Shown here piece after piece: positions 1 to 64,000 of a stretch of DNA of 64,000 bases (position 1 is the stretch's first letter; each line of letters starts with the position of its first letter). The stretch comes from an uncultured Lachnospiraceae bacterium. GTDB lineage: Bacteria > Bacillota > Clostridia > Lachnospirales > Lachnospiraceae. The notes beneath the pieces were generated by a model. The model was not told the DNA's origin and did not search any database. It saw only the letters and a list, made by a program, of their open reading frames with translations. Made by a program: the position numbers and the translations under genes. The stretch is taken from assembly GCA_947564735.1 (NCBI GenBank), contig CANOEC010000021.1:1-64000 (forward strand), in the 5' to 3' direction.

Positions 1-1307
1 TTGTAATAAAATAACTGTAAGATAATATCCCATACATTGATGCATTCTGCATCAAGCAAATTTGAATTTTTCCATACAGACATATAATAATTTTTTAAAT
101 TATTATATGTCATGCTATTTATATCTTCAAATAATTCTCTGTTATTCATGCATATATCTAAAATACTTGCATGCGATATCGTAATTCTATTTTCAGTATA
201 ATCAATCAACCTATACTCAGTTAAAACTTTTAAAGCATTCTTTTGATTTTTCTCTGAAAAGCCCCTTTGTGCCCAAAAATCAATTAGTTGTTCTTCCGAA
301 TATTTTTCATTAACATAAATTATAGTAAAAAGAAGCATAATTTCAATTTGGGAAAGACCCTGTATTAATTTTAGAGTTTCTCCTTCTTCGCCGTAAGATA
401 AATTACCATCATAGTTTAAAGTAAAGTCAATAACTTCTCTTAAATTTCCAGTTTCCAAATGGGCATAAAAGTTTTGTAAATCAGTATTAAAATTTTCTGA
501 TAGAATATTTGTTTCAAAATGGTTCTCAATAAAATCTGGCAAATAAGCAGAGTCTAAATCACATAGTTCCATTAGCTTTATTTCAACACCACAGTCAGCT
601 AGTAAATCCTTCATATTTTCTAAATCTTCCATAGAAGTATTTTCACTTAAAGTATATTCAAAAATATAGTAATTCTTTGCGGCCTTTGTGCTATCAATAC
701 AATTAATTATTTCATCAAAAGATTGCCGGTCAATATTTTGAAAATTTTCAATAATTATGACACAAGGAAGAGCACTTAGTACATAGACTATATAATGATA
801 TTGTATTTTCTTAGAAAGTAATGAATTTCCCGAAATAATATTGTTTAAATCAAAGAAACCAATATTAAAAAATTTCTGAATAAAATAAAATATTCCTGTA
901 AAAAGAACAGTAAACATATTAGCCCTTGTTGCCCATTGCTCTAAATAACAAGATATTAACTCCTTTTGTATGTTTTTATCTAACTTATTTTTGATATAGT
1001 ATTCCAGAGAATACCCTTCCCGTGATTTCAATGAACTATATACTTTTTTAAACAATAGACAGAAATATTCTCCCGCAAGAGTATTATTTCTTTTATTTTT
1101 ATTCAATGTTTTAATTCGGAAAGTATTCGAATGATCTAAGAATGCTATTACTTTTTCAGACAAGGTGCTTTTTCCTGTTGCAGTAGCAGAATATATAAAT
1201 CTAACTCTGCTTCCTGCGTTGCTCTCGATTTCATCTGCTATAGTTCTTGCTTCAACTTCTCTATCTACAATATAATCTTGTTTTCTTTTATATTTATTTT
1301 TCTTCAT
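1..1307 (-). CDS. Partial P-loop NTPase (STAND/AAA-like), C-terminus beyond window edge
   Basis: The minus strand stays open from the start codon at 1307 to the window edge, giving about 435 codons with no stop, so the C-terminus is missing. Near residues 40-48 there is a Walker A-type SATATGKST, and further on a hydrophobic strand ending in IIIEN looks like Walker B. The remainder is helical with alternating charged and hydrophobic stretches, as in regulatory ATPases of the STAND/AAA+ class. The start is either the ATG at 1307 or a GTG six bases upstream, the latter better spaced from an AAGG. It is strikingly AT-rich compared with the later glycan locus, which suits acquired DNA. The family is not recognised with certainty; the P-loop is directly seen, the class is inferred. 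Confidence 0.7.
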   Translation of the reverse strand, partial: MKKNKYKRKQDYIVDREVEARTIADEIESNAGSRVRFIYSATATGKSTLSEKVIAFLDHSNTFRIKTLNKNKRNNTLAGEYFCLLFKKVYSSLKSREGYSLEYYIKNKLDKNIQKELISCYLEQWATRANMFTVLFTGIFYFIQKFFNIGFFDLNNIISGNSLLSKKIQYHYIVYVLSALPCVIIIENFQNIDRQSFDEIINCIDSTKAAKNYYIFEYTLSENTSMEDLENMKDLLADCGVEIKLMELCDLDSAYLPDFIENHFETNILSENFNTDLQNFYAHLETGNLREVIDFTLNYDGNLSYGEEGETLKLIQGLSQIEIMLLFTIIYVNEKYSEEQLIDFWAQRGFSEKNQKNALKVLTEYRLIDYTENRITISHASILDICMNNRELFEDINSMTYNNLKNYYMSVWKNSNLLDAECINVWDIILQLFYY

Positions 1308-1718
1308 CTTCACTTTTTCATCCTTATATACATGCCCGATAATGGACATGCAGATCCGCCACCAAATAGCATAATTGCATTTACTTATTCGGATATCCAA
1401 CCGATAATAAACAATTATCAATCATTTTTCTCCCCAAAAAGCTATCAAAAATATTATAACATGTTTGTCGAAAAAGAACATCTATTTTTACAAAAATAGT
1501 TCTGACAGCTTAATTCTTTTATCTCCATCTAAGAGACAACTAGAAAATAGTAAACAACCATTATCCCTCCAGCATTCTAATCATTCATACCATACAATCC
1601 ACATATGTCCAAAAACCGCCGCTTTCTTTACAATGGCATCCCAAAACATAAAAGCCGTATCAGCCATGCATCCTGCCCCGGCAAGCCTTGAAGGACATTT
1701 ATTGACTTATCACGTTAT
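1308..1718. other. Intergenic, no convincing gene
   Basis: Short open frames on both strands have no good ribosome binding site or protein-like composition. I see no RNA gene or clear repeat here. Confidence 0.5.
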
Positions 1719-2412
1719 TCATTCCTTAAAATCATTTTCTCCGCCGTATCCCCGATACAGACTGCCTGATCCGAGAAATATCCTTTTTCGTGGAATTTTC
1801 CAAACTACATCCACCATACTTTCAATCCCGTTCCCTCTGATACCGCCCTTTCCGTTCTGGATGATACCATTCCAGATAAATTTTTCTGCCCCTTCCACCC
1901 TGTCCCCAAAGTATCCCAATGAATCTTCTCCCATAGTTCCCAACACTTTCCACTCCTGCAATACGGCACTATAAAAGACAGTCCTTTCCTAATCCCCGGT
2001 CTGCTGGCTGGGGTACATCCTGTCCTCCCCTTCCAGCACAAGCCGGACATACCACAGCCCCTTCTCAAAAAATGCTCTGGAAGATAACGGTTTATACCAT
2101 TCGATATATACAGATTGCAACGCAGCGAAATAAAGTACCCATCTACTGCAACTTTATTTCCAGTTAAATGCTGCAGCATCCAGTTATTTTACAGTTCCCC
2201 GACAAAATTATATACAATCCGGGGTTCTTTTCCTTTTCCACTACGTCCGACAGCTTTAGGAAACGCTTCCCTGTCTGGCCTCCCTCTGCCCTGTCCGAAT
2301 AAAAACCGGGAAAGGTATCGCCTATCTCCTGATTGCGCCCTGCAGGACTCTCATACTCCCTTTTAAGACCTGCCATACGCCCCATTTGATAGGTACACCA
2401 GACAAATGGCAC
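1719..2412 (-). pseudogene. Degraded accessory coding remnants
   Basis: Protein-like segments occur in different minus frames. One (2412-2164) contains GDTFPGFYSDRA and LKLSDVVEKEK. The next reads NLYISNGINRYLPEHF, shifts frame into GLWYVRLVLEGEDRMYPS and meets a stop. A third piece (from 1961) reads MGEDSLGYFGD and FIWNGIIQN. The order and composition suggest one or two genes broken by frameshifts and stops. I do not recognise the parent protein. It lies downstream of the broken radical SAM gene and shares its decayed state, so I infer it belongs to the same eroded integrative-element block. Confidence 0.45.
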
Positions 2413-2558
2413 AAACCATATCGAATTTAAGGAGGAGGCTTATAAATGCATCCAGTCATGAATTGCCCGTCTACTACCGAACCTTATCTTATTTTTAATC
2501 TTCTTTTGTTACTTTGCAATAAGCCGGTCAGATGCCTCCAAGGCTTTACCACGGCAGC

Positions 2559-3343
2559 TCACGGTCTGTACTCCTCAAATTTCCTGCATGCCTTGAATAT
2601 TCTCCTGTCGCATACCCATCTCTGGAGATGCCGCAGGACATGACCCTTTGAAAGGAGTGCTTTATTGTAGAGCATCACATATGGGCTGTACCCATGGTCG
2701 CGGAGTGTATAGATCCTGTCCAGATCCTGTTCGATCGTTGTATCATAGCCGCAGAGTACGTACACCGTCATCTTAGAGTAGCCCCATCCGGTCACTTCCC
2801 TGAACTCCTTAAACTTCTGCACGATCGAATCTTTGTCAGAATACCGGTCCCATGCAAAGTGCACCTGCCTGACTTTCATTTCCATCAGCATTTCCGTCTT
2901 CTTCCTATTCATCAGCCGTATATCAAGTCCCTGGGAAAAATCAATCCACGCCCTGCTTTCCACAAGCTGGATAAACAGCTCCTCCCAGTCCGGGCATGCA
3001 GTGATATTCGGGTCGAGCAGTACCACATGTATGCTGTTTCCCGTACTTCCGGAATCCTGTTTTCATATAAGGAATAATCCGGATAAATTGTCTCTATCCC
3101 ATCCGGCAGGGGCATGTCGCGCCTGCCGTCATACACTTCTTTCCCGCCCGGCAGTTTTATGCTGTAACCGCTGCCGCCTTTGATGACCTGTCCGGCATTG
3201 ATCCCATACGGGTAATCCGGTGAAAAACTGAATATCTTTGAGACGTATACGATATCCAGCGGGGTACCCGGAAAGCCATGCACGACCGGCATGTACCACT
3301 CCACGCTGTCACCCTTTGCCTTATGCCACGCCGATAATTTCAT
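2559..3343 (-). pseudogene. Radical SAM protein gene, internal deletion removing the FeS motif
   Basis: The N-terminal part (from 3343) opens MKLSAWHKAKGDSVEWY and contains FPGTPLDIVYVSKIFSF, then runs to EVRETAY. The C-terminal part (from about 3026, another frame) begins VLLDPNITACPDWEE and continues through IDFSQGLDIRLM and a natural-looking end at 2559. Both halves match the order expected in a radical SAM family common in conjugative elements of Firmicutes, but the stretch that should carry the Cx3Cx2C cluster between them is absent and the junction at about 3020-3030 changes frame. The product therefore cannot bind the SAM-cleaving cluster. The family assignment rests on recalled sequence resemblance; the broken frame is directly seen. 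Confidence 0.6.
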
Positions 3344-3530
3344 TCATGGTAAATTGGGAAAATGATGCCCGTCTGCATCGATCAGTCCTATCCGCATGAT
3401 TCCTGTACCCCGTATGCATTGCGATATTCTTCCAGTTCTGTTGTAGAGCCGGATATCCCACCACATATTTTATTATTTTTGTTTCTGCATCCAAAGGCAA
3501 ATCCATCTGGAAATAGTAAGCATTCTGCAC
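3321..3530 (-). pseudogene. Remnant of small sigma-like gene, copy 1
   Basis: The minus strand reads LPLDAETKIIKYVVGYPALQ followed by QNWKNIAMHTGYRNHADRTD, then loses similarity. The same residues, with a stop in the middle, recur at about 11815-11940, where a helix-turn-helix C-terminal half is still present. Here the HTH half is gone. I interpret it as the N-terminal fragment of a small element-borne regulator whose second copy lies at 11590-11960. Confidence 0.5.
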
Positions 3531-3838
3531 ATATATGCCGGCAGGGGCAGTGATACCACCGGCACCGGCTTATCATTAGTACTGACAGGCAGTGTGCATG
3601 CTGCCATGACGGATTCATGTTGTGCACAAATATAGCCTGCCGCTGCCTATGGTATTTTCCGTTATTTCCGCACAGCAATCCTGCGGTGTGCCCATGCGTG
3701 TAAAATGCTAAAGGGCAGGTGTTTTTGACGGGTGGATGACGGGCGGATGCAGGATCTGCATATTGAAATTTATCCATCCAAATATTATACTTTTTCATTA
3801 TATGTATAGTACAAGCTTGAGACAAGGTGATGGGGCAT

Positions 3839-5677
3839 ATGCAAAAGATATTGTTATGGATATGGAATAATATTTCAAATATTGATTCACTGACAGCTCT
3901 AATAAAGTTTTTAGTCAGAATCGCTGTTATTTTCATCGGGATGATTACCGGGTTTGTACGTTTAAAACTGAGATGTAACCGGTATAAATTCCTTAATATA
4001 CCCATAGACCGGGCGACAAGGCAATCCATGAAATATTATATCCCGACAAGAGGACAGCTGACAGATCCCAGTGCGGGGAAGGAATATACAAAAAACGATT
4101 CATTCAATCTGACGGATTTGTTCCTTGAGCATATATTTCCAAAATCCGATGAACAATATTTTATCATCCTGGCAGATTCCGGAATGGGTAAAACAACATT
4201 CCTGCTAAATCTGTTTTTGAAATACTATAAAAAAATACGGTGGAAGTACGACATTGTCCTAATACCGCTTTCTTTTGAAAATGCAATGGAAATGATTAAT
4301 AAAATAGAAAATAAGCCTTCTACCATACTTCTTTTGGACGGGCTGGATGAAGACAGACATGCAATGGACGATTATATCAGACGCCGGAAAGAAATCTGTG
4401 ATGCGACAGAACTTTTCTATAAAGTGGTCATTACCTGCCGCACACAATTTTTCCCTGATGGCAAAAGTGAACCCCGTAAAACGGATAAAATCCGGTATGG
4501 CACTGGTAAAAAGAGCAATGATTTTAAAAAATACTATCTTTCCCCGTTTTGTGAAAAGGAAATTGACAGATATCTGAAGAAAAAATATAAAGGTCTGTCT
4601 GCAGGGCGAAAGATCGAAAAGTCGAAAATGATAATCAATAATTGTCCCGACCTGATGATACGTCCCATGCTGCTTGGATATATTGATGACCTGCTTGAAG
4701 ACAGTACAAAACAGTATAGCACGGCATATGAAATATATAGTGCACTGGTGTCCAAGTGGATCGAACGGGAAGCTGTTGACCATGATATATTATATGAGTT
4801 CTCAAACAAAATAGCCGGACAGATGTATGCTGACAGGACTATATATATCTCCCCGGCGGATATTGAAAAATTATGTAAAAAATACGGGATCAACCTGAAA
4901 CCCATTGAAGCAAGGTCCAAGTCGCTGTTAAACAGGAATGTTAATGGTGATTACAAGTTTGCGCATAAAAGCATATTGGAATTTTTTATTGCAAACCAGA
5001 TATACGAAAACTGGTCACCCGAAAATCCTGTCCCATGGGATGAAGTCAGGCAGCATGAAATGGTAAAACGGTTCTTGAAAGAGAAATGTTTACCATTTTG
5101 GATAAATTTACAGGAAACTCCCCATTTAAATGTCTCCTTTCATCTTTTTGTTTCCTGTGCAATGCATGGGACAGGCTTTTCAAACAGGAGGATATCAGAC
5201 TGTGAATTTATCGACTGCGATTTTTCAGGAAGTGATTTTACGGGCACTGTATTTTCCAGCGTCAGATTTGTTAATGCTGATTTTAGCAGGGCTAATTTAG
5301 CGGGAATCGATTTAAATAACTATGATTTAAGCGGAGCGAGGTTTGAGCACGCATGTCTGAAAAATGCAAAATTAAGAGGCAGTAACTTAAATGGTGCTGA
5401 TTTATCCTATGCGGACTTAACTGGCGCCGATTTAGAAGGCGCCAATTTCGAAAGCGTCAATTTGAAATACACAGATTTTAGTAATGCCAATTTAAAAGGA
5501 ATCCGTCTAAAAAATTCAGATTTAAACTTTGCTAATTTAGAAGGGACAGGCGTAACATCGTTTTTCTTTTGTATATCACATGGAGCTAGAAAGGTGTGGA
5601 ATATACCCTTCTCTGACGGCGATGGTCTGGTGCTAATGAATGCTACAGATGACAGAAGATATAGACATAAAGAATAA
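3839..5677 (+). CDS. Membrane-anchored NACHT-type NTPase with pentapeptide repeats
   Basis: The protein has about 612 residues. Numbered from the upstream GTG at 3827, a hydrophobic segment at about 24-46 is a likely membrane anchor, Walker A is ADSGMGKTT (116-124), Walker B is ILLLDGLDED (167-176), a sensor-like TCRTQFFP lies near 203, and FAHKSILEFF (378-387) matches the winged-helix signature of NACHT proteins. Residues about 455-573 are pentapeptide repeats of A(D/N)L(S/K)xA type, forming a probable beta-helix sensor or ligand domain. Three in-frame starts exist (GTG 3827, ATG 3830, ATG 3839); 3839 best fits the AAGGTGATG spacing. Bacterial NACHT proteins are an established group of antiviral NLR-like factors; a role here in defence is inference. 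It points away from the minus-strand pore operon beyond it and shares the island. Confidence 0.82.
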   Translation: MQKILLWIWNNISNIDSLTALIKFLVRIAVIFIGMITGFVRLKLRCNRYKFLNIPIDRATRQSMKYYIPTRGQLTDPSAGKEYTKNDSFNLTDLFLEHIFPKSDEQYFIILADSGMGKTTFLLNLFLKYYKKIRWKYDIVLIPLSFENAMEMINKIENKPSTILLLDGLDEDRHAMDDYIRRRKEICDATELFYKVVITCRTQFFPDGKSEPRKTDKIRYGTGKKSNDFKKYYLSPFCEKEIDRYLKKKYKGLSAGRKIEKSKMIINNCPDLMIRPMLLGYIDDLLEDSTKQYSTAYEIYSALVSKWIEREAVDHDILYEFSNKIAGQMYADRTIYISPADIEKLCKKYGINLKPIEARSKSLLNRNVNGDYKFAHKSILEFFIANQIYENWSPENPVPWDEVRQHEMVKRFLKEKCLPFWINLQETPHLNVSFHLFVSCAMHGTGFSNRRISDCEFIDCDFSGSDFTGTVFSSVRFVNADFSRANLAGIDLNNYDLSGARFEHACLKNAKLRGSNLNGADLSYADLTGADLEGANFESVNLKYTDFSNANLKGIRLKNSDLNFANLEGTGVTSFFFCISHGARKVWNIPFSDGDGLVLMNATDDRRYRHKE

Positions 5678-6439
5678 GGTTATACCCTGCTGGAAGTATT
5701 TGACAAATATCTCCCTGCATCTGTATACCCTGTTTTTCAACGCAGTTGCTGTTGTGAACGTTAATCTTGTACTTGTATCAGAACAGTTGCCATGCGGTTT
5801 GCATTTTTCCTTCCTCCCCTGTGCTTTTCTTCCATCGGATTTTTTCCAGCTCCCCTCGTCTTAAACTTATCCTGCATCTGCCAGAGGATATACGGCTCCG
5901 CAAACACTACATTTACTCTGCCTGCGCAGTTCCCCATTGTATTGGAATAGCCGTGGTAACAGGTAAAACAAGCGGGTGCGTTTGATGGCAGCCGCGCACC
6001 ACCATTGAAAAAAGGATATCCCAACCCATACCGGAAAAGGCAAGCCACCGGAAGGAGCCTTGGCACACGTTATGAAAGAGATTCAGTTATGGGATGGAGT
6101 GAAAATAGTTTACATCCTGAAAATGCAGGAAACAGACAAATTGTTCAAAAAGAAATAATACCAGAAAGCAATATCCATAGGGCATACGTTCCCATACATC
6201 AGCAGAAAGCTCCTGACAGCACAGAAAAATCAGGGCAGAAAAAGATGCGCAGGAAAATTATTATTATCGGAATTATCAGAAGGAATTAGATATTGTCCGT
6301 ACCAATATCTACATCCCATCAAACAGACTCACTCCATACCATTGGGCAACAGCAAGCCCCGGCATCTATGCAAAACAAAAACGGCATGCACAACATAGTT
6401 TATAATATATAGGGAGCATTTTACTCTTTGCACCGTTTC
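5678..6439. other. Intergenic, possible eroded sequence
   Basis: No intact gene is convincing. A plus-strand stretch near 6071-6160 reads MKEIQLWDGVKIVYILKMQE before a stop, and a minus-strand stretch near 5840-5940 contains VVFAEPYILWQMQDKFK. Both look like protein fragments, unrecognised and too short to assign. Confidence 0.4.
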
Positions 6440-6634
6440 CTACTGCTGCTCATACATCTGGATGGTTTGTAATATCTCATCTTTTGTTTCCTTATCAGGA
6501 AAGACCGATGTCATATAATAATTGATTGGCAGCTGTGATAATGGCACTATTTGCGATGAAGTTCTCCCCTTTAAATTACCAAAAAATATAAATTTACCTA
6601 ATTTTCTTAAACTCCTATTTAACTTTCGTAACAT
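6440..6634 (-). CDS. Small basic protein, unrecognised
   Basis: A 64-residue product starting MLRKLNRSLRKLGKF, rich in Lys and Arg at the N-terminus, then a polar tail with YYMTSVFPDKETKDEILQTI. The ATG at 6634 is preceded by AAGGGAG at a good distance; longer in-frame starts up to 6688 lack such a site. It overlaps the end of the upstream two-TM/GAF gene by 20 bases, which indicates translational coupling in the same transcript. I do not recognise a family. The basic, amphipathic N-terminus could bind membrane or nucleic acid, but this is speculation. Confidence 0.5.
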   Translation of the reverse strand: MLRKLNRSLRKLGKFIFFGNLKGRTSSQIVPLSQLPINYYMTSVFPDKETKDEILQTIQMYEQQ

Positions 6635-7670
6635 TTTCATTCTCTCCCTTAACATTTTTTGTGTTTCTTTTCCTAGATGCATATCCATTCTTACATTTCT
6701 GAAGATAAAAATTATATTTATTCATTATTACATAAATCACTGCTGCAAAAGATTTTGCAATCTGAATAAATTGTTCTTCATATTCTGGTATAAATGCATG
6801 CGTTGACTTAGTATCGATACACAAAAAGCCAACTATGTGATAGTCAAAAGAATCACTAGGTTCTGTAAAATGCAGATGGGAATGCGCTATCCTTATAGGG
6901 ACCACTATGGCTGCACGGTAAAAATCCCAATAATTTTCTGATGTATTTTCATATTTTTGCTGATGTTTCCTTAACTTCTCATCAAACAGATGGATATCCT
7001 GTTCATAAAAGTATTGCTTATTATAAAAGTCAGGCGGTGATATAATGTATGAAAAATCTGTATTTTTGCTAATCAAAACTGCCTGATTATGGGATGCATC
7101 TTCTCTCTGCTTTGAAATATTTTTAGACCTGACAAACGTATAAACCGTGGCATTTTCTTTGTCTATTCTATCAAAATTTATATTTTCATTATCCTTGCCA
7201 ATAAGCTTAATACAGGCATTCATATCTTTTCCTGTATATGCTTTATATATATTGCATAATTTGTCTAGCATATCAATTAAATATTCACGGGTAATCCTTG
7301 TTAAAAATTCCTTATTTAAATCTTTATCTTTATGATATTTCAATATATCAAAATAGAAATTCCTAAAATCATGCAAAATACTATAGTAACTGGCCGCATC
7401 ACTTCCGAGTCTAGTCCACAGACTCGATTTATATTGTTTCATTTTTGCCCTCATAAACATCATAATTATTATTAAAAGTATGCATATTAACCACGGCAAA
7501 TCAATTGGAATTTGTGGAACTATTTGGGATACAACTCTAATTAGTAATTGTGCACCGCCATACACAATACCGATCAGCGACACCAATGATGTTATAAATG
7601 CCAAAACCTCTTGTAACCAATTAGGAACTTTTTCCCAAAACGTCCTTAAATGTAAATAAATCTTTTTCAT
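6615..7670 (-). CDS. Two-TM membrane protein with GAF-like sensory domain
   Basis: About 351 residues from the ATG at 7670. Two hydrophobic segments at about 22-46 and 58-74 form an N-terminal membrane hairpin. A helical linker follows, then residues about 145-320 have the GAF fold pattern, with AAIVVPIRI, HIVGFLCIDTKSTHAF and a final helix FIQIAKSFAAVIYVIMNKY. GAF domains bind small molecules, often cyclic nucleotides or haem; no ligand residues can be assigned here. An earlier in-frame start at 7709 exists but has no clear ribosome site. It lies about 290 bases downstream of the 147-residue TM gene on the same strand and is followed by an overlapping small gene. Membrane location is predicted directly from composition; function is unknown. 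Confidence 0.7.
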   Translation of the reverse strand: MKKIYLHLRTFWEKVPNWLQEVLAFITSLVSLIGIVYGGAQLLIRVVSQIVPQIPIDLPWLICILLIIIMMFMRAKMKQYKSSLWTRLGSDAASYYSILHDFRNFYFDILKYHKDKDLNKEFLTRITREYLIDMLDKLCNIYKAYTGKDMNACIKLIGKDNENINFDRIDKENATVYTFVRSKNISKQREDASHNQAVLISKNTDFSYIISPPDFYNKQYFYEQDIHLFDEKLRKHQQKYENTSENYWDFYRAAIVVPIRIAHSHLHFTEPSDSFDYHIVGFLCIDTKSTHAFIPEYEEQFIQIAKSFAAVIYVIMNKYNFYLQKCKNGYASRKRNTKNVKGENENVTKVK

Positions 7671-7962
7671 TTGTATCACCAGTTTAATCATCCATCCCGA
7701 TGCAATCACCCAAGCCTTTTGTCCATGCCCTAAGTTTCCCGCTCTCTGCGCCTGCCTATTAGCCTTACTCAGCCAGACAAACGGCAGGGTTTGGATGCAT
7801 CACTGTTTCTCTTTCTACATATGTTCAAATTTTATGGACTATTATAACACATTATAAAAAATGATGAAGCAAAAATTTTATTCAAGCAAAAATCTCCATA
7901 CATATAGCCCTTATGTTCATCCTCCATGTCACAAGGGCTGTAAATATAGCAAACATACGGAT

Positions 7963-8406
7963 TTACTTTTTCGGTTCTTTTTCATACTTTTCTTCAAAAT
8001 ACCTGCACCACGCATTTATGCCCATTTTAACTATACCCAGCACGATTAAATTTGTGATGCCTGTTACAATGAACACATCCATGTTATACATATTAGCCAT
8101 GTCTGTTGCAATAGTACTAATAAGCGATGATGTTAATATCTCCGCTTTCCCTCTGTTTTTTTCTGAAGATAGAAATTGATATAATTCATTCCCCAAAAAA
8201 TATGTGATTTTTATATCACTCTTTGAGGAAGCAAATGAATTTCCCTGACGCAGTACATCAATGGCAAAATAATCCACTATCTCCATATATGCGTCTTCCG
8301 AAAATGTTTCATTTCTTACCACTTGGCGCCATTCATTAAGTTTAAATACGTTCACATTATATTTTTCTAAAAATATTGCGCATTCTGCCATTAATTCCTT
8401 TTCCAT
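7963..8406 (-). CDS. Small protein with one C-terminal TM segment
   Basis: A 147-residue protein, mostly polar and helical up to about 105, then a hydrophobic span at about 111-129 (VFIVTGITNLIVLGIVKMG) and a charged tail EEKYEKEPKK. This is the arrangement of a tail-anchored or single-pass protein with a cytoplasmic N-terminal domain. It begins 10 bases after the stop of the HExxH gene, so the two are surely co-transcribed. The tight spacing suggests an accessory or inhibitor partner for the upstream metallopeptidase-like or pore-like proteins; that is inference. No known family recognised. Confidence 0.7.
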   Translation of the reverse strand: MEKELMAECAIFLEKYNVNVFKLNEWRQVVRNETFSEDAYMEIVDYFAIDVLRQGNSFASSKSDIKITYFLGNELYQFLSSEKNRGKAEILTSSLISTIATDMANMYNMDVFIVTGITNLIVLGIVKMGINAWCRYFEEKYEKEPKK

Positions 8407-8416
8407 TTCAATTCTC

Positions 8417-9868
8417 CTAATATGTCATGATATTATCCAAGAACTCCTGCTTCGATCCCATGCCGCATTTTACCTGTGAAGCATATAATACGATATTATA
8501 AAATATTTTCCAATCATCAATATTTCTACAAAAAATGCCATCTATACAGTCCGTATCCTCAAATTCCACCATTTTATAGAAGCCTGCCTCGATGTCTTCC
8601 CGCACATAATCCAAATTGATCATGCTTTGACATGTAAAAAACACGTCATCATCCTTCCCCATGACAAAAACAAAAAAAGCTCCATGATTCAATCTATAGA
8701 GAAAAATATGTTTAGAGCTTGTACAATATGGTTCAATATAGCTTTTAAATTCAGAATACCTGTTTTTTAACTGATAAAATAATCTCCGTCTGAATACCTT
8801 TTTCCAATATCCCTTTACACTATTTATATCGTCAAAATAGAAAACCATTCCGCATTTATCTGACCATTGACCATTTGATACATCTTTTCTATTAGAAACC
8901 ATACTATACATCTTGCCCTGCAGGGTATCCGTTAACTCCAATAAAGTATCCTCTCCATAATCATATATCGTTGCCACGGAAATATTCTTCTGCTCAATAA
9001 GTTCTATGTCACTTTCCAACGCTTCAAATACATATTTCTGAGTAAGGCAGTCTGGCAAAATTGCTTCATGAAACTGTCGCTCAAAATTATCTTTCCTTTT
9101 TAAATTATAGCCCAGTTGAATTCCATTCTTCAATAAATTTTCGACATTTCTTTCAAGCAATCCGGTTGAAAAGCTGTTTTGCCTAAACTGTTCCATCAAA
9201 TTTTCCAGAAATGAAACTACATTATCAGTTGACCATTCGTCCTGCATGATATTACCGTGTGCAATAATATCTTCATCCGAAATATCCACATCTTTACCGG
9301 AAAGCATCAATCCTTTTAAAGCCTGTAATATCTTTTCTAACCTGAAATCAGGATAGCATCCTTTCCCCTCTGAAAGAAAAAAATGTAACAAGTTTTCGGC
9401 TGAACTCCAGCAAGATGCTTCTGTATATTTCGTTATGTCAATGTTCATTGCTAACGTAAATATTCTGTCAATTAAATTACTTTTCTCTGCAATATCCATA
9501 TTTAAACTCATCAGAAAATCCAGTTCCTGAAACTGGTACTGCAGGTAATATTGCTGCTCCCTGAATTTACCATAAAACCCATCATATAAATCCGGTCTCT
9601 GTGACTCTGCGAAAATAAGTTCACTGCACATTGCATAGCACTCATTTGTACGTTCAGAGGCATCATGCAATACCTTGCCTATTTCGTACAGCTTTCCCAT
9701 ACCCGGTTCTTCGCTGATCTGTTTTACCAGAAAACTCAGTATTCCAAACAGAGTATTTTTTGCCAGCCCCCAATGTGCCATTTCATGGACATATACGTTT
9801 ATCTCCCCATATGCATTATTACAGTCAATTTTTACAATATCATCAAAATCATATGTACCCTGCAGCAT
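8417..9868 (-). CDS. Putative zinc metallopeptidase (HExxH) of unknown family
   Basis: A 483-residue protein without signal peptide or clear TM. Residues 28-32 are HEMAH within NVYVHEMAHWGLAKNT, a fit to the HExxH zinc-binding helix. About 44 residues later ERTNECYAMCSELIFAE offers acidic residues (E76, E83) for the third gluzincin ligand. The rest, about 400 residues, is a unique helical then mixed domain with no recognised motif. It starts 21 bases after the stop of the pore-like gene and ends 10 bases before the small TM gene. The motif near the N-terminus and the operon context make a protease acting on the pore-like protein or another partner plausible, but chance HExxH matches occur and activity is unproven. 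Confidence 0.65.
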   Translation of the reverse strand: MLQGTYDFDDIVKIDCNNAYGEINVYVHEMAHWGLAKNTLFGILSFLVKQISEEPGMGKLYEIGKVLHDASERTNECYAMCSELIFAESQRPDLYDGFYGKFREQQYYLQYQFQELDFLMSLNMDIAEKSNLIDRIFTLAMNIDITKYTEASCWSSAENLLHFFLSEGKGCYPDFRLEKILQALKGLMLSGKDVDISDEDIIAHGNIMQDEWSTDNVVSFLENLMEQFRQNSFSTGLLERNVENLLKNGIQLGYNLKRKDNFERQFHEAILPDCLTQKYVFEALESDIELIEQKNISVATIYDYGEDTLLELTDTLQGKMYSMVSNRKDVSNGQWSDKCGMVFYFDDINSVKGYWKKVFRRRLFYQLKNRYSEFKSYIEPYCTSSKHIFLYRLNHGAFFVFVMGKDDDVFFTCQSMINLDYVREDIEAGFYKMVEFEDTDCIDGIFCRNIDDWKIFYNIVLYASQVKCGMGSKQEFLDNIMTY

Positions 9869-9889
9869 TTTTTCTCCAATCTGTCTCCA

Positions 9890-11464
9890 TTATTTGATCA
9901 CTTTCCTTGTATAGGAAACAACAAAAACAGAAAACATGGACAATCCAATAATTTTTTCCGCAACCATAAAGTAATACGCACTTAGGATTCTGGGCATCAG
10001 CTCCCCACTCTCTATCTGAAGGAACACCTGAAGGCTGTATATCCATGCCGTCTTCCATTCATCCATTGTCTGGTATAAGGTTCCTTCTATCTGGAAGTTT
10101 GTGGTATTTATCCCGATGCAGCAAGAATATATCCATGCAAACCCTATAACGATCCCCAATATCCAGAACAGGAATTTTGACGGCTTCGTTGCATAATTAC
10201 CGCACAATATATCAAGAAACAATTTCTCAAACACCCATGCCACAGAGGCGCCCAGCAGTCTTATTGTGATTGTGGTATATGCCCATGATTTTTTCAGCAT
10301 GGAATTACTGTATTCCGTACTCCTCCCAACTGCGGCATAATCGGTCCAGACATCGTGTACCCTGCCCATGCTCCGGTACCGCTTACTGAGTACATACGCC
10401 GCATCCGCATTATCCGATTCCCCCTCGCTCTGGTAATTCTCCGACAGGATTATCAACTGGTTTGCCTTGTCAGTAGCGGAAGTCCGGCATAAGACAATTT
10501 CATCCTGTTCCGGGTCGTATACATATTGCAGCTGTTTATGGAAGAGATGCTTTGAGAATTTATTCTGGATCGTCAGCCTTCCCAATAAAGTAGACTTTTT
10601 CAAGCAATAGCAGGTATAGTTTTTATATCCCTGATTGCCTAACAGGACACAGTCGCGGATAACACTTTCCTGTATTACTATATGCTCTGCACGGGAAATC
10701 CTAAAATCAAGCAGTCCATTGACGTTTGCCTTATACATCAGGATCATTCTGACAACTGAATCGACAAAGTCAACCTTCATTGGCGGCGTCTCCACTTCCC
10801 AAAAGCTGAATTGTGCTTCAGGGCAGTCCATATATGCAAAACTCAGGGGCTGCGTGCCAAAATTACACTCATAAAACTCAACACTTCCGTCTATGCCTTT
10901 CATATAGTCAAAGCTTATCCCGCCTTCCTCCCCAAAATCCGTCCCCGAAAAAACCACCTCGCACTTGCCACCGCCAAATACTGTCCTGTCAAAATAAATC
11001 CCCTTGTCCCCGAACACCGTGCATCCAAAATATACATTGCAGTTAATGAACTGACAGCCTTTCATGGAAAAATCTGCATTTCCCATATCACTGTATGAAA
11101 AATCCACTTTCCCATAATAAAAGATATTATCATCCAGCATAATGCCAGACACGGTATCAGCAGCAATCATCTTACACCATGAAAAATCTGCCGCTATACC
11201 ATTTTTCCCACAAAATATACTGTCAGTAATATAATCAACCTTGATCTCGATGATTTCCTCTTTACCATAGCCATAACTGCTGCGGTATTCCGTCATGGAA
11301 AAACCTTCCACACATACTTGGTCCAGCGCCAGCGGAACACCCTTATGTATCGACTCATACAGTCCTTCCACATTAATGATTTCGTATTTTACCGGATTTA
11401 CCCCTGATATTTCAGGACATATATAAGTTGCACTGCCTTTTTTCTCTAAAGTTGCATGGAGCAT
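9890..11464 (-). CDS. Beta-helix protein with C-terminal two-TM ion-channel-like pore
   Basis: A 524-residue protein. Residues about 80-275 carry degenerate pentapeptide-like repeats (DFSYSDMGNADFSMKGC, VVFSGTDFGEEGGISFDY) that should form a right-handed beta-helix. A linker with a TPR-like helical pair follows (about 335-380). The C-terminus has a hydrophobic segment at 430-450 (FLFWILGIVIGFAWIYSCCI), a re-entrant pore-helix-like stretch at 474-491 (WIYSLQVFLQIESGELMP) and a last TM at about 495-517. This TM-pore-TM order is that of two-TM potassium-channel modules, but the filter position reads ESGEL rather than GYGD. It heads an operon with the HExxH and small TM genes. I infer a gated pore or membrane-disrupting effector; selectivity is unknown. 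Confidence 0.7.
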   Translation of the reverse strand: MLHATLEKKGSATYICPEISGVNPVKYEIINVEGLYESIHKGVPLALDQVCVEGFSMTEYRSSYGYGKEEIIEIKVDYITDSIFCGKNGIAADFSWCKMIAADTVSGIMLDDNIFYYGKVDFSYSDMGNADFSMKGCQFINCNVYFGCTVFGDKGIYFDRTVFGGGKCEVVFSGTDFGEEGGISFDYMKGIDGSVEFYECNFGTQPLSFAYMDCPEAQFSFWEVETPPMKVDFVDSVVRMILMYKANVNGLLDFRISRAEHIVIQESVIRDCVLLGNQGYKNYTCYCLKKSTLLGRLTIQNKFSKHLFHKQLQYVYDPEQDEIVLCRTSATDKANQLIILSENYQSEGESDNADAAYVLSKRYRSMGRVHDVWTDYAAVGRSTEYSNSMLKKSWAYTTITIRLLGASVAWVFEKLFLDILCGNYATKPSKFLFWILGIVIGFAWIYSCCIGINTTNFQIEGTLYQTMDEWKTAWIYSLQVFLQIESGELMPRILSAYYFMVAEKIIGLSMFSVFVVSYTRKVIK

Positions 11465-11589
11465 CCCTTTATTCCCCGCCTCCGCATTTCAAACATGCAT
11501 ATCTTAATTTTCCGATTATATAACTATGATTTTAGCTTGTTCCTTATCATATTATATACCCGCCTTTTCTATTTTTCAAACAAAGCTCT

Positions 11590-11960
11590 TCAGTCCAGCA
11601 TCATATTATGCAAAACCTTTCTTATCACCTTACGGCTGGTCTGGATTGCTTTCCTGTTACAGCCCAAAATACCTGCCGCTTTCTTTACCGTGATTTCCCC
11701 CAAATATAAAAGCCATACCAGCCCTGCAGCCTGTCCCGGCAGGTTCTGGATGGCATTATTTAACCTGAAACGGTATTCATTCCCTAAGACCACTTCCCCT
11801 GCCGTCTGCACCAGTCAGTCCTCTCCGTATGATGCCGGTACGCAATATGTATTACGATATCCTTCCTGTTCTGCCGCACAGCCGGATATCACGCCACACA
11901 GTTAATTATTTTTGCCCCTGCTTCCAAAGGCAAAATTATCCGGGTACGATCAGAGAAAAA
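11590..11960 (-). pseudogene. Broken sigma-region-4-like gene, copy 2
   Basis: The 5' part reads LPLEAGAKIINCVA, an in-frame TGA, then YPAVRQNRKDIVIHIAYRHH, and after a frame change at about 11810 continues into an intact-looking 73-codon frame ending at 11590. That part contains LPGQAAGLVWLLYLGEITVK followed by KAAGILGCNRKAIQTSR, the helix-turn-helix pattern of sigma-70 region 4 or related small regulators of integrative elements. A second, more truncated copy lies at 3321-3530 in the same orientation. The 73-codon 3' frame could still be translated, but has no good start site. Confidence 0.5.
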
Positions 11961-12113
11961 TCTACTTCCATACGGAAGAGCCGGTATAAGATTACAAAAC
12001 TTTAAACGATAAAAAGGGAACTGCAGCCAGCCAGAATATAAGCTGCAAGAAAAGGAAATGATATTGAAAATAAATTCAGGCGGCAGCATCCAGAAAAAAA
12101 CAGTGCCGCAGAT

Positions 12114-12332
12114 TTATAAGATCTGGTCTTTTTCAGAAGGGATATATCTGACAATATCTTTTATGTCACAATCTAAAATCCGGCACAGATCATTCAGTGT
12201 TTTCGTTGACACGTCCTTGTTGTGCTTTAAGCGGTGGAGCGTGCTGTGTGACAGATGATGTTTGTTTGTCAAGGTATACCAGTTTTCATTAGATTTATCC
12301 ATGGTTTCCCAAAATGGCGAATAGTCGATCAC
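12114..12332 (-). CDS. Single-domain XRE/Cro-type regulator, tandem copy A
   Basis: A 72-residue protein consisting of one HTH domain, with HHLSHSTLHRLKHNKDVSTK as the recognition region and LNDLCRILDCDIKDIVRYIP at the end, typical of the compact Cro/C1 type used by plasmids and integrative elements. The start is a GTG, with GAAGG eight bases upstream. Its neighbour at 12536-12754 is a close paralogue on the same strand. It is downstream of copy B and about 150 bases upstream of the broken sigma-like gene. Likely a DNA-binding repressor; target unknown. Confidence 0.78.
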   Translation of the reverse strand: MIDYSPFWETMDKSNENWYTLTNKHHLSHSTLHRLKHNKDVSTKTLNDLCRILDCDIKDIVRYIPSEKDQIL

Positions 12333-12535
12333 ATCCAGCGCCTTCTTTGATTTCCTCTTTAAACATAGGATAAATTATATCCCTGTAATTAAATATATCC
12401 GTAAAAATGAATATGCTTGACCATTTGGGGAGTATGGAAAGTGTAAGCCAAATAGTCTGAAAAAACCTGCCGGCAGACGTAAAACAGGAACCGGGACAAT
12501 AATAAAGCGGCAGCAATCAGGCAAACTGCCGCCTG

Positions 12536-12754
12536 CTATAATTTCTGCTCCCTTTCTGAGGGGATATACCGGACAACATCTTTTATGTCACAGCCTAAAA
12601 TTAGGCACCAGTCATTCAACGTCTTTGTTGATACATCTTTGTTATGCTTTAACCGGTGAAGCATGCTGTCAGATAAATGATGGGTGTACGTCAGCGTGTA
12701 CCAGTTTTCAGTTGATTTTTCCAGAGTATCCCAGAATGGAAGATAGTCGATCAC
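12536..12754 (-). CDS. Single-domain XRE/Cro-type regulator, tandem copy B
   Basis: A 72-residue HTH protein nearly identical in layout to copy A: same length, same opening MIDYxPFW, same LHRLKHNKDVSTKTLNDxC core and same VRYIPSE ending. It also uses a GTG start, with GAAGGGG just upstream. Differences cluster in the N-terminal helix and around the recognition helix (HHLSDSM against HHLSHST), which could alter operator choice. The similar flanks show that gene plus upstream sequence was duplicated. Likely a DNA-binding repressor. Confidence 0.78.
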   Translation of the reverse strand: MIDYLPFWDTLEKSTENWYTLTYTHHLSDSMLHRLKHNKDVSTKTLNDWCLILGCDIKDVVRYIPSEREQKL

Positions 12755-12849
12755 ATGCAGGCCCCTTCAGTTTCATTCTTACCCCTAGGATAGGATATAT
12801 TCTGATACCCGAATATCTTCGCAATAGCGATATACTAAATGAACAGGAG

Positions 12850-13159
12850 AGAAACAGGAATACTGCAGTCTGGCAGCCGCACCATCCAAAGATGATACAG
12901 AAGCAGGGATATTGTTTTTTGAAAATGCAAAAAGGTTGTTTCCGCTTATGGGAAAGAACCTGATGACACCGCAGCCATCACGGACAGACTGGAATGGCTG
13001 ATAAGGAGGGGGATATCCCACAGAAAAACAGGCACAGGACTACGGCAGAAAGAAGCAACAGAATATGTGGATAATGGCAGCCATGAAAAAATGTCTCGCC
13101 ATACTAAAAAAAATGAAACAGAAGGTGCTGTTCAGGATAGCATTATGGAAGATGGATGA
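12850..13159 (+). pseudogene. Possible frameshifted gene fragment, unrecognised
   Basis: Two plus-strand frames join near 12955: first AAAPSKDDTEAGILFFENAK, then KEPDDTAAITDRLEWLIRRG continuing to a stop at 13159. The amino-acid composition is protein-like across the junction, suggesting one coding sequence with a single frameshift. No start codon with a ribosome site and no family are recognised. Confidence 0.3.
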
Positions 13160-13596
13160 TATGTGGCGCTCAGCAGGCGGTAAGTGCTGGGAACTGTTCC
13201 CCCGTCTTTTTACTATACGCATACGGAAGAAGAAATAAAAAAGATCACAAACGAAACAACAGAAAAAATGACCGACGGGTTATAAGCCTTCTGTTTATCC
13301 TGCAGGGAAATATGAAAAACCACCCTGTCATGGATATGCCTGCTTCTGTACATCCGCTGCCGCCCTATTCTGCCCCACAGGTTCTTCACAGCCACACGGT
13401 CCTGCCCATCCATCCAGATCATGGCACCATGGAGGGACCGGAGTCTGTCTGGATATGAAATCCGGACAACACGGCTTTCGAACCACAAAACCATGCTATT
13501 CCACCATCCTCCCCTCGCCGATGGAATTATATAACCGGATATGGTAATATTAGAATAAAACAAGGCATCATAAAATCCTCCGGAGGCATAAAGGTT
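13160..13596. other. Intergenic before Y-family polymerase, no convincing gene
   Basis: Open frames on both strands here lack ribosome sites and known motifs. A GGAGG at about 13579 belongs to the polymerase start at 13597. Confidence 0.45.
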
Positions 13597-14763
13597 ATGG
13601 AAAAAAATCATATCTATATCGCAATTGACTTAAAATCTTTCTATGCCTCCGTGGAAAGTGTCGAGAGGCAGCTTGACCCCATGAATACAAATCTGGTTGT
13701 TGCAGATGCATCCCGGACTGAGAAAACGATATGCCTTGCTTTCTCACCTTCCCTGAAGTCTTTCGGCATATCAGGCCGTGCCAGACTTTTTGAGGTCGTC
13801 CAGAGAGTCAGGGAAGTCAATCTCCAGAGGAGATCCCATGCTCCGGGACATCAGTTCACCGGGGAATCCTGTCTCGCCGATGAATTGGATGAGCATCCTG
13901 AATTTTCCCTCTCCTACATCATCGCGCCGCCGCGAATGGCGCACTATCTGGAATACAGCACAAAGATATATGAGATATACTTAAAGTATGTTGCCCCCGA
14001 AGACATCCATGTGTATTCGATAGACGAGGTCTTCATGGATGCCACTGCATACCTGAAAACCTATTCCCTGACAGCCAGAGAACTGGCACAGAAAATGATT
14101 CTGGATGTATTAAACCAGACCGGGATCACTGCCACTGCCGGGATAGGCACAAACCTGTACCTGTGCAAAGTCGCCATGGACATCGTTGCAAAGCATGTCG
14201 AACCCGCTTCCAACGGAGTCCGGATCGCGGAACTGGATAAGATGAAATACTGGGAGCTTTTATGGGACCATAAGCCGGTCACTGATTTCTGGCGGGTCGG
14301 CAGGGGATATGCCCGGAAATTAGCTGAAAACGGCATGTTCACCATGGGAGATATCGCAAGATGCTCTGTCGGCAGCGGCAGGGGCTATTATAACGAAGAT
14401 CTGCTCTACAGGCTATTCGGCGTCAATGCAGAACTGCTGATAGACCACGCATGGGGATGGGAACCCACAACAATAGACCTCATCAAGCAGTATAAGCCCG
14501 AAACCAACTGCCTCAGTTCAGGACAGGTCCTCCAGTGCCCCTATGATTTCAATAAGGCAAAACTGATCGTAAAAGAAATGACCGACCTTCTTGTACTGAA
14601 CTTAGTTGAAAAAAGGCTGGTAACAGACCAGATAGTGCTCACCATCGGATATGACATCGAAAACCTTTCCAACCCTGAAATCAGCAGGATGTACAGGGGC
14701 GAGGTGACAGTGGATCATTACGGGCGGAGGGTTCCAAAACACGCCATGGCACCGCCAATATAG
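13597..14763 (+). CDS. Y-family DNA polymerase (DinB/UmuC type), C-terminally truncated
   Basis: The 388-residue frame has the Y-family catalytic palm: AIDLKSFYASVE with Asp11, and YSIDEVFMD with Asp143 and Glu144, followed by helix-hairpin-helix-like and little-finger sequence. Relatives in mobile elements are clearly longer. Here the frame breaks at about 14745, where one base appears missing; the next frame continues HGTANIG and LIMDAAMELYDRIVDKNLLV. The product therefore loses the end of the little-finger domain and the C-terminal tail. The palm is complete, so some activity cannot be excluded. These polymerases do error-prone translesion synthesis and are paired with YolD-like proteins, as here. 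GGAGG precedes the ATG. Confidence 0.8.
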   Translation: MEKNHIYIAIDLKSFYASVESVERQLDPMNTNLVVADASRTEKTICLAFSPSLKSFGISGRARLFEVVQRVREVNLQRRSHAPGHQFTGESCLADELDEHPEFSLSYIIAPPRMAHYLEYSTKIYEIYLKYVAPEDIHVYSIDEVFMDATAYLKTYSLTARELAQKMILDVLNQTGITATAGIGTNLYLCKVAMDIVAKHVEPASNGVRIAELDKMKYWELLWDHKPVTDFWRVGRGYARKLAENGMFTMGDIARCSVGSGRGYYNEDLLYRLFGVNAELLIDHAWGWEPTTIDLIKQYKPETNCLSSGQVLQCPYDFNKAKLIVKEMTDLLVLNLVEKRLVTDQIVLTIGYDIENLSNPEISRMYRGEVTVDHYGRRVPKHAMAPPI

Positions 14764-15034
14764 GAAGGAATACTTCCTCCACAAGACTCATCATGGATGC
14801 AGCCATGGAACTGTATGACCGGATTGTGGACAAAAATCTTCTGGTCCGCCGGATCAATGTCACAGCCAACCACTTGATAGATGAGGCGGCAGCAAAAGAG
14901 AGCGGGCAATCTAGGAAGCCATCCTGTCCGTGAAAAAGAAATATGGAAAGAATGCACTCCTGAAAGGGATGAATCTTGAAGAAGGAGCCACGACTCCTGA
15001 AAGGAACAACCAGATAGGAGGGCATAAGGCATAA
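14764..15034 (+). pseudogene. Out-of-frame 3' end of the Y-family polymerase gene
   Basis: The continuation is readable in two further frames: first LIMDAAMELYDRIVDKNLLV and RRINVTANHLIDEAAA, then, after an apparent deletion near 14890-14915, ILSVKKKYGKNALLKGMNLE and ERNNQIGGHKA with a stop whose last base is the A of the YolD-like start codon. This TAATG coupling is preserved although the upstream frame is lost. Confidence 0.6.
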
Positions 15035-15519
15035 TGGGAAACTATGACGATATCATCAACCTGCCACACCATGAATCCGCCACACATCCAAGGATGCCGG
15101 CTTTAGACAGGGCTGCCCAGTTCTCGCCCTTTGCCGCACTGACCGGGCATGGAGCCGCGATCAATGAAACTGCCAGACTGACAGCGGCAAGAATGGAACT
15201 GGATGAGGACAGAAAACAGGAGCTGGATGAATGCCTGCAGATGATACGGGGACACATTTCGCTGAAGCCGGAGGTTGCCATCACGTATTTTGTTGCTGAT
15301 GCCAAAAAAGAAGGCGGGACCTATCTTCAGGCAAGGGGAATCGTGGAGAAACTGGATGATACCGGACATAAGGTAATCATGCGAAACGGAACAGCCATAC
15401 CGTTCAATGATATCTATGAGATTACAGGTTCCATCTTTGAAGGCGCCGAAAAAAAACAGCCGTCCCTATCCGCTGAGCCCCGACATCCTCCATTCATGGG
15501 CATGGTAATTATACCTTAG
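15034..15519 (+). CDS. YolD-like protein
   Basis: A 161-residue cytoplasmic protein opening MGNYDDIINLPHHES, with RAAQFSPFAALTGHGAAINE and a long helical region, features of the YolD-like family that accompanies Y-family polymerases in Firmicute mobile elements. The C-terminal strand-rich part (GHKVIMRNGTAIPFNDIYEI) is also typical. The start overlaps the stop of the polymerase remnant by one base, showing the original translational coupling. The last 20 or so residues after TGSIFEGAE look unlike the family and overlap the opposite-strand gene at 15466-15738, so the 3' end may have been replaced. Exact function of YolD is not settled. Confidence 0.72.
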   Translation: MGNYDDIINLPHHESATHPRMPALDRAAQFSPFAALTGHGAAINETARLTAARMELDEDRKQELDECLQMIRGHISLKPEVAITYFVADAKKEGGTYLQARGIVEKLDDTGHKVIMRNGTAIPFNDIYEITGSIFEGAEKKQPSLSAEPRHPPFMGMVIIP

Positions 15520-15738
15520 CCGTAAGGTCTTCTGTGTCCCGTACAGGGAAGCCATGCCGACAAAATTTGCACCAAGGGATCCCCTGTCCTGATCTGTGGA
15601 TAAAATCTTGTTTATGGTGATCGTAATGATTTCGCCATTCCTGTCCCGGAACCGGAACCTCATAGGTGTAATCTTTCCATCCGTATCGGTACATGAAATC
15701 ATCTGTACCGGGATGTCCACACACAGGATGCTTTCCAT
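15466..15738 (-). CDS. Small conserved-looking hypothetical protein of mobile-element type
   Basis: A 90-residue protein from the ATG at 15738, which has an excellent AAGGAGG seven bases upstream; a longer frame to 15825 is unlikely to be used. It reads ILCVDIPVQMISCTDTDGKI then RFRFRDRNGEIITITINKIL, a small beta-rich domain. I recall similar small proteins beside Y-family polymerases in integrative elements, but cannot name a family. It is convergent with, and overlaps the end of, the YolD-like gene by 54 bases, an unusual arrangement suggesting a deletion or inversion junction nearby. Confidence 0.6.
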   Translation of the reverse strand: MESILCVDIPVQMISCTDTDGKITPMRFRFRDRNGEIITITINKILSTDQDRGSLGANFVGMASLYGTQKTLRLRYNYHAHEWRMSGLSG

Positions 15739-16072
15739 GCCGGCTCCTCCTTGTACATTCTTTTCCAGCAGGGACATTTTGTCATACCGGACATTTGTTT
15801 GTTGCGGGCAGCCTATAAAATCCATGCATCGCCATTCAATGCCGCAATAAATCCCTGCTGCTTATTATTCCATATTTGCCTGATTTCATATCCTTATTCT
15901 CTCCTATCCCTTTTTCTCTTAAAATAACCGGCATGAAACTTAATATGCACAGCTGCTATATAGCCTTATTTCTGTAATGAAAAGAAAATTTGTTTAAAAT
16001 ATAGTATTCTACGCATGTAAGTTGGCGGAGGACAGGCGCCGTCAGGAAATCCCATCATGAGAGGAGAACATC
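15739..16072. other. Intergenic between small accessory genes
   Basis: Contains the ribosome site of the minus-strand gene at its left end and an AGAGGAG for the plus-strand gene at its right end. AT-rich sequence around 15980-16020 may hold a promoter for the plus gene, but no clean pair of boxes is seen. Confidence 0.4.
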
Positions 16073-16264
16073 ATGTATATTACACAAGAGCAGAAAAACC
16101 GTTTTATAAACAACAGGGATTCATACTATCTTTCCGCCCATTCCGGGAACCGGGCAGAAAACCGCCAGAAATGCCGTGAATGCCTTGCTGTGTACAGAAG
16201 CTACCTGAATGCATTTTCCATCCTGGGCATCATGGAGAAATATGAAACCTACAAAAAACGTTAA
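16073..16264 (+). CDS. Small hypothetical protein of integrative-element type
   Basis: A 63-residue protein, MYITQEQKNRFINNRDSYYL followed by a Cys-containing helical segment (QKCRECLAVYRSYLNAF). The ATG has AGAGGAG at eight bases. Composition is soluble, helical and charged, without TM. It looks like the last intact member of the eroded element block. Function unknown. Confidence 0.6.
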   Translation: MYITQEQKNRFINNRDSYYLSAHSGNRAENRQKCRECLAVYRSYLNAFSILGIMEKYETYKKR

Positions 16265-16420
16265 TCCATTCTGGCATTAACCCGACATAGAAAGAGACAG
16301 GCGCCTGCTCCCCTGCCTCCGGAAGAAATCATGCCCAGACCCGGAAAATATCTCCATTATCAGACTCTTGTCCTTGGGGATATTATCCTCTGTCCGAGCA
16401 TTACCTGTCATGTTATAAAA

Positions 16421-16813
16421 TTATGGCATCCATAACTGTACATTATCACCTGCTGGCGTTACATTAGCTAAGGATTCCGTAGCAGACACAGTGCCCGTCC
16501 CGCTCTCCGCCATATCCTGTATGAGAAGGATTACGATATTATCAACTGCGGTATCTGCAGGGTTATCATATATCGCACTGCTCTGTTCTGCCGCCGGAAC
16601 TGTTTCCGTTATAGTTTCACCGGAGACAGGCATGTCTGTATAATTATCCACATCCTGCGCAGTGTCTGCAATCGTTTCACCACTTTGAAACGTTGAATTG
16701 TCTTCTGGCTGTATTACCGTTGACTGTGTATCAGCCGATCCTGTTTCACCCGCCTGTCCTTCGACTGCCTCTGTTCCTGCTGACGGCGTATCAAATATCT
16801 GTGCTCCTGTCAT
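16421..16813 (-). CDS. Low-complexity acidic Thr/Ser/Ala-rich protein, uncertain
   Basis: A 130-residue frame dominated by Thr, Ser, Ala, Glu and Asp, with recurrent SGETI, ADT and TVSATES-like motifs, no signal peptide and no TM. The ribosome site is weak (GGATATGG). It may be a fragment of a surface-protein stalk or a spurious frame; the biased composition argues against random sequence. No function can be assigned. Confidence 0.35.
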   Translation of the reverse strand: MTGAQIFDTPSAGTEAVEGQAGETGSADTQSTVIQPEDNSTFQSGETIADTAQDVDNYTDMPVSGETITETVPAAEQSSAIYDNPADTAVDNIVILLIQDMAESGTGTVSATESLANVTPAGDNVQLWMP

Positions 16814-16947
16814 ACCATATCCAGTGAGGAGTTATCTCAATTTTAGTAACAAACCATGCCGTATTTATGCGGATTGTGGCGTTTTGCAAACGCCTAAATG
16901 GAATTTTAATGGAAGGCTGAACTGATTACAAAATTCCTACACTCACC

Positions 16948-18951
16948 TCAAACCTTCAGCACGCCCGCTTCTGCAAACGGACCTGCCATCGGCATTTCGC
17001 CATGTGCTTTCCCATAATAGTCCTCGTCAAACACGATGGGTATTCCGTCCGGGTTCTCATATTTCTGCTCCGGCTCAAACGCCATACCAAGCACCTCCGT
17101 GGTGATGACTCTGTTTTGCAGTTTTGGCATACAATCATACAAATTTGTCTTTAAGAAAAAGCCGTCCTCTCTTTCTTCCACGCAGATGAAAATTTTGTGT
17201 GTCCCATCCACAAATGCCTTTTCTTTCGACATCGACTTCGCACCGTTAAAATAGACGTTGCCCTCCGCCCATACCGGAAGCGGATTATAATATCTGTCGC
17301 TCGGCTCAGACCCCATCCCGCAATAGCCCGCAAACTGCTCTTTATACTCTTCCATAGTCGGATAGTCTTCGTAGGGAGCCGTCCCCGTAAGCAGATTGCC
17401 ATCCGTCCATTCGCTGTCCTTCATCGCATCCGCCATTTTCTTCAAATCCGGACGGATTTCTTTCTGGACAAAAATGTTATTGTAAAATCTCATATCCCCG
17501 TGCAGAATCGTCATAAATCCCGCAATTTCCGTGCGGTGCGGCACATGGTAGGGCGTGTAACGCGGTGCGGATTTGGTAAGCGTTCCGTTCAATACGCCGC
17601 GTCCTACTGCCGTAAAAGAGCCGGCAATCAGATTGTGTACCAGCGCAACTCCCTGTGTGGCAAGCTTCAGCGCACAATCTGAAAGAAGCACATTATGGTC
17701 AATCAGTGTCGGTCCATGCGATACTTCCACAAAAATATCTTCTCCGATTTCATTTCCCTCTGTATGATTATATTCTTCCGGCAGGCAATTATCAAAAAAC
17801 AGATTTTTTGTCACCCTCGTGCCCTGCGCCTGCCAGTCAAGCCACAAACCACGGGTACAGTGATAAATCCGGTTACGGCGTATGATAACATCAATCGCCG
17901 CATGCATCTTGATTCCTCCGATTTCGGCGCCACACAAATTCTGCTTATTATTGATATGATGGATTGTATTATCCTCTATAACAGAGAATACGCCGCCCAG
18001 ATGTCCCACGATTCCCGTCTGCCCACAGTCATGAATGTGGCACCTTCTGACAATGTGGGAACCGATTGTCTCCTTACTCCATCCTTCCCGCTGCGCCTGA
18101 CAGATACAATCCCGCTCCGTCTGGGTTCCGTCTTTATATTTCCATTTAGACCACTTATTATCATTTTCCGGCTGCAGATACTTACCCAGAGAAATTCCGG
18201 AACATTTCGACTCATAGATTTCACAGTCTTCTATAATCCAGCCCTTTGACCAGTGGGGTCCGATCATCCCCTCCTGATAAGCTGTCGGAGGCGCCCACTG
18301 CGTCGCCGCCTGCCGCACCGTAAAGCCAGACAGGGTAATATAACCCACGCCTTCCTTTTCCGGATAGAAGCAGTTTCTTCTCACACTGATTTCCACGTTC
18401 TCTTCATTGGGGTTTTTCCCTTGAAAATTGGCATACAGAACCGTCGCGTCTTCTTTTTCATCCTGAACCGTATACCATGTATAGACAGAAAATTCCGGCT
18501 CCCATGACGTCCTGCTCTTCTGCGGATGCAGGACTTTATCGTATTCCGTCACCTCATACATAGACTTGCCGTTCAGATATACGTCGCCGGTATGCGCTAT
18601 CATCGAAGCTACGAACCAGTCGCCATATACAAGCGTCGTGTAGGGATTGTAAGCCCCAAACATTTTGTTGGAGATTCTTGCCATCCACACATTGCCTTCA
18701 CAGGCCTCCCAGTCTTTGACCGGCTCTGCGCCCGTAATGACAGCCGCCCGCTCCGCTTCCGAGCGATAAACGATTCTTGCGCTTTCCGTGCCAGCGTTTA
18801 TCGGATTTACCGCCTCTCTGTATATTCCCGGCGCAACAATCACCTCGTCCCCCGGCAAAGCCCTATCCGCCGCCTCTTGAATCTTCCTGAAAGGTTTCTC
18901 CTTACTTCCATCCCCGCCTTGTGTAGCTTCAACATCTACATAGTATTTCAT
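16948..18951 (-). CDS. GH120 beta-xylosidase
   Basis: A 667-residue cytoplasmic protein made of a right-handed parallel beta-helix. It matches my memory of the GH120 beta-xylosidase of Thermoanaerobacterium along its length: GDVYLNGKSMYEVT, ANFQGKNPNEENVEI, GWIIEDCEIYESKCS, GIVGHLGGVFS. The catalytic pair corresponds to Asp372 in GLWLDWQAQGTR (nucleophile) and Glu409 in DIFVEVSHGP (acid/base). Between them is an insertion of about 14 residues compared with that enzyme. The ATG at 18951 has GGGAGG seven bases upstream; a TTG 15 bases earlier is not needed. It would release xylose from imported xylo-oligosaccharides and is the last gene of the glycan locus, 312 bases after the sensor gene. Confidence 0.88.
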   Translation of the reverse strand: MKYYVDVEATQGGDGSKEKPFRKIQEAADRALPGDEVIVAPGIYREAVNPINAGTESARIVYRSEAERAAVITGAEPVKDWEACEGNVWMARISNKMFGAYNPYTTLVYGDWFVASMIAHTGDVYLNGKSMYEVTEYDKVLHPQKSRTSWEPEFSVYTWYTVQDEKEDATVLYANFQGKNPNEENVEISVRRNCFYPEKEGVGYITLSGFTVRQAATQWAPPTAYQEGMIGPHWSKGWIIEDCEIYESKCSGISLGKYLQPENDNKWSKWKYKDGTQTERDCICQAQREGWSKETIGSHIVRRCHIHDCGQTGIVGHLGGVFSVIEDNTIHHINNKQNLCGAEIGGIKMHAAIDVIIRRNRIYHCTRGLWLDWQAQGTRVTKNLFFDNCLPEEYNHTEGNEIGEDIFVEVSHGPTLIDHNVLLSDCALKLATQGVALVHNLIAGSFTAVGRGVLNGTLTKSAPRYTPYHVPHRTEIAGFMTILHGDMRFYNNIFVQKEIRPDLKKMADAMKDSEWTDGNLLTGTAPYEDYPTMEEYKEQFAGYCGMGSEPSDRYYNPLPVWAEGNVYFNGAKSMSKEKAFVDGTHKIFICVEEREDGFFLKTNLYDCMPKLQNRVITTEVLGMAFEPEQKYENPDGIPIVFDEDYYGKAHGEMPMAGPFAEAGVLKV

Positions 18952-18982
18952 CCGATATCCTCCCAAATATAGACCACATTAC

Positions 18983-19111
18983 TTTTATCTAGTGATGTTG
19001 GGGCAAAATGAACTTTTGGTAAATTGAGATGACAGATTACACAAATTGCTCTCTTGTGTTGGTTTCGTCGATTGTAAAAGTTCATTTTGTCCCCAACATC
19101 ATCTAGTAAAA
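18983..19111. repeat. Palindromic element, family 1 copy (about 129 bp)
   Basis: Near-identical inverted arms of about 35 bases (18983-19017 and 19076-19111) enclose a core containing CACAAATTGCTCTCTTGTGT. The arms share GTTGGGG, then a run related to CAAAAGGTG in the other copies, and the core recurs at 46072-46392. It sits between the GH120 gene and the sensor gene and could form a large hairpin in RNA or DNA. It looks like a small non-autonomous element. Confidence 0.75.
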
Positions 19112-19263
19112 ATGTATCATATATTTTAATAATATGGAAGATGAGTTTGCCGCATGAGCCAGACGCCAATTGTTTTCTCACTGCCACATAAACATATCTG
19201 TACATCCAGACTAAAGATTTCCTGCATCATTGGTAATGTAATGCTCAATGCCTCTAACGATTT

Positions 19264-21168
19264 TTACTCCCTATATTCTCTATTCTTTTTCATCATGTAC
19301 ATTTCCTGATCAGCCCGTGTTAACAGCATTTCCAGATTAAAATCTTTATCAACACATGCTTGATAAAAACCAATACTTGCATCCATTTGATATGGTTTTT
19401 GTTCAGCCGCCTTTATTTCATAAATTCGTTTTTTCATTTTACCAATCAGTTCATCAGCCGTACTGTCGTCCTTCTTTTGCAAAATTACAAACTCGTCACC
19501 ACCATATCTCATAACAATCCCGTTCTTACCACATATTTCCTGACATACTCCCGCAACACTTTTGATATAGAAATCCCCTTCACTGTGTCCATACCGGTCA
19601 TTGACATACTTTAGATGATCTATATCAATGAACAACAACATAATTGGATGATTCTGTGCTTTACATAATGCCACGATACTTTCTGCTTTACTGTAAAATC
19701 CAGTACGATTCAGCACGCCAGTCATCGCATCATAAATCCACATTTTATTTAGCTGTTCAATCATTGCTTTCATCAATATCTGTTTCCGTATATTTTCCAA
19801 ACCATTTCCTAAATTCATAATCCATGACTGAAATTGAATCGTCTCCATTGGAAACTTACTGTTGCCGACAACACAATACCCCATACAGTGCAGTCGAAAG
19901 TGGATTGGTAATATAATAGATGTTACCCCTTTTGCATTCTCGTAAAACCGCTTCGGTAAAAGCTCCGCTGTCTTTATCATCTCCGACGGATAAAACCGCC
20001 CTTTCTCATAAGCAATCTCCACTTTCATTTCTTTAGGATAATCCACATAATCCGTGTCCGACATCCGGTAGATTCCATTTGCCAGTTCAATTTCTCCAAT
20101 TAACTGTTTTTCCTTGCACAAACACAAATAGAAGTATGGAAATTTCATTTGCTGAACACAAATCTTAAGTTTATCAATAAACTCTTCCAGCGTATTTACT
20201 TCATTTAAATCAACTGACATGGCATTTAAAATTTTTGCCCACTCTATATTTTCATTTTTTTCTTTTGCCATCTGTTGTTTATAATCTTTTAGATTTTCTT
20301 TTCTTCGTGTAGCACAACCACAGCTTTCCGAGAATTTATAACTGACCTCAAAGACTTTTCTCTCTCGCGCTTTTTTCTCTCTCGCTTCACTCTGATCTAC
20401 AACCTGTCTGCATGCTTCATATCCCATTTCATAAATCGGCTTTTTAACACTGGATATCTGCGGCACATAGTGTCTTCCTTCAAAAGAATAATCAAATCCG
20501 GTCACTAATATATCCTGCGGAACTTTATATCCGTTTTTCTTTAATTCCTCTATAACACCAATCGCCATATAATCATTTGCGCTTATGACCGAATCCGGAA
20601 GCCTTTTCTCTTGAATATACCTTCCTATTACTTTTCTTCCACTGTCCATCCAATAATTACCATATTCAATAACGTAATTTTCTCCCGCGCTATAGCCATA
20701 ATCTGCCATGCATTCCAGAAAACCAGCTTTTCTCTCCTCACTCTCCTGATTCTCTATCGGTCCCGACAGAAATAAAATCCTGTTCTTTTTATGTTCTACT
20801 ATAATGTGCTCTGTCATTTTATAAATTGCCATTCCATTATCAATTTCAAAGCAACATAGATTCGCTATCTTCGTATCGATTGATATAGACGGCACTTTTG
20901 CCGATATAAGCTGTCTTTCCAGTTTTTTTACAATTTCCTCATTCTGGATTGTATCCGGCGCAATAATGACACCATCAAATGTTTTGAGTTTAGGAAGGCT
21001 ATAAATCTGAAACTCTCCTGTATTATGGTCATTTACAGTGTAGATGTCACCCCCACAGGTAAATGTAAAAAGATTGACGCCTTTTTTCCCGGCATAATCC
21101 GATATACCCTCTAACATCGTTCTTTGACTATCATATAAGAGTCCACCAATCAAAACCGCTATCCTCAT
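19264..21168 (-). CDS. LacI-type sugar-binding domain fused to GGDEF diguanylate cyclase
   Basis: A 634-residue protein without N-terminal HTH, signal peptide or TM. Residues 1-285 form a LacI/periplasmic-binding-protein-like domain (MRIAVLIGGLLYDSQRTML, DGVIIAP, VISANDYMAIGVIEELKKNG, ILVTGFDY). A Cys-containing linker (SCGCATRRKEN), a helical and GAF-like middle (about 300-460) and a GGDEF domain (RYGGDEFVIL, 554-563) follow. No RxxD inhibitory site precedes GGDEF. It should make cyclic di-GMP in response to a cytoplasmic sugar-like ligand. ATG with GGAGG; ends the run from the GH78 gene, from which it is separated by 30 bases. The ligand is probably a sugar imported by the adjacent ABC system, by inference. 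Confidence 0.85.
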   Translation of the reverse strand: MRIAVLIGGLLYDSQRTMLEGISDYAGKKGVNLFTFTCGGDIYTVNDHNTGEFQIYSLPKLKTFDGVIIAPDTIQNEEIVKKLERQLISAKVPSISIDTKIANLCCFEIDNGMAIYKMTEHIIVEHKKNRILFLSGPIENQESEERKAGFLECMADYGYSAGENYVIEYGNYWMDSGRKVIGRYIQEKRLPDSVISANDYMAIGVIEELKKNGYKVPQDILVTGFDYSFEGRHYVPQISSVKKPIYEMGYEACRQVVDQSEAREKKARERKVFEVSYKFSESCGCATRRKENLKDYKQQMAKEKNENIEWAKILNAMSVDLNEVNTLEEFIDKLKICVQQMKFPYFYLCLCKEKQLIGEIELANGIYRMSDTDYVDYPKEMKVEIAYEKGRFYPSEMIKTAELLPKRFYENAKGVTSIILPIHFRLHCMGYCVVGNSKFPMETIQFQSWIMNLGNGLENIRKQILMKAMIEQLNKMWIYDAMTGVLNRTGFYSKAESIVALCKAQNHPIMLLFIDIDHLKYVNDRYGHSEGDFYIKSVAGVCQEICGKNGIVMRYGGDEFVILQKKDDSTADELIGKMKKRIYEIKAAEQKPYQMDASIGFYQACVDKDFNLEMLLTRADQEMYMMKKNREYRE

Positions 21169-21198
21169 AATCGCCTCCGTATACCATATGTATTACGC

Positions 21199-23721
21199 CT
21201 AAAAAAAAGAGTATTCCCCGGTTTTCAACATCCGCTTATCCCCATTTGGAAAAACAAATTCTATGTTTGCCTGAAAGGGCACTGAAACCTCATATACCGG
21301 TTTATCTTCCCTATATTGCCATTTTACACTGCACGCCCCATATATGGTCTGATACTTTCCCTTTATCCATGCAAATCGTTTATCCGGTTTTGGACAGATA
21401 TAAAGTTCCGCCTCATCATCCCAATGAAATCCGCACATCGTCTCATACATCCACCCTGCCACACACCCGTAGGCATAGTGGTTTAAGCTGTTCATCCCCA
21501 GAGTGCTGATTGTTCCGTCGTCATTGACGGAATTCCATCTTTCCCATGTCGTCTTTGCTCCAAGATTCACCTCTCGCAACCATCCCGGATAATCTTCCTG
21601 CAGCAAAACAGTGTATGCCTCCTTCAGCAATCCATTGTCTGACATAGCCTGTAACAGCATGCTTGTTCCGACAAATCCAGTGCTCAGATGATATCCATAC
21701 TCTTCCAGCGTTTGTCTCATTCCCCTTACTAATACTTCCTTTTTATTCTGCTCATACAACCCCATATACAGCAAAATTGCATAGGAAGTCTGTGTTTTTC
21801 TTACTCGCAGTTCTCCTTCTTCATCCAGATATTCCTGAATAAAAGCCTGCTTTATTTTCTCTTTCTGTTCTTTCCACCTCTGCTCATCTTCTCTTTTTCC
21901 AAGCACATGTGCTGCTTTTTGGCACAACGCGGTGGAATAATAATAGTATGCCGATGCAATAAATCCCATATCCGTGCTGCCGATAGGATTGTCGGTATTT
22001 CCATTATCAAGCGCAAGCCAGTCACCAAGCTGCCTGTCATTCTGCCATAACATCGGAGTTCTATTTTCTTTTACCCTGCCGTTTATGTATTCTACCCATG
22101 CACACATCATAGAATAATGCTGTTCCAGCATTGCCTTATCTTGATAATGCAAGTATAATTCCCACGGAAGTATTGTTGCCGAATCCCCCCATGTACATGC
22201 CCCTGCCGTCACCAGAAAAGGATTGATGCCCTCATGTGCTGCCGGTTTTGGTCTTGGTACAAAAAAGGGAACGGCTCCCTCCAACAATTCCTGTTCCAGA
22301 CCAAGAAGCATCATATAGTTGTGCAGAAATGCCGCTGTATGCATATGGAAACTTCCTGTCCGTGCAAAGACAGCAATATCTCCGGTCCACCCCATTCGTT
22401 CATCCCGCTGTGGACAGTCAAGGGGTATATCAATAAAATTACATTGTTGCGACCTGTATGTATTTTCTATGAGCTGGTTTACTTTTATGTCAGACGTTTC
22501 TATAAAGCCTGTTCTCTCGATATCAGACATCAGTCTATATGCTTTAAAGTCCTCTTTCTTTATCACTTCTATTCCTGTAACCTTGACATAGCGGAAACCG
22601 TAGTAGGTAAAATGCGGTCTTATCCATTCCCCATTGGCAACCCCTTTAAAGGAAAATTCTGCTTTTGCCGTGCGCAGGTTTTCGCGGTAAAATTCCCCAT
22701 TCTGCATGTGCTCTCCGTATTGCAGAAGAAACTCCATCGGTCCACTTCCACACACTTCCACCCATCCGGTTATCATATCTCCAAAATCCAGTATAGTATC
22801 TCCTGCGGGCGTTTTGATAATATCTGTTACTTCATACTCCCCAACCTTATGAATAGGAACATTTAAGCGGGGAGATAACTTCTCTTTTGTTATTTCAAGA
22901 CGCTCTACTGCAACTGCCTCCTTAACCCGGCAACGATCAATTACCTCACCGTCATAAATATTGTTAGACAAAATCTCCGCCTGCTCTGCGCACCATGTAT
23001 CGTCTGTCACAATCGTCTCTGACGTTCCGTCTTCATATCGCATTTTCAAGATTGCAGTCAATAACTTACGGTTGCCATACAGATTCTCATATCCTCCTTC
23101 AAAAACAAACCTGCCTTTATACCAGCCCTCGCCCAAAATAAAAGATAAGCAGTTACTTCCCATATGGAGCATATCAGTTACGTCATAGGTTTGATATTGA
23201 TTTATTAAATCATAAGAATGATAACCCGGCATCAAGTATTCATCACCGATTTTGTGTTCATCAAGATATCCTTCATATAAACCTGTTCCATAACAGTACA
23301 GTCTTGCCCTGTTCACTTTTCTATCCAATATAATATGCTTATAAATACATGGCATTGCTTCCTGCTCTTTTACAGGACTAATCCATTCCGCTTCCCAAAT
23401 TCCCGGTGCAAACGCCGTTTCAAACCATGCACGACCGCTTATTCCATACTCCCCTTTTGTATCCTCAATCTCCACCTTCCAGTAATATCTTGTTTCATAC
23501 TTTGGCATAAAAGGAACCTGAAAATATGGAACTCCCATATTCGGTATTTTACCGCTGTCATAAACAGGACTCTGACTATTTTCCTCCTCATATATGCAGA
23601 TTCTTGTCCAATTGTCTGTTTCTCCCGCAGTTTCCGTAACTCTCCACGAAAAGAATAAATAGTCCAACCGATACCCTAAAGGATTTTCCATATGGTTAGT
23701 TTTTAAATCAATTATTTTCAT
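21199..23721 (-). CDS. GH78-family alpha-L-rhamnosidase
   Basis: About 840 residues, cytoplasmic. The N-terminal half holds beta-sandwich domains (WISP, YCYGTGLYEGYLDEHKIGDE), and the (alpha/alpha)6 barrel begins near 405. The catalytic motif DCPQRDERMGWTGD (about 439-452, numbering from the upstream ATG) carries the general acid Glu, and TTWERWNSVNDDG later carries the general base Glu. Both are family hallmarks. Two in-frame ATGs exist (23733, 23721); AGGAGG sits one base before the first and 13 before the second, so the exact start is uncertain. It hydrolyses terminal alpha-L-rhamnose, for example from pectin fragments or plant glycosides. The upstream gap to the GH3 gene carries a family 2 repeat. 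Confidence 0.88.
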   Translation of the reverse strand: MKIIDLKTNHMENPLGYRLDYLFFSWRVTETAGETDNWTRICIYEEENSQSPVYDSGKIPNMGVPYFQVPFMPKYETRYYWKVEIEDTKGEYGISGRAWFETAFAPGIWEAEWISPVKEQEAMPCIYKHIILDRKVNRARLYCYGTGLYEGYLDEHKIGDEYLMPGYHSYDLINQYQTYDVTDMLHMGSNCLSFILGEGWYKGRFVFEGGYENLYGNRKLLTAILKMRYEDGTSETIVTDDTWCAEQAEILSNNIYDGEVIDRCRVKEAVAVERLEITKEKLSPRLNVPIHKVGEYEVTDIIKTPAGDTILDFGDMITGWVEVCGSGPMEFLLQYGEHMQNGEFYRENLRTAKAEFSFKGVANGEWIRPHFTYYGFRYVKVTGIEVIKKEDFKAYRLMSDIERTGFIETSDIKVNQLIENTYRSQQCNFIDIPLDCPQRDERMGWTGDIAVFARTGSFHMHTAAFLHNYMMLLGLEQELLEGAVPFFVPRPKPAAHEGINPFLVTAGACTWGDSATILPWELYLHYQDKAMLEQHYSMMCAWVEYINGRVKENRTPMLWQNDRQLGDWLALDNGNTDNPIGSTDMGFIASAYYYYSTALCQKAAHVLGKREDEQRWKEQKEKIKQAFIQEYLDEEGELRVRKTQTSYAILLYMGLYEQNKKEVLVRGMRQTLEEYGYHLSTGFVGTSMLLQAMSDNGLLKEAYTVLLQEDYPGWLREVNLGAKTTWERWNSVNDDGTISTLGMNSLNHYAYGCVAGWMYETMCGFHWDDEAELYICPKPDKRFAWIKGKYQTIYGACSVKWQYREDKPVYEVSVPFQANIEFVFPNGDKRMLKTGEYSFF

Positions 23722-23778
23722 TTTTAAAACCATTCCTCCTGCTCATTCTGAGAGTTCGCTCTTTTCATCCTAACCCCT

Positions 23779-23888
23779 TTTCTGCGCACGCTTTTGGCTC
23801 AATTTATTGAGACTATGCATGATCGAGTTTGCGCCAAGTGCACGCAGACAAAAATCTCGCGTGTGAAAAATATATTTTTTGTCCTAAT
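23779..23888. repeat. Intergenic repeat, family 2 copy A
   Basis: Shares with 38107-38198 a block that begins TCTGCGCACG, passes CGAGTTTG and CAAGTGC, and ends CTCGCGTGTGAAAAAT. TCTGCGCAC and its imperfect complement GTGCACGCAGA form a hairpin. It overlaps the last codons of the GH3 gene and lies between it and the GH78 start, so it may act in the mRNA. Confidence 0.65.
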
Positions 23889-25581
23889 ATCTAAGTTCTT
23901 TTCTGCCACAGAACGGATCGACCGGGCTGACTCCTTGAAATTCGCTTTCCCCACATATTTTTTCGATTAACTTTTCCAATGCATACTGGTTATTAGAATA
24001 GCAATTTATATATGTCTGCATCATCGGCACATCAAACAAATGATACGGATTTGCCAGACTAGCAAAAAGTGTCGGCACTTCCTTTACAAACCACGGAACA
24101 TTATTTCCCTGTCCAAAAAAGGTATACCAGTTAATTCTGTTCGTAGTCTTATTACTTGCATTTTCCACATTTCCCAGATAAATGACCAAATCGTATTTGC
24201 TCTTGATTGCAGTCACATTATCCACTCCTTTGGAAAAATCTTCTTTTTCATAAACAGTAACTGAAAATCCTCTTTTTTCCAACTCGGTGCTTACCAGATA
24301 AATAATTCTGTCGTTTGACTGACATTCTCCAAGTATTTCTAACAGAACTCTCTTACACTTGTTCGGCGTAATCGGCAATAAATCTTGTGTATCTTTTACG
24401 AGAGTAATTGCCTTATCCGCAAGTTCATACGCCCATGCCACATGCTTTTCACATTTCAGTATAGAAAGTGCACTTTCATCCGGTACAAGCCTGCTCTTTT
24501 CCTTTTTGATATGGAGTTTCAGCGCCGCCTTTGTCGCCAGAATCCGATATACCGCATTTTCCAGTCTTTCTGCAGACAGAAGCCCTGTCTGATATCCTTC
24601 CATCATAAAGCCGTAATCTTCTGCCAAATCCTTATTAAAAAGAATCATATCACAGCCCGCTTCAATCGCCGCCGGAACTGCTTTGCATCTTTCCATTGCC
24701 GACGTATAGCCGACCATCGGCGTCGCATCTGTAATAATCAAACCGTTAAATCCTAATTTTTCCCTCAATAAATTCTGTAGCAGCTCTTTGGAAAGCGTTG
24801 CCGGAACAATCTTATCCTTTGCCTTTGGATTAAAATACTCTTGATAAGCAGGCATTGCTATATGTCCTGCCATTACAGTTAAAGCGCCTTTCTCAATCAG
24901 ATTTTTATAGACATATCCAAAGCTATTATCCCATTCTTCCATCGATAATGAATTTACCGATGTAAGGATATGCTGGTCTCTCTCGTCCACGCCATCCCCC
25001 GGGAAATGTTTGATGGAGACAGCTACCTCATTTTCTTTTGCCGCTTTCATATAAGCAAGCGCATTTTTTAATACAACTTCTTTATCCGAACCGTATGTCC
25101 TAACATTGGTAATGGGATTCCTGTAATTCATATCAATATCCACTACCGGCGCAAAAGCCCAGTTAATTCCAAGAGCCGCCGCCTCGCTTGTCGCTATTTC
25201 ACCTAAGCGGTATGCATAAAGTTCATCTCCTGCCGCTGCCACTTCCATTTGCTTGCCATAAGGCGTTCCATCTGTTGCAGCTCCGTCTCCTCCCGCTTCG
25301 AGATTGGAAGGAATCAGAAGCGGAATCCGGCTATACGCCTGCGCTAGAGAAAATGTACTCTGCATCTCTTTTCCGGCTCCGTCCCGGAAAAACAAACCGC
25401 CTATATGTTTATCCAGCAATTCATGCTTTAAATAATCTGGATCTGTTGAATATCCGATTGGACAAAACAACTGTCCTATCTTTTCTTCCAGACTCATAGA
25501 CTGATAAGCAGCTTCTACCCATTCGATATCTTTTTTGCTTAGATAAAAAGGGTTTTCTTTCATAAAAGATATATCGCTCAT
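23884..25581 (-). CDS. GH3 family beta-N-acetylhexosaminidase-like hydrolase
   Basis: A 565-residue soluble protein. KHFPGDG (191-197) and the nucleophile Asp285 in GLIITDATPM define GH3. Asp202 and His204 in KHFPGDGVDERDQH match the Asp-His dyad that NagZ-type N-acetylglucosaminidases use as acid/base, so an N-acetyl-hexosamine or phosphorolytic specificity is more likely than a plain beta-glucosidase. A C-terminal Rossmann-like domain (about 385-550) follows. GGAG precedes the ATG at 25581. It lies 71 bases after the PgmB-type gene in the same direction, part of the ABC/hydrolase run. Substrate is inferred only to the subfamily level. Confidence 0.82.
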   Translation of the reverse strand: MSDISFMKENPFYLSKKDIEWVEAAYQSMSLEEKIGQLFCPIGYSTDPDYLKHELLDKHIGGLFFRDGAGKEMQSTFSLAQAYSRIPLLIPSNLEAGGDGAATDGTPYGKQMEVAAAGDELYAYRLGEIATSEAAALGINWAFAPVVDIDMNYRNPITNVRTYGSDKEVVLKNALAYMKAAKENEVAVSIKHFPGDGVDERDQHILTSVNSLSMEEWDNSFGYVYKNLIEKGALTVMAGHIAMPAYQEYFNPKAKDKIVPATLSKELLQNLLREKLGFNGLIITDATPMVGYTSAMERCKAVPAAIEAGCDMILFNKDLAEDYGFMMEGYQTGLLSAERLENAVYRILATKAALKLHIKKEKSRLVPDESALSILKCEKHVAWAYELADKAITLVKDTQDLLPITPNKCKRVLLEILGECQSNDRIIYLVSTELEKRGFSVTVYEKEDFSKGVDNVTAIKSKYDLVIYLGNVENASNKTTNRINWYTFFGQGNNVPWFVKEVPTLFASLANPYHLFDVPMMQTYINCYSNNQYALEKLIEKICGESEFQGVSPVDPFCGRKELRY

Positions 25582-25652
25582 TTAACTCCTAACCTCCGTT
25601 GTCATCTTTTAAAAAAGGTCAAAGCACTTCATAGCCTCTGACCTGTCTATAT

Positions 25653-26285
25653 CTATATTTTTAGCAAATCGCTGAATGTTTCTAAAGGATATGTCACAAA
25701 TTCACTTACTGCCGCCTCACCAATTCCCGCACTCTTAAAACCACCATCATGCGCTGCAATAATTCCCGCTTTTGCATCTTCAACAACAAGACATTCCTCA
25801 CTATTCAACGCCAAATACTCTGCCGCCTTGATAAACACCTCCGGAGCAGGTTTCGACTTTGTGATATTTGTTCCATCGCTGACCGCATCAAAATAATCTC
25901 CCAACCCTATCTGTCGCAATATAAATTTTGCATTTTTACTGGACGATCCAATCGCAAGTTTTTTTCCGCTACCACGAAGTTTATCAAGTGTTTCCTTTAC
26001 CTCTTTCGTCAAATCCTTTGTAGTCATCTGTTTTAATAATTCTCTATAAATTTCATTTTTCTTTTCAGCCAGTTCTTGTTTTTCCTCCTGACTTAAGTTA
26101 CCATTATATTTCTCTAAAATAATTTCCAGACTTTCCATCCGGCTTACACCTCTTAGCCTGTTATTAATGTTTTCATCAAAGTAAACCCCTATACTATCTG
26201 CCATCTGCTTCCATGCCAGATAGTGATACTTGTCAGTGGAACAGATTACCCCATCCAAATCAAAAATAATGCCTTTACAGTTCAA
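25653..26285 (-). CDS. pgmB: Beta-phosphoglucomutase-type HAD phosphatase/mutase
   Basis: A 210-residue HAD enzyme. FDLDGVICST at the N-terminus carries the nucleophile Asp and the general acid Asp, GSSSKNAKFIL is motif II, SKPAPEVF carries the Lys, and VVEDAKAGIIAAHDGG is motif IV. The layout DGVICSTDKYHYLAWKQMAD matches beta-phosphoglucomutases, which turn beta-glucose 1-phosphate into glucose 6-phosphate. The start is a TTG with AGGAGG 11 bases upstream. It begins 15 bases after the permease stop. Such enzymes usually partner an inverting phosphorylase; none is visible here unless the GH3 enzyme acts phosphorolytically. Confidence 0.85.
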   Translation of the reverse strand: MNCKGIIFDLDGVICSTDKYHYLAWKQMADSIGVYFDENINNRLRGVSRMESLEIILEKYNGNLSQEEKQELAEKKNEIYRELLKQMTTKDLTKEVKETLDKLRGSGKKLAIGSSSKNAKFILRQIGLGDYFDAVSDGTNITKSKPAPEVFIKAAEYLALNSEECLVVEDAKAGIIAAHDGGFKSAGIGEAAVSEFVTYPLETFSDLLKI

Positions 26286-26300
26286 TTTGTTCTACGCCTC

Positions 26301-27266
26301 CTATCCTTTTATCAATTTCTTTAGCTTTCCTTCGTTGTTCAAATAAATCAGGAAACCAACCAAAATAAGCGCCGTAGTAATCTGTTGAATAGAAGAATCT
26401 ACATTTAATCTCGCATACATGAGAGAAATCAATGCTGTTGTTACCGCCCCAAGCACATATCCAATTCTTTCATTGCAAAATCTTCCAATGAAGCCACCAA
26501 TAAACATGGGAAGAAATGCGGTAAACATCACTCCAATCGAACCAAAGTTAAGCGCCATCTGAATATTTCCGGTATTGGTCGCACTTATAAAACCAACCAC
26601 ACCCATCAAGCCGCCTGCAACCGCATAGCAGCCGACTGCGTTTGGCACTTCTTTAATACCTGTATTAACAGACACTTTTTGCCCAGACAGCAGTGCCTTA
26701 TAGTTATAGCCGAATTTTGTATAATCAAATAAGAAAATGATAACCGCCAGTCCCGCCAAAATGATAATCGAATAATTTAAAACACTCGGGAAACTGGTAA
26801 GCTCCGTATTTGCTACAAAGGAAACTCCATAACCATCTGTAATGGCAAAGGCAAATCCTTCATAGAACAGCGTCACACCAAGAGAAACGATGATTGGCGG
26901 AAGCTTCACAATAATATATATCAGTCCCGATAATGTTCCGAAAAAGATTCCAGACACCAGTGAAATCAACAGCATAACGGGTGTTGTAAACCCCATACTA
27001 ATGCAAATCTGTGACGCCACGATGGAAGAAATCATGGAGATAGAACCAATGGAAAAATCAAATCTTCCAGAATTCAAATTAATGGATAGCGCGAACGTAG
27101 TAAGCATAACCGATGTTACCGCCCTAAAAAACGCTATCCAATTTCCCTGTGTTTCAAACATGACCACACCTTTAGATGCACACAGCGCTAACATAATTAC
27201 GAGCGTAGCCACCGGAATCGTTCCAATTCCGAATATCTTTGTTATCATGCCTTTACTACTTTTCAT
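26301..27266 (-). CDS. ABC sugar importer permease (RbsC-like), second permease
   Basis: A 321-residue integral membrane protein with about eight to ten TM segments and the ribose-type permease pattern (LNSGRFDFSIGSISMISSIV, GTLSGLIYIIVKLPPIIVSL). Together with the other permease at 28717-29676 it would form the heterodimeric channel of the importer. It follows the binding-protein gene by 90 bases. Start ATG at 27266 with AAGG somewhat distant. Confidence 0.87.
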   Translation of the reverse strand: MKSSKGMITKIFGIGTIPVATLVIMLALCASKGVVMFETQGNWIAFFRAVTSVMLTTFALSINLNSGRFDFSIGSISMISSIVASQICISMGFTTPVMLLISLVSGIFFGTLSGLIYIIVKLPPIIVSLGVTLFYEGFAFAITDGYGVSFVANTELTSFPSVLNYSIIILAGLAVIIFLFDYTKFGYNYKALLSGQKVSVNTGIKEVPNAVGCYAVAGGLMGVVGFISATNTGNIQMALNFGSIGVMFTAFLPMFIGGFIGRFCNERIGYVLGAVTTALISLMYARLNVDSSIQQITTALILVGFLIYLNNEGKLKKLIKG

Positions 27267-27356
27267 CTTTCATCCATACCTTTCTGCTCTGGCAGACAGC
27301 TTTCGCACTGTCTGCCATTGCACATTTATCATTTATAATTCACTGACTTCCAATAC

Positions 27357-28658
27357 TCACTGTATTGCCTTAATATCATCAAAGCTGTATTTCCCGACAA
27401 ACTCTGAAAATGCTGCATAATCCGCTGTCAATAAAGTATCTAACATGTCTTTTGTATATGCCGGGCTTTCGACAGAGCTGTCCACTGCATAATACTCATT
27501 GAACTGTTCACTTGAGGTTGCTACCCAATAACCTTGATCGAGTGCCAGTGCGTTTCCCTCCGAGTTGCGGATTGGGGAACCCAATGCTGCTCTATATGTA
27601 GCTGCGAAAATCGGTCCGATACTTGCAGAAAATTTTCCTGCAAGATAATCCAACATGCCGGCTTCCATTGCCTCACCGTAAGCGCTCGCATATGCATCTA
27701 CGCTGGCAATCTTGACATCTGTTCCCTGTGCGCTTGTTCCAAAGAAATCCGAACCGTTTCCTACCGCAAGTATAACTTCCAGTCCGTCCATCTGTGCCAT
27801 CTGTCCACATTTTGCAAACCATGCCTCATCCATGTCATAGCCACCGACATATCCAAGGATATTAATACTTCCGATGGAGCCTGTCTCAATTGTCGCTGTC
27901 TCAAAAATCTTGCCAACAATACCATCTTTATCCGTCGCACCCTGATAATTTGCTCCTTCTCCGCCTGCTTCAACCATTGCCATCAGCATACCAGCAGCTC
28001 TGTAAATGTGCATTTCTGTATAATATGGCAGTGCGCCGCCAAAGATTGCAAAATTTTTCTTGCCTTGATCCAGATAGTGCTTTGCCATGTCATAACCTGC
28101 TTGAAACTCCACATCCAGAGAAGGACCAATCGCGCCGACGTAATACTCATTTGTCTTCACAGATTCATATTCATCATTTGTCAAAGTACCAGTCGCTACG
28201 GCATAGTACACTCCCGCGTCTGCACACTGGTTCAACTGCGCCATACGGTCAAAAGATGAAAATGAAATAACCGCCTTACAATTATTTGTGATAAAAGTAT
28301 CAATTGCAGATTTCTCACCTGCCGCGTCTACCAGCTCATCAGAATACATCAACTCCACATTATAATTTTTCGCGATATATTCCTTATAATAATTCTGGAA
28401 CGCGAGCGATTCAGCCGTGGTTGAATCAGAAACCAGAACGCCTATCTTAACCGTTTTGCTCATATCAAGCTCTGCAACAGCATCCATCCCTCCCTGCGCC
28501 GTCGTCTGTTCTTCCGCATCCTCATCAGTACCCGCTGATTCCGCCGGCTGGTTTGTTGTATCTGCAGCCGCATTCCCTTCACCCGAAGTTGAACCACAGC
28601 CAACAACCGTTGACATACACAGTGCAATACAAAGTATCATTGCCAATAACTTCTTCAT
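27357..28658 (-). CDS. ABC importer substrate-binding lipoprotein
   Basis: A 433-residue lipoprotein: the signal MKKLLAMILCIALCMS is followed by the lipobox VVGC, then a low-complexity Gly/Ala/Thr/Glu linker of about 40 residues. The mature part begins KIGVLVSDSTTAESLAFQNY, a periplasmic-binding type I fold of the sugar class, anchored outside the membrane. It is longer than ribose-binding proteins. AAGGAGG is seven bases before the ATG. It lies between the two permease genes. Ligand unknown; the hydrolases nearby suggest a xylose-, rhamnose- or hexosamine-containing oligosaccharide. Confidence 0.87.
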   Translation of the reverse strand: MKKLLAMILCIALCMSTVVGCGSTSGEGNAAADTTNQPAESAGTDEDAEEQTTAQGGMDAVAELDMSKTVKIGVLVSDSTTAESLAFQNYYKEYIAKNYNVELMYSDELVDAAGEKSAIDTFITNNCKAVISFSSFDRMAQLNQCADAGVYYAVATGTLTNDEYESVKTNEYYVGAIGPSLDVEFQAGYDMAKHYLDQGKKNFAIFGGALPYYTEMHIYRAAGMLMAMVEAGGEGANYQGATDKDGIVGKIFETATIETGSIGSINILGYVGGYDMDEAWFAKCGQMAQMDGLEVILAVGNGSDFFGTSAQGTDVKIASVDAYASAYGEAMEAGMLDYLAGKFSASIGPIFAATYRAALGSPIRNSEGNALALDQGYWVATSSEQFNEYYAVDSSVESPAYTKDMLDTLLTADYAAFSEFVGKYSFDDIKAIQ

Positions 28659-28716
28659 CTTATTTCCTCCTTAAATTGTTTGATTTATGTATAAAGCATA
28701 TTGCTAAATACCGATA

Positions 28717-29676
28717 TTATCTTGGAAGCATTTTACTTCTCTGGTTAAAGGTCGCAACAAAAACTACCAGAATGAAAATGACTGCCTTTACCATCTGTCC
28801 GATACCGGAATTAAAATTCATCAAGGTCATAATCTGTCCCAGAAATGTCATGGAAAATGCTCCGATGACCGCAGCCGTAATCTTGCTCCTCGCACCGCCC
28901 GATACCGGCATACCGCCGAATACAATGGCGATGATGACGTCCATCCCGACACTCGATGCAGTATTTTTGGTCAATGTGGGGGCATAAATGGTAGATACAA
29001 AAGCGCCAAGTCCCACACCGATTCCTGCCATTGCGAAACCGATAATCGCCATCTTTTTACCGGAAATGCCAGTCAGTCTTGCACATATTTCGTTACCGCC
29101 AAGCATTTTCTGCATCCGCCCTATCTTCGTGAAATTGAACACAAAGATGCACAACACAAGAAATAGAACCAGAATCAATACCTTAAATCCCGTCGTATCT
29201 AATGCCTTTACTGCTTCCGCCGGCACTGCAATCTCCGAACCGGTTCCATTAACCTTGATAAGCACTAACACCAACGCATTTAATACGCTCAACATTGCAA
29301 TCGTTGTGACAAAAACCGGCAGATTAAATACAGATGCCAAAATCGAATTAAACAATGAGATGAAAACAGCCACTCCTATATTAGCCAAGAACATGCACAG
29401 AAGACTTCCCGTTGCATTGTATACAATACCCCCAAGCAGGGCGCTTGTTGCCACGCTTGCGCCCAGACTGATATCAAAGGATCCTAACGTATATATGAAT
29501 ATAGCCCCGGTAGCCACGACTGCCACGACAATAGACTGATTGATAATTGCTTTCATACCATAGGCAATATTGATATCTTTGACAGTTCCCATAATCATGA
29601 AGACTCCGTATAAAAGGAGAAGCCCAACAACCGGAGCCAGATTCATAATTTGTTTCTTTATCTTTTCTTTGCTCAT
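28717..29676 (-). CDS. ABC sugar importer permease (RbsC-like), first permease
   Basis: A 319-residue membrane protein with about eight to ten TM segments. TLGSFDISLGASVATSALLG is the ribose-type permease signature, and VFGGMPVSGGARSKITAAVI matches the coupling region toward the ATPase. GGAGGG precedes the ATG at 29676. It begins 27 bases after the ATPase stop. Confidence 0.88.
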   Translation of the reverse strand: MSKEKIKKQIMNLAPVVGLLLLYGVFMIMGTVKDINIAYGMKAIINQSIVVAVVATGAIFIYTLGSFDISLGASVATSALLGGIVYNATGSLLCMFLANIGVAVFISLFNSILASVFNLPVFVTTIAMLSVLNALVLVLIKVNGTGSEIAVPAEAVKALDTTGFKVLILVLFLVLCIFVFNFTKIGRMQKMLGGNEICARLTGISGKKMAIIGFAMAGIGVGLGAFVSTIYAPTLTKNTASSVGMDVIIAIVFGGMPVSGGARSKITAAVIGAFSMTFLGQIMTLMNFNSGIGQMVKAVIFILVVFVATFNQRSKMLPR

Positions 29677-29703
29677 TTTTACAACCCTCCAAACTTACGC
29701 CCG

Positions 29704-31203
29704 CTATATCATATATTGGATGATATCCGACTCGCTAAGTGTATTACTTCGCTCAAACTCTTTGGAAATCCTGCCATCTTTCATGACCACCAGCCGATCG
29801 ACCATCCCTATCAGTTCCGCCATCTCTTCCGATATGATCACAATGGATTTTCCTTCTTTTTTCATCTGATACATCAATTGGTACATTGCCTGCTTTACAC
29901 CAATATCCACACCCCTTGTCGGACAGTCCAGAATCAGGATTTCACTCCCTCTGCCAATCCATTTCCCAAATACCACTTTCTGCTTATTTCCTCCTGAAAG
30001 CGCCGATACATATTGATTCATCTCCTGACACTTAATGCTTAGACCATCAATCTGCTTCTGTACATACGCTTTTTCCCTGCCCGGTAAAATAAGAAATCTG
30101 CTTACTGCAAACTGGTCCAATCCGCCCGCTGCTATATTATCTTTGATGCTGGCATTCAGGCATAAGGACTCAACATCCCGGTCTTTCGCAACATATCCGA
30201 TTCTATTTTTCATGGCAAATGCTTCATCTTTTACCATCTGTCCATGACATAGTACCTTTCCTTTTGCCATATGTTCCGCTCCAAAAAGCACCTTGCCAAG
30301 CGCATGCATACCGCAATGGGATAATCCGCCAATTCCAAGAATCTCTCCTCTGTGTAACTGGAGATTGAAATCAATCAACTGGTCTCCTAAGTTTCCATCC
30401 TGCACTTCCAACACCACTTCGGAATCATACCTGCCATCATAATCACTTCGGTAATAATCACCCTGTAATTCGCGCCCTATCATGCTTGTCTTAATCAAGT
30501 CCTCGTTAAACTCCTCTTTTGCAAAGGTAACGATTATCTTTCCATCCCGCAAAACAGTAAGCGAATCACATACATTCATGATTTCATCGAGGTCATGGGA
30601 GATAAAAACAACCGCCTTATTTTCTTCTTTCATTTTTTCCATGATTTTGTATATAATATCCCTGCCTATCTGTGACAGCGCTGTAGTTGTCTCATCCACC
30701 ACAAGTATCTGAGGATTCTTACTCATGACCTTTGCAATTTCAATCAATTTTCTGTCCTGTAAATCAAGTGCGCCCGTTATCATCTGCGGCTTGATATGGG
30801 ATGCTCCTATACTATCCAAGATTTCTCCTGCTTTTCGCATCATCTGTTTTCTGTTGATAACGCCTTTTTTGAACTGTTCAATCTCTCCAAGAAAAATGTT
30901 TTCTGCAACGGTAATTCCCGGAACCGTTCCGGTCTCCTGAACAATCATTCCAATGCCGTTTTCCAGAGCGTTGATCATGCTGGATGGGTGCCACTCTCTG
31001 CCCTCATATAACATCTCACCACCATCCGCTTTCTGCATCCCCGCTATAATGGATGTTACCGTAGACTTTCCCGATCCGTTTTCTCCAATCAGCCCTAAGA
31101 TTTCTCCCCGTCTGACTGTGATACTCACATCGTTAAGTGCGACCGTTGAGCCGAAACGCTTATCCATGTGCTTAACTTCAACAATGACTTCTTTCTTCTC
31201 CAT
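29704..31203 (-). CDS. ABC sugar importer ATP-binding protein (RbsA/MglA-like, two ATPase domains)
   Basis: About 499 residues from the ATG at 31203, which has AGAGGAAAG upstream. The first ATPase domain has Walker A GLIGENGSGKST and Walker B ILVVDETTTAL, where the usual DEPT is DETT. Its signature (LDLQDRKLIEIA) is degenerate. The second domain has the signature LSGGNKQKVVFGKW and Walker B EILILDCPTRGVDIG (Cys in place of Glu), and the position for Walker A reads LSHCGMHALGK, which is degenerate. This asymmetry is normal for the RbsA/MglA family. It energises import through the two RbsC-like permeases. Confidence 0.9.
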   Translation of the reverse strand: MEKKEVIVEVKHMDKRFGSTVALNDVSITVRRGEILGLIGENGSGKSTVTSIIAGMQKADGGEMLYEGREWHPSSMINALENGIGMIVQETGTVPGITVAENIFLGEIEQFKKGVINRKQMMRKAGEILDSIGASHIKPQMITGALDLQDRKLIEIAKVMSKNPQILVVDETTTALSQIGRDIIYKIMEKMKEENKAVVFISHDLDEIMNVCDSLTVLRDGKIIVTFAKEEFNEDLIKTSMIGRELQGDYYRSDYDGRYDSEVVLEVQDGNLGDQLIDFNLQLHRGEILGIGGLSHCGMHALGKVLFGAEHMAKGKVLCHGQMVKDEAFAMKNRIGYVAKDRDVESLCLNASIKDNIAAGGLDQFAVSRFLILPGREKAYVQKQIDGLSIKCQEMNQYVSALSGGNKQKVVFGKWIGRGSEILILDCPTRGVDIGVKQAMYQLMYQMKKEGKSIVIISEEMAELIGMVDRLVVMKDGRISKEFERSNTLSESDIIQYMI

Positions 31204-31235
31204 ATAGTCTCTTTCCTCTCTCCAGTGCATTATTC

Positions 31236-31472
31236 TTATTCTTGACCGGACACAAAATCTATAATTTTTAATGTATCTTCTTTTTCATAAGCGATTAACT
31301 CCAATTCCGGAATTTCCTCGCTGTGAAGCACATTGGCTAGAGCCACATACTGACACAACTTTGATTTCAAGTTTAACCGGTCGCCCTCCCCTGTTACCAA
31401 CTCGATTTTTCCTTTGCATTCATCCACCACCTGAAAGAAAGCGTTGACATCTTTAATGCCTTGAATTTTCAT
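31236..31472 (-). CDS. Small HPr-like protein, first gene of importer operon
   Basis: A 78-residue soluble protein. The pattern LVTGEGDRLNLKSKLCQYVA followed by LELIAYEKEDTLKIIDFV resembles the C-terminal half of the HPr fold (strand, helix with KSxL, strand, final helix), but I see no histidine in the position of HPr His15. I recall similar small genes at the head of ribose-type importer loci in Lachnospiraceae. It is 32 bases upstream of the ATPase start. It might be a regulatory HPr mimic; function is not established. Confidence 0.72.
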   Translation of the reverse strand: MKIQGIKDVNAFFQVVDECKGKIELVTGEGDRLNLKSKLCQYVALANVLHSEEIPELELIAYEKEDTLKIIDFVSGQE

Positions 31473-31530
31473 TACCGCACCTCATTCTCTTGAAAATAAT
31501 TCCTTTTGTTGTTCAATTTGGTTATAATGT

Positions 31531-31556
31531 TATTGTAGATAATTACATTTACAATA
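31531..31556. promoter_or_regulatory. Inverted repeat in the divergent promoter region
   Basis: TATTGTA at 31531-31537 and TACAATA at 31550-31556 are exact complements around a 12-base spacer, in the AT-rich gap between the AraC gene and the importer operon. On the minus strand TTGTAA with TAACAT or TACAAT nearby could be the operon promoter. A candidate operator, possibly for the AraC protein. Confidence 0.4.
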
Positions 31557-31671
31557 AACATTGTTTAATTTAATCAATAATACTGACGTTTTTTAATTAA
31601 AATCTTAAATTTTATATATAATAACTGATTATTTCTATACAGCATTCTTGATTTAAAAAAGGGGATTTACT

Positions 31672-32715
31672 ATGGACATGAACACCTTGCAAAAGAAACT
31701 CTATGATTTAAATAATGAAGAACTGTTTTATCAGAAATACTATTATGCGAAGCAGCAGGAATACTCTTATCAAAAATTTCTCGCTACTCTGGACATGGAC
31801 TATGTCCTAAAAAATAACATTATCATACCGGAGTATCCTGAAACCGTTCCTCCTGTTTATGAAGACTACTGGATTTTTGATGCAGGTCAGCCTATTTCTG
31901 CGCTCAAACATAACTGCTATACACCGGCAATCGAACATTCCCACACGTTTTTTGAATTAACGTATGTCTATGACGGTACTTGCGAACAAGAAATCAATGA
32001 ACAGTCCGTCCATATGCGCACTGGTGATTTTTTGGTCATGCCGCCCGGTGTAAAGCATTCTATTTCTGTTTTCGACCAAAGCATCATCATACAGATTCCG
32101 GTCAAAAAAGCTACATTGGAAAACATATTTTTTAATTTCCTGCATAGTGATAATATCCTATCCATGTTTTTTATCAACAGTATTTATGCACAACATGTAA
32201 ATGACTACATCATTTTTCACTCCGGCGATGACTTTCATATCCGCACCGCAGTATCTTACATACTATTAGAAAATATCAATAGAGAAAAATATTGGCAGAA
32301 TATTATGGTAAATACCGCCATGAATATTTTTGTTCTATTGCTTAGAAATTATGAAAAAAGTGTAGAACTGCCTTCTATTGTAAAAAAGACAGACATTCAG
32401 CGTTTCGGCTTAATCCGCTTTATTCAGGAAAATTATACCGATATCTCTTTGGATAAAATTGCAGAAAAATTTCACTATACGCCAGAATATACGTCCAAAT
32501 TAATTAAAGAAACCACCGGCATGAATTTCAAACAGATTTTACAGAAAATACGGATTGACAGAGCTGAATATCTGCTGACAGAATCAAACCTTACCGTCCT
32601 CAACATCAGCCTGCAGGTTGGTTACGAAAACGTCGAGCATTTTATCAGGACATTTAAAAAAGTACATGGTATGACTCCCTCTGCATACCGCAAAAAACAT
32701 ATAAAAACTCCGTAA
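31672..32715 (+). CDS. AraC-family transcriptional regulator with cupin sensor domain
   Basis: A 347-residue protein. Residues about 85-150 form a cupin (AIEHSHTFFELTYVYDG, MRTGDFLVMPPGVKHSIS) for effector sensing, and the C-terminal about 100 residues contain the two HTH units of AraC: SLDKIAEKFHYTPEYTSKLI and NISLQVGYENVEHFIRTFKK. GGGG with spacing precedes the ATG. It is divergent from, and about 200 bases away from, the small HPr-like gene and importer operon, so it most likely activates that operon in response to a sugar. No TM segments. Confidence 0.9.
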   Translation: MDMNTLQKKLYDLNNEELFYQKYYYAKQQEYSYQKFLATLDMDYVLKNNIIIPEYPETVPPVYEDYWIFDAGQPISALKHNCYTPAIEHSHTFFELTYVYDGTCEQEINEQSVHMRTGDFLVMPPGVKHSISVFDQSIIIQIPVKKATLENIFFNFLHSDNILSMFFINSIYAQHVNDYIIFHSGDDFHIRTAVSYILLENINREKYWQNIMVNTAMNIFVLLLRNYEKSVELPSIVKKTDIQRFGLIRFIQENYTDISLDKIAEKFHYTPEYTSKLIKETTGMNFKQILQKIRIDRAEYLLTESNLTVLNISLQVGYENVEHFIRTFKKVHGMTPSAYRKKHIKTP

Positions 32716-32767
32716 CCTATGGCTGTATTCTGTCCGCAGAAGTTAACTCTCATTCTGAATGACAAAC

Positions 32768-32962
32768 TTATTCTAAAAAATCATTTAAAAGACGCCGGGC
32801 AGAAAAAAAGCTGTCGCAGACACAGTTGGCGGAACTGGTAGGCGTTTTCAGAAACACCATCAGTTCCATCGAAACCGGTCAGTTCATCCGACAGCAAAAT
32901 TAGCGCTTATATTGTGCATCGCCCTCGACAAGAAATTTAAAGAATTGTTTTACTTTGAGTAA
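32768..32962 (+). pseudogene. XRE-family HTH regulator, single-base frameshift
   Basis: The plus strand reads KRRRAEKKLSQTQLAELVGV then FRNTISSIETGQF, the core of a compact XRE regulator. At about 32888 the expected ATCCCGACAGC is ATCCGACAGC, one C short, and the next frame gives TAKLALILCIALDKKFKELF ending at 32962. No start codon precedes the first half in frame. The gene is dead. Confidence 0.7.
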
Positions 32963-32969
32963 TATATTT

Positions 32970-34349
32970 CTATACCGCCTTCTCTTTCCACTTACCGCGT
33001 TTATAGAAAATAAACGTAATCAACGCGCCGATTACCCATGAAGCCAAGAGTGAAATAAAGATACACTCCTGCCTGCCGTTTGGCAATTCCGGTGTTCTTG
33101 TCAGAAAAGAGATTCCGTATGCAATCGGCACGCGGATAATGATTGTCGTGGCGATGGAAATCCACATCGGCGTCATCGTGTCACCCGCGCCGCGCATGAC
33201 ACCGGAGAGCGACTGCGTCACTGCCATGGCGATATACCCTACCGCAAGGATACCCATCATATCCCGGCTTAAATCCACCAGCTCCGGCGTCTTCGTGAAG
33301 ATTCCCATGAGCGACTTACCAAAAATCAGTATCAGCGCAGTAATCACGGCGGAAGTCACCACCGCTATCAATGTTCCCTGCTTTGCTCCGGTCTCCACCC
33401 TGTCGTCACGCCGTGCGCCTACGTTTTGACCCGCATAGGTCGTCATCGCCGTTCCGAAGGAGAAATTCGGCATCATGGCAAACCCGTCCACACGCATGAC
33501 AATGACATTTGCCGCAATAAACATTTCACCGAAGCTATTGGTAAGAGACTGTACCACGATCATCGCCATGGACAGAATCGCCTGCGTGATACCGGAAGGA
33601 AGACCAAGCCGGATAATCTTACCGCTGTACTCGCCCCTGATTTTCAAATACCCTGTTTTGATATCAAAAAATTCCTTCATCTTCATCAGCCGCAGCAGGC
33701 ACAGAAACGCCGAGACAAGCTGGGCAATCACCGTAGCAAGCGCCACCCCGTTGACTCCCATTCCGAGCTTTGCCACGAACACCAAATCCAACACGATATT
33801 AATAACCGTGGAAACAAGCAGATAAGCAAGGGCAGACATGGAATCACCCAGTCCCCGCAGTACGCCGCTTAAGATATTATAATACGCCAGTCCCGCCGAC
33901 CCGATAAAAAGAATCAGCAGATAGGAGTGGCACCAGTCAATAATCGACTCCGGCGTATCAAGCAGCTCCAGAAGCGGTCTTGCCACCAAGGAAGCCACCA
34001 CCATGACAAACACCGTCGCGATTGCCGTCAGCGTAATACAGTTGCCGATAGTGACGGACAATTTCTCCCGCTCCTTTGCACCGAAGTACTGTGACACCAT
34101 GATTCCGGCACCTACGCTGATACCCACGAAAAGAACAATCAGAAGATTTAAGATAGGTCCTGCACTTCCCACAGCCGCCAACGCATTATCCCCCACATAG
34201 TTGCCCACAACCACACTGTCCACCGTATTATATAGCTGTTGCGCAATATTTCCGGCCAGCATCGGAACGGCAAACAACACAATCTTCTGCCAAGGCGAAC
34301 CGACTGTCATATCTACCGGCTCCAAAAATTTTCTCAATAATTTATTCAT
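32970..34349 (-). CDS. MATE-family multidrug/Na+ exporter
   Basis: A 459-residue membrane protein with about 12 TM segments and MATE features: VLFAVPMLAGNIAQQLYNTV near the N-terminus and repeated GxGxA-type loops (LSGVLRGLGDSMSALAYLLV, LSGVMRGAGDTMTPMWISIA), one in each half, reflecting the internal duplication. GAAGGAG in the end of the upstream gene is its ribosome site, and only three bases separate it from the radical SAM stop, so the two are co-transcribed. It exports cationic or other small molecules by ion antiport; substrate unknown. Confidence 0.9.
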   Translation of the reverse strand: MNKLLRKFLEPVDMTVGSPWQKIVLFAVPMLAGNIAQQLYNTVDSVVVGNYVGDNALAAVGSAGPILNLLIVLFVGISVGAGIMVSQYFGAKEREKLSVTIGNCITLTAIATVFVMVVASLVARPLLELLDTPESIIDWCHSYLLILFIGSAGLAYYNILSGVLRGLGDSMSALAYLLVSTVINIVLDLVFVAKLGMGVNGVALATVIAQLVSAFLCLLRLMKMKEFFDIKTGYLKIRGEYSGKIIRLGLPSGITQAILSMAMIVVQSLTNSFGEMFIAANVIVMRVDGFAMMPNFSFGTAMTTYAGQNVGARRDDRVETGAKQGTLIAVVTSAVITALILIFGKSLMGIFTKTPELVDLSRDMMGILAVGYIAMAVTQSLSGVMRGAGDTMTPMWISIATTIIIRVPIAYGISFLTRTPELPNGRQECIFISLLASWVIGALITFIFYKRGKWKEKAV

Positions 34350-34352
34350 CGT

Positions 34353-35270
34353 TTATACTCCTTCGCCGTCAAATTCCGGCACAAAACTTTCTTTCGCTGT
34401 ATCACCTTCCTGAATGAAGGCATTCTTAACACCCAGTCCGATAGCGTAATCAACCACGGCGTCATATTCCCTCTTCGTCACTTTCCTGCAAAGCTCCGGC
34501 GCCTCTGTCTGACACTTCGCTGCCGTCATCGGCGTATACTGGTTCATCAGACTTAAGTAAACGCTGTCACCGTAGGTCTCATATACATACCAAATCACGT
34601 CTCTTGCATTCCGCTTATGACCGGGCAGGAGCAGATGTCTGACGATGACACCCTTCTGCATCATGCCCGTTTTATCAAAAACAGTGTTTTGAGTTATGTA
34701 AACCATTTCTTCCAGCGCCGCTTTCGCTCTCTCAGGATAATCCGGCGCCGCCGAATATTTCGCCGCCAGTCCGGAATCCATATATTTGAAATCAGTCAGA
34801 AACACATCTACGATGCCGGACAGATTCCGGATAACCTCTTTCTTTGTATAGCCGCTGCAATTATAGACGATGGGAATCGTGAGCCCCTCATTTTTTGCCA
34901 TAAGAACTGCTTCTGACACTTTCGTAACGTAGTGGTCCGGCGTCACCAGATTGATATTCGCCGCTCCCTTTTCCTGCAATTCCAGCATAATCTGTGCAAG
35001 CCGGTCCACAGAAATATACTTTCCCCTTCTGCCTGCGGCAATCTCATGATTCTGGCAGTAGACGCAGCGCAGATTACAACCGGAAAAGAACACGGCGCCG
35101 GAACCGGTTTCCCCCGAGATACACGGTTCTTCCCACATATGCAGGGCGGCTCTCGCCACATGGATTCTGTCGTCCTCCAGACAAAACCCTTTCTGACCGT
35201 TCTCTCTATCCACCCGGCATTCTCTCGGGCATAAATTACATGACGTCATAGATAAGCCGTCCCATTGCAT
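34353..35270 (-). CDS. Radical SAM protein, PflA/PflX-like
   Basis: About 305 residues from the ATG at 35270. FFSGCNLRCVYCQN holds the Cx3Cx2C cluster ligands. A preceding CNLCPRECRV segment (two CxxC-like pairs) is typical of PflX-type homologues of pyruvate formate-lyase activase. Upstream frame to 35405 lacks domain character; AGGAGAG sits 12 bases before 35270, and another ATG follows at 35249. It would reductively cleave SAM, possibly to install a glycyl radical, but no glycyl-radical enzyme is in view. Coupled to the MATE gene by a three-base gap. Confidence 0.85.
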   Translation of the reverse strand: MQWDGLSMTSCNLCPRECRVDRENGQKGFCLEDDRIHVARAALHMWEEPCISGETGSGAVFFSGCNLRCVYCQNHEIAAGRRGKYISVDRLAQIMLELQEKGAANINLVTPDHYVTKVSEAVLMAKNEGLTIPIVYNCSGYTKKEVIRNLSGIVDVFLTDFKYMDSGLAAKYSAAPDYPERAKAALEEMVYITQNTVFDKTGMMQKGVIVRHLLLPGHKRNARDVIWYVYETYGDSVYLSLMNQYTPMTAAKCQTEAPELCRKVTKREYDAVVDYAIGLGVKNAFIQEGDTAKESFVPEFDGEGV

Positions 35271-35545
35271 CTGTTTACAAAACTCTCCTATAATAGTATA
35301 CTTATACAAATTTCTTTGAAAATGACTATATGCAGAAGGCGGCATAAAGGGGCACCGTCTTTTTGCCTTCGTATTGTCCGCCGACTTAACCTCTATCGGA
35401 ATCAACTTTCCATCCCGCCCTTAAAGTCATTTAATTCCTCTACCATATACAAAATATCGTTTAGCGACTTCAAAGCACGAATATTTCCAAATACATCACT
35501 CCAAACCACACAAACGTCTTTTCAATCACGAAAGCAAAACGCGTA

Positions 35546-38095
35546 TCATCTGATGTCATACACCGACCTCAGCCTGAACTCTGTGGCATCGCCTTCTACA
35601 ATTTCCACCCGTTTCTGTCCGGGATTCATATCGAAGAAATTGTCGGACAGCTTCACATCGCCATCCACTCCCTGAATCTCTATGCTCTTGGCATACGCCT
35701 GCGCATTGACAAGCAGACTGCTTCCCTCTCTCGTATAGGAAAGCTGCGGGTTCTCAAAGGCAAAGTGTTTCGGCGCCGTAAACAGACAAGTATTCTCCGA
35801 CACTACTTTTCCGTCCACTTCAAAGGCATAACTGAAATAAATCTCCAATTCATCAAACGCCGAAAAATCTTGTTTTTCAAGCCATGTACCACTAAGTGGT
35901 TCCACCGTGACCTTCTCTCTGCCTGTAAGGAGTATCTCTCCCTTAGGAGCACAAAGCTGCCAGATGACCTCACCGCTCACCGGTTCAAACGTCTCGTTCG
36001 CCACATGCAGCCTCGCTGTTTTCTTAATCGGCGCAGGCTGTGCGACGCAGAACGGTCTTTCACTCAGCTCTCCCGTCTCCTCACAGGATATCATCACCGG
36101 CGCAAACGCTCTCTTCTCCGCATAATGAAGCGCTTTCCATCTTCCATAATAGTCAATGCTCGCCCATGACGCCACCGGCCAGATATCATTCAGCTGCCAG
36201 ACAACCGTACCCATACACCTGCCCCGGTATCTCCTGAAATGTTCGATTCCGTAGCGGATAGCATCTGCCTGCAGCAGCTGGGACGCATACAGCAGTGTAT
36301 CAAAATCAGTCGGATACAGATAGGTCGCCGACAGATAGGTCATAATCTTACCGTTTGCCGCCACATTGCGCTGATGCATCTCCATGACTCTGGAAAAAAT
36401 ATTGCGGTCCTCAGGTCTGGTAAATGTTTCTACAGTCTTAAGGCACGGAAAAGACTGGAAACCGAACTCCGATACATAACGGAATTTATACTTCCGATAC
36501 GCCGTAAATGGCTTGTTGCCATGCCACACATCCCAATAGTGCGTATCTCCCTTGTTCTCGTCCCACGGATTATCGAAATTACCACCGGAAGAAGGGGAGG
36601 AAGGCCAGTAGAAGGTCGCTGGATCTTCCTCTTCTAAAAGCTTCGGGATAATATATTCAAACAGCTTAATATAATCATATTTCTGCTTATTGGACGGCTG
36701 CCATGCCTTGTCAAGCGTCTGCGTTTCCATCTCGTTATTGCCGCACCACAGCCCAAGACTGGCATGATGACGTATCCTTCTCACATTGTCCCGAATCTCT
36801 GCGCTGACATTTCTTTCAAAGGCATCATCCAGCTCGTAAGATGCGCAGGCAAACATAAAGTCCTGCCACACAATCAGACCCAGCTCATCGCACAAGTCAA
36901 AAAACCAGTCGTCGGGATAATATCCGCCGCCCCATACTCTGATGCAGTTATAATTTGCCTCAACCGCATCCTGTAACAGCTTCTTTGTGCGTTCCTCTGT
37001 CACCCGGGATAAAATATTGTCCTCTGGAATGTAATCCGCACCCATGGCAAAAATCTTCACCCCGTTCACCTCATGGGCAAAGCACTCTCCCCATTCGTCC
37101 TGCTCCCTGTTGACCGTCATCGTACGAAGCCCAATCCTGCGGCTCCATACATCCAGCACATTGCCATTTGCATCCAGAAGAGTGACCTGTGCCCTATATA
37201 AAGGCTGTCCACCGTAGCCGTTTGGCCACCAGCGCTTCGGATTGCTGACTGTGATGGTATCCCAAGCCTCTCCCAAAGGCAACCCTTCCCCACAGGCATC
37301 GCTCTTTGAGGACTTCTCTGCAAGCAATGCGCCCGTCTCATCATAGAGCGCTGTCCTGATTTCATATTGGTCATCCGTCATCTCCTGCACAAAATTCTCT
37401 ATTGTAACATTGTACTTTATGTCAACCAGTCCCTCGCGCATATCTACGCCCTTTGGAGTTATGTCAACCGCATTGCCGCGAAGCCACTCTTGCGTTATGT
37501 AAACCTCATCAATTCTTGCCTTATCACCCGACAGAATGCAAACTTGCCTGAAAATACCCGCATCAGGCAGCCTCGGTCCCCAGTCCCAGCCGAACATGCA
37601 GTGCGCTTTGCGAAGATGGGGAAATCCCCGCATGGCATCCGTGGAACCGCCGGTAAACACTTTCTCGTTCTCCTGCGCTATAAATCTGGTCGGCGATGAC
37701 AATTCCACCCGCAGTTCATTTTCACCTGCTCTCGCCGCTTCCTCTATGTCAAATTCCCAGATTCTATGCATATTATCGGCTTTTCCCAAAAGTATACCAT
37801 TAAGGCAGACTTCTGCAAGTGTATCAATTCCATCAAAACGAAGAAGAAGAAAATCGCTGTTCATCTGCGCTTCATCAAGCACGAACGTCGTCCGGAAGCA
37901 AAAATCATTTTCCATCAGACGGAGCGCGTCCAGTTCGTTCATCCCGTCATAAGGGTCCGGCATGAGTCCCTTTTCCAATAAATTGCCGTACACAGACCCC
38001 GGCACCTTTGCATCCATCCACTCCTCTGAAATTCCATAAACATTGCTGCCGACAATCTGCATCTGCCAATTCCTGTCTAATACCATTCTATCCAT
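35546..38095 (-). CDS. GH2 beta-mannosidase
   Basis: About 849 residues, cytoplasmic. An N-terminal sugar-binding jelly roll, an Ig-like domain and a TIM barrel are followed by C-terminal sandwich domains. WCGNNEME near 455 carries the acid/base Glu and YVSEFGFQSFP near 545 the nucleophile Glu. FGWDWGPRLPDAGIF and VWGGGYYPDDWFFDLCDELG are typical of beta-mannosidases rather than beta-galactosidases. ATGs lie at 38107, 38095 and 38086; GAGGAG fits 38095 best. It removes beta-mannose from imported manno-oligosaccharides or N-glycan cores. A family 2 repeat lies directly upstream. Confidence 0.9.
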   Translation of the reverse strand: MDRMVLDRNWQMQIVGSNVYGISEEWMDAKVPGSVYGNLLEKGLMPDPYDGMNELDALRLMENDFCFRTTFVLDEAQMNSDFLLLRFDGIDTLAEVCLNGILLGKADNMHRIWEFDIEEAARAGENELRVELSSPTRFIAQENEKVFTGGSTDAMRGFPHLRKAHCMFGWDWGPRLPDAGIFRQVCILSGDKARIDEVYITQEWLRGNAVDITPKGVDMREGLVDIKYNVTIENFVQEMTDDQYEIRTALYDETGALLAEKSSKSDACGEGLPLGEAWDTITVSNPKRWWPNGYGGQPLYRAQVTLLDANGNVLDVWSRRIGLRTMTVNREQDEWGECFAHEVNGVKIFAMGADYIPEDNILSRVTEERTKKLLQDAVEANYNCIRVWGGGYYPDDWFFDLCDELGLIVWQDFMFACASYELDDAFERNVSAEIRDNVRRIRHHASLGLWCGNNEMETQTLDKAWQPSNKQKYDYIKLFEYIIPKLLEEEDPATFYWPSSPSSGGNFDNPWDENKGDTHYWDVWHGNKPFTAYRKYKFRYVSEFGFQSFPCLKTVETFTRPEDRNIFSRVMEMHQRNVAANGKIMTYLSATYLYPTDFDTLLYASQLLQADAIRYGIEHFRRYRGRCMGTVVWQLNDIWPVASWASIDYYGRWKALHYAEKRAFAPVMISCEETGELSERPFCVAQPAPIKKTARLHVANETFEPVSGEVIWQLCAPKGEILLTGREKVTVEPLSGTWLEKQDFSAFDELEIYFSYAFEVDGKVVSENTCLFTAPKHFAFENPQLSYTREGSSLLVNAQAYAKSIEIQGVDGDVKLSDNFFDMNPGQKRVEIVEGDATEFRLRSVYDIR

Positions 38096-38106
38096 ATTAC
38101 TCCTCA

Positions 38107-38198
38107 TTTCTGCGCACGTTTCTTGCGCATAAACGAGTTTGTGTCAAGTGCGCGCAGACACAAATCTCGCGTGTGAAAAATTTATTTTTCACACTAAT
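38107..38198. repeat. Intergenic repeat, family 2 copy B
   Basis: Matches 23779-23888 over its central part, including CGAGTTTG, CAAGTGC, GCAGACA and CTCGCGTGTGAAAAAT. Here the end also folds: GTGTGAAAAA and TTTTTCACAC pair. It lies upstream of the GH2 gene. Its last bases, CACACTAAT, recur at about 46431. Confidence 0.65.
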
Positions 38199-38303
38199 CA
38201 TCCATGTCAGAGCAGCTTGCTGCGATGACACGCGATGAGGAACTCGCGAAGGCGATTTCTCATCTGCGCTCAAGGCATATTTGAGGCTCTGACTCAAATT
38301 GCC

Positions 38304-38339
38304 GATTGAAAAATAAGCTATCAAGCTTATTTTTCAATC
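38304..38339. terminator. Perfect 16-bp-arm hairpin
   Basis: Arms at 38304-38319 and 38324-38339 are exact complements around a four-base loop. The run of A and T in the arms gives a U-rich side on either strand. A damaged copy of the right arm recurs near 46450-46472, so it is also part of a dispersed repeat. Confidence 0.5.
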
Positions 38340-38587
38340 TATTCTCCATTCCGGAGCGTTCCCAAGGCGTCTGCCGCCTCGATTCGCCGCTCTTTTTTAA
38401 ATAAAGTCAGGGTGTCAATCATGATTCCATCGTAATTTCTATCATATCGGAAATCATTTCGTTTGTCACTCAAATTCTTTTGTCTTCCATTTCTTATTTC
38501 ATGAAAAACAGCATATTGCATTGTCTGAGAAATAAAACCGTGATAAAGTATGAGATATGCAAATACGATTCTAAGGAGATGATTCCT

Positions 38588-38782
38588 ATGAAAAAAAAGA
38601 CCCCGAAGCAGATTGCCGCGCTTGTCTGTGCTGTTCTGCTCGCCGGAATGTATATCATTACTTTCATTGCAGCATGTCTGGATGCAACCGGCACCGGACG
38701 GCTTTTTGCCGGCTGTCTTGCCAGCACCGTCGCACTGCCGATTATATGTTGGATTTTCATCCATTTTCTTGACCGTTCTTAA
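38588..38782 (+). CDS. Small two-TM membrane protein
   Basis: A 64-residue protein from the ATG at 38588, with AAGGAGATGATTCCT upstream; a longer frame from 38480 is not supported by a ribosome site. Two hydrophobic spans (AALVCAVLLAGMYIITFIAA and LASTVALPIICWIFIHFL) are joined by a short loop with DATGTGR. It resembles small hypothetical membrane proteins common in Lachnospiraceae. Function unknown. Confidence 0.7.
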   Translation: MKKKTPKQIAALVCAVLLAGMYIITFIAACLDATGTGRLFAGCLASTVALPIICWIFIHFLDRS

Positions 38783-38834
38783 TGACTGACCCGCCGCCCG
38801 GCATATGCCGTGCCATAAACTGCAGACTGCCTCC

Positions 38835-39530
38835 CTAATTCAGTCCGCACCTGCGGTATGACCAGCCAAACATTCCTGCGGCAATGAGCGCGCTAAGCGC
38901 AAGCACAGCCAGACTCTTCGGCTCCGGCGCCGTACGTGATGCTAAGTCGTTTAAAAGGAGCTGTATCTGCTGTGAATAGACGAAATCCGCCACTTTGGCA
39001 ATCGTCTCATTGAACATGGCAATCATCGGGAGAAAGGCAAAGACCATCATCACCGGCGTCATCACGGAAGCTGCGGCAATCTGGCTCTTACTACTGATGC
39101 CGATCATCGCCCCGAAAAACATCGACACCATAATACCCGCCGCCATAATCAGCAGAAAAAGAACAAACTCTATCCCATGATATCCGCCCAACAGTGCAAA
39201 CACTACGGCGCCAATCATGCAGGCGCTGAAAACATATCCCCCGATGCCGGCAAGATACGCAAGCGGAGTGACGCCGCCAAATAACAGTCCCCGCAGCGTA
39301 TTCTTTTCTTTTTCCTCCGCAATGATGGCAGTCGTAACGTTGAGCGGCGCCATGCCGATATGCATGACCGCAAACATCCCTACAAAGAAATGTTCTGGTA
39401 AATTATCCACCTGTATGGCATTTTCCATGACAATCGCCATCATCGGAAACATAACAAACTGTATCAGAAGCGCTATATTTTTCCCTGTGTCCTTTACTTG
39501 TTTTCTATAAATAGTTGCAGCGTTTTTCAT
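38835..39530 (-). CDS. ABC-2 type exporter permease
   Basis: A 231-residue membrane protein with six TM segments: AALLIQFVMFPMMAIV-type first span, then an amphipathic conserved stretch LNVTTAIIAEEKEKNTLRGL that matches the ABC-2 coupling helix. The ATG at 39530 has AGGAGG nine bases upstream. It begins 23 bases after the ATPase stop and forms the transporter with it. Sits under a LytTR/DUF3021 pair, an arrangement typical of antimicrobial-peptide or lantibiotic-type efflux modules. Confidence 0.83.
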   Translation of the reverse strand: MKNAATIYRKQVKDTGKNIALLIQFVMFPMMAIVMENAIQVDNLPEHFFVGMFAVMHIGMAPLNVTTAIIAEEKEKNTLRGLLFGGVTPLAYLAGIGGYVFSACMIGAVVFALLGGYHGIEFVLFLLIMAAGIMVSMFFGAMIGISSKSQIAAASVMTPVMMVFAFLPMIAMFNETIAKVADFVYSQQIQLLLNDLASRTAPEPKSLAVLALSALIAAGMFGWSYRRCGLN

Positions 39531-39553
39531 CCTGTCTTTCCTCCTACCACTCT

Positions 39554-40405
39554 TCAATCATCCTGCAGGCTTCTGCCCGTCAATTCCATAAACACCGATT
39601 CCAGATCCGGTTCCGTGGAATGGATTGTCTCAATCTGCCCATTCGACAGATATGCCTTCATCTGCTCCGCCGACTCCCCCGTATTCGGCAGCGTTACAAC
39701 CGTACCGTCGTTCAAAAGCAGTCGCAGCTTATTCTGGTGATTATATCTTCTGCAGATTTCTTTCGGCTCCCCATACTCTACGATACTGCCCTCATGAAGC
39801 AGTGCAATATGTTTACATAACTTTTCCGCCTCCGCCATATTATGCGTCGTCAGAAAAACCGTTGTCCCCTCCTGCTGCATCTGGTGTATCAAATCATGTA
39901 TCCGTCTGGTCGTCGCCGGGTCGAGTCCGCTTGTCGGCTCATCAAGAAATAAAATATTTGGGTGGTGCAGCACTGCCCTTGCCAGTTTAAGCCTGCCCTG
40001 CATACCTTTGGATAATTTCTGCGCCGGACACCTTCGCGCTTCATACAAATCCACCCATTCCAACACCTCTCTGATTCGACCCTCATGAATCTGGTAAATA
40101 TCCGCATACAGCTTCAGATTGTCATAACAGGTCAGTCTCTCATAAATTCCGAAATCATCCATCATCATCCCGATTTCACGATAAACATCCCGCTCCGGAC
40201 GGATCATGTCATATCCCGACAAAAAAACGCTGCCCTCCGATGGGATAAGCTGTCCCGTAATGATTTTGATAAGCGTCGTCTTCCCCGCTCCCGACGGACC
40301 GAGCAGACCGATAATTTCACCCTTTTGTGCGGATAAGGTAATTCCCTTCAATACTTCTTTTTCCCCGAAATGATGTCTTATGTCCTTTATTTCAATCGCT
40401 TCCAT
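39554..40405 (-). CDS. ABC exporter ATP-binding protein
   Basis: A 283-residue ATPase: Walker A GLLGPSGAGKTTLIK, signature LSKGMQGRLKLARA, Walker B ILFLDEPTSGLDP and H-loop FLTTHNMAEAEKL, followed by a short C-terminal domain. The start at 40405 is chosen because GGGGAG precedes it and the upstream in-frame extension lacks domain character. It is 14 bases after the DUF3021 gene, so the LytTR gene, DUF3021, ATPase and permease form one operon. Confidence 0.88.
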   Translation of the reverse strand: MEAIEIKDIRHHFGEKEVLKGITLSAQKGEIIGLLGPSGAGKTTLIKIITGQLIPSEGSVFLSGYDMIRPERDVYREIGMMMDDFGIYERLTCYDNLKLYADIYQIHEGRIREVLEWVDLYEARRCPAQKLSKGMQGRLKLARAVLHHPNILFLDEPTSGLDPATTRRIHDLIHQMQQEGTTVFLTTHNMAEAEKLCKHIALLHEGSIVEYGEPKEICRRYNHQNKLRLLLNDGTVVTLPNTGESAEQMKAYLSNGQIETIHSTEPDLESVFMELTGRSLQDD

Positions 40406-40419
40406 AGCAGTCTCCCCTC

Positions 40420-40905
40420 TCATTTCCCAGCCTTTGTTTCCTGCATTTTTAGCTTCTGCAATGCCTCTTCCATCTTGCGGTTCTCTGTTTTCTCCTTGAT
40501 TGTCATCAGGCACACACTTCCCACGAAGCACAATCCAAATGTAATAAAAAATCCTGCCCAAGACTGCCACATCGTAACCGGAAACCATCCAAATACGACG
40601 GCGCACAGCACAACCATCGCCACGATAGATGTCAGCATGCACGCGCTCCTTGCCACAACAGACATTCTTTTTATCACCTTATCCGTAAAAAATAATGCCC
40701 GCAAACCCGTGATGCAGACCGCCACCCCAAAAAACTGCATCATCGTTGACACGGAGAGACCTTCTTTTCCCATTGAATAAATCGTGGAAACTTCCTGCGC
40801 TTCCTCGCCCACCAGAACACAAAATACATTTAACGTCAATATACTGAACCCGAATGTGATAAATATCTGACCCATATAATCAAATAATGTTTTTTTCTCT
40901 TCCAT
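40420..40905 (-). CDS. DUF3021-type four-TM membrane protein
   Basis: A 161-residue protein with four hydrophobic spans and a charged C-terminal coiled-coil-like tail (KEKTENRKMEEALQKLKMQE). This is the layout of DUF3021 proteins, which are encoded beside LytTR regulators and in some cases restrain them at the membrane. Here the LytTR gene is immediately upstream, fitting that pairing. GAGAGGAAA precedes the ATG. Confidence 0.78.
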   Translation of the reverse strand: MEEKKTLFDYMGQIFITFGFSILTLNVFCVLVGEEAQEVSTIYSMGKEGLSVSTMMQFFGVAVCITGLRALFFTDKVIKRMSVVARSACMLTSIVAMVVLCAVVFGWFPVTMWQSWAGFFITFGLCFVGSVCLMTIKEKTENRKMEEALQKLKMQETKAGK

Positions 40906-41015
40906 ACCATTTCCTCTCTCCCATCATATTCCCTTCACTGCTGACATTTTGTTTATTTCATATACCCGCCTGATACATTCTGCCCGGCTCATACATTCCA
41001 TCCGTCCTGCTCCTC

Positions 41016-41462
41016 CTATGTCTGCAAAATGCCGAGTCTTCTCTTAATCCCGTCTGCATACTGTCGCGATGCAATGATGACTTCCCCGTTATCTAACGTC
41101 ACTCTGATTCTGCGGTTAATATCACTCTTCAAAGACCTGATGGCATGAAGCTGCACCAGACAGGATTTGCTTACCCTGAAAAATCCATACTCCTCCAACT
41201 GTTCTTCCAATTCATACAGACGAAACCCCGACTCATATACCCCGTCTTTTGTGTATACAAAGGTTTTTCTCTCGACTGCTTCTATATAAATAATCTCCGA
41301 AATGTCCAAAAGGAACGTCTCTCCTTCCCGCATGGCGGCAAACTGCTTGTCTAAAATCCGCATCATGGCAAGCATTTTTTGAATCTCCGGCGTCAGCCTT
41401 TTACACGAAATACTGATGCAGGTTTCCTCGAACTTGTCGTCTATATTGATTTCTATCTTCAT
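41016..41462 (-). CDS. LytTR-family DNA-binding regulator
   Basis: A 148-residue protein from the ATG at 41462. The LytTR domain fills the C-terminal 100 residues: FLLDISEIIYIEAVERKTFV, GFFRVSKSCLVQLHAIRSLK and RVTLDNGEVIIASRQYADGI. There is no receiver domain, so it is a stand-alone LytTR, likely held inactive by the following DUF3021 protein. ACAGGAG directly precedes the ATG. It presumably controls its own ABC operon. The gap of about 110 bases to DUF3021 holds no other gene. Confidence 0.86.
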   Translation of the reverse strand: MKIEINIDDKFEETCISISCKRLTPEIQKMLAMMRILDKQFAAMREGETFLLDISEIIYIEAVERKTFVYTKDGVYESGFRLYELEEQLEEYGFFRVSKSCLVQLHAIRSLKSDINRRIRVTLDNGEVIIASRQYADGIKRRLGILQT

Positions 41463-41716
41463 TCTCCTGTTCCTTTCAAAGCATCCCTCTGCTTTCCTTA
41501 CCAAACATATCACATGCCGCTTCATTTCACAATGTCACCTTACCTATCCTGCCCGATTCCGGTCATAAGATGCCAAAAAAAGGACAGACGAAAAAGCCGT
41601 TTTCATCCGCCTTAGCCGTCTGCCACTTGTCGATATCATATTCACTTTTTCATGCTGCTTATCATCTAACCGTTCCAATATACAACCTATCACAGTTGGA
41701 TGTACAACTGCTCACT

Positions 41717-43075
41717 TTACGCTGTAAGACCCGCCTCTGTTCTTGCAAGTTTATACAATTCCTCCGTGGCAAGCCGAGCCTTTGCCACAATATCTCCACT
41801 CTCCTTTGGAAAACAATAGTACTGCACCTTTTCATTGCCAATGCTGATCATGTCGCCAATCTCATACCAGTAAAAATCGGAATATAAGCTGTAGGAGGCA
41901 AGCGGCTCCTGAATAAAGTCCAGTTTGCCGTCGCAGCCAGTCAGATGAAATCCATTCCGCGAATGAACCAGCACGCCTTCACCCACCTGATATATTTTTT
42001 CCGTGTTGACCATCATATAAATAGTCACAGGAACTTCCAGCCGGTAGGTTCCGTCTAACAGTTCCTGTCTGACACACTCCCTCTCCCACCTGTACCAGTC
42101 GGGAATGTGCGTAAATCTCATCTCATCTTGGTATCCGCCTTGTCTTTGCCGCCGTTTCTGCTTTTGTGTTTTATCCGATAGGTTCCTTTCATCCTGCATG
42201 TTTCCGGCAGAATCCTCCAGATATCCGTACTCGGTCAGTTCATATTCTTTGCCGCATTGTTTACATAATATCTTTGTTCCCTGCCCGCACATCTGCCCTT
42301 CCGTCCTACACTTGGGACATTTATACAGCATCCTGTTCAACCCGTCCGCGCGGAATGCCTCTTTAATCCTTACTTTGTTCTCCTGCTGCCAGCGGAAATA
42401 ATCAAAGGTGAATTTCTCCCGCAGAATATCATTTAACTCCTGCGCGGACTTCTCTTCAATCTCTTTTGCCGAAAGCAGATACTCCACATCGGCGGACACT
42501 TTAACTTTGCGAAGCTGTAAATTATTGTATAACGGATCCCTCGCAAATGCGCCGTGGGTGCGTATCATGACAACCGGAACTTTCAGAACCTTCAAGCATT
42601 TCCCGATGCTGTCCGGCAGCGGCGTCTGGGTGCCGTCAAAGCTGTAACTTGCCTCCGGATACATGAGCACGGAACTTTTTAATTCCCTGACTGCATAAAG
42701 CATATCGCGCACAAGCGTCACGTCGGTCATGAATTTCCTTGCGGGAATACAGCCAAGGCTTCGCATCAGCCATCTTTTCCCTACAAATCCATCCGACGTA
42801 CAGATAATATGAAAAGGTCTGCTGCACAAAAGCCTGATGGCAATCTTTAAGTCAATAAAACTGGAATGATTCATCAGTACCAGACACGGCTCATCTTTCT
42901 TTAGCTTCTCCATGTTAATCATCCGATATGTAAAGTGTGTCGCCCACAAGTCCCACACGGAAAGCGCCGCCAGCAACAGCCTGAAAATAAACCGCTGCTT
43001 CACAGGCTTTTCATGTACCGGCGCCGGCAGTGCGAGCACCTCCTCGTAACTCATCTTGGCTGTCTTAATCTTCAA
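41717..43075 (-). CDS. 1-acyl-glycerol-3-phosphate acyltransferase-like protein with zinc ribbon
   Basis: A 452-residue protein. NHSSFID (HX4D) is the acyltransferase catalytic motif and YPEASYSFDG lies at motif III; KRWLMRSLGCIPARKF lies between. A hydrophobic N-terminal stretch (FIFRLLLAALSVWDL) should attach it to the membrane. Residues about 270-300 carry CPKC and CKQC pairs, a zinc ribbon, and a further domain follows. The start is TTG with GGAG seven bases upstream. It transfers acyl chains to lysophosphatidate or a related lysolipid; the zinc ribbon and C-terminal domain are additions to the ordinary PlsC plan. Confidence 0.82.
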   Translation of the reverse strand: MKIKTAKMSYEEVLALPAPVHEKPVKQRFIFRLLLAALSVWDLWATHFTYRMINMEKLKKDEPCLVLMNHSSFIDLKIAIRLLCSRPFHIICTSDGFVGKRWLMRSLGCIPARKFMTDVTLVRDMLYAVRELKSSVLMYPEASYSFDGTQTPLPDSIGKCLKVLKVPVVMIRTHGAFARDPLYNNLQLRKVKVSADVEYLLSAKEIEEKSAQELNDILREKFTFDYFRWQQENKVRIKEAFRADGLNRMLYKCPKCRTEGQMCGQGTKILCKQCGKEYELTEYGYLEDSAGNMQDERNLSDKTQKQKRRQRQGGYQDEMRFTHIPDWYRWERECVRQELLDGTYRLEVPVTIYMMVNTEKIYQVGEGVLVHSRNGFHLTGCDGKLDFIQEPLASYSLYSDFYWYEIGDMISIGNEKVQYYCFPKESGDIVAKARLATEELYKLARTEAGLTA

Positions 43076-43116
43076 TCGCTTTCTCCTTTGTCTGTATCAC
43101 TATATTACCAGTATAC

Positions 43117-43169
43117 CACAAGATAATCTGCTTTGCAGATTATCTTGTGAAGAATGCCTTGCATTCTTC
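43117..43169. repeat. Double-hairpin repeat, family 3 copy A
   Basis: A perfect 15-bp-arm hairpin (43117-43131 with 43135-43149, loop TTT) is followed at once by a 9-bp-arm hairpin GAAGAATGC/GCATTCTTC (43149-43169). The same tandem architecture recurs at 49399-49447. It lies between the acyltransferase start and the pdxT stop. Confidence 0.7.
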
Positions 43170-43233
43170 CACATTCGTCGAAATTTACCATAACATAAAG
43201 AAATACGATGCTGCAACAGCCACTATTTGCCAT

Positions 43234-43887
43234 TCATAAACACATCCGAAGAAACATCTCGTGAATCCTGTTATCCTCGTCCAGCTCCGGATGAAAAGCC
43301 AGCCCAATCTGGTTTGCGAAGCGCGCCGCCACGATTCGTCCGTCCACGCGGGCAAGAATTTCCACCCTGCTCGATATCCCTGCCTCTTCCTGCCTGCACA
43401 TAGCAGTTTCATTCTTCTCTGCACTCCCGTCATTCCCATGATATACATCGGATGTCGCCGCAAGCGCCGCCTCAATGTACGGCGCACGGATAAAGGTCAT
43501 CGGCACTGTGCCGATACCTGCAAACTCCTGCACGGTATGGAAACTGCCAAGCTGTCTGCCGTAGGCATTGCGCTGCACGCGCACCGGCATGGTCCCGAAA
43601 TAGACGTGGTCGTCATTGCTGATTTCCTGCGCCAGCAAAATCAGTCCTGCACAAGTTGCAAGTACCGGAAGCCCCTGTCTGATTTTTGCATGCAGCGATT
43701 CAAACATCTGAAGTTCTCGCAAGAGCTTCCCCTGCACCGTGCTCTCTCCGCCGGGTAGAATGAGTCCGTCAAACTCCTGCTCCAAATCTGCCGCGCACCT
43801 CAACTGAAGGCATTCTGCACCCAGCTTCCTTACTTTGTCTATGTGCTCCGCAAAGGCTCCTTGTACGGCAAGTACCGCTATCTTCAT
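43234..43887 (-). CDS. pdxT: PdxT, glutaminase subunit of PLP synthase
   Basis: A 217-residue glutamine amidotransferase (family SNO). LPGGEST, the nucleophile Cys in ATCAGLILLA, and the His/Glu of AFHPEL complete the catalytic triad. It contains an insertion around residues 150-172 rich in polar residues compared with the usual about 190. The ATG at 43887 overlaps the pdxS stop by one base, so translation is coupled. It feeds ammonia to PdxS for pyridoxal 5'-phosphate synthesis. Confidence 0.93.
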   Translation of the reverse strand: MKIAVLAVQGAFAEHIDKVRKLGAECLQLRCAADLEQEFDGLILPGGESTVQGKLLRELQMFESLHAKIRQGLPVLATCAGLILLAQEISNDDHVYFGTMPVRVQRNAYGRQLGSFHTVQEFAGIGTVPMTFIRAPYIEAALAATSDVYHGNDGSAEKNETAMCRQEEAGISSRVEILARVDGRIVAARFANQIGLAFHPELDEDNRIHEMFLRMCL

Positions 43888-44762
43888 CACTTTCCACGCT
43901 CCGCCATCAGAAGTGCAATCTCCTGTTCGTTGATACCGACCATTGCCTCACCCAAATCCTCGGACAACTCTGCAATCAGTCTGCTGTCCTGATAATTTGT
44001 CACGGCTTTGACAATAGATGCCGCCCTTTTCGCCGGATTGCCGGATTTAAAAATGCCGGAGCCGACAAATACGCCCTCAGCGCCAAGCTGCATCATAAGC
44101 GCCGCGTCCGCCGGCGTCGCCACACCGCCTGCCGCGAAGTTTACCACCGGCAGCCTGCCATTTGCATGTACATACGCTACCAGCTCATACGGCACTGCAA
44201 GCCGTTTCGCCTCCTCAAACAGCTCATCCTCCCGCATCGAGGTTATCTTTGCAATCTCACTGTTCATCTGACGCATATGGCGCACCGCCTGCACCACATC
44301 CCCCGTGCCCGGCTCGCCCTTCGTCCGTATCATGGAAGCGCCTTCCTGAATCCTGCGCAGCGCTTCCCCCAAATCCTTTGCCCCGCACACGAAGGGCACC
44401 TTAAATTTGTGCTTGTCGATGTGATAAACATCGTCCGCCGGAGACAGCACCTCGCTCTCGTCAATATAATCAATCTCGATTGCTTCCAGAATCTGCGCCT
44501 CTACGAAATGACCAATCCTGCATTTCGCCATCACTGGAATGGACACCACCTCCTGAATGCCCTTAATCATCTTCGGATCGCTCATTCTGGACACGCCGCC
44601 TGCCGCCCGGATATCCGCTGGAATCCGCTCTAACGCCATTACCGCGCACGCGCCCGCCTGCTCCGCAATCCTTGCCTGTTCCGGCGTCGTCACGTCCATA
44701 ATCACGCCGCCCTTTAACATCTGTGCCAGCTGCTTGTTTAATGCATACCTGTCTTCACCCAT
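43887..44762 (-). CDS. pdxS: PdxS, PLP synthase synthase subunit
   Basis: A 291-residue (beta/alpha)8 protein: [53 protein letters not shown] and [20 protein letters not shown] are the family signatures, with both active-site lysines (in MAKC and GAKDLGEAL-type segments) present. It makes PLP from ribose 5-phosphate, glyceraldehyde 3-phosphate and ammonia from PdxT. Immediately followed by pdxT in one transcription unit. Confidence 0.95.
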
Positions 44763-44916
44763 TACTTCGCACTGCCTCCTTTATGCCTTTTGTTTTATAT
44801 GCAATCCCCTTTCTCCCTGCCGCCCAAAAAGCGCACAGCGATTACTAGAAATATATCAGCATATTGGCTTTTGTGAAATAACCAGTTTTAATATTTTTAT
44901 ACATACCAGTTTTATT

Positions 44917-45273
44917 CTATGAAAGCATAATCCCAAGGAAAGACGTAATTTTTCCGTACGGATACTCCCCTTCAATCAAACCAAACTCCGGATCATAGTA
45001 TTTTCCTTCGTATAATAGCGTCCAATGCGTATACCCTTCGTATGTGTGCACCGTGAGTATGGAAAAAGGATAGGGCTGCGGATTTTTCTTGGATATCCTT
45101 GTATTTCTTTCGGCATGGACAATTCCATAGCGGTCCAGAATCTCTATCAACTGACCGATGCTGGTCGGTCCATCCGTTTTCATATCTTTTATAACCGTAT
45201 CGATTGTCTTACCGGCAATCATGGCAATACATTGTCCGCAGGTTGTAGGACTGTTTTGTCTGATGAATTCCAT
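44917..45273 (-). CDS. C39-like papain-fold protein
   Basis: A 118-residue soluble protein. QNSPTTCGQCIAMIAG carries the Gln and Cys of a papain-like site, and YTHWTLLYEGKYYDPEFG supplies the His and Asp positions, in the order of C39 or transglutaminase-like cysteine peptidases. It has no signal peptide or transporter partner, so it is not a bacteriocin exporter domain. AAAGGG precedes the ATG. It lies 47 bases downstream of the XRE/GyrI-like regulator, perhaps under its control. Confidence 0.65.
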   Translation of the reverse strand: MEFIRQNSPTTCGQCIAMIAGKTIDTVIKDMKTDGPTSIGQLIEILDRYGIVHAERNTRISKKNPQPYPFSILTVHTYEGYTHWTLLYEGKYYDPEFGLIEGEYPYGKITSFLGIMLS

Positions 45274-45320
45274 AATGTTTTCCCTTTCATGATAAATCCT
45301 GACACTTATTCAAATTCTCT

Positions 45321-46055
45321 CTAAGAAAAATTCGTAAACGCTTCCGTCTTAGACACGCTGTCTACATGGATGTAAACATCCATGCAAGTCATTCCCTTCT
45401 CCTCATAGACATACTCAAAACAGGATAAAACACCATCCCTTGGTTTTTCCTTAAAACCGTTTGCCTGCAAAAAATCCATGATGCGCTTATAGCCGTTCTG
45501 AATCCGTTCATAAGCCGCAAAAGGGTCGTAAATCGTGACAACCGCATAGTCGGCTTCCACCTGCTCTGCATATTCTACACCCGGATAGTCTGTGTAAAAT
45601 CCCTCCGGCAGAACATACGCCGCCACATATCCCCTTAAGCCGAAGCGGTTCTGTAATTCCAAAGAGACATATGGAAAATCCCATCCGATTCTCTTCGCAT
45701 CCGGTTTCAACGCAAGAAGTCCGGATTTTCTTGCCCATACATCCATGTAGGCATTGACGTCATCTTCCGGATTAGGCGTAACCATAACATACCGCCCCAT
45801 TCTAAATGGCTTCACGGTTTTAATCGCGATGGGCGAATAGATGTCATCCCGGTTGTACAATTCCTCCCGAATCAGTGCGTCCAGCTTACAGCCAAACAAA
45901 TCGCTCAACTCAATCAGCTTGTTCAGTTCGGGGACTACTTCATCCGTTTCCCACTTTGACACAGTCTGCCGCGATACCCTCATCCGCTCCGCCAACTGCT
46001 CCTGCGTGATTTTTTGCTGTTTGCGCAGAAACTGAATATTTTTCCCCAAGCTCAT
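45321..46055 (-). CDS. XRE-type regulator with GyrI-like effector domain
   Basis: A 244-residue protein. Residues about 1-65 form an XRE HTH (FLRKQQKITQEQLAERMRVS, RQTVSKWETDEVVPELNKLI). The C-terminal part (about 85-240) has GyrI-like/AraC effector-binding features (WDFPYVSLELQNRF, LPEGFYTDYPGVEYAEQVEA, DVYIHV). Such proteins bind small ligands to regulate nearby genes. It is 47 bases upstream of the C39-like gene, so the two may form an operon. Confidence 0.82.
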   Translation of the reverse strand: MSLGKNIQFLRKQQKITQEQLAERMRVSRQTVSKWETDEVVPELNKLIELSDLFGCKLDALIREELYNRDDIYSPIAIKTVKPFRMGRYVMVTPNPEDDVNAYMDVWARKSGLLALKPDAKRIGWDFPYVSLELQNRFGLRGYVAAYVLPEGFYTDYPGVEYAEQVEADYAVVTIYDPFAAYERIQNGYKRIMDFLQANGFKEKPRDGVLSCFEYVYEEKGMTCMDVYIHVDSVSKTEAFTNFS

Positions 46056-46071
46056 TGTCGCTCTTCCTTTC

Positions 46072-46392
46072 CGATATCGATTCGGGTGTCAAAAGGTGCT
46101 TTGGCGATTTTGTATAGGCAGATTGCACAAATTGCTCACGCAGTTGTTTTGCGCAGGAGATTGTGATTTTCTTCATATTCCGTTCAGTATCCAGCATTTT
46201 GCGGGCACGGATGTCCGCAAAAGCCCGAAACGAGCCCGGATGGCTCATTGAGGGCGGATGCGTCCGTCAGTCAATGTCTTGCCGGAATATGTTAGAAAAT
46301 CCATTCGACGAAGCAGACACAAGAGAGCAATTTGTGCAATCTGCCTTTTCCATTTGTACAAAGCACCTTTTGGCACCCGAATCCGATATCTG
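46072..46392. repeat. Palindromic element, family 1 copy (about 320 bp)
   Basis: Outer arms at about 46072-46104 and 46358-46392 share CGATATC, ATTCGGGTG, CAAAAGGTGCTTTG in inverted order. Inner inverted segments at about 46112-46140 and 46324-46360 carry GGCAGATTGCACAAATTGCT, which also forms the core of the element at 18983-19111. It contains no convincing gene and follows the XRE/GyrI-like start on its upstream side. Confidence 0.75.
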
Positions 46393-46571
46393 TATCAAGA
46401 CGATATTCCGTCACAATAACATTCCCCTCACACTAATCAAAAAATTGGCTATCAAACTTATTTTTCAATCTACAAATCCATACTGCCGCTACACTCTGAT
46501 TCTGACAGGATTGCCATACCAATTCCACCATATTAGAAACGCATTTATTATAAAAACTGCAACATAACGGT

Positions 46572-47315
46572 TTACAATCCGTTCGCCAAATCCTTCACCA
46601 CTTCCCCGGCAATGATTAGACCTGCCACGGACGGTACGAACGCCACGCTGCCCGACTGCCTATCCACTCCCTCTGTGGGCTTCACCGGCTCTTCTTCCGA
46701 ATACACGACTTTGAGATTCTCCACCTTTCTCTTTTTCAGTTCCCTGCGCATCACCCTTGCCAGCGGACACACCTTCGTCTCATAGATATCCGCCACCCGG
46801 AAACTGGCGGCATCAAGCTTATTTCCCGCCCCCATACTGCTGATAATGGGCACATGATACGCCTGTGCACGCAAAACAAGTTCAATCTTTGCCGTCACCG
46901 TATCCACCGCGTCCACCACATAATCATATTCTTCAAAGGGAAAGCTGTCCGCATTGTCCGGCAGAAAGAAACACTGGTGAATATGTACCTGCGCGTGTGG
47001 ATTGATATCATAAATCCGTTCCTTCATCACCTCTGTCTTGTATCTGCCTACCGTACTATGCGTGGCAATTATCTGACGATTGATATTCGAGAGACACACC
47101 CTGTCGCTGTCAATCAAATCAAACGCTCCCACACCGCTGCGCGCCAGCGCTTCGCACACATATCCGCCGACGCCGCCCACACCAAATAACGCCACGCGCG
47201 CGCCTGCAAGCCGTTCCATCGCGTCATTTCCCAGTAAAAGCTCCGTTCTGCAAAATTGTTCTGTCTCCTCTTTCCTCTTTTCTACTCCTGTTTTATCATC
47301 CATATAAATGACCAT
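46572..47315 (-). CDS. tcdA: tRNA threonylcarbamoyladenosine dehydratase TcdA
   Basis: A 247-residue ThiF/E1-like enzyme. RVALFGVGGVGGYVCEALAR is the nucleotide-binding motif, and LIDSDRVCLSNINRQ continues the E1 core. VVDAVDTVTAKIELV and the absence of the thiazole or molybdopterin partner motifs fit TcdA, which cyclises t6A37 of tRNA to ct6A using ATP. GAAAGGAC precedes the start; ATGs at 47315 and 47303 are possible. Confidence 0.88.
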   Translation of the reverse strand: MVIYMDDKTGVEKRKEETEQFCRTELLLGNDAMERLAGARVALFGVGGVGGYVCEALARSGVGAFDLIDSDRVCLSNINRQIIATHSTVGRYKTEVMKERIYDINPHAQVHIHQCFFLPDNADSFPFEEYDYVVDAVDTVTAKIELVLRAQAYHVPIISSMGAGNKLDAASFRVADIYETKVCPLARVMRRELKKRKVENLKVVYSEEEPVKPTEGVDRQSGSVAFVPSVAGLIIAGEVVKDLANGL

Positions 47316-47514
47316 GTCCTTTCTCGTTCTGCAAAAATTTTTTTACATTCCAGCCCGCATAATCTGGCTATGCAAATCATACACTTTTCCCGCCTGTCAT
47401 GAAATGTCTCCATATTACCTAAACAATAATATGTCGGCGCTATAGAGTCAATATATGATTCGGACTTCCATTCAATTGAACTGCAAACCAGACAAATGAA
47501 CTGCAACGAACATA

Positions 47515-47543
47515 TTGTCAACTTTTTTAAAAGGCGTTATACT
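47515..47543 (+). promoter_or_regulatory. Sigma-A-type promoter for the FprA flavoprotein gene
   Basis: TTGTCA at 47515-47520, a 17-base spacer and TATACT at 47538-47543 form a close match to the housekeeping consensus, about 100 bases upstream of the start codon. Confidence 0.75.
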
Positions 47544-47641
47544 AATAGAGCGTTGCGGAGAAAACTGCTAAAACGGCTTCCTAAAACTCCGCCGCAAATC
47601 TGAATCGGAAAATTTGAACAAAATGAAGAAGGAGAATGATT

Positions 47642-48799
47642 ATGCAGATAACAAAAGACATTCATTACATAGGCGTAAACGACCATGACATTGACCTTTT
47701 TGAAGGTCAATACATCGTAGAAAACGGAATGGCATACAACTCATATGTCATCATGGACGACAAGATTGCCGTTATGGATACGGTAGATACGCATTTCGGC
47801 AGTGAATGGATGCAGAATTTGAAAAAAGTACTTGGCATACGCACGCCGGACTACCTAATCATCCAGCATATGGAGCCGGATCACTCCGCGAACATCGACG
47901 TATTTGTCAAAGAATATCCAGAAGCATTGATTGTCGCTTCCGCGCCGGCATTTAACATGATGCGCCAGTTCTTCGGTACGGATTATGCCGACAGGCGCCA
48001 GATTATCAAAGACGGGGACACACTTGCCCTCGGCGCACATACGTTACAGTTTGTCGCCGCACCAATGGTGCACTGGCCAGAAGTCATGGTTACCTACGAC
48101 ACGCTCGATAAAGTGCTCTTCTCAGCCGACGGTTTCGGCAAATTCGGTGCATTAGATGCCGATGAAGACTGGGCTTGCGAGGCACGCCGCTACTATTTCG
48201 GCATCGTTGGCAAGTACGGTATGCAGGTACAGAATCTGTTAAAAAAGGCTACCGCCCTCGACATACAGACAATCTGTCCTTTGCACGGACCGATTTTAAA
48301 AGAAAATTTGGAATATTATGTTAACCTGTATCAGACTTGGTCCTCCTACGGCGTGGAATCTGAAGGCGTGATGATTGCCTACACTTCCGTCTATGGCAAT
48401 ACAAAAGCCGCCGCTGAGCTTCTTGCCAAAAAACTGACCGAAAAAGGCTGCCCGAAGGTTGTCGTTGCAGACCTTGCCCGTGAGGACATGGCTGAATGTG
48501 TGGAAGATGCATTCCGTTATGGTAAACTGGTGCTCGCCACCACTACCTACAACACGGAAATGTTTCCTTTCATGCGGGAATTTATTAACGAGCTGGTAGA
48601 GCGCAGTTACCAGAACCGCACCATCGCACTGATGGAGAACGGCTCATGGGCGCCTATGGCGGCGAAGGCTATGAGAGCGAAATTAGAAGTCTGCAAAAAC
48701 ATTACCTTTACGGAAAATACCGTACAAATCCGTTCTTCCATGAATGAGGAAAATAAAGCGCAGATTGAAGCGCTTGCCGAAGAACTGTGCAGCGCATAA
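47642..48799 (+). CDS. FprA-type A-class flavoprotein (flavodiiron)
   Basis: A 385-residue cytoplasmic protein. The N-terminal metallo-beta-lactamase domain holds the diiron ligands in IIQHMEPDHSANID and later His-rich positions (MVHWPEV, LHGP). The C-terminal flavodoxin domain (from about 245) begins IAYTSVYGNTKAAAELLA, the FMN phosphate loop. Flavodiiron proteins reduce O2 or NO to protect anaerobes from oxidative or nitrosative stress. The ATG at 47642 is chosen because AAGGAG is seven bases upstream. A strong promoter and a downstream terminator frame it as a single-gene unit. Confidence 0.93.
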   Translation: MQITKDIHYIGVNDHDIDLFEGQYIVENGMAYNSYVIMDDKIAVMDTVDTHFGSEWMQNLKKVLGIRTPDYLIIQHMEPDHSANIDVFVKEYPEALIVASAPAFNMMRQFFGTDYADRRQIIKDGDTLALGAHTLQFVAAPMVHWPEVMVTYDTLDKVLFSADGFGKFGALDADEDWACEARRYYFGIVGKYGMQVQNLLKKATALDIQTICPLHGPILKENLEYYVNLYQTWSSYGVESEGVMIAYTSVYGNTKAAAELLAKKLTEKGCPKVVVADLAREDMAECVEDAFRYGKLVLATTTYNTEMFPFMREFINELVERSYQNRTIALMENGSWAPMAAKAMRAKLEVCKNITFTENTVQIRSSMNEENKAQIEALAEELCSA

Positions 48800-48840
48800 C
48801 AGACAAAATATGTGTACGGAAAAGTAATCAGTTAGAAAAA

Positions 48841-48874
48841 GCGGGACAGCCTTGCGCCAATGTCCCGCTTTTTT
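48841..48874 (+). terminator. Rho-independent terminator after the flavoprotein gene
   Basis: GCGGGACA (48841-48848) pairs with TGTCCCGC (48861-48868) and a run of six T follows. It ends the plus-strand FprA transcript and may also act for the convergent GNAT gene. Confidence 0.85.
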
Positions 48875-48884
48875 CCTCCACATC

Positions 48885-49304
48885 CTACTTCTTCTTCCAC
48901 ATCGTCATCCCGTCGCCCGATTCATCATTGGGACGTCTTTTAAAACCTATTTTTTCATAAAAAGGCTCTTTTCCCTTTGCCGCCCCCAGAATGAACATGA
49001 TCCGTTCCTCCTCATGTGCACTCTCCATCGTCGTGTTAATTAGCATTTCCACGATTCTCCTGCCAATTCCCCTGCCTTGGTACTCCGGGCGTACAAGCAC
49101 ATCTCCCAGATAAGCCGTATAACCAAAATCAAATAACATCCTGCCCATGCCGACAATCTTCTCGTCGTCCCTTACCGCCACAAGAAACGTCGTATGCGCA
49201 ATTCCCCGTGTCGCCTGTCCCTCCGTGATCGGACGCCAGCCGACGCTTAGGCGCATCTCATTGTATTCTTCTCCTGTCATCTTACTCGTATAATGTAAAC
49301 TCAT
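48885..49304 (-). CDS. GNAT-family N-acetyltransferase
   Basis: A 139-residue protein with the GNAT fold: VAVRDDEKIVGMGRM (beta strands), VRPEYQGRGIGRRIVEML with the acetyl-CoA Q/RxxGxG/A loop, and AKGKEPFYEKIGFKRRP near the end. It transfers acetyl from acetyl-CoA to an amine; substrate unknown. Convergent with the flavoprotein gene. Confidence 0.88.
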   Translation of the reverse strand: MSLHYTSKMTGEEYNEMRLSVGWRPITEGQATRGIAHTTFLVAVRDDEKIVGMGRMLFDFGYTAYLGDVLVRPEYQGRGIGRRIVEMLINTTMESAHEEERIMFILGAAKGKEPFYEKIGFKRRPNDESGDGMTMWKKK

Positions 49305-49398
49305 AATCCAATATCTTCTTTCTGTCTGCTCTATTTTATCTGCTTTATTTTGTCTGCCCTATTTATGACAATGCCCTGTTTGTGCTCGCCTTACAGTA

Positions 49399-49447
49399 CA
49401 AGAAAATCGCTTCGCGATTATCTTGGGAAGAATGCAGAGCATTCTTC
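49399..49447. repeat. Double-hairpin repeat, family 3 copy B
   Basis: CAAGAAAATCGC and GCGATTATCTTG (49399-49410 and 49414-49425, one mismatch) form the first hairpin, and GAAGAATGC/GCATTCTTC (49427-49447) the second. Same order, spacing and outer sequences as 43117-43169. Confidence 0.7.
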
Positions 49448-49479
49448 CGCGCTATGGAGGGATTTCCTATACAATAAAT

Positions 49480-49498
49480 AACGATACGTCCTATCGTT
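49480..49498 (-). terminator. Hairpin just after the HAD gene
   Basis: AACGATA and TATCGTT pair around a five-base loop, a few bases past the stop at 49502. The following T-run on the minus strand is weak (ATTTATT), so termination may be inefficient. Confidence 0.4.
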
Positions 49499-49501
49499 TA
49501 T

Positions 49502-50107
49502 CTACGCATCCACACCAAGCTTCTTTAACTCCGCAACCGCCTGCTCTTTATTCACAAAATGAATCGTATGGATTCCGAACTTCTCTGCACCTGTCAGATT
49601 CGCCGGCGTATCATCCATGAAAACACACTCCTCCGGTATCAACTGGTAACGGTCAATCAGGAGCTGATAGATTTCCGGCATCGGTTTAATAACCTTCTCT
49701 TGATAGGAGAGAATACCGCCGTCCATATAAGGGATGAAATCAAGGGCTTCGGCACAGTCCGACTCTGCCTTTTTAGAAAAATTTGACAGATAGAGCGTGC
49801 GGTACCCTTTGCTCTTTAAATCCTGTATCCACGGGATCGCATACTCGTTACGAACGACCATCGTTCCGACATGGGCAAGCACCTTACGGATATCCTGTGC
49901 AATCTCCGGGTCATTTCCTACAAATTTCTCCATGAGTTCTTCTTCTCCCATGACGCCCCTGTCAACCTCGTTCCAAAGCGGATTTCTGACAGTCGCAGCG
50001 GCAATCCGTTCCACCATTGCATCGTCATATCCAAACCCTGCAAAATGTTCCCTCCAGTCAAAATCGGCAAGCACGTTGCCGATGTCAAATATAATCGTCG
50101 TAATCAT
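49502..50107 (-). CDS. HAD-family hydrolase (YihX-like phosphatase)
   Basis: A 201-residue protein from the ATG at 50107. IIFDIGNVLADFDW has the motif I nucleophile but GN in place of DG, as in the YihX subgroup. TLYLSNFSKKAE is motif II and CVFMDDTPANLTGAEKFG motif IV. These enzymes dephosphorylate small sugar phosphates. An upstream in-frame extension to 50218 is not supported. GGAGAG precedes the ATG. Confidence 0.85.
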   Translation of the reverse strand: MITTIIFDIGNVLADFDWREHFAGFGYDDAMVERIAAATVRNPLWNEVDRGVMGEEELMEKFVGNDPEIAQDIRKVLAHVGTMVVRNEYAIPWIQDLKSKGYRTLYLSNFSKKAESDCAEALDFIPYMDGGILSYQEKVIKPMPEIYQLLIDRYQLIPEECVFMDDTPANLTGAEKFGIHTIHFVNKEQAVAELKKLGVDA

Positions 50108-50198
50108 ATGTCTCTCCATCCATTCATAGTCTTTTATAATATCATAGAAGCTGTGCGGGAAATACTTCCTATATGTTTTGTCCACAACAAAGACATTT

Positions 50199-51080
50199 TC
50201 ACTCATACAGCAGTGCAAGCATATTTCTCGCCGCCGCAGACAGCGGATTCTTCGGATTCGTCACCAAACTGAAATGTCTTTTCGGGATAATCACATTAAA
50301 ACGCAGCTCAAACAGCCTGCCGTCCTCCAGATACTCCTTTGCAAAATCCCGCACCACGCAGCCAACCCCCAGATTACGCAGTGCAAACTGCACAATCATA
50401 TCACTGGTGGCAAGCTCAAATTCCGGCTGAATCTTAACACCGCTTTTTAGCAAAAAAGCATCCATATAATTTCTCGTGCTGGTAATGCCTTCCAGATAAA
50501 TAATAGGCATTTTTTCCAGTTCCTGCAAGTCCAACATACGGTTTTTGTACTGGATAAATCGCCGCCCCGCCACAAAAACATCCTCTATCTCCCGGACATT
50601 CACCGCTTTCAGCCCGCCCTTATTTTCAAAGGGTGTACTGACCACACCAAAATCAATCTTATTCTCCTGCAAATTCGCAAGCGTTTCCGGCGTGGGCGCA
50701 TTACTGACCACCACCTTGATATGTGGATATTTCTCATGAAACCGTTCCAAATACGGAAGCAGATAAAACTGCAGCGTCATATCGCTGGCGCCAATATGGA
50801 TTTCTCCCAGCTCCAGATTGAGCATCTGCTGAAGTCTCTGCTCTCCCAGAGCAATCTGTTCATATCCTTTACATACATAGTGAAAGAGCAGTTCGCCTTC
50901 CCCCGTCAGCCGTACGCCCTTCGACGCTCTGGTAAAAAGCTTTGTGCCTAAAGCCGTCTCAAGCTGTTTCACGCACTGGCTGACCGCCGGCTGCGAAATA
51001 TTCAACTCCTTCGCAGCCACCGTCAAACTCCCCGCTCTCGCCACATGATAGAATACCTTGTAATATTCTAAGTTATTCAT
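50199..51080 (-). CDS. LysR-family transcriptional regulator
   Basis: A 293-residue regulator: N-terminal winged HTH (VFYHVARAGSLTVAAKELNI, SQPAVSQCVKQLETALGTKL) and a C-terminal substrate-binding fold (LGEIHIGASDMTLQFYLLPY onward). Typical LysR length. A target is not evident; the adjacent SDR gene on the same strand is about 150 bases upstream, separated by a fragment of the family 1 repeat. Confidence 0.88.
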   Translation of the reverse strand: MNNLEYYKVFYHVARAGSLTVAAKELNISQPAVSQCVKQLETALGTKLFTRASKGVRLTGEGELLFHYVCKGYEQIALGEQRLQQMLNLELGEIHIGASDMTLQFYLLPYLERFHEKYPHIKVVVSNAPTPETLANLQENKIDFGVVSTPFENKGGLKAVNVREIEDVFVAGRRFIQYKNRMLDLQELEKMPIIYLEGITSTRNYMDAFLLKSGVKIQPEFELATSDMIVQFALRNLGVGCVVRDFAKEYLEDGRLFELRFNVIIPKRHFSLVTNPKNPLSAAARNMLALLYE

Positions 51081-51168
51081 AGTTTACATAACTTCTCCGC
51101 TTCGCAACTCTTCCATAATAGAAGACTTTTGCCATACTTATTTATAGTATGCGCCTTTCATCTGCACA

Positions 51169-51192
51169 GAACACCTTTTGACCCCAACATCA
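51169..51192. repeat. Fragment of family 1 palindromic element
   Basis: CACCTTTTGACCCCAACATC is the arm sequence of the family 1 element (compare right arm at 19076-19111 and 46358-46392). No partner arm is nearby, so it is a solo remnant. Confidence 0.55.
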
Positions 51193-51236
51193 TCCCGTAC
51201 AATAAAATAGTAGCAAAGCACATACTGTTTCTTTCG

Positions 51237-51983
51237 TCAGCTTCTTGCCAGCCCGTCCACATGCAGCACTTCGCCGCTGATATATGAAGCATTGTCGGAA
51301 GCTAAGAATACAAAAGCATTCGCGATATCCTCCGGCTGTCCCATACGTCGCAGCGGAATCTGCGCAATCATCGGGTCAATGACTTCTTTCGGCACACTGC
51401 GCATCATGTCGGTGTAGGTAATGCCGGGCGCAACAGCATTGACACGGATTCCCTTCGGTCCCAACTCTCTGGCAAGCGATAACGTAAACCCGTTGACCGC
51501 GAACTTCGACGTAGGATAGGCAATACCCGCCGGCTGCCCGTATACACTCACCATAGATGACGTGTTTAGGATGACGCCATATCCTGCCGCAATCATGTGT
51601 TCACTCGCCGCCTTTGAACAGTTGAATACGCCTTTAATATTTAAATCCATGACTTTCGTAAAAGTCTCTTCCGTATATTGTGTAAAGGGTGTACTCTCAG
51701 ACACACCCGCATTATTGACCAGAATGTCTATCTTTCCGTATTTACCTGCCACATCATCGAATGCTGCTTTCACCGCCGCATAATCGGATAAATCCGGGAA
51801 AATGCCTTCCACCTTCGCATCCGGATACGTCTCCTTTAGCTTCGCCACTGCTTTGTCTGCCGTCTCCTGCCTGCTGGCACATAAAACGACCGCCGCACCC
51901 TCTTTGACAAAAGCCTCAACAGTTGCATACCCGATTCCCCTGCTTCCGCCTGTTACGATAGCAACCTTATTCTCTAACAGCAT
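51237..51983 (-). CDS. Short-chain dehydrogenase/reductase (FabG-like)
   Basis: A 248-residue SDR: VAIVTGGSRGIGYATVEAFV is the cofactor-binding loop, VNNAG the structural motif, and the catalytic Ser, Tyr and Lys lie in LNTSSMVSVYGQPAGIAYPTSKFA. MRSVPKEVIDPMIAQIPLRR and the C-terminal HVDGLA ending are typical. AAGGAGG precedes the ATG at 51983. NAD(P)H-dependent ketone/alcohol oxidoreductase; exact substrate not deducible. Confidence 0.86.
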   Translation of the reverse strand: MLLENKVAIVTGGSRGIGYATVEAFVKEGAAVVLCASRQETADKAVAKLKETYPDAKVEGIFPDLSDYAAVKAAFDDVAGKYGKIDILVNNAGVSESTPFTQYTEETFTKVMDLNIKGVFNCSKAASEHMIAAGYGVILNTSSMVSVYGQPAGIAYPTSKFAVNGFTLSLARELGPKGIRVNAVAPGITYTDMMRSVPKEVIDPMIAQIPLRRMGQPEDIANAFVFLASDNASYISGEVLHVDGLARS

Positions 51984-52152
51984 AAAAATTCCTCCTTCAC
52001 TCGTCAGCTCTCCGCCGACACTCAAAATATTATTATACCCCATAAATCATAATAGCCGGGCTTGCGTCTATTGTACCACAAAACATGCTGACAAGACATT
52101 AGTTCTGTTGAAAATTTACCGCTGAAAAAACAAACCGAAGAATCCGTGCGCT

Positions 52153-52190
52153 AAAAAGGGACAGTGTCTTTTTAACTCATCCACTGTCCC
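52153..52190 (-). terminator. Rho-independent terminator of purA
   Basis: On the minus strand GGGACAGTG and CACTGTCCC (52190-52182 and 52166-52158) pair and are followed by five T. It lies 15 bases after the purA stop. Confidence 0.85.
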
Positions 52191-52204
52191 ATACAGTTGC
52201 CTAT

Positions 52205-53497
52205 CTATTTTTTCAATGGGCTCTCTCTGTAAATAATATCTTCCCTTCCCGGTCCGTTAGAAACCATCGTAATCGGGTAACCAATCTGTTCCTCGATAAA
52301 CTCCACGTATTTACGGCAGTTCTCCGGTAATTCCTCATATGATTTTATACCGCGGATATCACATTTCCACCCCGGCAGCTTTTTAAGCACCGGTTTCGCT
52401 TTCTCCAGCTTGCAGGTAACCGGGAAATCCGTCGTCACCTCTCCGTCTACTTCATATCCGACACAGACCGGTATTTCATCCAGATAGCCAAGTACATCGA
52501 GCACCGTAAATGCAACATCTGTCGCCCCCTGCAGACGGCATCCGTATTTGGAAGCAACACAGTCAAACCAGCCCATACGCCGTGGACGACCTGTTGTTGC
52601 GCCAAATTCACCGCCATCTCCGCCTCTGCACCGAAGCTCATCTGCCTCATCCCCAAAAATTTCCGACACGAATGCGCCTGCCCCCACCGCAGAAGAATAT
52701 GCCTTACATACCGTAATAATCTCCTTAATCTCGTATGGCGGCAGTCCTGCACCAATTGCACCGAAGGCTGCCAGTGTGGAAGAAGATGTCACCATCGGGT
52801 AAATACCATGATCCGGATCTTTGAGCGTACCAAGCTGACCCTCTAGGAGAATTGTCTTTCCCTCTTTCAGCGCACGGTCTAAATATGCCGATACATCGCA
52901 CACATAAGGCGCAATCATCTCTCTATACTCATGCAGTGTGTGAAGCAGCTCTTCCGGCACGATCAGCGGCTTATGGTATAAATGTTCTAAAATCACATTC
53001 TTTGTCTCGCAGATGCGCGCAACCTTGTCTATTAACAATTCATCATCGAAAAGCTCACTCACCTGAAAACCAATCTTCGCATATTTATCGGAATAAAACG
53101 GGGCAATCCCGGATTTCGTGGAACCAAACGACTTGCCGCCCAAGCGCTCCTCCTCGTACTGGTCAAACAAAATATGATACGGCATAACCATCTGACATCT
53201 GTCAGATACGAGAATCTTTGGCATCGGCACATTTCTGTCCGTAATCGACTGAATCTCGTTAAACAGAAGTGGAATATTAAGTGCCACGCCGTTGCCGATA
53301 ATGCTGGTCGTATGCCCGTAAAATACCCCCGACGGCAATGTATGGAGAGCAAATTTACCATAACTGTTGACAATTGTATGTCCTGCATTTGCGCCGCCTT
53401 GAAAACGTACGATGATATCCGCTTTTTCAGCCAGCATATCCGTAATCTTACCTTTTCCCTCATCTCCCCAGTTCGCACCTACAACTGCTTTTACCAC
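52205..53497 (-). CDS. purA: Adenylosuccinate synthetase PurA
   Basis: A 430-residue enzyme of purine synthesis that joins IMP and aspartate with GTP. GANWGDEGKGKITDMLAEKA holds the P-loop and catalytic Asp, GGANAGHTIV the IMP site, and TTGRPRRMGWFD the C-terminal signature. Start is a GTG with AAGGAGG seven bases upstream. It has its own terminator and appears monocistronic. Confidence 0.95.
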   Translation of the reverse strand: MVKAVVGANWGDEGKGKITDMLAEKADIIVRFQGGANAGHTIVNSYGKFALHTLPSGVFYGHTTSIIGNGVALNIPLLFNEIQSITDRNVPMPKILVSDRCQMVMPYHILFDQYEEERLGGKSFGSTKSGIAPFYSDKYAKIGFQVSELFDDELLIDKVARICETKNVILEHLYHKPLIVPEELLHTLHEYREMIAPYVCDVSAYLDRALKEGKTILLEGQLGTLKDPDHGIYPMVTSSSTLAAFGAIGAGLPPYEIKEIITVCKAYSSAVGAGAFVSEIFGDEADELRCRGGDGGEFGATTGRPRRMGWFDCVASKYGCRLQGATDVAFTVLDVLGYLDEIPVCVGYEVDGEVTTDFPVTCKLEKAKPVLKKLPGWKCDIRGIKSYEELPENCRKYVEFIEEQIGYPITMVSNGPGREDIIYRESPLKK

Positions 53498-53608
53498 TGT
53501 AATTCCTCCTTTTTCTTCCCACAGATTTTCCGCATATCATCAAGTTTACCCAATATGCCGATTTTTCTGCACCCTTACTTTATGAATCCAAGCCTTCACT
53601 TCATGATA

Positions 53609-53639
53609 AAACGGACGGTGTAAAAAACTCCGTCCGTTT
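53609..53639 (-). terminator. Hairpin between the GH39-GH43 gene and purA
   Basis: AAACGGACGG and CCGTCCGTTT form a 10-bp stem. T residues within the stem and just after it make it a plausible terminator of the upstream hydrolase transcript. Confidence 0.6.
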
Positions 53640-53738
53640 CTTACTGTATGATTATACAGCACAATTTAGCATAAGTAAAATCAATATTTATTATATGTTC
53701 TATAACTTGTGATTATATCGCTGCAACAAAACTATGTC

Positions 53739-56700
53739 CTACCGTCCCCTGTAAACAAAATCAGAAAACTCCGCTTTTCCTCCTGTCTGTTTGGTGGAAA
53801 ACACAAACAACCCGAAACGACAGCCCGCAAAATGATCCATCTTAAAATACAGCTTATGGGTAATACCAATTTTTTCCCACGTTCTTCCCCGCAGAAAATA
53901 GAATTTTGCCTCGTCCTTCATATCGGTAAAATCAACCTCAACCCTCAGTCTGAACTTTCCATCCTCAAGCAAGACTGCTTCCCATTCCCTGCCTGACGAA
54001 TCATCCCTGTCCATTGCCAGATTGCTTTCGTTATCCGCCTCCCTGCTCTGCATCACCACATATATTCTGCCCTCGCGTCTGGTAATTCCAACCATGCCGT
54101 AACATCCCTGCAGCGCACAGATTCCTGCATAATCGCCTTCCCTCAGACCGGCTGTATCCACAGTCACCTCACCTGCACAGCCCGGATAGAGCATCCTCTG
54201 TGTCAATACATTGCGCGCCTGTGTCACATTCCGGCACAACTTATCCGTAGTCACACAAACCGTTCCGTCCTCTTGATTCCAGTCAACTAAAGACATATCC
54301 GGTTCATGGTTAAACTGCCATGCACTCTTAAAGCCAAATGTACCGTACAGCCTTGCACATTCCGCATCCGGCATAGAAACATCCTTCTTAAAGTCATCGC
54401 TCGTCACCAGCGGCGTATATTCGTGTGCGCCTATGGTGCTGTCCGCCTCAAATTTCTCCGGCACCCTGCCGTAAGTTCCCAGCACCGGATAGTCGTCCTT
54501 CCATGTAAGAGGTACCAGTACGGGAATTCTTCCTACCGCTCCCCTGTCTTGAAAAAGTACCGTGTACCACTTCCCGTCGGGCGTATCCACGATTCCGCCC
54601 TGCGCAACTCCCTGATTACAATATCCCATATCGTCATTAAAAATATCCCCGCCCCGGAACTCACCTTCCAGGGAATCCGCTACAAAACATGCTTCCACGC
54701 GCTTCCACTCGGTCCGCAGTGAGTGGATACAAAACAGATAATATTTGGCGTTTATCTTATATAAATGGCTTCCCTCATAGCCCAGCCCGGGATGTCCGGC
54801 ATCACTTACTAACAGCCGGTGTACCCCGCCCTCCATGGGACCGCTCAAATCTTCCCTAAGCTGCGTCAGATACACGTCTTTGTTGCCATAGACAAGATAC
54901 ACTTTATCATCATCGTCAAATAAAAGCGAACAGTCATGATAGAAACCCTCTATATTCCTCTTCTCCCAAGGTCCGTCAATGCTGTCAGCCGTATAGAGAT
55001 AGGTCTTATGCGTGTCATTTGCCACAAAACAAATATAGAAACGCCCTTTATGAAAACGCATGCTCGCCGCCCACATGCCTTTCCCATAAATATTCTCTTC
55101 CCCCTCAAGTCTCTGACCATCCGTACTATCCAGTTTATCATACACATAGGAGGCATGCTCCCAATGCACCAAATCGTAGGAGCGCAGAATCTCACAGCCC
55201 GGCATAAAATGCACCGTGGTACTGACCATATAATAAGTATCCTCCACGCGAATCACATCCGGATCCGGATAATCCAGTCTGGTAAGCGGATTCTTCGCCG
55301 GATACTGCATAACCCGCTCGTAGGAATATCCTCTGTCAGATGTCGTCTGCACCTTCTTTAATTCAAAATACACCACCGCATTCTCTTGAAGTGTAAACGC
55401 AAACGCTAGTTTCCCGTTTGCGGACTGCTTACGTTCGGAGGACACAAAGGGCTGTGCCGCAAGCCTTAAATCATGAAGCTGCTCCTCTGTCAGAGACGCC
55501 GGCTCTCCCATGTCATGCCATACCTTTAACGGATTACAAGTTTCCTCATCCACACGCTTTGTAATCAGACAGTACTCTGCTTTCTCAGCATCTATCTCAT
55601 AGGCAGCTTCCATGGTATTGCCATTTCTATGCCTGCACTTATTCCAAATAATTCCACGGTATTCCCCATTCTCCGCCTTCATTATGACACAATTGTCATC
55701 TTTATGAACGCATCTGCCCTTTATATCTTTTAAATTCCTGTAGAAAACAAACGTCCAGAAGGTAGGCTTTGGAATACATCCGTTTGCCACAAGCCCGAAG
55801 CCACCATGAAAAGGAGTAAACGGCACTCCGCCTTCCTCGAAAATATCACCGAATGTCCAATATGAATAGGATTCATTATCATCTCCCAGCCGTGAAAGCT
55901 GATGCGCTATGTATGCCGCATTCTGGTTTGTATCATGAAGGGGACAGTTGGGAATATATGAGGTATTAAACTCCGTAATATGTATCTCCAATCCCCGATA
56001 TTCCGGATAGCTGTCAATAATTTCCCGCGTAGAATGCAAATCGGCAAATCCATCCTCCTTATTCTCCGGATTCATCAGCTCCGCATACCCATAATGCCCG
56101 ACATAATCAGGAAATTCCGTGGTATAATGATGCCTTGTCACAAAATCCACTGCAATTTGGTTGTTATGACAAAACTCCATAAACCCTTTTATCCAGATTC
56201 TGTCGCTTCCGCCACAGACAGCCGGGCCTCCCACACGAAATCTGGAATCGACCTCCTTGACCGCTTCAAAGGATTCCTTAAAGAGCTTAAAATACTCCTC
56301 CATATCCGCATTTTCCCAAAAGCCGGGGAGATTCGGTTCATTCCATACTTCGATAGGCCATGTCACTACTTCGTCCGTACCATATCTGTCGCACAAGTGC
56401 CGCAAAAGCGCCTGCACCAGCGCTCTCCAATCTTCATAAGATTCCGGCGGCGTCGTATTGCCCTGCCAGTAAAATATAGTCTGGGTTCCGCTCGCAAGCT
56501 TCTTTGGCATAAATCCCAGTTCCAAAAAAGGCGTCAAACCAAGCTTTCTGTAGCTGTCCATCACCATGTCAAGATAGGTAAAGTTATACTCAACTACTCT
56601 CTCCCCATCCACCATATTTTCCTGATAAACCGCCATATCGTCACAAAACAGCCCATGTCCTCTGATATGCTTAAAGCCGATTGCCTCCTGCACCAGCTTC

Positions 56701-56822
56701 AACTGCTCCTGATATTCCTTTTGCAAGGCGAGTCCCATTCTTCCCGTTCCTATGCAGTAATCCACCTGATTGCGAAATACCGCCTCATGATTAGAATCAA
56801 TCACTACTTTTGTTCTTTCCAT
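53739..56822 (-). CDS. GH39-GH43 fusion xylosidase/arabinofuranosidase
   Basis: A 1027-residue, apparently cytoplasmic two-enzyme protein. Residues 1-490 are a GH39 beta-xylosidase: PIEVWNEPNLPGFW has acid/base Glu162 and HITEFNTSY nucleophile Glu284. From about 506 a GH43 domain follows: LDYPDPDVIRVEDTYYMVST with the catalytic Asp, a second Asp in the middle, and the Glu in YEGSHLYKINAKYYLF. The last about 190 residues form a beta-sandwich (LYFKMDHFAGCRFGLFVFST) of the type attached to GH43 enzymes. It would remove xylose and arabinose from branched xylo-oligosaccharides. The two domains are normally separate proteins. It is over 12 kb from the main glycan locus. Confidence 0.88.
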   Translation of the reverse strand: MERTKVVIDSNHEAVFRNQVDYCIGTGRMGLALQKEYQEQLKLVQEAIGFKHIRGHGLFCDDMAVYQENMVDGERVVEYNFTYLDMVMDSYRKLGLTPFLELGFMPKKLASGTQTIFYWQGNTTPPESYEDWRALVQALLRHLCDRYGTDEVVTWPIEVWNEPNLPGFWENADMEEYFKLFKESFEAVKEVDSRFRVGGPAVCGGSDRIWIKGFMEFCHNNQIAVDFVTRHHYTTEFPDYVGHYGYAELMNPENKEDGFADLHSTREIIDSYPEYRGLEIHITEFNTSYIPNCPLHDTNQNAAYIAHQLSRLGDDNESYSYWTFGDIFEEGGVPFTPFHGGFGLVANGCIPKPTFWTFVFYRNLKDIKGRCVHKDDNCVIMKAENGEYRGIIWNKCRHRNGNTMEAAYEIDAEKAEYCLITKRVDEETCNPLKVWHDMGEPASLTEEQLHDLRLAAQPFVSSERKQSANGKLAFAFTLQENAVVYFELKKVQTTSDRGYSYERVMQYPAKNPLTRLDYPDPDVIRVEDTYYMVSTTVHFMPGCEILRSYDLVHWEHASYVYDKLDSTDGQRLEGEENIYGKGMWAASMRFHKGRFYICFVANDTHKTYLYTADSIDGPWEKRNIEGFYHDCSLLFDDDDKVYLVYGNKDVYLTQLREDLSGPMEGGVHRLLVSDAGHPGLGYEGSHLYKINAKYYLFCIHSLRTEWKRVEACFVADSLEGEFRGGDIFNDDMGYCNQGVAQGGIVDTPDGKWYTVLFQDRGAVGRIPVLVPLTWKDDYPVLGTYGRVPEKFEADSTIGAHEYTPLVTSDDFKKDVSMPDAECARLYGTFGFKSAWQFNHEPDMSLVDWNQEDGTVCVTTDKLCRNVTQARNVLTQRMLYPGCAGEVTVDTAGLREGDYAGICALQGCYGMVGITRREGRIYVVMQSREADNESNLAMDRDDSSGREWEAVLLEDGKFRLRVEVDFTDMKDEAKFYFLRGRTWEKIGITHKLYFKMDHFAGCRFGLFVFSTKQTGGKAEFSDFVYRGR

Positions 56823-56909
56823 ACCGTTCCCTTTCTCCCCTCTGTGTCAGGGCGCTTCTATAACAGGCATAATATATCCTATACCAGAAGCACCCTCATA
56901 TATACTTTT

Positions 56910-57902
56910 TTAAATCAAAGATTCCTGCCAATACTTCTCCACGAACTCTTCTGCCTTATCAGCACATTCCGGAAATCTGGCACGGATTTTGATGAGCGCC
57001 TTATCCTTCGATTCGTGATATTCCTGAAGCATCTCAATAACAGTTTTTATTTCCTGTTCCTGCGCTTGTCTTCTTACTCTTTCTGTTACTTCTTCCGTTA
57101 CTCTTTCCGTTACTTCCTCCGTTACTCTTTCCGTTACTTCCTCCGTTACTCTTTCCGTTACTTCCTCCGTTACTCTTTCCGTTACTTCCTTTGTGATATC
57201 TTCCCTAAGGTCTTCCTCGATACCGTCAATCCAGTCTCCCAGTGTCATATATCCCGCCTCCACTTCCGGTAGATTCTTCACTTTCATCACATATGAATCC
57301 ATCATTCTGGTCGCATCGTCAACCGCATTTTTACTATCACTATTTTGTATATATGTTAGCATATTTTTTATCGCTTGACTACCACCTTTTTGCCCTTTGG
57401 TATAAAAATATATGAACTGCAACCCATCATCATAATCCAGTTCCGGTATCTCCTCACATCTGTTGCGAACCGTATACATCATATAATCCTTGCCAAATAC
57501 ATCATAATTGGTAATCGTGATGACATATAGATTTGGAATTGTGGAAAAGTCTTTTACGCCCCTTCTCACATATCTGCCGTCTATCTTTGCCTGATAATAC
57601 CTGTTGTGCCTCGGCAGATGAAGTCCATCCTTCAGATGCGGTTCAAGATCGTACACATTCGTGACTGTCTCCTCATCATATTCCGTGATTTCCACATCCA
57701 TCCGTATCCCCCTCAGCTCCGGCGTGGCTGCCGGAATCATCTGCTGTGCCAACACCCGTATCTCCTTGATATTCTTGTCAAGCAGCACAGATAAAAGCAG
57801 TCTGTAAAACGGCTCATTCAACTCCTTGTTAGAAGCAATCGCATTGGACAGAAAGTTGTCAATTAAATTCAGCTCCTGTAGTGTCTTTTTGGTATATCCC
57901 AT
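56910..57902 (-). CDS. Rpn/PD-(D/E)XK-like protein with repeat coiled-coil
   Basis: A 330-residue soluble protein. NLIDNFLSNAIASNKELNEP, RGIRMDVEITEYDE, VYDLEPHLKDGLHLPRHNRY and YQAKID follow the Rpn-like nuclease pattern, in which an Asp in the RMDV strand and a Glu in the DLE strand form the active site; the expected final Gln/Lys is not clearly conserved. Residues about 235-275 are near-perfect octapeptide repeats of VTERVTEE, followed by a long charged helix. AAGGAGG precedes the ATG. The family contains recombination-promoting nucleases and many uncharacterised members. Confidence 0.7.
   Translation of the reverse strand: MGYTKKTLQELNLIDNFLSNAIASNKELNEPFYRLLLSVLLDKNIKEIRVLAQQMIPAATPELRGIRMDVEITEYDEETVTNVYDLEPHLKDGLHLPRHNRYYQAKIDGRYVRRGVKDFSTIPNLYVITITNYDVFGKDYMMYTVRNRCEEIPELDYDDGLQFIYFYTKGQKGGSQAIKNMLTYIQNSDSKNAVDDATRMMDSYVMKVKNLPEVEAGYMTLGDWIDGIEEDLREDITKEVTERVTEEVTERVTEEVTERVTEEVTERVTEEVTERVRRQAQEQEIKTVIEMLQEYHESKDKALIKIRARFPECADKAEEFVEKYWQESLI
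57073..57192. repeat. 24-bp tandem repeat inside the Rpn-like gene
   Basis: Five units of 24 bases: three identical central units (57097-57168) plus diverged flanking units (57073-57096, 57169-57192). Each encodes VTERVTEE on the minus strand, so changes in copy number keep the frame. Confidence 0.85.
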
Positions 57903-58181
57903 TCATCCTCCTTCCGGCAGAGAATGAAACGTACACTACAAAAATCCCTGACATGTCAATATCCTCATCTCTGCCTGTTTTTATTTTCCTTTCGTGAATT
58001 TCCGGCGAGATGCCGACATAGATTTCTTTCTGTCAGACGGCTGCAATACCGATTTTGATAAAAAGAAATAAGAGATTCACTTTGAACTGATAAAATTAAT
58101 ATAGCAGAATGTATGCTGATATGCAAGATATTTTCTGATTGAAGAAGATTTTTCCTGTCATTGCAATATTTTTTGTATTGT

Positions 58182-60278
58182 TTACTTTATTCCATTGATA
58201 AACTCCCGATACTTTTTAATCATACTAATGGAGTTATCATTTTGAGGATAAAGCTTTAAGCCATTTTCTTCTGCAATATCAAGGTATTCTAACGCTTTTT
58301 CATACTCACCGAGATTTCCCCATGCAATTGATGTATGATAATAAGCTGCACATAAATCCTCATATCCTCCTGCCTTAGCTGCCGCAGAAACCGCCAAATT
58401 GATATATTGTATAGAAAGTTCTCTCCCACCTTCCAGTATACTGTATTGTTGAGCCAAAGCACATAATGCCTCAATATACTTGGCATCAACCGTATCATTG
58501 TACTCTGAGATACGAATACATTCTTTTAAGCAACTGATTCCGTCTTCTATATTCTCTGATTCAAGATAAAGATTTCCAAGTAAAAAGCAATATTCCTTTT
58601 GTTCGAACGAATTTCCCAAACCATAATTTAAAGAAGAATCAACCGCCTTTTTTGCATATCTAATTGCCTCATTTATATCAACACCATATCTATAAAGATG
58701 TCTTGCATATTTTGAATATAAATCTGCATTCTGAAAATTATCCTCTCCATAAACCATTTCATAGACGGCAATCGATTGTTCAAACCAATCATCCGATATC
58801 TCTTTTTCACCCACATTACTATATGCATTAGCTATCTTGTAATTACAGCGTGCCGAATTAATATTCGTATTACCATATAAGGTATCAAAAATTTCTCTTG
58901 CATCTTCATATTTCTTTATTGCAGAAAGATAATCTCCCTCACTAAGGTACATTTCTCCTCTATAAACGTACAATTCAGCAAGATCAGGGTCAAAGCTGCC
59001 GCTTTTATCTTCATAGATTTGTACAGCCTTATTATAATATTTCTTTGCATCTTCCATATCATCATTTAAATAATAAGTTACCGATATATTAGAATACACA
59101 TAAGCTACGTCCAGATGACTTTCTCCATATATTTTTTTTAAAATCATTTCTGCCTTTGCATAATCATCTAAACATTCCTGTTTTGAATCTGACAAATTTG
59201 CCATTTCAATATAAATCTTCGCCATCAAAGGACTCTCACTATATTTTTCTTCTGCCTTAATATGTGCATCTTCCATTATCATTTTTGCATGTTCTATCTC
59301 TCCATTTGCCCGGTAAAATACAGCTATGTCTATTTCACTTTGTATTGTGCTCTCATGCAATTCTCCAAAAATCAGTTTGTTAATATTCCATGCTTCATAT
59401 GCATATTCATAACACGATTTCTGGTCAATTTTTGAATAGATATTTGCCATCCCGGAATAACATACAGCAAGAAAATTATCATCATCGGGAGTATTATTCT
59501 TAAATATCTTTTCAGCCTGCTTGTAATAGCCTATTGCTTCAGTATGATTACGGATTGAATATATATTTCCAAGACTGCAATATGCAATTCCGGCTTCTCG
59601 TGTTGCCGCTCCTTTTTTCCCTTCAAACAAACTTTTTGCCTTTTCAGCATATTTGAGAGCACTTACATAGTCATTCACTCCAACATATGCATCCGAGAAA
59701 TTGGCGCAAATGATAGCCGCCAGCTGCCCGGATGAATCTCTAAACTCATCCAGAATCTGCAATGCCCTGTTATAAAAAAATTCCTTTTTTGTTATCTCGT
59801 TTTCTACATCTCCACAAGCTTTACATATCTCAACAATTTGTGTATAGTTTTCTTCATCTGGCACATGCTGCAAAACGATTGAATTTGAAAAGCCAGCATA
59901 CTTTTGAGCATTGACTGAATCAGAAAGAAAATTATAAAGCATTCCAATCTCAGCGTATACAGTTCCTAACTGAAGAGAATTTTCACCATAAACAGATTCT
60001 GTTTCATCAGCAAGCTGCATTAAATTATCCAATGCCAGTTCATATTCTCTATTCCGCACTGCATTATCTATTTGTTCTCTCTTTTCTTCATAATACGTCT
60101 GATACTTTACAATATCATCTTTTCTTGGCTCTTTATCAAAAAGCTTACCACCCAAAATAGAAATCAAAATTCCAACTACAAGAATAATGACCGCCCTATA
60201 ATCTTGTGTACGATGAAACTCAATTACCGCCACAATCACAGTTAATATTAAAATGATAATTAGTATAGTCCAATTCAT
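58182..60278 (-). CDS. Membrane-anchored TPR protein
   Basis: A 698-residue protein. Two hydrophobic spans at 1-20 and 29-46 anchor it, and from about 60 to the end it is an array of tetratricopeptide helices: repeated A-x-x-Y/LGxxY and YxxAIxKYxxA patterns such as TREAGIAYCSLGNIYSIRNH, YSGMANIYSKIDQKSCYEYA and LAELYVYRGEMYLSEGDYLS. Probably a cytoplasmic protein-interaction scaffold. It is strongly AT-rich compared with the neighbouring hydrolase. ATG with AGGG at a distance. Confidence 0.82.
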   Translation of the reverse strand: MNWTILIIILILTVIVAVIEFHRTQDYRAVIILVVGILISILGGKLFDKEPRKDDIVKYQTYYEEKREQIDNAVRNREYELALDNLMQLADETESVYGENSLQLGTVYAEIGMLYNFLSDSVNAQKYAGFSNSIVLQHVPDEENYTQIVEICKACGDVENEITKKEFFYNRALQILDEFRDSSGQLAAIICANFSDAYVGVNDYVSALKYAEKAKSLFEGKKGAATREAGIAYCSLGNIYSIRNHTEAIGYYKQAEKIFKNNTPDDDNFLAVCYSGMANIYSKIDQKSCYEYAYEAWNINKLIFGELHESTIQSEIDIAVFYRANGEIEHAKMIMEDAHIKAEEKYSESPLMAKIYIEMANLSDSKQECLDDYAKAEMILKKIYGESHLDVAYVYSNISVTYYLNDDMEDAKKYYNKAVQIYEDKSGSFDPDLAELYVYRGEMYLSEGDYLSAIKKYEDAREIFDTLYGNTNINSARCNYKIANAYSNVGEKEISDDWFEQSIAVYEMVYGEDNFQNADLYSKYARHLYRYGVDINEAIRYAKKAVDSSLNYGLGNSFEQKEYCFLLGNLYLESENIEDGISCLKECIRISEYNDTVDAKYIEALCALAQQYSILEGGRELSIQYINLAVSAAAKAGGYEDLCAAYYHTSIAWGNLGEYEKALEYLDIAEENGLKLYPQNDNSISMIKKYREFINGIK

Positions 60279-60764
60279 AATTCTTTTTACACCCTGTCTT
60301 TTCTATTCTGATTATAATAAACCTTACCACAAAATGAGTTTAAATCAAATCATGAATTTTAGTAAAAACGGTGCTTCCCCGTCCACCAACTCAAAGCCAT
60401 CTGTCAAACCATTTCTTAAACCCAGCCATCGCGTCAACTGGCACGAAGCCACAGTATGCGCTTGAGATTAAAGGAATCCACTCTTCAGTAACGGTCAATG
60501 CTTTTGAAACTTCTTACTAAGATATTAAAACGCGGATGCCAGTCGGACTAATTTCCGACCGGATTTTTCATTATAGCGGGGGACTTCACATTAAATCTGT
60601 TCTTAACACATCTTCTAATCATACAAAAAATCATCTAAAACACTTGGACTCTCATCTAACACATGTAATTAGGAAGTTTTCCAAATTTTCACAATCATCC
60701 TCAGAACAAGAAACTTTAATTTTCTACCATCCGCTTCTTGAATGACTACTTTTACCTTATGTTT
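60279..60764. other. Intergenic, no convincing gene
   Basis: Short open frames lack ribosome sites. GTCGGA/TCCGAC at 60542-60559 followed by GGATTTTT may be a weak plus-strand terminator-like hairpin, but no plus-strand gene precedes it. Confidence 0.4.
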
Positions 60765-60875
60765 TCATTTTAAAAGCAACAATAATCTCTCCAAAAGCTG
60801 CTCATGAAATTCCTTACATAATTCTTCATTTAATACAGCACGTGCAACCGAGTCCGCTTCAATTGATATCCTCAT
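60765..60875 (-). CDS. Tiny protein, 36 residues, unrecognised
   Basis: MRISIEADSVARAVLNEELC followed by a leucine-rich helix (EQLLERLLLLLK). The ATG at 60875 has AAGGAGGAG nine bases upstream, which is the best reason to call it. It may be an amphipathic helix or the stump of a longer gene. It lies about 90 bases downstream of the membrane/coiled-coil gene. Confidence 0.45.
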   Translation of the reverse strand: MRISIEADSVARAVLNEELCKEFHEQLLERLLLLLK

Positions 60876-60962
60876 AATATTTTCTCCTCCTTATGTGTAT
60901 TGATTTTTTAATTATTCAGACATTACAGACGCTCCGTGAACCACCTGCATCAGCGCAAAAAG

Positions 60963-61583
60963 CTAAATCCGGATTTCATACACATTAAGATACTCCTCCG
61001 GTTCCTCAATCTCTTCCACCGCACCGAATCCGTGTTCCTTTATGTCTATCTTGTAATATCCCTCCAGATTTGATCCACCGCATGTATATTCGTAGTAAAT
61101 AAAAAGATACGGCTGGAACTTTATCCCTTCTTCCACATCTATGCCTTGATCTTTCAAAAACTTTTCTACTGTCTCCGGATATTCCTCATAATCATTTCTC
61201 AGATGAAAGATACATTCATTCTGTTTCTCAATATATGCAACCTCTTCCTCGTAAACTGCACCATCCAGATAGCAGTTTATATTTGTGGTTTCACTTTGTC
61301 CCCTGATACGGTAACTCACTACCAGCGTACCGTTGTTAATAACTGCATCATCATTGGTATTTGACATACGTATCACCTGATACTTATTGCTTCCGAGATA
61401 AATCATTTGACCTATACTAATTTCCATTAGGGGGCGTTTCTTTTTCTCTCTTTCCTGTTGTTCATTTTCGTGCTGCTGTTGTTGAATCTCCAGTTGCTGT
61501 TGTGCAATGCTGTTTTCTTCCTTTTTCAAATAATGTCCGTCAATTGCACTTAGAACGAATATTGTGGCTGCTATAATAATCAC
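60963..61583 (-). CDS. Single-pass membrane protein with coiled coil (frame broken upstream)
   Basis: From a GTG at 61583 this gives 206 residues: a TM segment at once (IIIAATIFVLSAI), a Gln/Glu-rich coiled coil (about 20-50) and a beta-rich domain (SIGQMIYLGSNKYQVIRMSN). No ribosome site precedes the GTG, and the frame extends upstream as VDGQKTEAEIAKIRIEIKKL without an ATG. The real start is probably the ATG at 61702, out of frame because of an 8-bp duplication at 61659-61674. Removing one 8-bp unit gives a continuous protein of about 243 residues. So the annotated frame may be the broken product or the repeat may be phase-variable. Confidence 0.6.
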   Translation of the reverse strand: MIIIAATIFVLSAIDGHYLKKEENSIAQQQLEIQQQQHENEQQEREKKKRPLMEISIGQMIYLGSNKYQVIRMSNTNDDAVINNGTLVVSYRIRGQSETTNINCYLDGAVYEEEVAYIEKQNECIFHLRNDYEEYPETVEKFLKDQGIDVEEGIKFQPYLFIYYEYTCGGSNLEGYYKIDIKEHGFGAVEEIEEPEEYLNVYEIRI

Positions 61584-61702
61584 TACAGTAACTACCCATA
61601 ATTTCTTTATCTCAATCCTAATCTTTGCAATCTCAGCTTCTGTCTTCTGCCCGTCTACCTTCTGTTCTTCTGTTCCTCTTCTTGTCTATCTCTGTCATCC
61701 AT
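61584..61702 (-). pseudogene. 5' end of the same membrane protein, out of frame
   Basis: The ATG at 61702 has AGGTGA five bases upstream and reads MDDRDRQEEEQ, then reaches a stop after the tandem 8-bp duplication. Deletion of one unit joins it to KVDGQKTEAEIAKIRIEIKK and the TM domain downstream. Confidence 0.6.
61659..61674. repeat. Perfect 8-bp tandem duplication causing a frameshift
   Basis: CTTCTGTT occurs twice in a row on the plus strand (61659-61666, 61667-61674). An eight-base gain shifts the frame of the minus-strand gene by two. Confidence 0.85.
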
Positions 61703-61897
61703 TTCTATCACCTGTCAGAGAGCACCACGGCACGCAGACCAAAAAAGAGGATTCCCAAATCAGGCACCCTCTTGTCTCTCATCCTTTATTAGTTCCTAAT
61801 TTACTCTTACCGTTGCATCTGCATATACGACTTCCTTCTCTTATGACTACTGTCAGCATATTTTGATAATATTCATACATTTATTGATTTTAATCAG

Positions 61898-61926
61898 ATT
61901 GTAACGCAGAACTACAAATTTGTAAA
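61898..61926 (-). promoter_or_regulatory. Promoter for the membrane/coiled-coil gene
   Basis: On the minus strand TTTACA (61926-61921), a 17-base spacer and TACAAT (61903-61898). The -10 lies in TTACAATCTGATTA, which is also present in the palindrome at 62718-62757. Confidence 0.6.
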
Positions 61927-61988
61927 GACTACAAATGACAAAAATCATCATTTTGTTTTCATATTTCTGACACACTCCAAACGACAAA

Positions 61989-62025
61989 GAAACTATTGCA
62001 CTTACCGTCTCAATGCAATAGTTTC
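61989..62025 (-). terminator. Hairpin terminator after the XRE gene
   Basis: GAAACTATTGCA and TGCAATAGTTTC (12-bp arms) lie seven bases past the XRE stop; TTTG and further T follow on the minus strand. Confidence 0.65.
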
Positions 62026-62031
62026 TTCCTT

Positions 62032-62694
62032 TTACTCATTGATGCTTCCATACTCTTCCAGTATTCTTTCAATCTGCAGATCAACCTCTTCTTTTGCTTC
62101 TCTTTGCATCTGCACAATTTCCAATTGTCTTGCCGCTGCAATATATAAGCCCTGTAGATCCATCTTATCACTGCACTGTAGTATAGGGTATGGATCTTTA
62201 TCTTTCGGAACAAGATACAGACGAATCTGTGTTTCATAATCATAACTATCATTTAATAGATAGATTACTTCAAGCAGAAAATACACCTTCCCGTCATATG
62301 CATATAATAATTTGCACATCTCCTTATTCTCTGCTTTCATGCAAGGCAGTTCAGCGATTAACATGTCAATTTCCCTGCCTTGCTTGTAATCATGCCAAAA
62401 ACTATCACCGGTCCCATCTTCTATCGTTTTCTTTCTCAGATAATCAATCACCTTCAGAATCTTCTCGTTAGGTTTCGCTGCAGCCTTCCCATCTACCGTA
62501 TACCCTGCAAGCTGATCTATGGATATTTGAAAGTATCTGGCAATAGAAACAATTTTGTCGAACGAGGGGCTTGCTTTGTTCCATCTCGAAATCGTCCCGG
62601 CGCCCATACCCATCAATTTTTCCAAATGCGCCACTGTTATATTATTCTTTTTGCATAGCTCTCGTATATTTGAAAGCAGAACTTCATTATTCAT
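62032..62694 (-). CDS. XRE-family regulator with C-terminal sensory region
   Basis: A 220-residue protein. Residues 1-60 form an HTH (CKKNNITVAHLEKLMGMGAG, TISRWNKASPSFDKIVSIAR, YFQISIDQLAGY). The remainder (about 75-220) is helical with LLEVIYLLNDSYDYETQIRL and an EEVDLQIERILEEYGS end, not recognised. A GTG 15 bases earlier is less likely than the ATG at 62694. A consensus promoter and a 19-bp-arm palindrome lie just upstream, so autorepression is likely; a shared motif in front of the next gene suggests it regulates that too. Confidence 0.83.
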   Translation of the reverse strand: MNNEVLLSNIRELCKKNNITVAHLEKLMGMGAGTISRWNKASPSFDKIVSIARYFQISIDQLAGYTVDGKAAAKPNEKILKVIDYLRKKTIEDGTGDSFWHDYKQGREIDMLIAELPCMKAENKEMCKLLYAYDGKVYFLLEVIYLLNDSYDYETQIRLYLVPKDKDPYPILQCSDKMDLQGLYIAAARQLEIVQMQREAKEEVDLQIERILEEYGSINE

Positions 62695-62717
62695 ATACTT
62701 ATCCCGCACTGTGTATG

Positions 62718-62757
62718 TTATGAAAATAATCAGATTGTAATCTGATTATTTTCATAA
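62718..62757. promoter_or_regulatory. Perfect 19-bp-arm palindrome, likely operator of the XRE gene
   Basis: Arms 62718-62736 and 62739-62757 are exact complements around a two-base centre. The half site AATCTGATTATTTTCAT overlaps the -10 and start site of the XRE promoter, the position expected of an autorepressor operator. Confidence 0.75.
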
Positions 62758-62782
62758 TACTTTTTTTATTCTCTGCTGTCAA
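62754..62782 (-). promoter_or_regulatory. Consensus sigma-A promoter of the XRE gene
   Basis: Minus strand TTGACA (62782-62777), 17-base spacer, TATTAT (62759-62754). Perfect -35, one mismatch in -10. Confidence 0.85.
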
Positions 62783-62808
62783 TACATATATTTTTTTGGA
62801 ATTTCTAT

Positions 62809-63297
62809 TATCAAAGGAAGCTGATACGAGCATTAAAGGAAAATGACAGCTTAACTATTGAAAAATCCTCTTCGGGGATATATTATATTGGTAACAAAAC
62901 ATTCGATATACAGATTATTGTTATCCCAGAACTTCCATCGGACGAAAACCTTTATCTGCGCTGTCTGACTGAAAACTTACATAGCGGTTCCTTGACACCC
63001 CTGCTTGCTAAAGATTATGCCGCACATCAAGACGAAAAAATATACAACAAATATATGCATCAACTGTTAATAGCTAATTCTAAAAAGAAAGTGGATTCAC
63101 CTATGGCACTGGTAAATGAATGGATTTTTGAACTTTTTGATACAAGCTCTGACGAGATTATTGCACGTGCCAAACAGGAAGATGAAGAATATTATCTGCC
63201 TAAACTCAATGAACAGTCTGCTACAATTGAACAGCTAACTTCTCAGATCGATTCTTTGAAAAGTATTCTAAAACAGCATAACATTTCTTTTGGATAA
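62809..63297 (+). pseudogene. 5'-truncated Rpn-like family protein
   Basis: The plus strand is open from about 62809 (YYQRKLIRALKENDSLTIEK, SSSGIYYIGNKTFDIQIIVI) to a stop at 63297, but no ATG with a ribosome site starts it; the first ATG-like start is far inside. The style resembles C-terminal parts of Lachnospiraceae Rpn-like/transposase-associated proteins, ending in a coiled coil (QSATIEQLTSQIDSLKSILK). The 5' part, if ever present, seems to have been replaced by the XRE promoter region. Confidence 0.5.
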
Positions 63298-63307
63298 GAA
63301 ACTGCGG

Positions 63308-63889
63308 TTACTTTGAACTACAAACAAAAGAAAGTACCCTATCGACCCCCTTACAGATTAAAAACCCAATCACCATGCCCACTACATTGTTCATAATATC
63401 ATCTGTCTCAAACTTGCCGCGACGAGAACAAAGCTGTATGCATTCAATGGACAGACTAAAGAAGAAGCCAAAGAGCAGCGACCATCCCAGCTTCCGAAAA
63501 GGCTTCCATAAAATATAAAGCAATATGCCAAGAGGAATCATCATGAGAATATTTTCTATCCAGAATATCAGGTTCGCGATATCTGTTCCCCATGTACTGA
63601 AAGGAACCGGATTCAGAATATACACTGCTTCTTTTTGCCTCGACAAAACCGTTATTCCAAGAACCAGATAGCAGTAACACCCCAGTAATGCAACAAAGGG
63701 AATCTTCATGCATATGCACAAAATGCGATTTCTTTTCATATTTCGGACACTGATAAATTTAGACAACAAAATGGTGCAGTAAAGAAAAACCGCTACTGCA
63801 CCTGCTACTACACCTTTATCAAAATAATCATCCAAAAATACCCTGCAGTCATTTATGACCACAAAAAATATTGTTTTTATATTATGCAC
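63308..63889 (-). CDS. VanZ-family membrane protein
   Basis: A 193-residue protein with five hydrophobic spans. IECIQLCSRRGKFETDDIMN followed by NVVGMVIGF is the VanZ-family signature, and ILNPVPFSTW is also typical. The start is GTG with AGGA about ten bases upstream. VanZ proteins can give mild glycopeptide or lipoglycopeptide resistance, but most are uncharacterised. It is convergent with the truncated gene, 11 bases away. Confidence 0.82.
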   Translation of the reverse strand: MHNIKTIFFVVINDCRVFLDDYFDKGVVAGAVAVFLYCTILLSKFISVRNMKRNRILCICMKIPFVALLGCYCYLVLGITVLSRQKEAVYILNPVPFSTWGTDIANLIFWIENILMMIPLGILLYILWKPFRKLGWSLLFGFFFSLSIECIQLCSRRGKFETDDIMNNVVGMVIGFLICKGVDRVLSFVCSSK

Positions 63890-64000
63890 CTGCTTGTATC
63901 CTCTCAGATTATCTGCGTAATAATTTTCTATGCTATATCATTTTAATCGATAATGTCGCATCAACCTAAAATGCATAAGTGACTATACCAAACTCAGCTC

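Follow-up and report, generated by a model that had tools for sequence, protein, structure and literature searches.

The window analysed here, the whole stretch of 64,000 nucleotides from an uncultured Lachnospiraceae bacterium, contains three closely spaced genes, P1, P2 and P3, separated by 21 bases (P1-P2) and 10 bases (P2-P3). The features of the locus are as follows.

9890..11464, minus strand: P1, 524 residues, first gene of the trio
8417..9868, minus strand: P2, 483 residues, with a single HExxH motif
7963..8406, minus strand: P3, 147 residues, with a C-terminal membrane segment
11551..11579, minus strand: putative operon promoter, TTGAAA-17-TATAAT, 11 of 12 consensus positions
6615..7709, minus strand: GAF-like ORF, 364 residues, with N-terminal membrane segments; not counted in the unit
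6440..6688, minus strand: small ORF, 82 residues (64 from an internal ATG), overlapping the GAF-like ORF; not counted in the unit

The three genes were found together in one other genome (L006), with 74–79% identity. The conserved DNA block extends from 12 bases 5' of P1 to 2 bases past the P3 stop codon, and its ends correspond to the gene boundaries; window positions 11476–7961 align with L006 positions 6377–9910 at 75.7% over 3546 columns. Between the two copies the trio genes have dN/dS values of 0.072, 0.055 and 0.105, figures that are rough because pairwise dS is high (1.4–2.8). P1 is the first gene in both copies and is under purifying selection similar to that on P2 and P3; in L006 the P1-P2 gap is 1 or 37 bases, depending on the choice of the P2 start. 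The trio is a real three-gene operon, as a preliminary description of this DNA had proposed from the short gaps; the ORFs were confirmed, and they form one conserved block in two genomes and are under purifying selection. The same description had named homologues that never co-occur as an argument against a functional unit. This is not the case, in that the sole P2 relative found has all three genes (n = 1). With only two copies of the trio identified in this analysis, the statement that the genes travel together is based on one comparison.

P1 was not found in any of 98 further related genomes, 60 of which belong to the same genus; this pattern fits an accessory unit. In L006 the trio adjoins genes for ParA, ParB, RepA_N and DUF3801 proteins. 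The trio looks like a rare, self-contained unit and a candidate phage-defence device. PADLOC searches of the proteins scanned around both copies revealed no other defence genes. Upstream of P1 in L006, the sequence TTGAAC-17-TATAAT can be read by eye. Because promoter-like sites are about as numerous as expected (26 found, 25.2 expected), the promoter assignment in the window relies solely on the strength and position of the site. An Rfam scan of positions 5600–12500 returned a single, sub-threshold match, and sequence searches of the PDB gave nothing of use.

The two ORFs downstream had been included in the preliminary description as parts of a five-protein system. We rejected them as components: no DNA match to either was present in the 17.4 kb of L006 examined, and the GAF domain assigned to the 6615–7709 protein was not recovered, either as a Pfam GAF (PF01590) match or in a GAF search of its own genome. 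The distance of about 290 bases from P3 holds for the in-frame ATG of this ORF (292 bases) and shrinks to 253 bases if translation starts at GTG. Its 64-residue partner does overlap it, but as the internal-ATG version of an ORF of 82 residues, for which Pfam, NCBIfam, PADLOC and PHROGs yielded no family match. Two candidate relatives of the GAF-like gene (L016 and L017) were dropped; they have 23% identity over a membrane stretch.

P1 appears to be a membrane protein that joins pentapeptide-like repeats (approximately residues 90–300, extent by eye) to a putative channel-like pore with several hydrophobic segments at the C-terminus (approximately residues 399–523). The repeat region is matched by phrog_25690 at residues 114–223 (E 6.7e-8; 5.6e-8 for the L006 copy). 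The Pfam pentapeptide families remain below threshold: Pentapeptide_3 gives E 0.046 in the window and 0.011 in L006, PF13576 and PF00805 give 14.4 and 12.2 bits in the window (cut-offs 27 and 20.2), and PF13576 gives 16.3 bits on the L006 protein, also under the cut-off of 27. In the C-terminal region the ion channel family Ion_trans_2 (PF07885) scores 10.8 bits (E 0.49) in the window and 15.1 bits (E 0.021) in L006, with both copies under the curated cut-off of 22.5 bits. The likeness lies at the same place in both copies and spans nearly the full model; P1 was not among the matches in an Ion_trans_2 search of its own genome at E 1. The TxGYGD filter is missing, with QIESGE at this position in the window and QIEGGD in L006. 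For the earlier designation of P1 as pore-like, the C-terminal hydrophobic segments are confirmed, and the channel likeness by Pfam is weak. The predicted structure of P1 was unusable (pLDDT 30). No relatives of P1 were found in viral contigs or phages, and a plasmid search gave two pentapeptide-type matches and none to the C-terminus. Among 154 genomes phrog_25690 found nothing trustworthy besides the window's own genes; L022/L026 and L024/L025 were examined as relatives and dropped, as was L023, which contains internal stops.

P2 is a soluble, putative zinc metalloprotease. Its single HExxH motif (HEMAH, residues 28–32), already pointed out in the preliminary description, is kept in L006 and falls inside the best conserved part of the protein: identity is 90% in each of the first two 40-residue blocks, with 88% in the next best block. 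Glu72, Glu76 and Glu83, conserved downstream of the motif, are candidate third zinc ligands. Shuffled P2 sequences contained an HExxH motif in 166 of 20000 cases (0.8%). Pfam, NCBIfam and PADLOC returned no family match, and PHROGs nothing substantial; the AlphaFold model was unusable (pLDDT 36). No relatives of P2 were found in plasmids and phages (tblastn), in the viral contigs searched, or in 149 other genomes of the family and 390 of the class, two draws that may overlap. A match in genome G625 (E 0.001, residues 360–414 only) was judged a chance hit from its short span. Searching plasmids with the P2 N-terminus at E up to 10 returned 140 records, which were dropped; of three that were read, two come from loci for heat resistance that carry genes named FtsH, and the third is a zincin-like gene.

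P3 carries one strong hydrophobic segment, at its C-terminus, in keeping with its earlier description as a small membrane protein, and a K-x3-NAWC motif. In PADLOC, PDC-M35 comprises a trypsin-like protein, PDC-M35A, and a small membrane protein, PDC-M35B. The PADLOC model PDLC04594, applied without a cut-off score, matches P3 with E 8.4e-7 in the window and 5.8e-4 in L006, aligning with the C-terminal 54–55 residues. The family phrog_31150 matches P3 of the window (E 2.1e-8) and of L006 as well as the M35B proteins of two other loci (L008 and L009). Comparison of the P3 and M35B profiles gave a probability of 90 (E 1.4e-6). In direct scoring of P3 against M35B, the two copies reached 19.9 and 20.1 bits, compared with a maximum of 11.5 in 10000 shuffles; a model built from four M35B proteins gave 21.1 and 17.9 bits (maximum of 20000 shuffles, 12.0). 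The similarity resides mainly in the C-terminal half, with the N-terminal half divergent and unaligned. What P3-type proteins share is the membrane segment plus a K...NAWC end that is invariant among them. By these profile scores P3 belongs with PDC-M35B as a divergent relative.

No Pfam family matches P3 or the M35B of L008 or L009. Two true P3 relatives were found in viral contigs by motif and profile; the P3 alignment gave 212 pattern-matching stretches in viral contigs, none of them confirmed by tblastn, and the M35B alignment gave nothing there. Plasmids and phages yielded no P3 relatives, and the M35B search found nothing in phages. Among 154 genomes phrog_31150 identified nothing trustworthy besides the window's own genes, and among five genomes of the family of G763, PDLC04594 matched in G763 only. 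A PDLC04594 match in G193 (E 3.7e-5) was dropped for its four in-frame stops, and 26 of the 28 loci from two NAWC scans were dropped because the profile showed no P3 relative.

In all four other M35B loci found (L008, L009, L032 and L037) a trypsin-like protease gene lies directly upstream of M35B, with gaps of -8, +1, -4 and -4 bases, respectively. The catalytic triad is kept in all four proteases, with His, Asp and the Ser of GQSG aligned. Two of these loci lie in viral contigs, where the pair is located among phage genes. In the window and in L006 the corresponding place beside P3 is taken by the HExxH protein, and none of the window or L006 proteins matched PDLC04593, the model for the trypsin-like M35A. 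One kind of membrane partner is therefore associated with two types of (putative) protease. The four M35B loci lack relatives of P1 or P2 (L037 is cut 184 bases before the protease gene), which places P1 and the HExxH protein outside the M35 plan. An M48-like HExxH gene in L008 was considered as a P2 counterpart and rejected, as it does not align with P2. The arrangement in these four loci supports the likeness of the trio to toxin-activator layouts such as bacterial gasdermin loci, which had been suggested earlier.

We hypothesize that the trio, consisting of an HExxH metalloprotease, an M35B-type partner and the channel-like P1, is a protease-triggered membrane effector that probably serves abortive defence, a reading to which we assign a probability of roughly 0.45. 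One of the two cassette copies is on what is evidently a mobile element. At rest, P1 would be closed, and P3 and/or P1 intact. Infection or another insult would activate P2, or lift its inhibition, upon which the cytoplasmic P2 would cut P3, the cytosolic portion of P1, or both. Membrane parts released in this way, the P1 pore above all, would let ions leak and bring the cell to a halt, as in abortive infection. We infer four elements of this scheme: the activity of P2, conduction by P1, which protein is cut, and phage as the trigger.

P2 may instead be a regulator that holds P1 or P3 in check, as could be expected where a channel-like protein shares an operon with two partners. We regard this as unlikely, because P1 has no NCBIfam HalA match at E 1, no nucleotidyltransferase match is present in the operon, and P3 relatives pair with proteases in four loci that have no P1 relative. 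These same loci, in which protease and M35B are directly adjacent in four of four cases, would also be compatible with P2 and P3 as the core device, following the PDC-M35 plan with another protease; P3, with the membrane segment and K...NAWC end common to its type, would then be the membrane-active effector, and P1 an accessory ion channel or sensor. This reading is doubtful, since in both copies P1 heads the operon at a short distance from P2 and is similarly selected.

That P2 is not a protease at all, but an adaptor or sensor with an HExxH motif by chance, would be consistent with the missing family match (Pfam, NCBIfam, PADLOC), with the 0.8% of shuffles that hold one such motif and with a structural model of no use. 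We consider it improbable, because the motif falls in the best conserved stretch and P2 occupies the protease position of the M35 arrangement. The partition and replication genes beside the L006 copy (ParA, ParB, RepA_N, DUF3801) would suit a stress-response or mobile-element maintenance operon, for example for membrane repair or ion balance, with no role in phage defence. This is very unlikely, given that the P3 family is a catalogued phage-defence candidate and is present in viral contigs among phage genes.

Returning to the protease-triggered effector, we speculate, tentatively, that the K...NAWC-tailed partners act as a substrate or docking platform shared by protease classes that are unrelated, with serine and metalloproteases exchanged, and that the trio has gained its own repeat-gated channel, creating a three-part, protease-triggered depolarisation that is unlike gasdermins, CBASS or Hailong. 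If the exchange is real, the NAWC-tailed small protein would be the fixed component of a defence scheme with a swappable trigger enzyme, and the catalogued, unexplained PDC-M35 would become directly testable through the position at which the small protein is cut. As a minimal set of three genes, the trio would also be a case in which a protease may control a channel-like protein.

PDC-M35 is a defence candidate by its name in the PADLOC catalogue, and the literature search returned no paper in which that name occurs. Like PDC-M35, the trio has a (putative) protease gene followed immediately by the gene for a small protein with its membrane segment at the C-terminus and the K...NAWC end, and some copies are on mobile DNA. 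It differs in the upstream protein, which has HExxH and no trypsin match, in the divergent N-terminal half of the partner and in the additional channel-like gene. The earlier statement that no system with this set has been described stands for the trio within the searches made, although P3 belongs with the catalogued PDC-M35B: we found no description in literature on PDC-M35, PADLOC candidates, metalloproteases with ion channels and pentapeptide repeats, transmembrane effectors, or trypsin-like proteases with membrane partners.

Cleavage activates bacterial gasdermins, and a trypsin-like protease is required in one system (PMC9079055). The trio has a similar layout, with a putative protease and a candidate membrane-permeabilising effector in one locus, but a metalloprotease motif in place of a caspase-like or trypsin-like protease, and neither P1 nor P3 matched a gasdermin family in Pfam, NCBIfam or PADLOC. 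Pairing with different proteases would be a further likeness, should the protease exchange be real. Trypco1 and Trypco2 are both in Pfam. These domains are named for co-occurrence with trypsin-like peptidases in conflict systems (PMC7159879). The M35B loci are similar in having a small uncharacterised partner beside a trypsin-like protease gene, but P3 and the L008 and L009 M35B proteins are without any Pfam match.

Ion_trans_2 channels joined to pentapeptide repeats are an existing architecture. Both P1 copies have the same domain order, with sub-threshold matches, and differ in the QIESGE/QIEGGD filter and in scores under the cut-off. Hailong consists of the channel HalA and HalB. The trio is likewise an operon with an ion channel-like effector, but P1 and P2 have no HalA or HalB match (NCBIfam, E 1) and no HalB-like enzyme was recognised. 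Elsewhere in the window, part of the HalA model is similar to the pentapeptide portion of a neighbouring protein (3827–5677) that is distinct from P1.

The three genes lie close together on the minus strand of the window, with gaps of 21 bases between P1 and P2 and 10 bases between P2 and P3, in agreement with the preliminary description:

9890-11464, minus strand: ORF encoding P1 (524 residues)
8417-9868, minus strand: ORF encoding P2 (483 residues, with an HExxH motif)
7963-8406, minus strand: ORF encoding P3 (147 residues)

When 84,980 genomes of bacteria and archaea were scanned at a sensitivity that reaches close relatives only, a single relative of P2 came up (74% identity, full length). 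It is located at L006, a locus in another genome where the genes follow the order of the window: P1 (79% identity), P2 and P3 (75% identity). Comparison of the whole window with 17,449 bases from the 36,423-base contig carrying L006 gave one long nucleotide match, at window positions 11476-7961 (75.7% identity over 3546 aligned columns), which starts 12 bases ahead of P1 and stops 2 bases past the stop codon of P3. By eye, L006 has an 11-base-pair hairpin and then a T-rich run directly past P3, and a promoter-like TTGAAC-17-TATAAT upstream of P1; the window has TTGAAA-17-TATAAT at 11579-11551. Because the conserved block stops at P3, the hairpin and T-rich run follow it, and the promoter-like sites lie upstream, P3 is probably the end of the operon. 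The dN/dS values between the two copies (P1 0.072, P2 0.055, P3 0.105) are rough, as dS is near saturation, but all three genes are clearly maintained as proteins.

The preliminary description had added two further genes, a GAF-like ORF (6615-7709) and a small ORF (6440-6688). Only the three-gene unit stands, and the finding holds in this reduced form: neither ORF has a match in the 17,449 bases of L006, and nor does an NTPase-pentapeptide gene at 3827-5677. The GAF-like ORF starts 253 bases past P3 from its GTG, or 292 from an in-frame ATG, and Pfam made no GAF call in it, leaving the proposed domain unsupported.

P3, which by hydropathy has one strong membrane segment (residues 112-130), resembles PDC-M35B, the small membrane protein of the PADLOC phage-defence candidate PDC-M35. 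The PADLOC model PDLC04594 (PDC-M35B) matches P3 of the window (E 8.4e-7) and of L006 (E 5.8e-4), and phrog_31150 matches both P3 copies (2.1e-8 and 3.5e-8, respectively) as well as the M35B proteins of loci L008 (1.6e-4) and L009 (4.2e-6). Profile-profile comparison of the two P3 with two M35B sequences gave a probability of 90 (E 1.4e-6). A model of two M35B sequences scored the P3 copies at 19.9 and 20.1 bits (best of 10000 shuffles 11.5), and one of four at 21.1 and 17.9 bits (best of 20000 shuffles 12.0). Most of the likeness falls in the C-terminal half, where K...NAWC is invariant. In a phylum draw, one of the 298 other genomes, G763, had a strong PDC-M35B protein; in a class draw of 291 genomes, the model matched just the window's genome and, with a broken match, G193; among 72,556 plasmid records, one, a Priestia megaterium plasmid, carried such a protein.

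Four M35B loci were located via the small protein alone: L008, L009 on the Priestia plasmid, and the viral contigs L032 and L037, the only true relatives by profile among the 28 loci (12 and 16) from two motif scans of viral contigs. In all four, a trypsin-like protease gene lies directly upstream of M35B, overlapping it or 1 base off. The aligned His, Asp and GQSG Ser are kept in all four proteases, and the two that were scanned match Trypsin_2 and PDC-M35A (1.7e-94 and 2e-77). L008 is not free of bias, since the PADLOC M35B models were probably made from genes adjoining M35A; a sequence search that started from L008 led to L009, and motif scans led to L032 and L037. No relatives of P1 or P2 were found in the four loci, where the best profile scores were 7.7 and 7.8 bits, against more than 1080 in L006; the sequence of L037 ends 184 bases before its protease gene.

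The proteases of these loci share an almost invariant C-terminal tail, QTT(H/Y)AVSAEY, perhaps a docking or self-inhibitory segment. In L032, the M35 pair has a SIR2-like gene (by eye; 2566-3774, minus strand) about 2 kb away in a stretch of phage genes, which may mark a defence hotspot; hotspots of phages and satellites are described as carrying defence genes, including SIR2 ones (PMC9122126). The gene next after the pair in L009 (7725-8594, plus strand) encodes a 289-residue protein that neither Pfam nor PADLOC assigns to a family. Downstream of the pair in L008, at a distance of about 1.4 kb and among many transposase-like ORFs (by eye), lies a gene for an HExxH protein with a sub-threshold M48 match (6536-7648, minus strand; 0.0013), which is unrelated to P2.

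P2 received no name from any family library searched, and a hydropathy scan revealed no membrane segment. Its single HExxH (residues 28-32) is by itself weak evidence, because 166 of 20000 shuffles of P2 contain one. Identity between the window and L006 copies peaks at 90% in residues 1-80 (one later block reaches 88%), and the conserved E72, E76 and E83 could provide a third ligand. As the HExxH is conserved and P2 sits where M35 has its protease, a putative metalloprotease is the likeliest reading. AlphaFold models from two-row alignments had a pLDDT of 36 for P2 and 30 for P1.

The N-terminal part of P1 matches phrog_25690, a family without known function (6.7e-8 in the window, 5.6e-8 in L006), and weakly Pentapeptide_3. 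Several hydrophobic segments follow between residues 399 and 523, where Ion_trans_2 aligns with residues 438-522 (model positions 5-77 of 79, E 0.49; in L006 positions 6-77, E 0.021). Potassium channels carry TxGYGD; P1 has QIESGE (window) or QIEGGD (L006) at this position. The Ion_trans_2 likeness, under every cut-off, together with this replacement hints at a channel-like pore that is not selective for potassium. P1 did not appear in a channel search of its own genome.

We hypothesize that the trio is most likely a protease-controlled membrane effector, because two protease classes appear to have been exchanged next to a small protein of one kind. Some trigger would switch on P2, which would cleave P3, P1 or both, and P1 would then let ions leak. 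In bacterial gasdermin loci, a membrane effector is described as activated through cleavage by neighbouring proteases, and in one such system a trypsin-like protease as required for defence (PMC9079055). The gasdermin likeness suggested earlier extends to this plan of a protease beside a membrane effector but not to the family, as no gasdermin match was found. A guard-type arrangement, of which Hailong is given as an example (PMC13275509), is possible by analogy. It is also possible that P3 itself is the effector, which would fit the lack of P1 relatives in the four M35 loci. Trypco1 and Trypco2 are listed in conflict-system surveys as other small partners of trypsin-like peptidases (PMC7159879); P3 has no Pfam family match. 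The trio is, as judged from its genes, a new variant of the catalogued PDC-M35 type, a kind known as a candidate only. Its interest lies in the apparent change of protease class and in the channel-like protein as an extra member; two copies of the trio are known.

Among 150 genomes of the family and 391 of the class, P2 turned up in no genome but its own; its profile hit 2 of 299 phylum genomes, its own and one with a chance-like match of 55 residues. The P1 profile likewise found only its own genome among 99 relatives, 61 of which (own included) belong to the same genus. L006 is surrounded by ParA, ParB, RepA_N, sigma-like, sortase and DUF3801 genes, which we take to be an integrative or plasmid-like conjugative element. 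Just upstream of P1, both loci have an ORF like sigma-70 region 4, clear in L006 (147 residues) and short in the window, with a match under the cut-off. Window positions 11590-11811 (minus strand) and 1825-2115, the latter with two short matches (177 and 60 bases) inside L006 sigma-like genes, resemble the sigma-like genes of that element, which suggests that this region of the window is a decayed element.

Further along the window, two adjacent, very similar 72-residue ORFs (12114-12332 and 12536-12754, minus strand), by eye small HTH regulators, are an apparent tandem duplication. A Y-family polymerase gene (13597-14763, plus strand; IMS 1.5e-25) is followed by a weakly YolD-like ORF (15034-15519, plus strand). 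The 616-residue product of 3827-5677, on the plus strand opposite the operon and about 2.3 kb from it, has an N-terminal membrane segment, a STAND-type NTPase (nSTAND3 1.1e-5, just under the cut-off) and strong pentapeptide repeats, and could be a separate immune-type NTPase.
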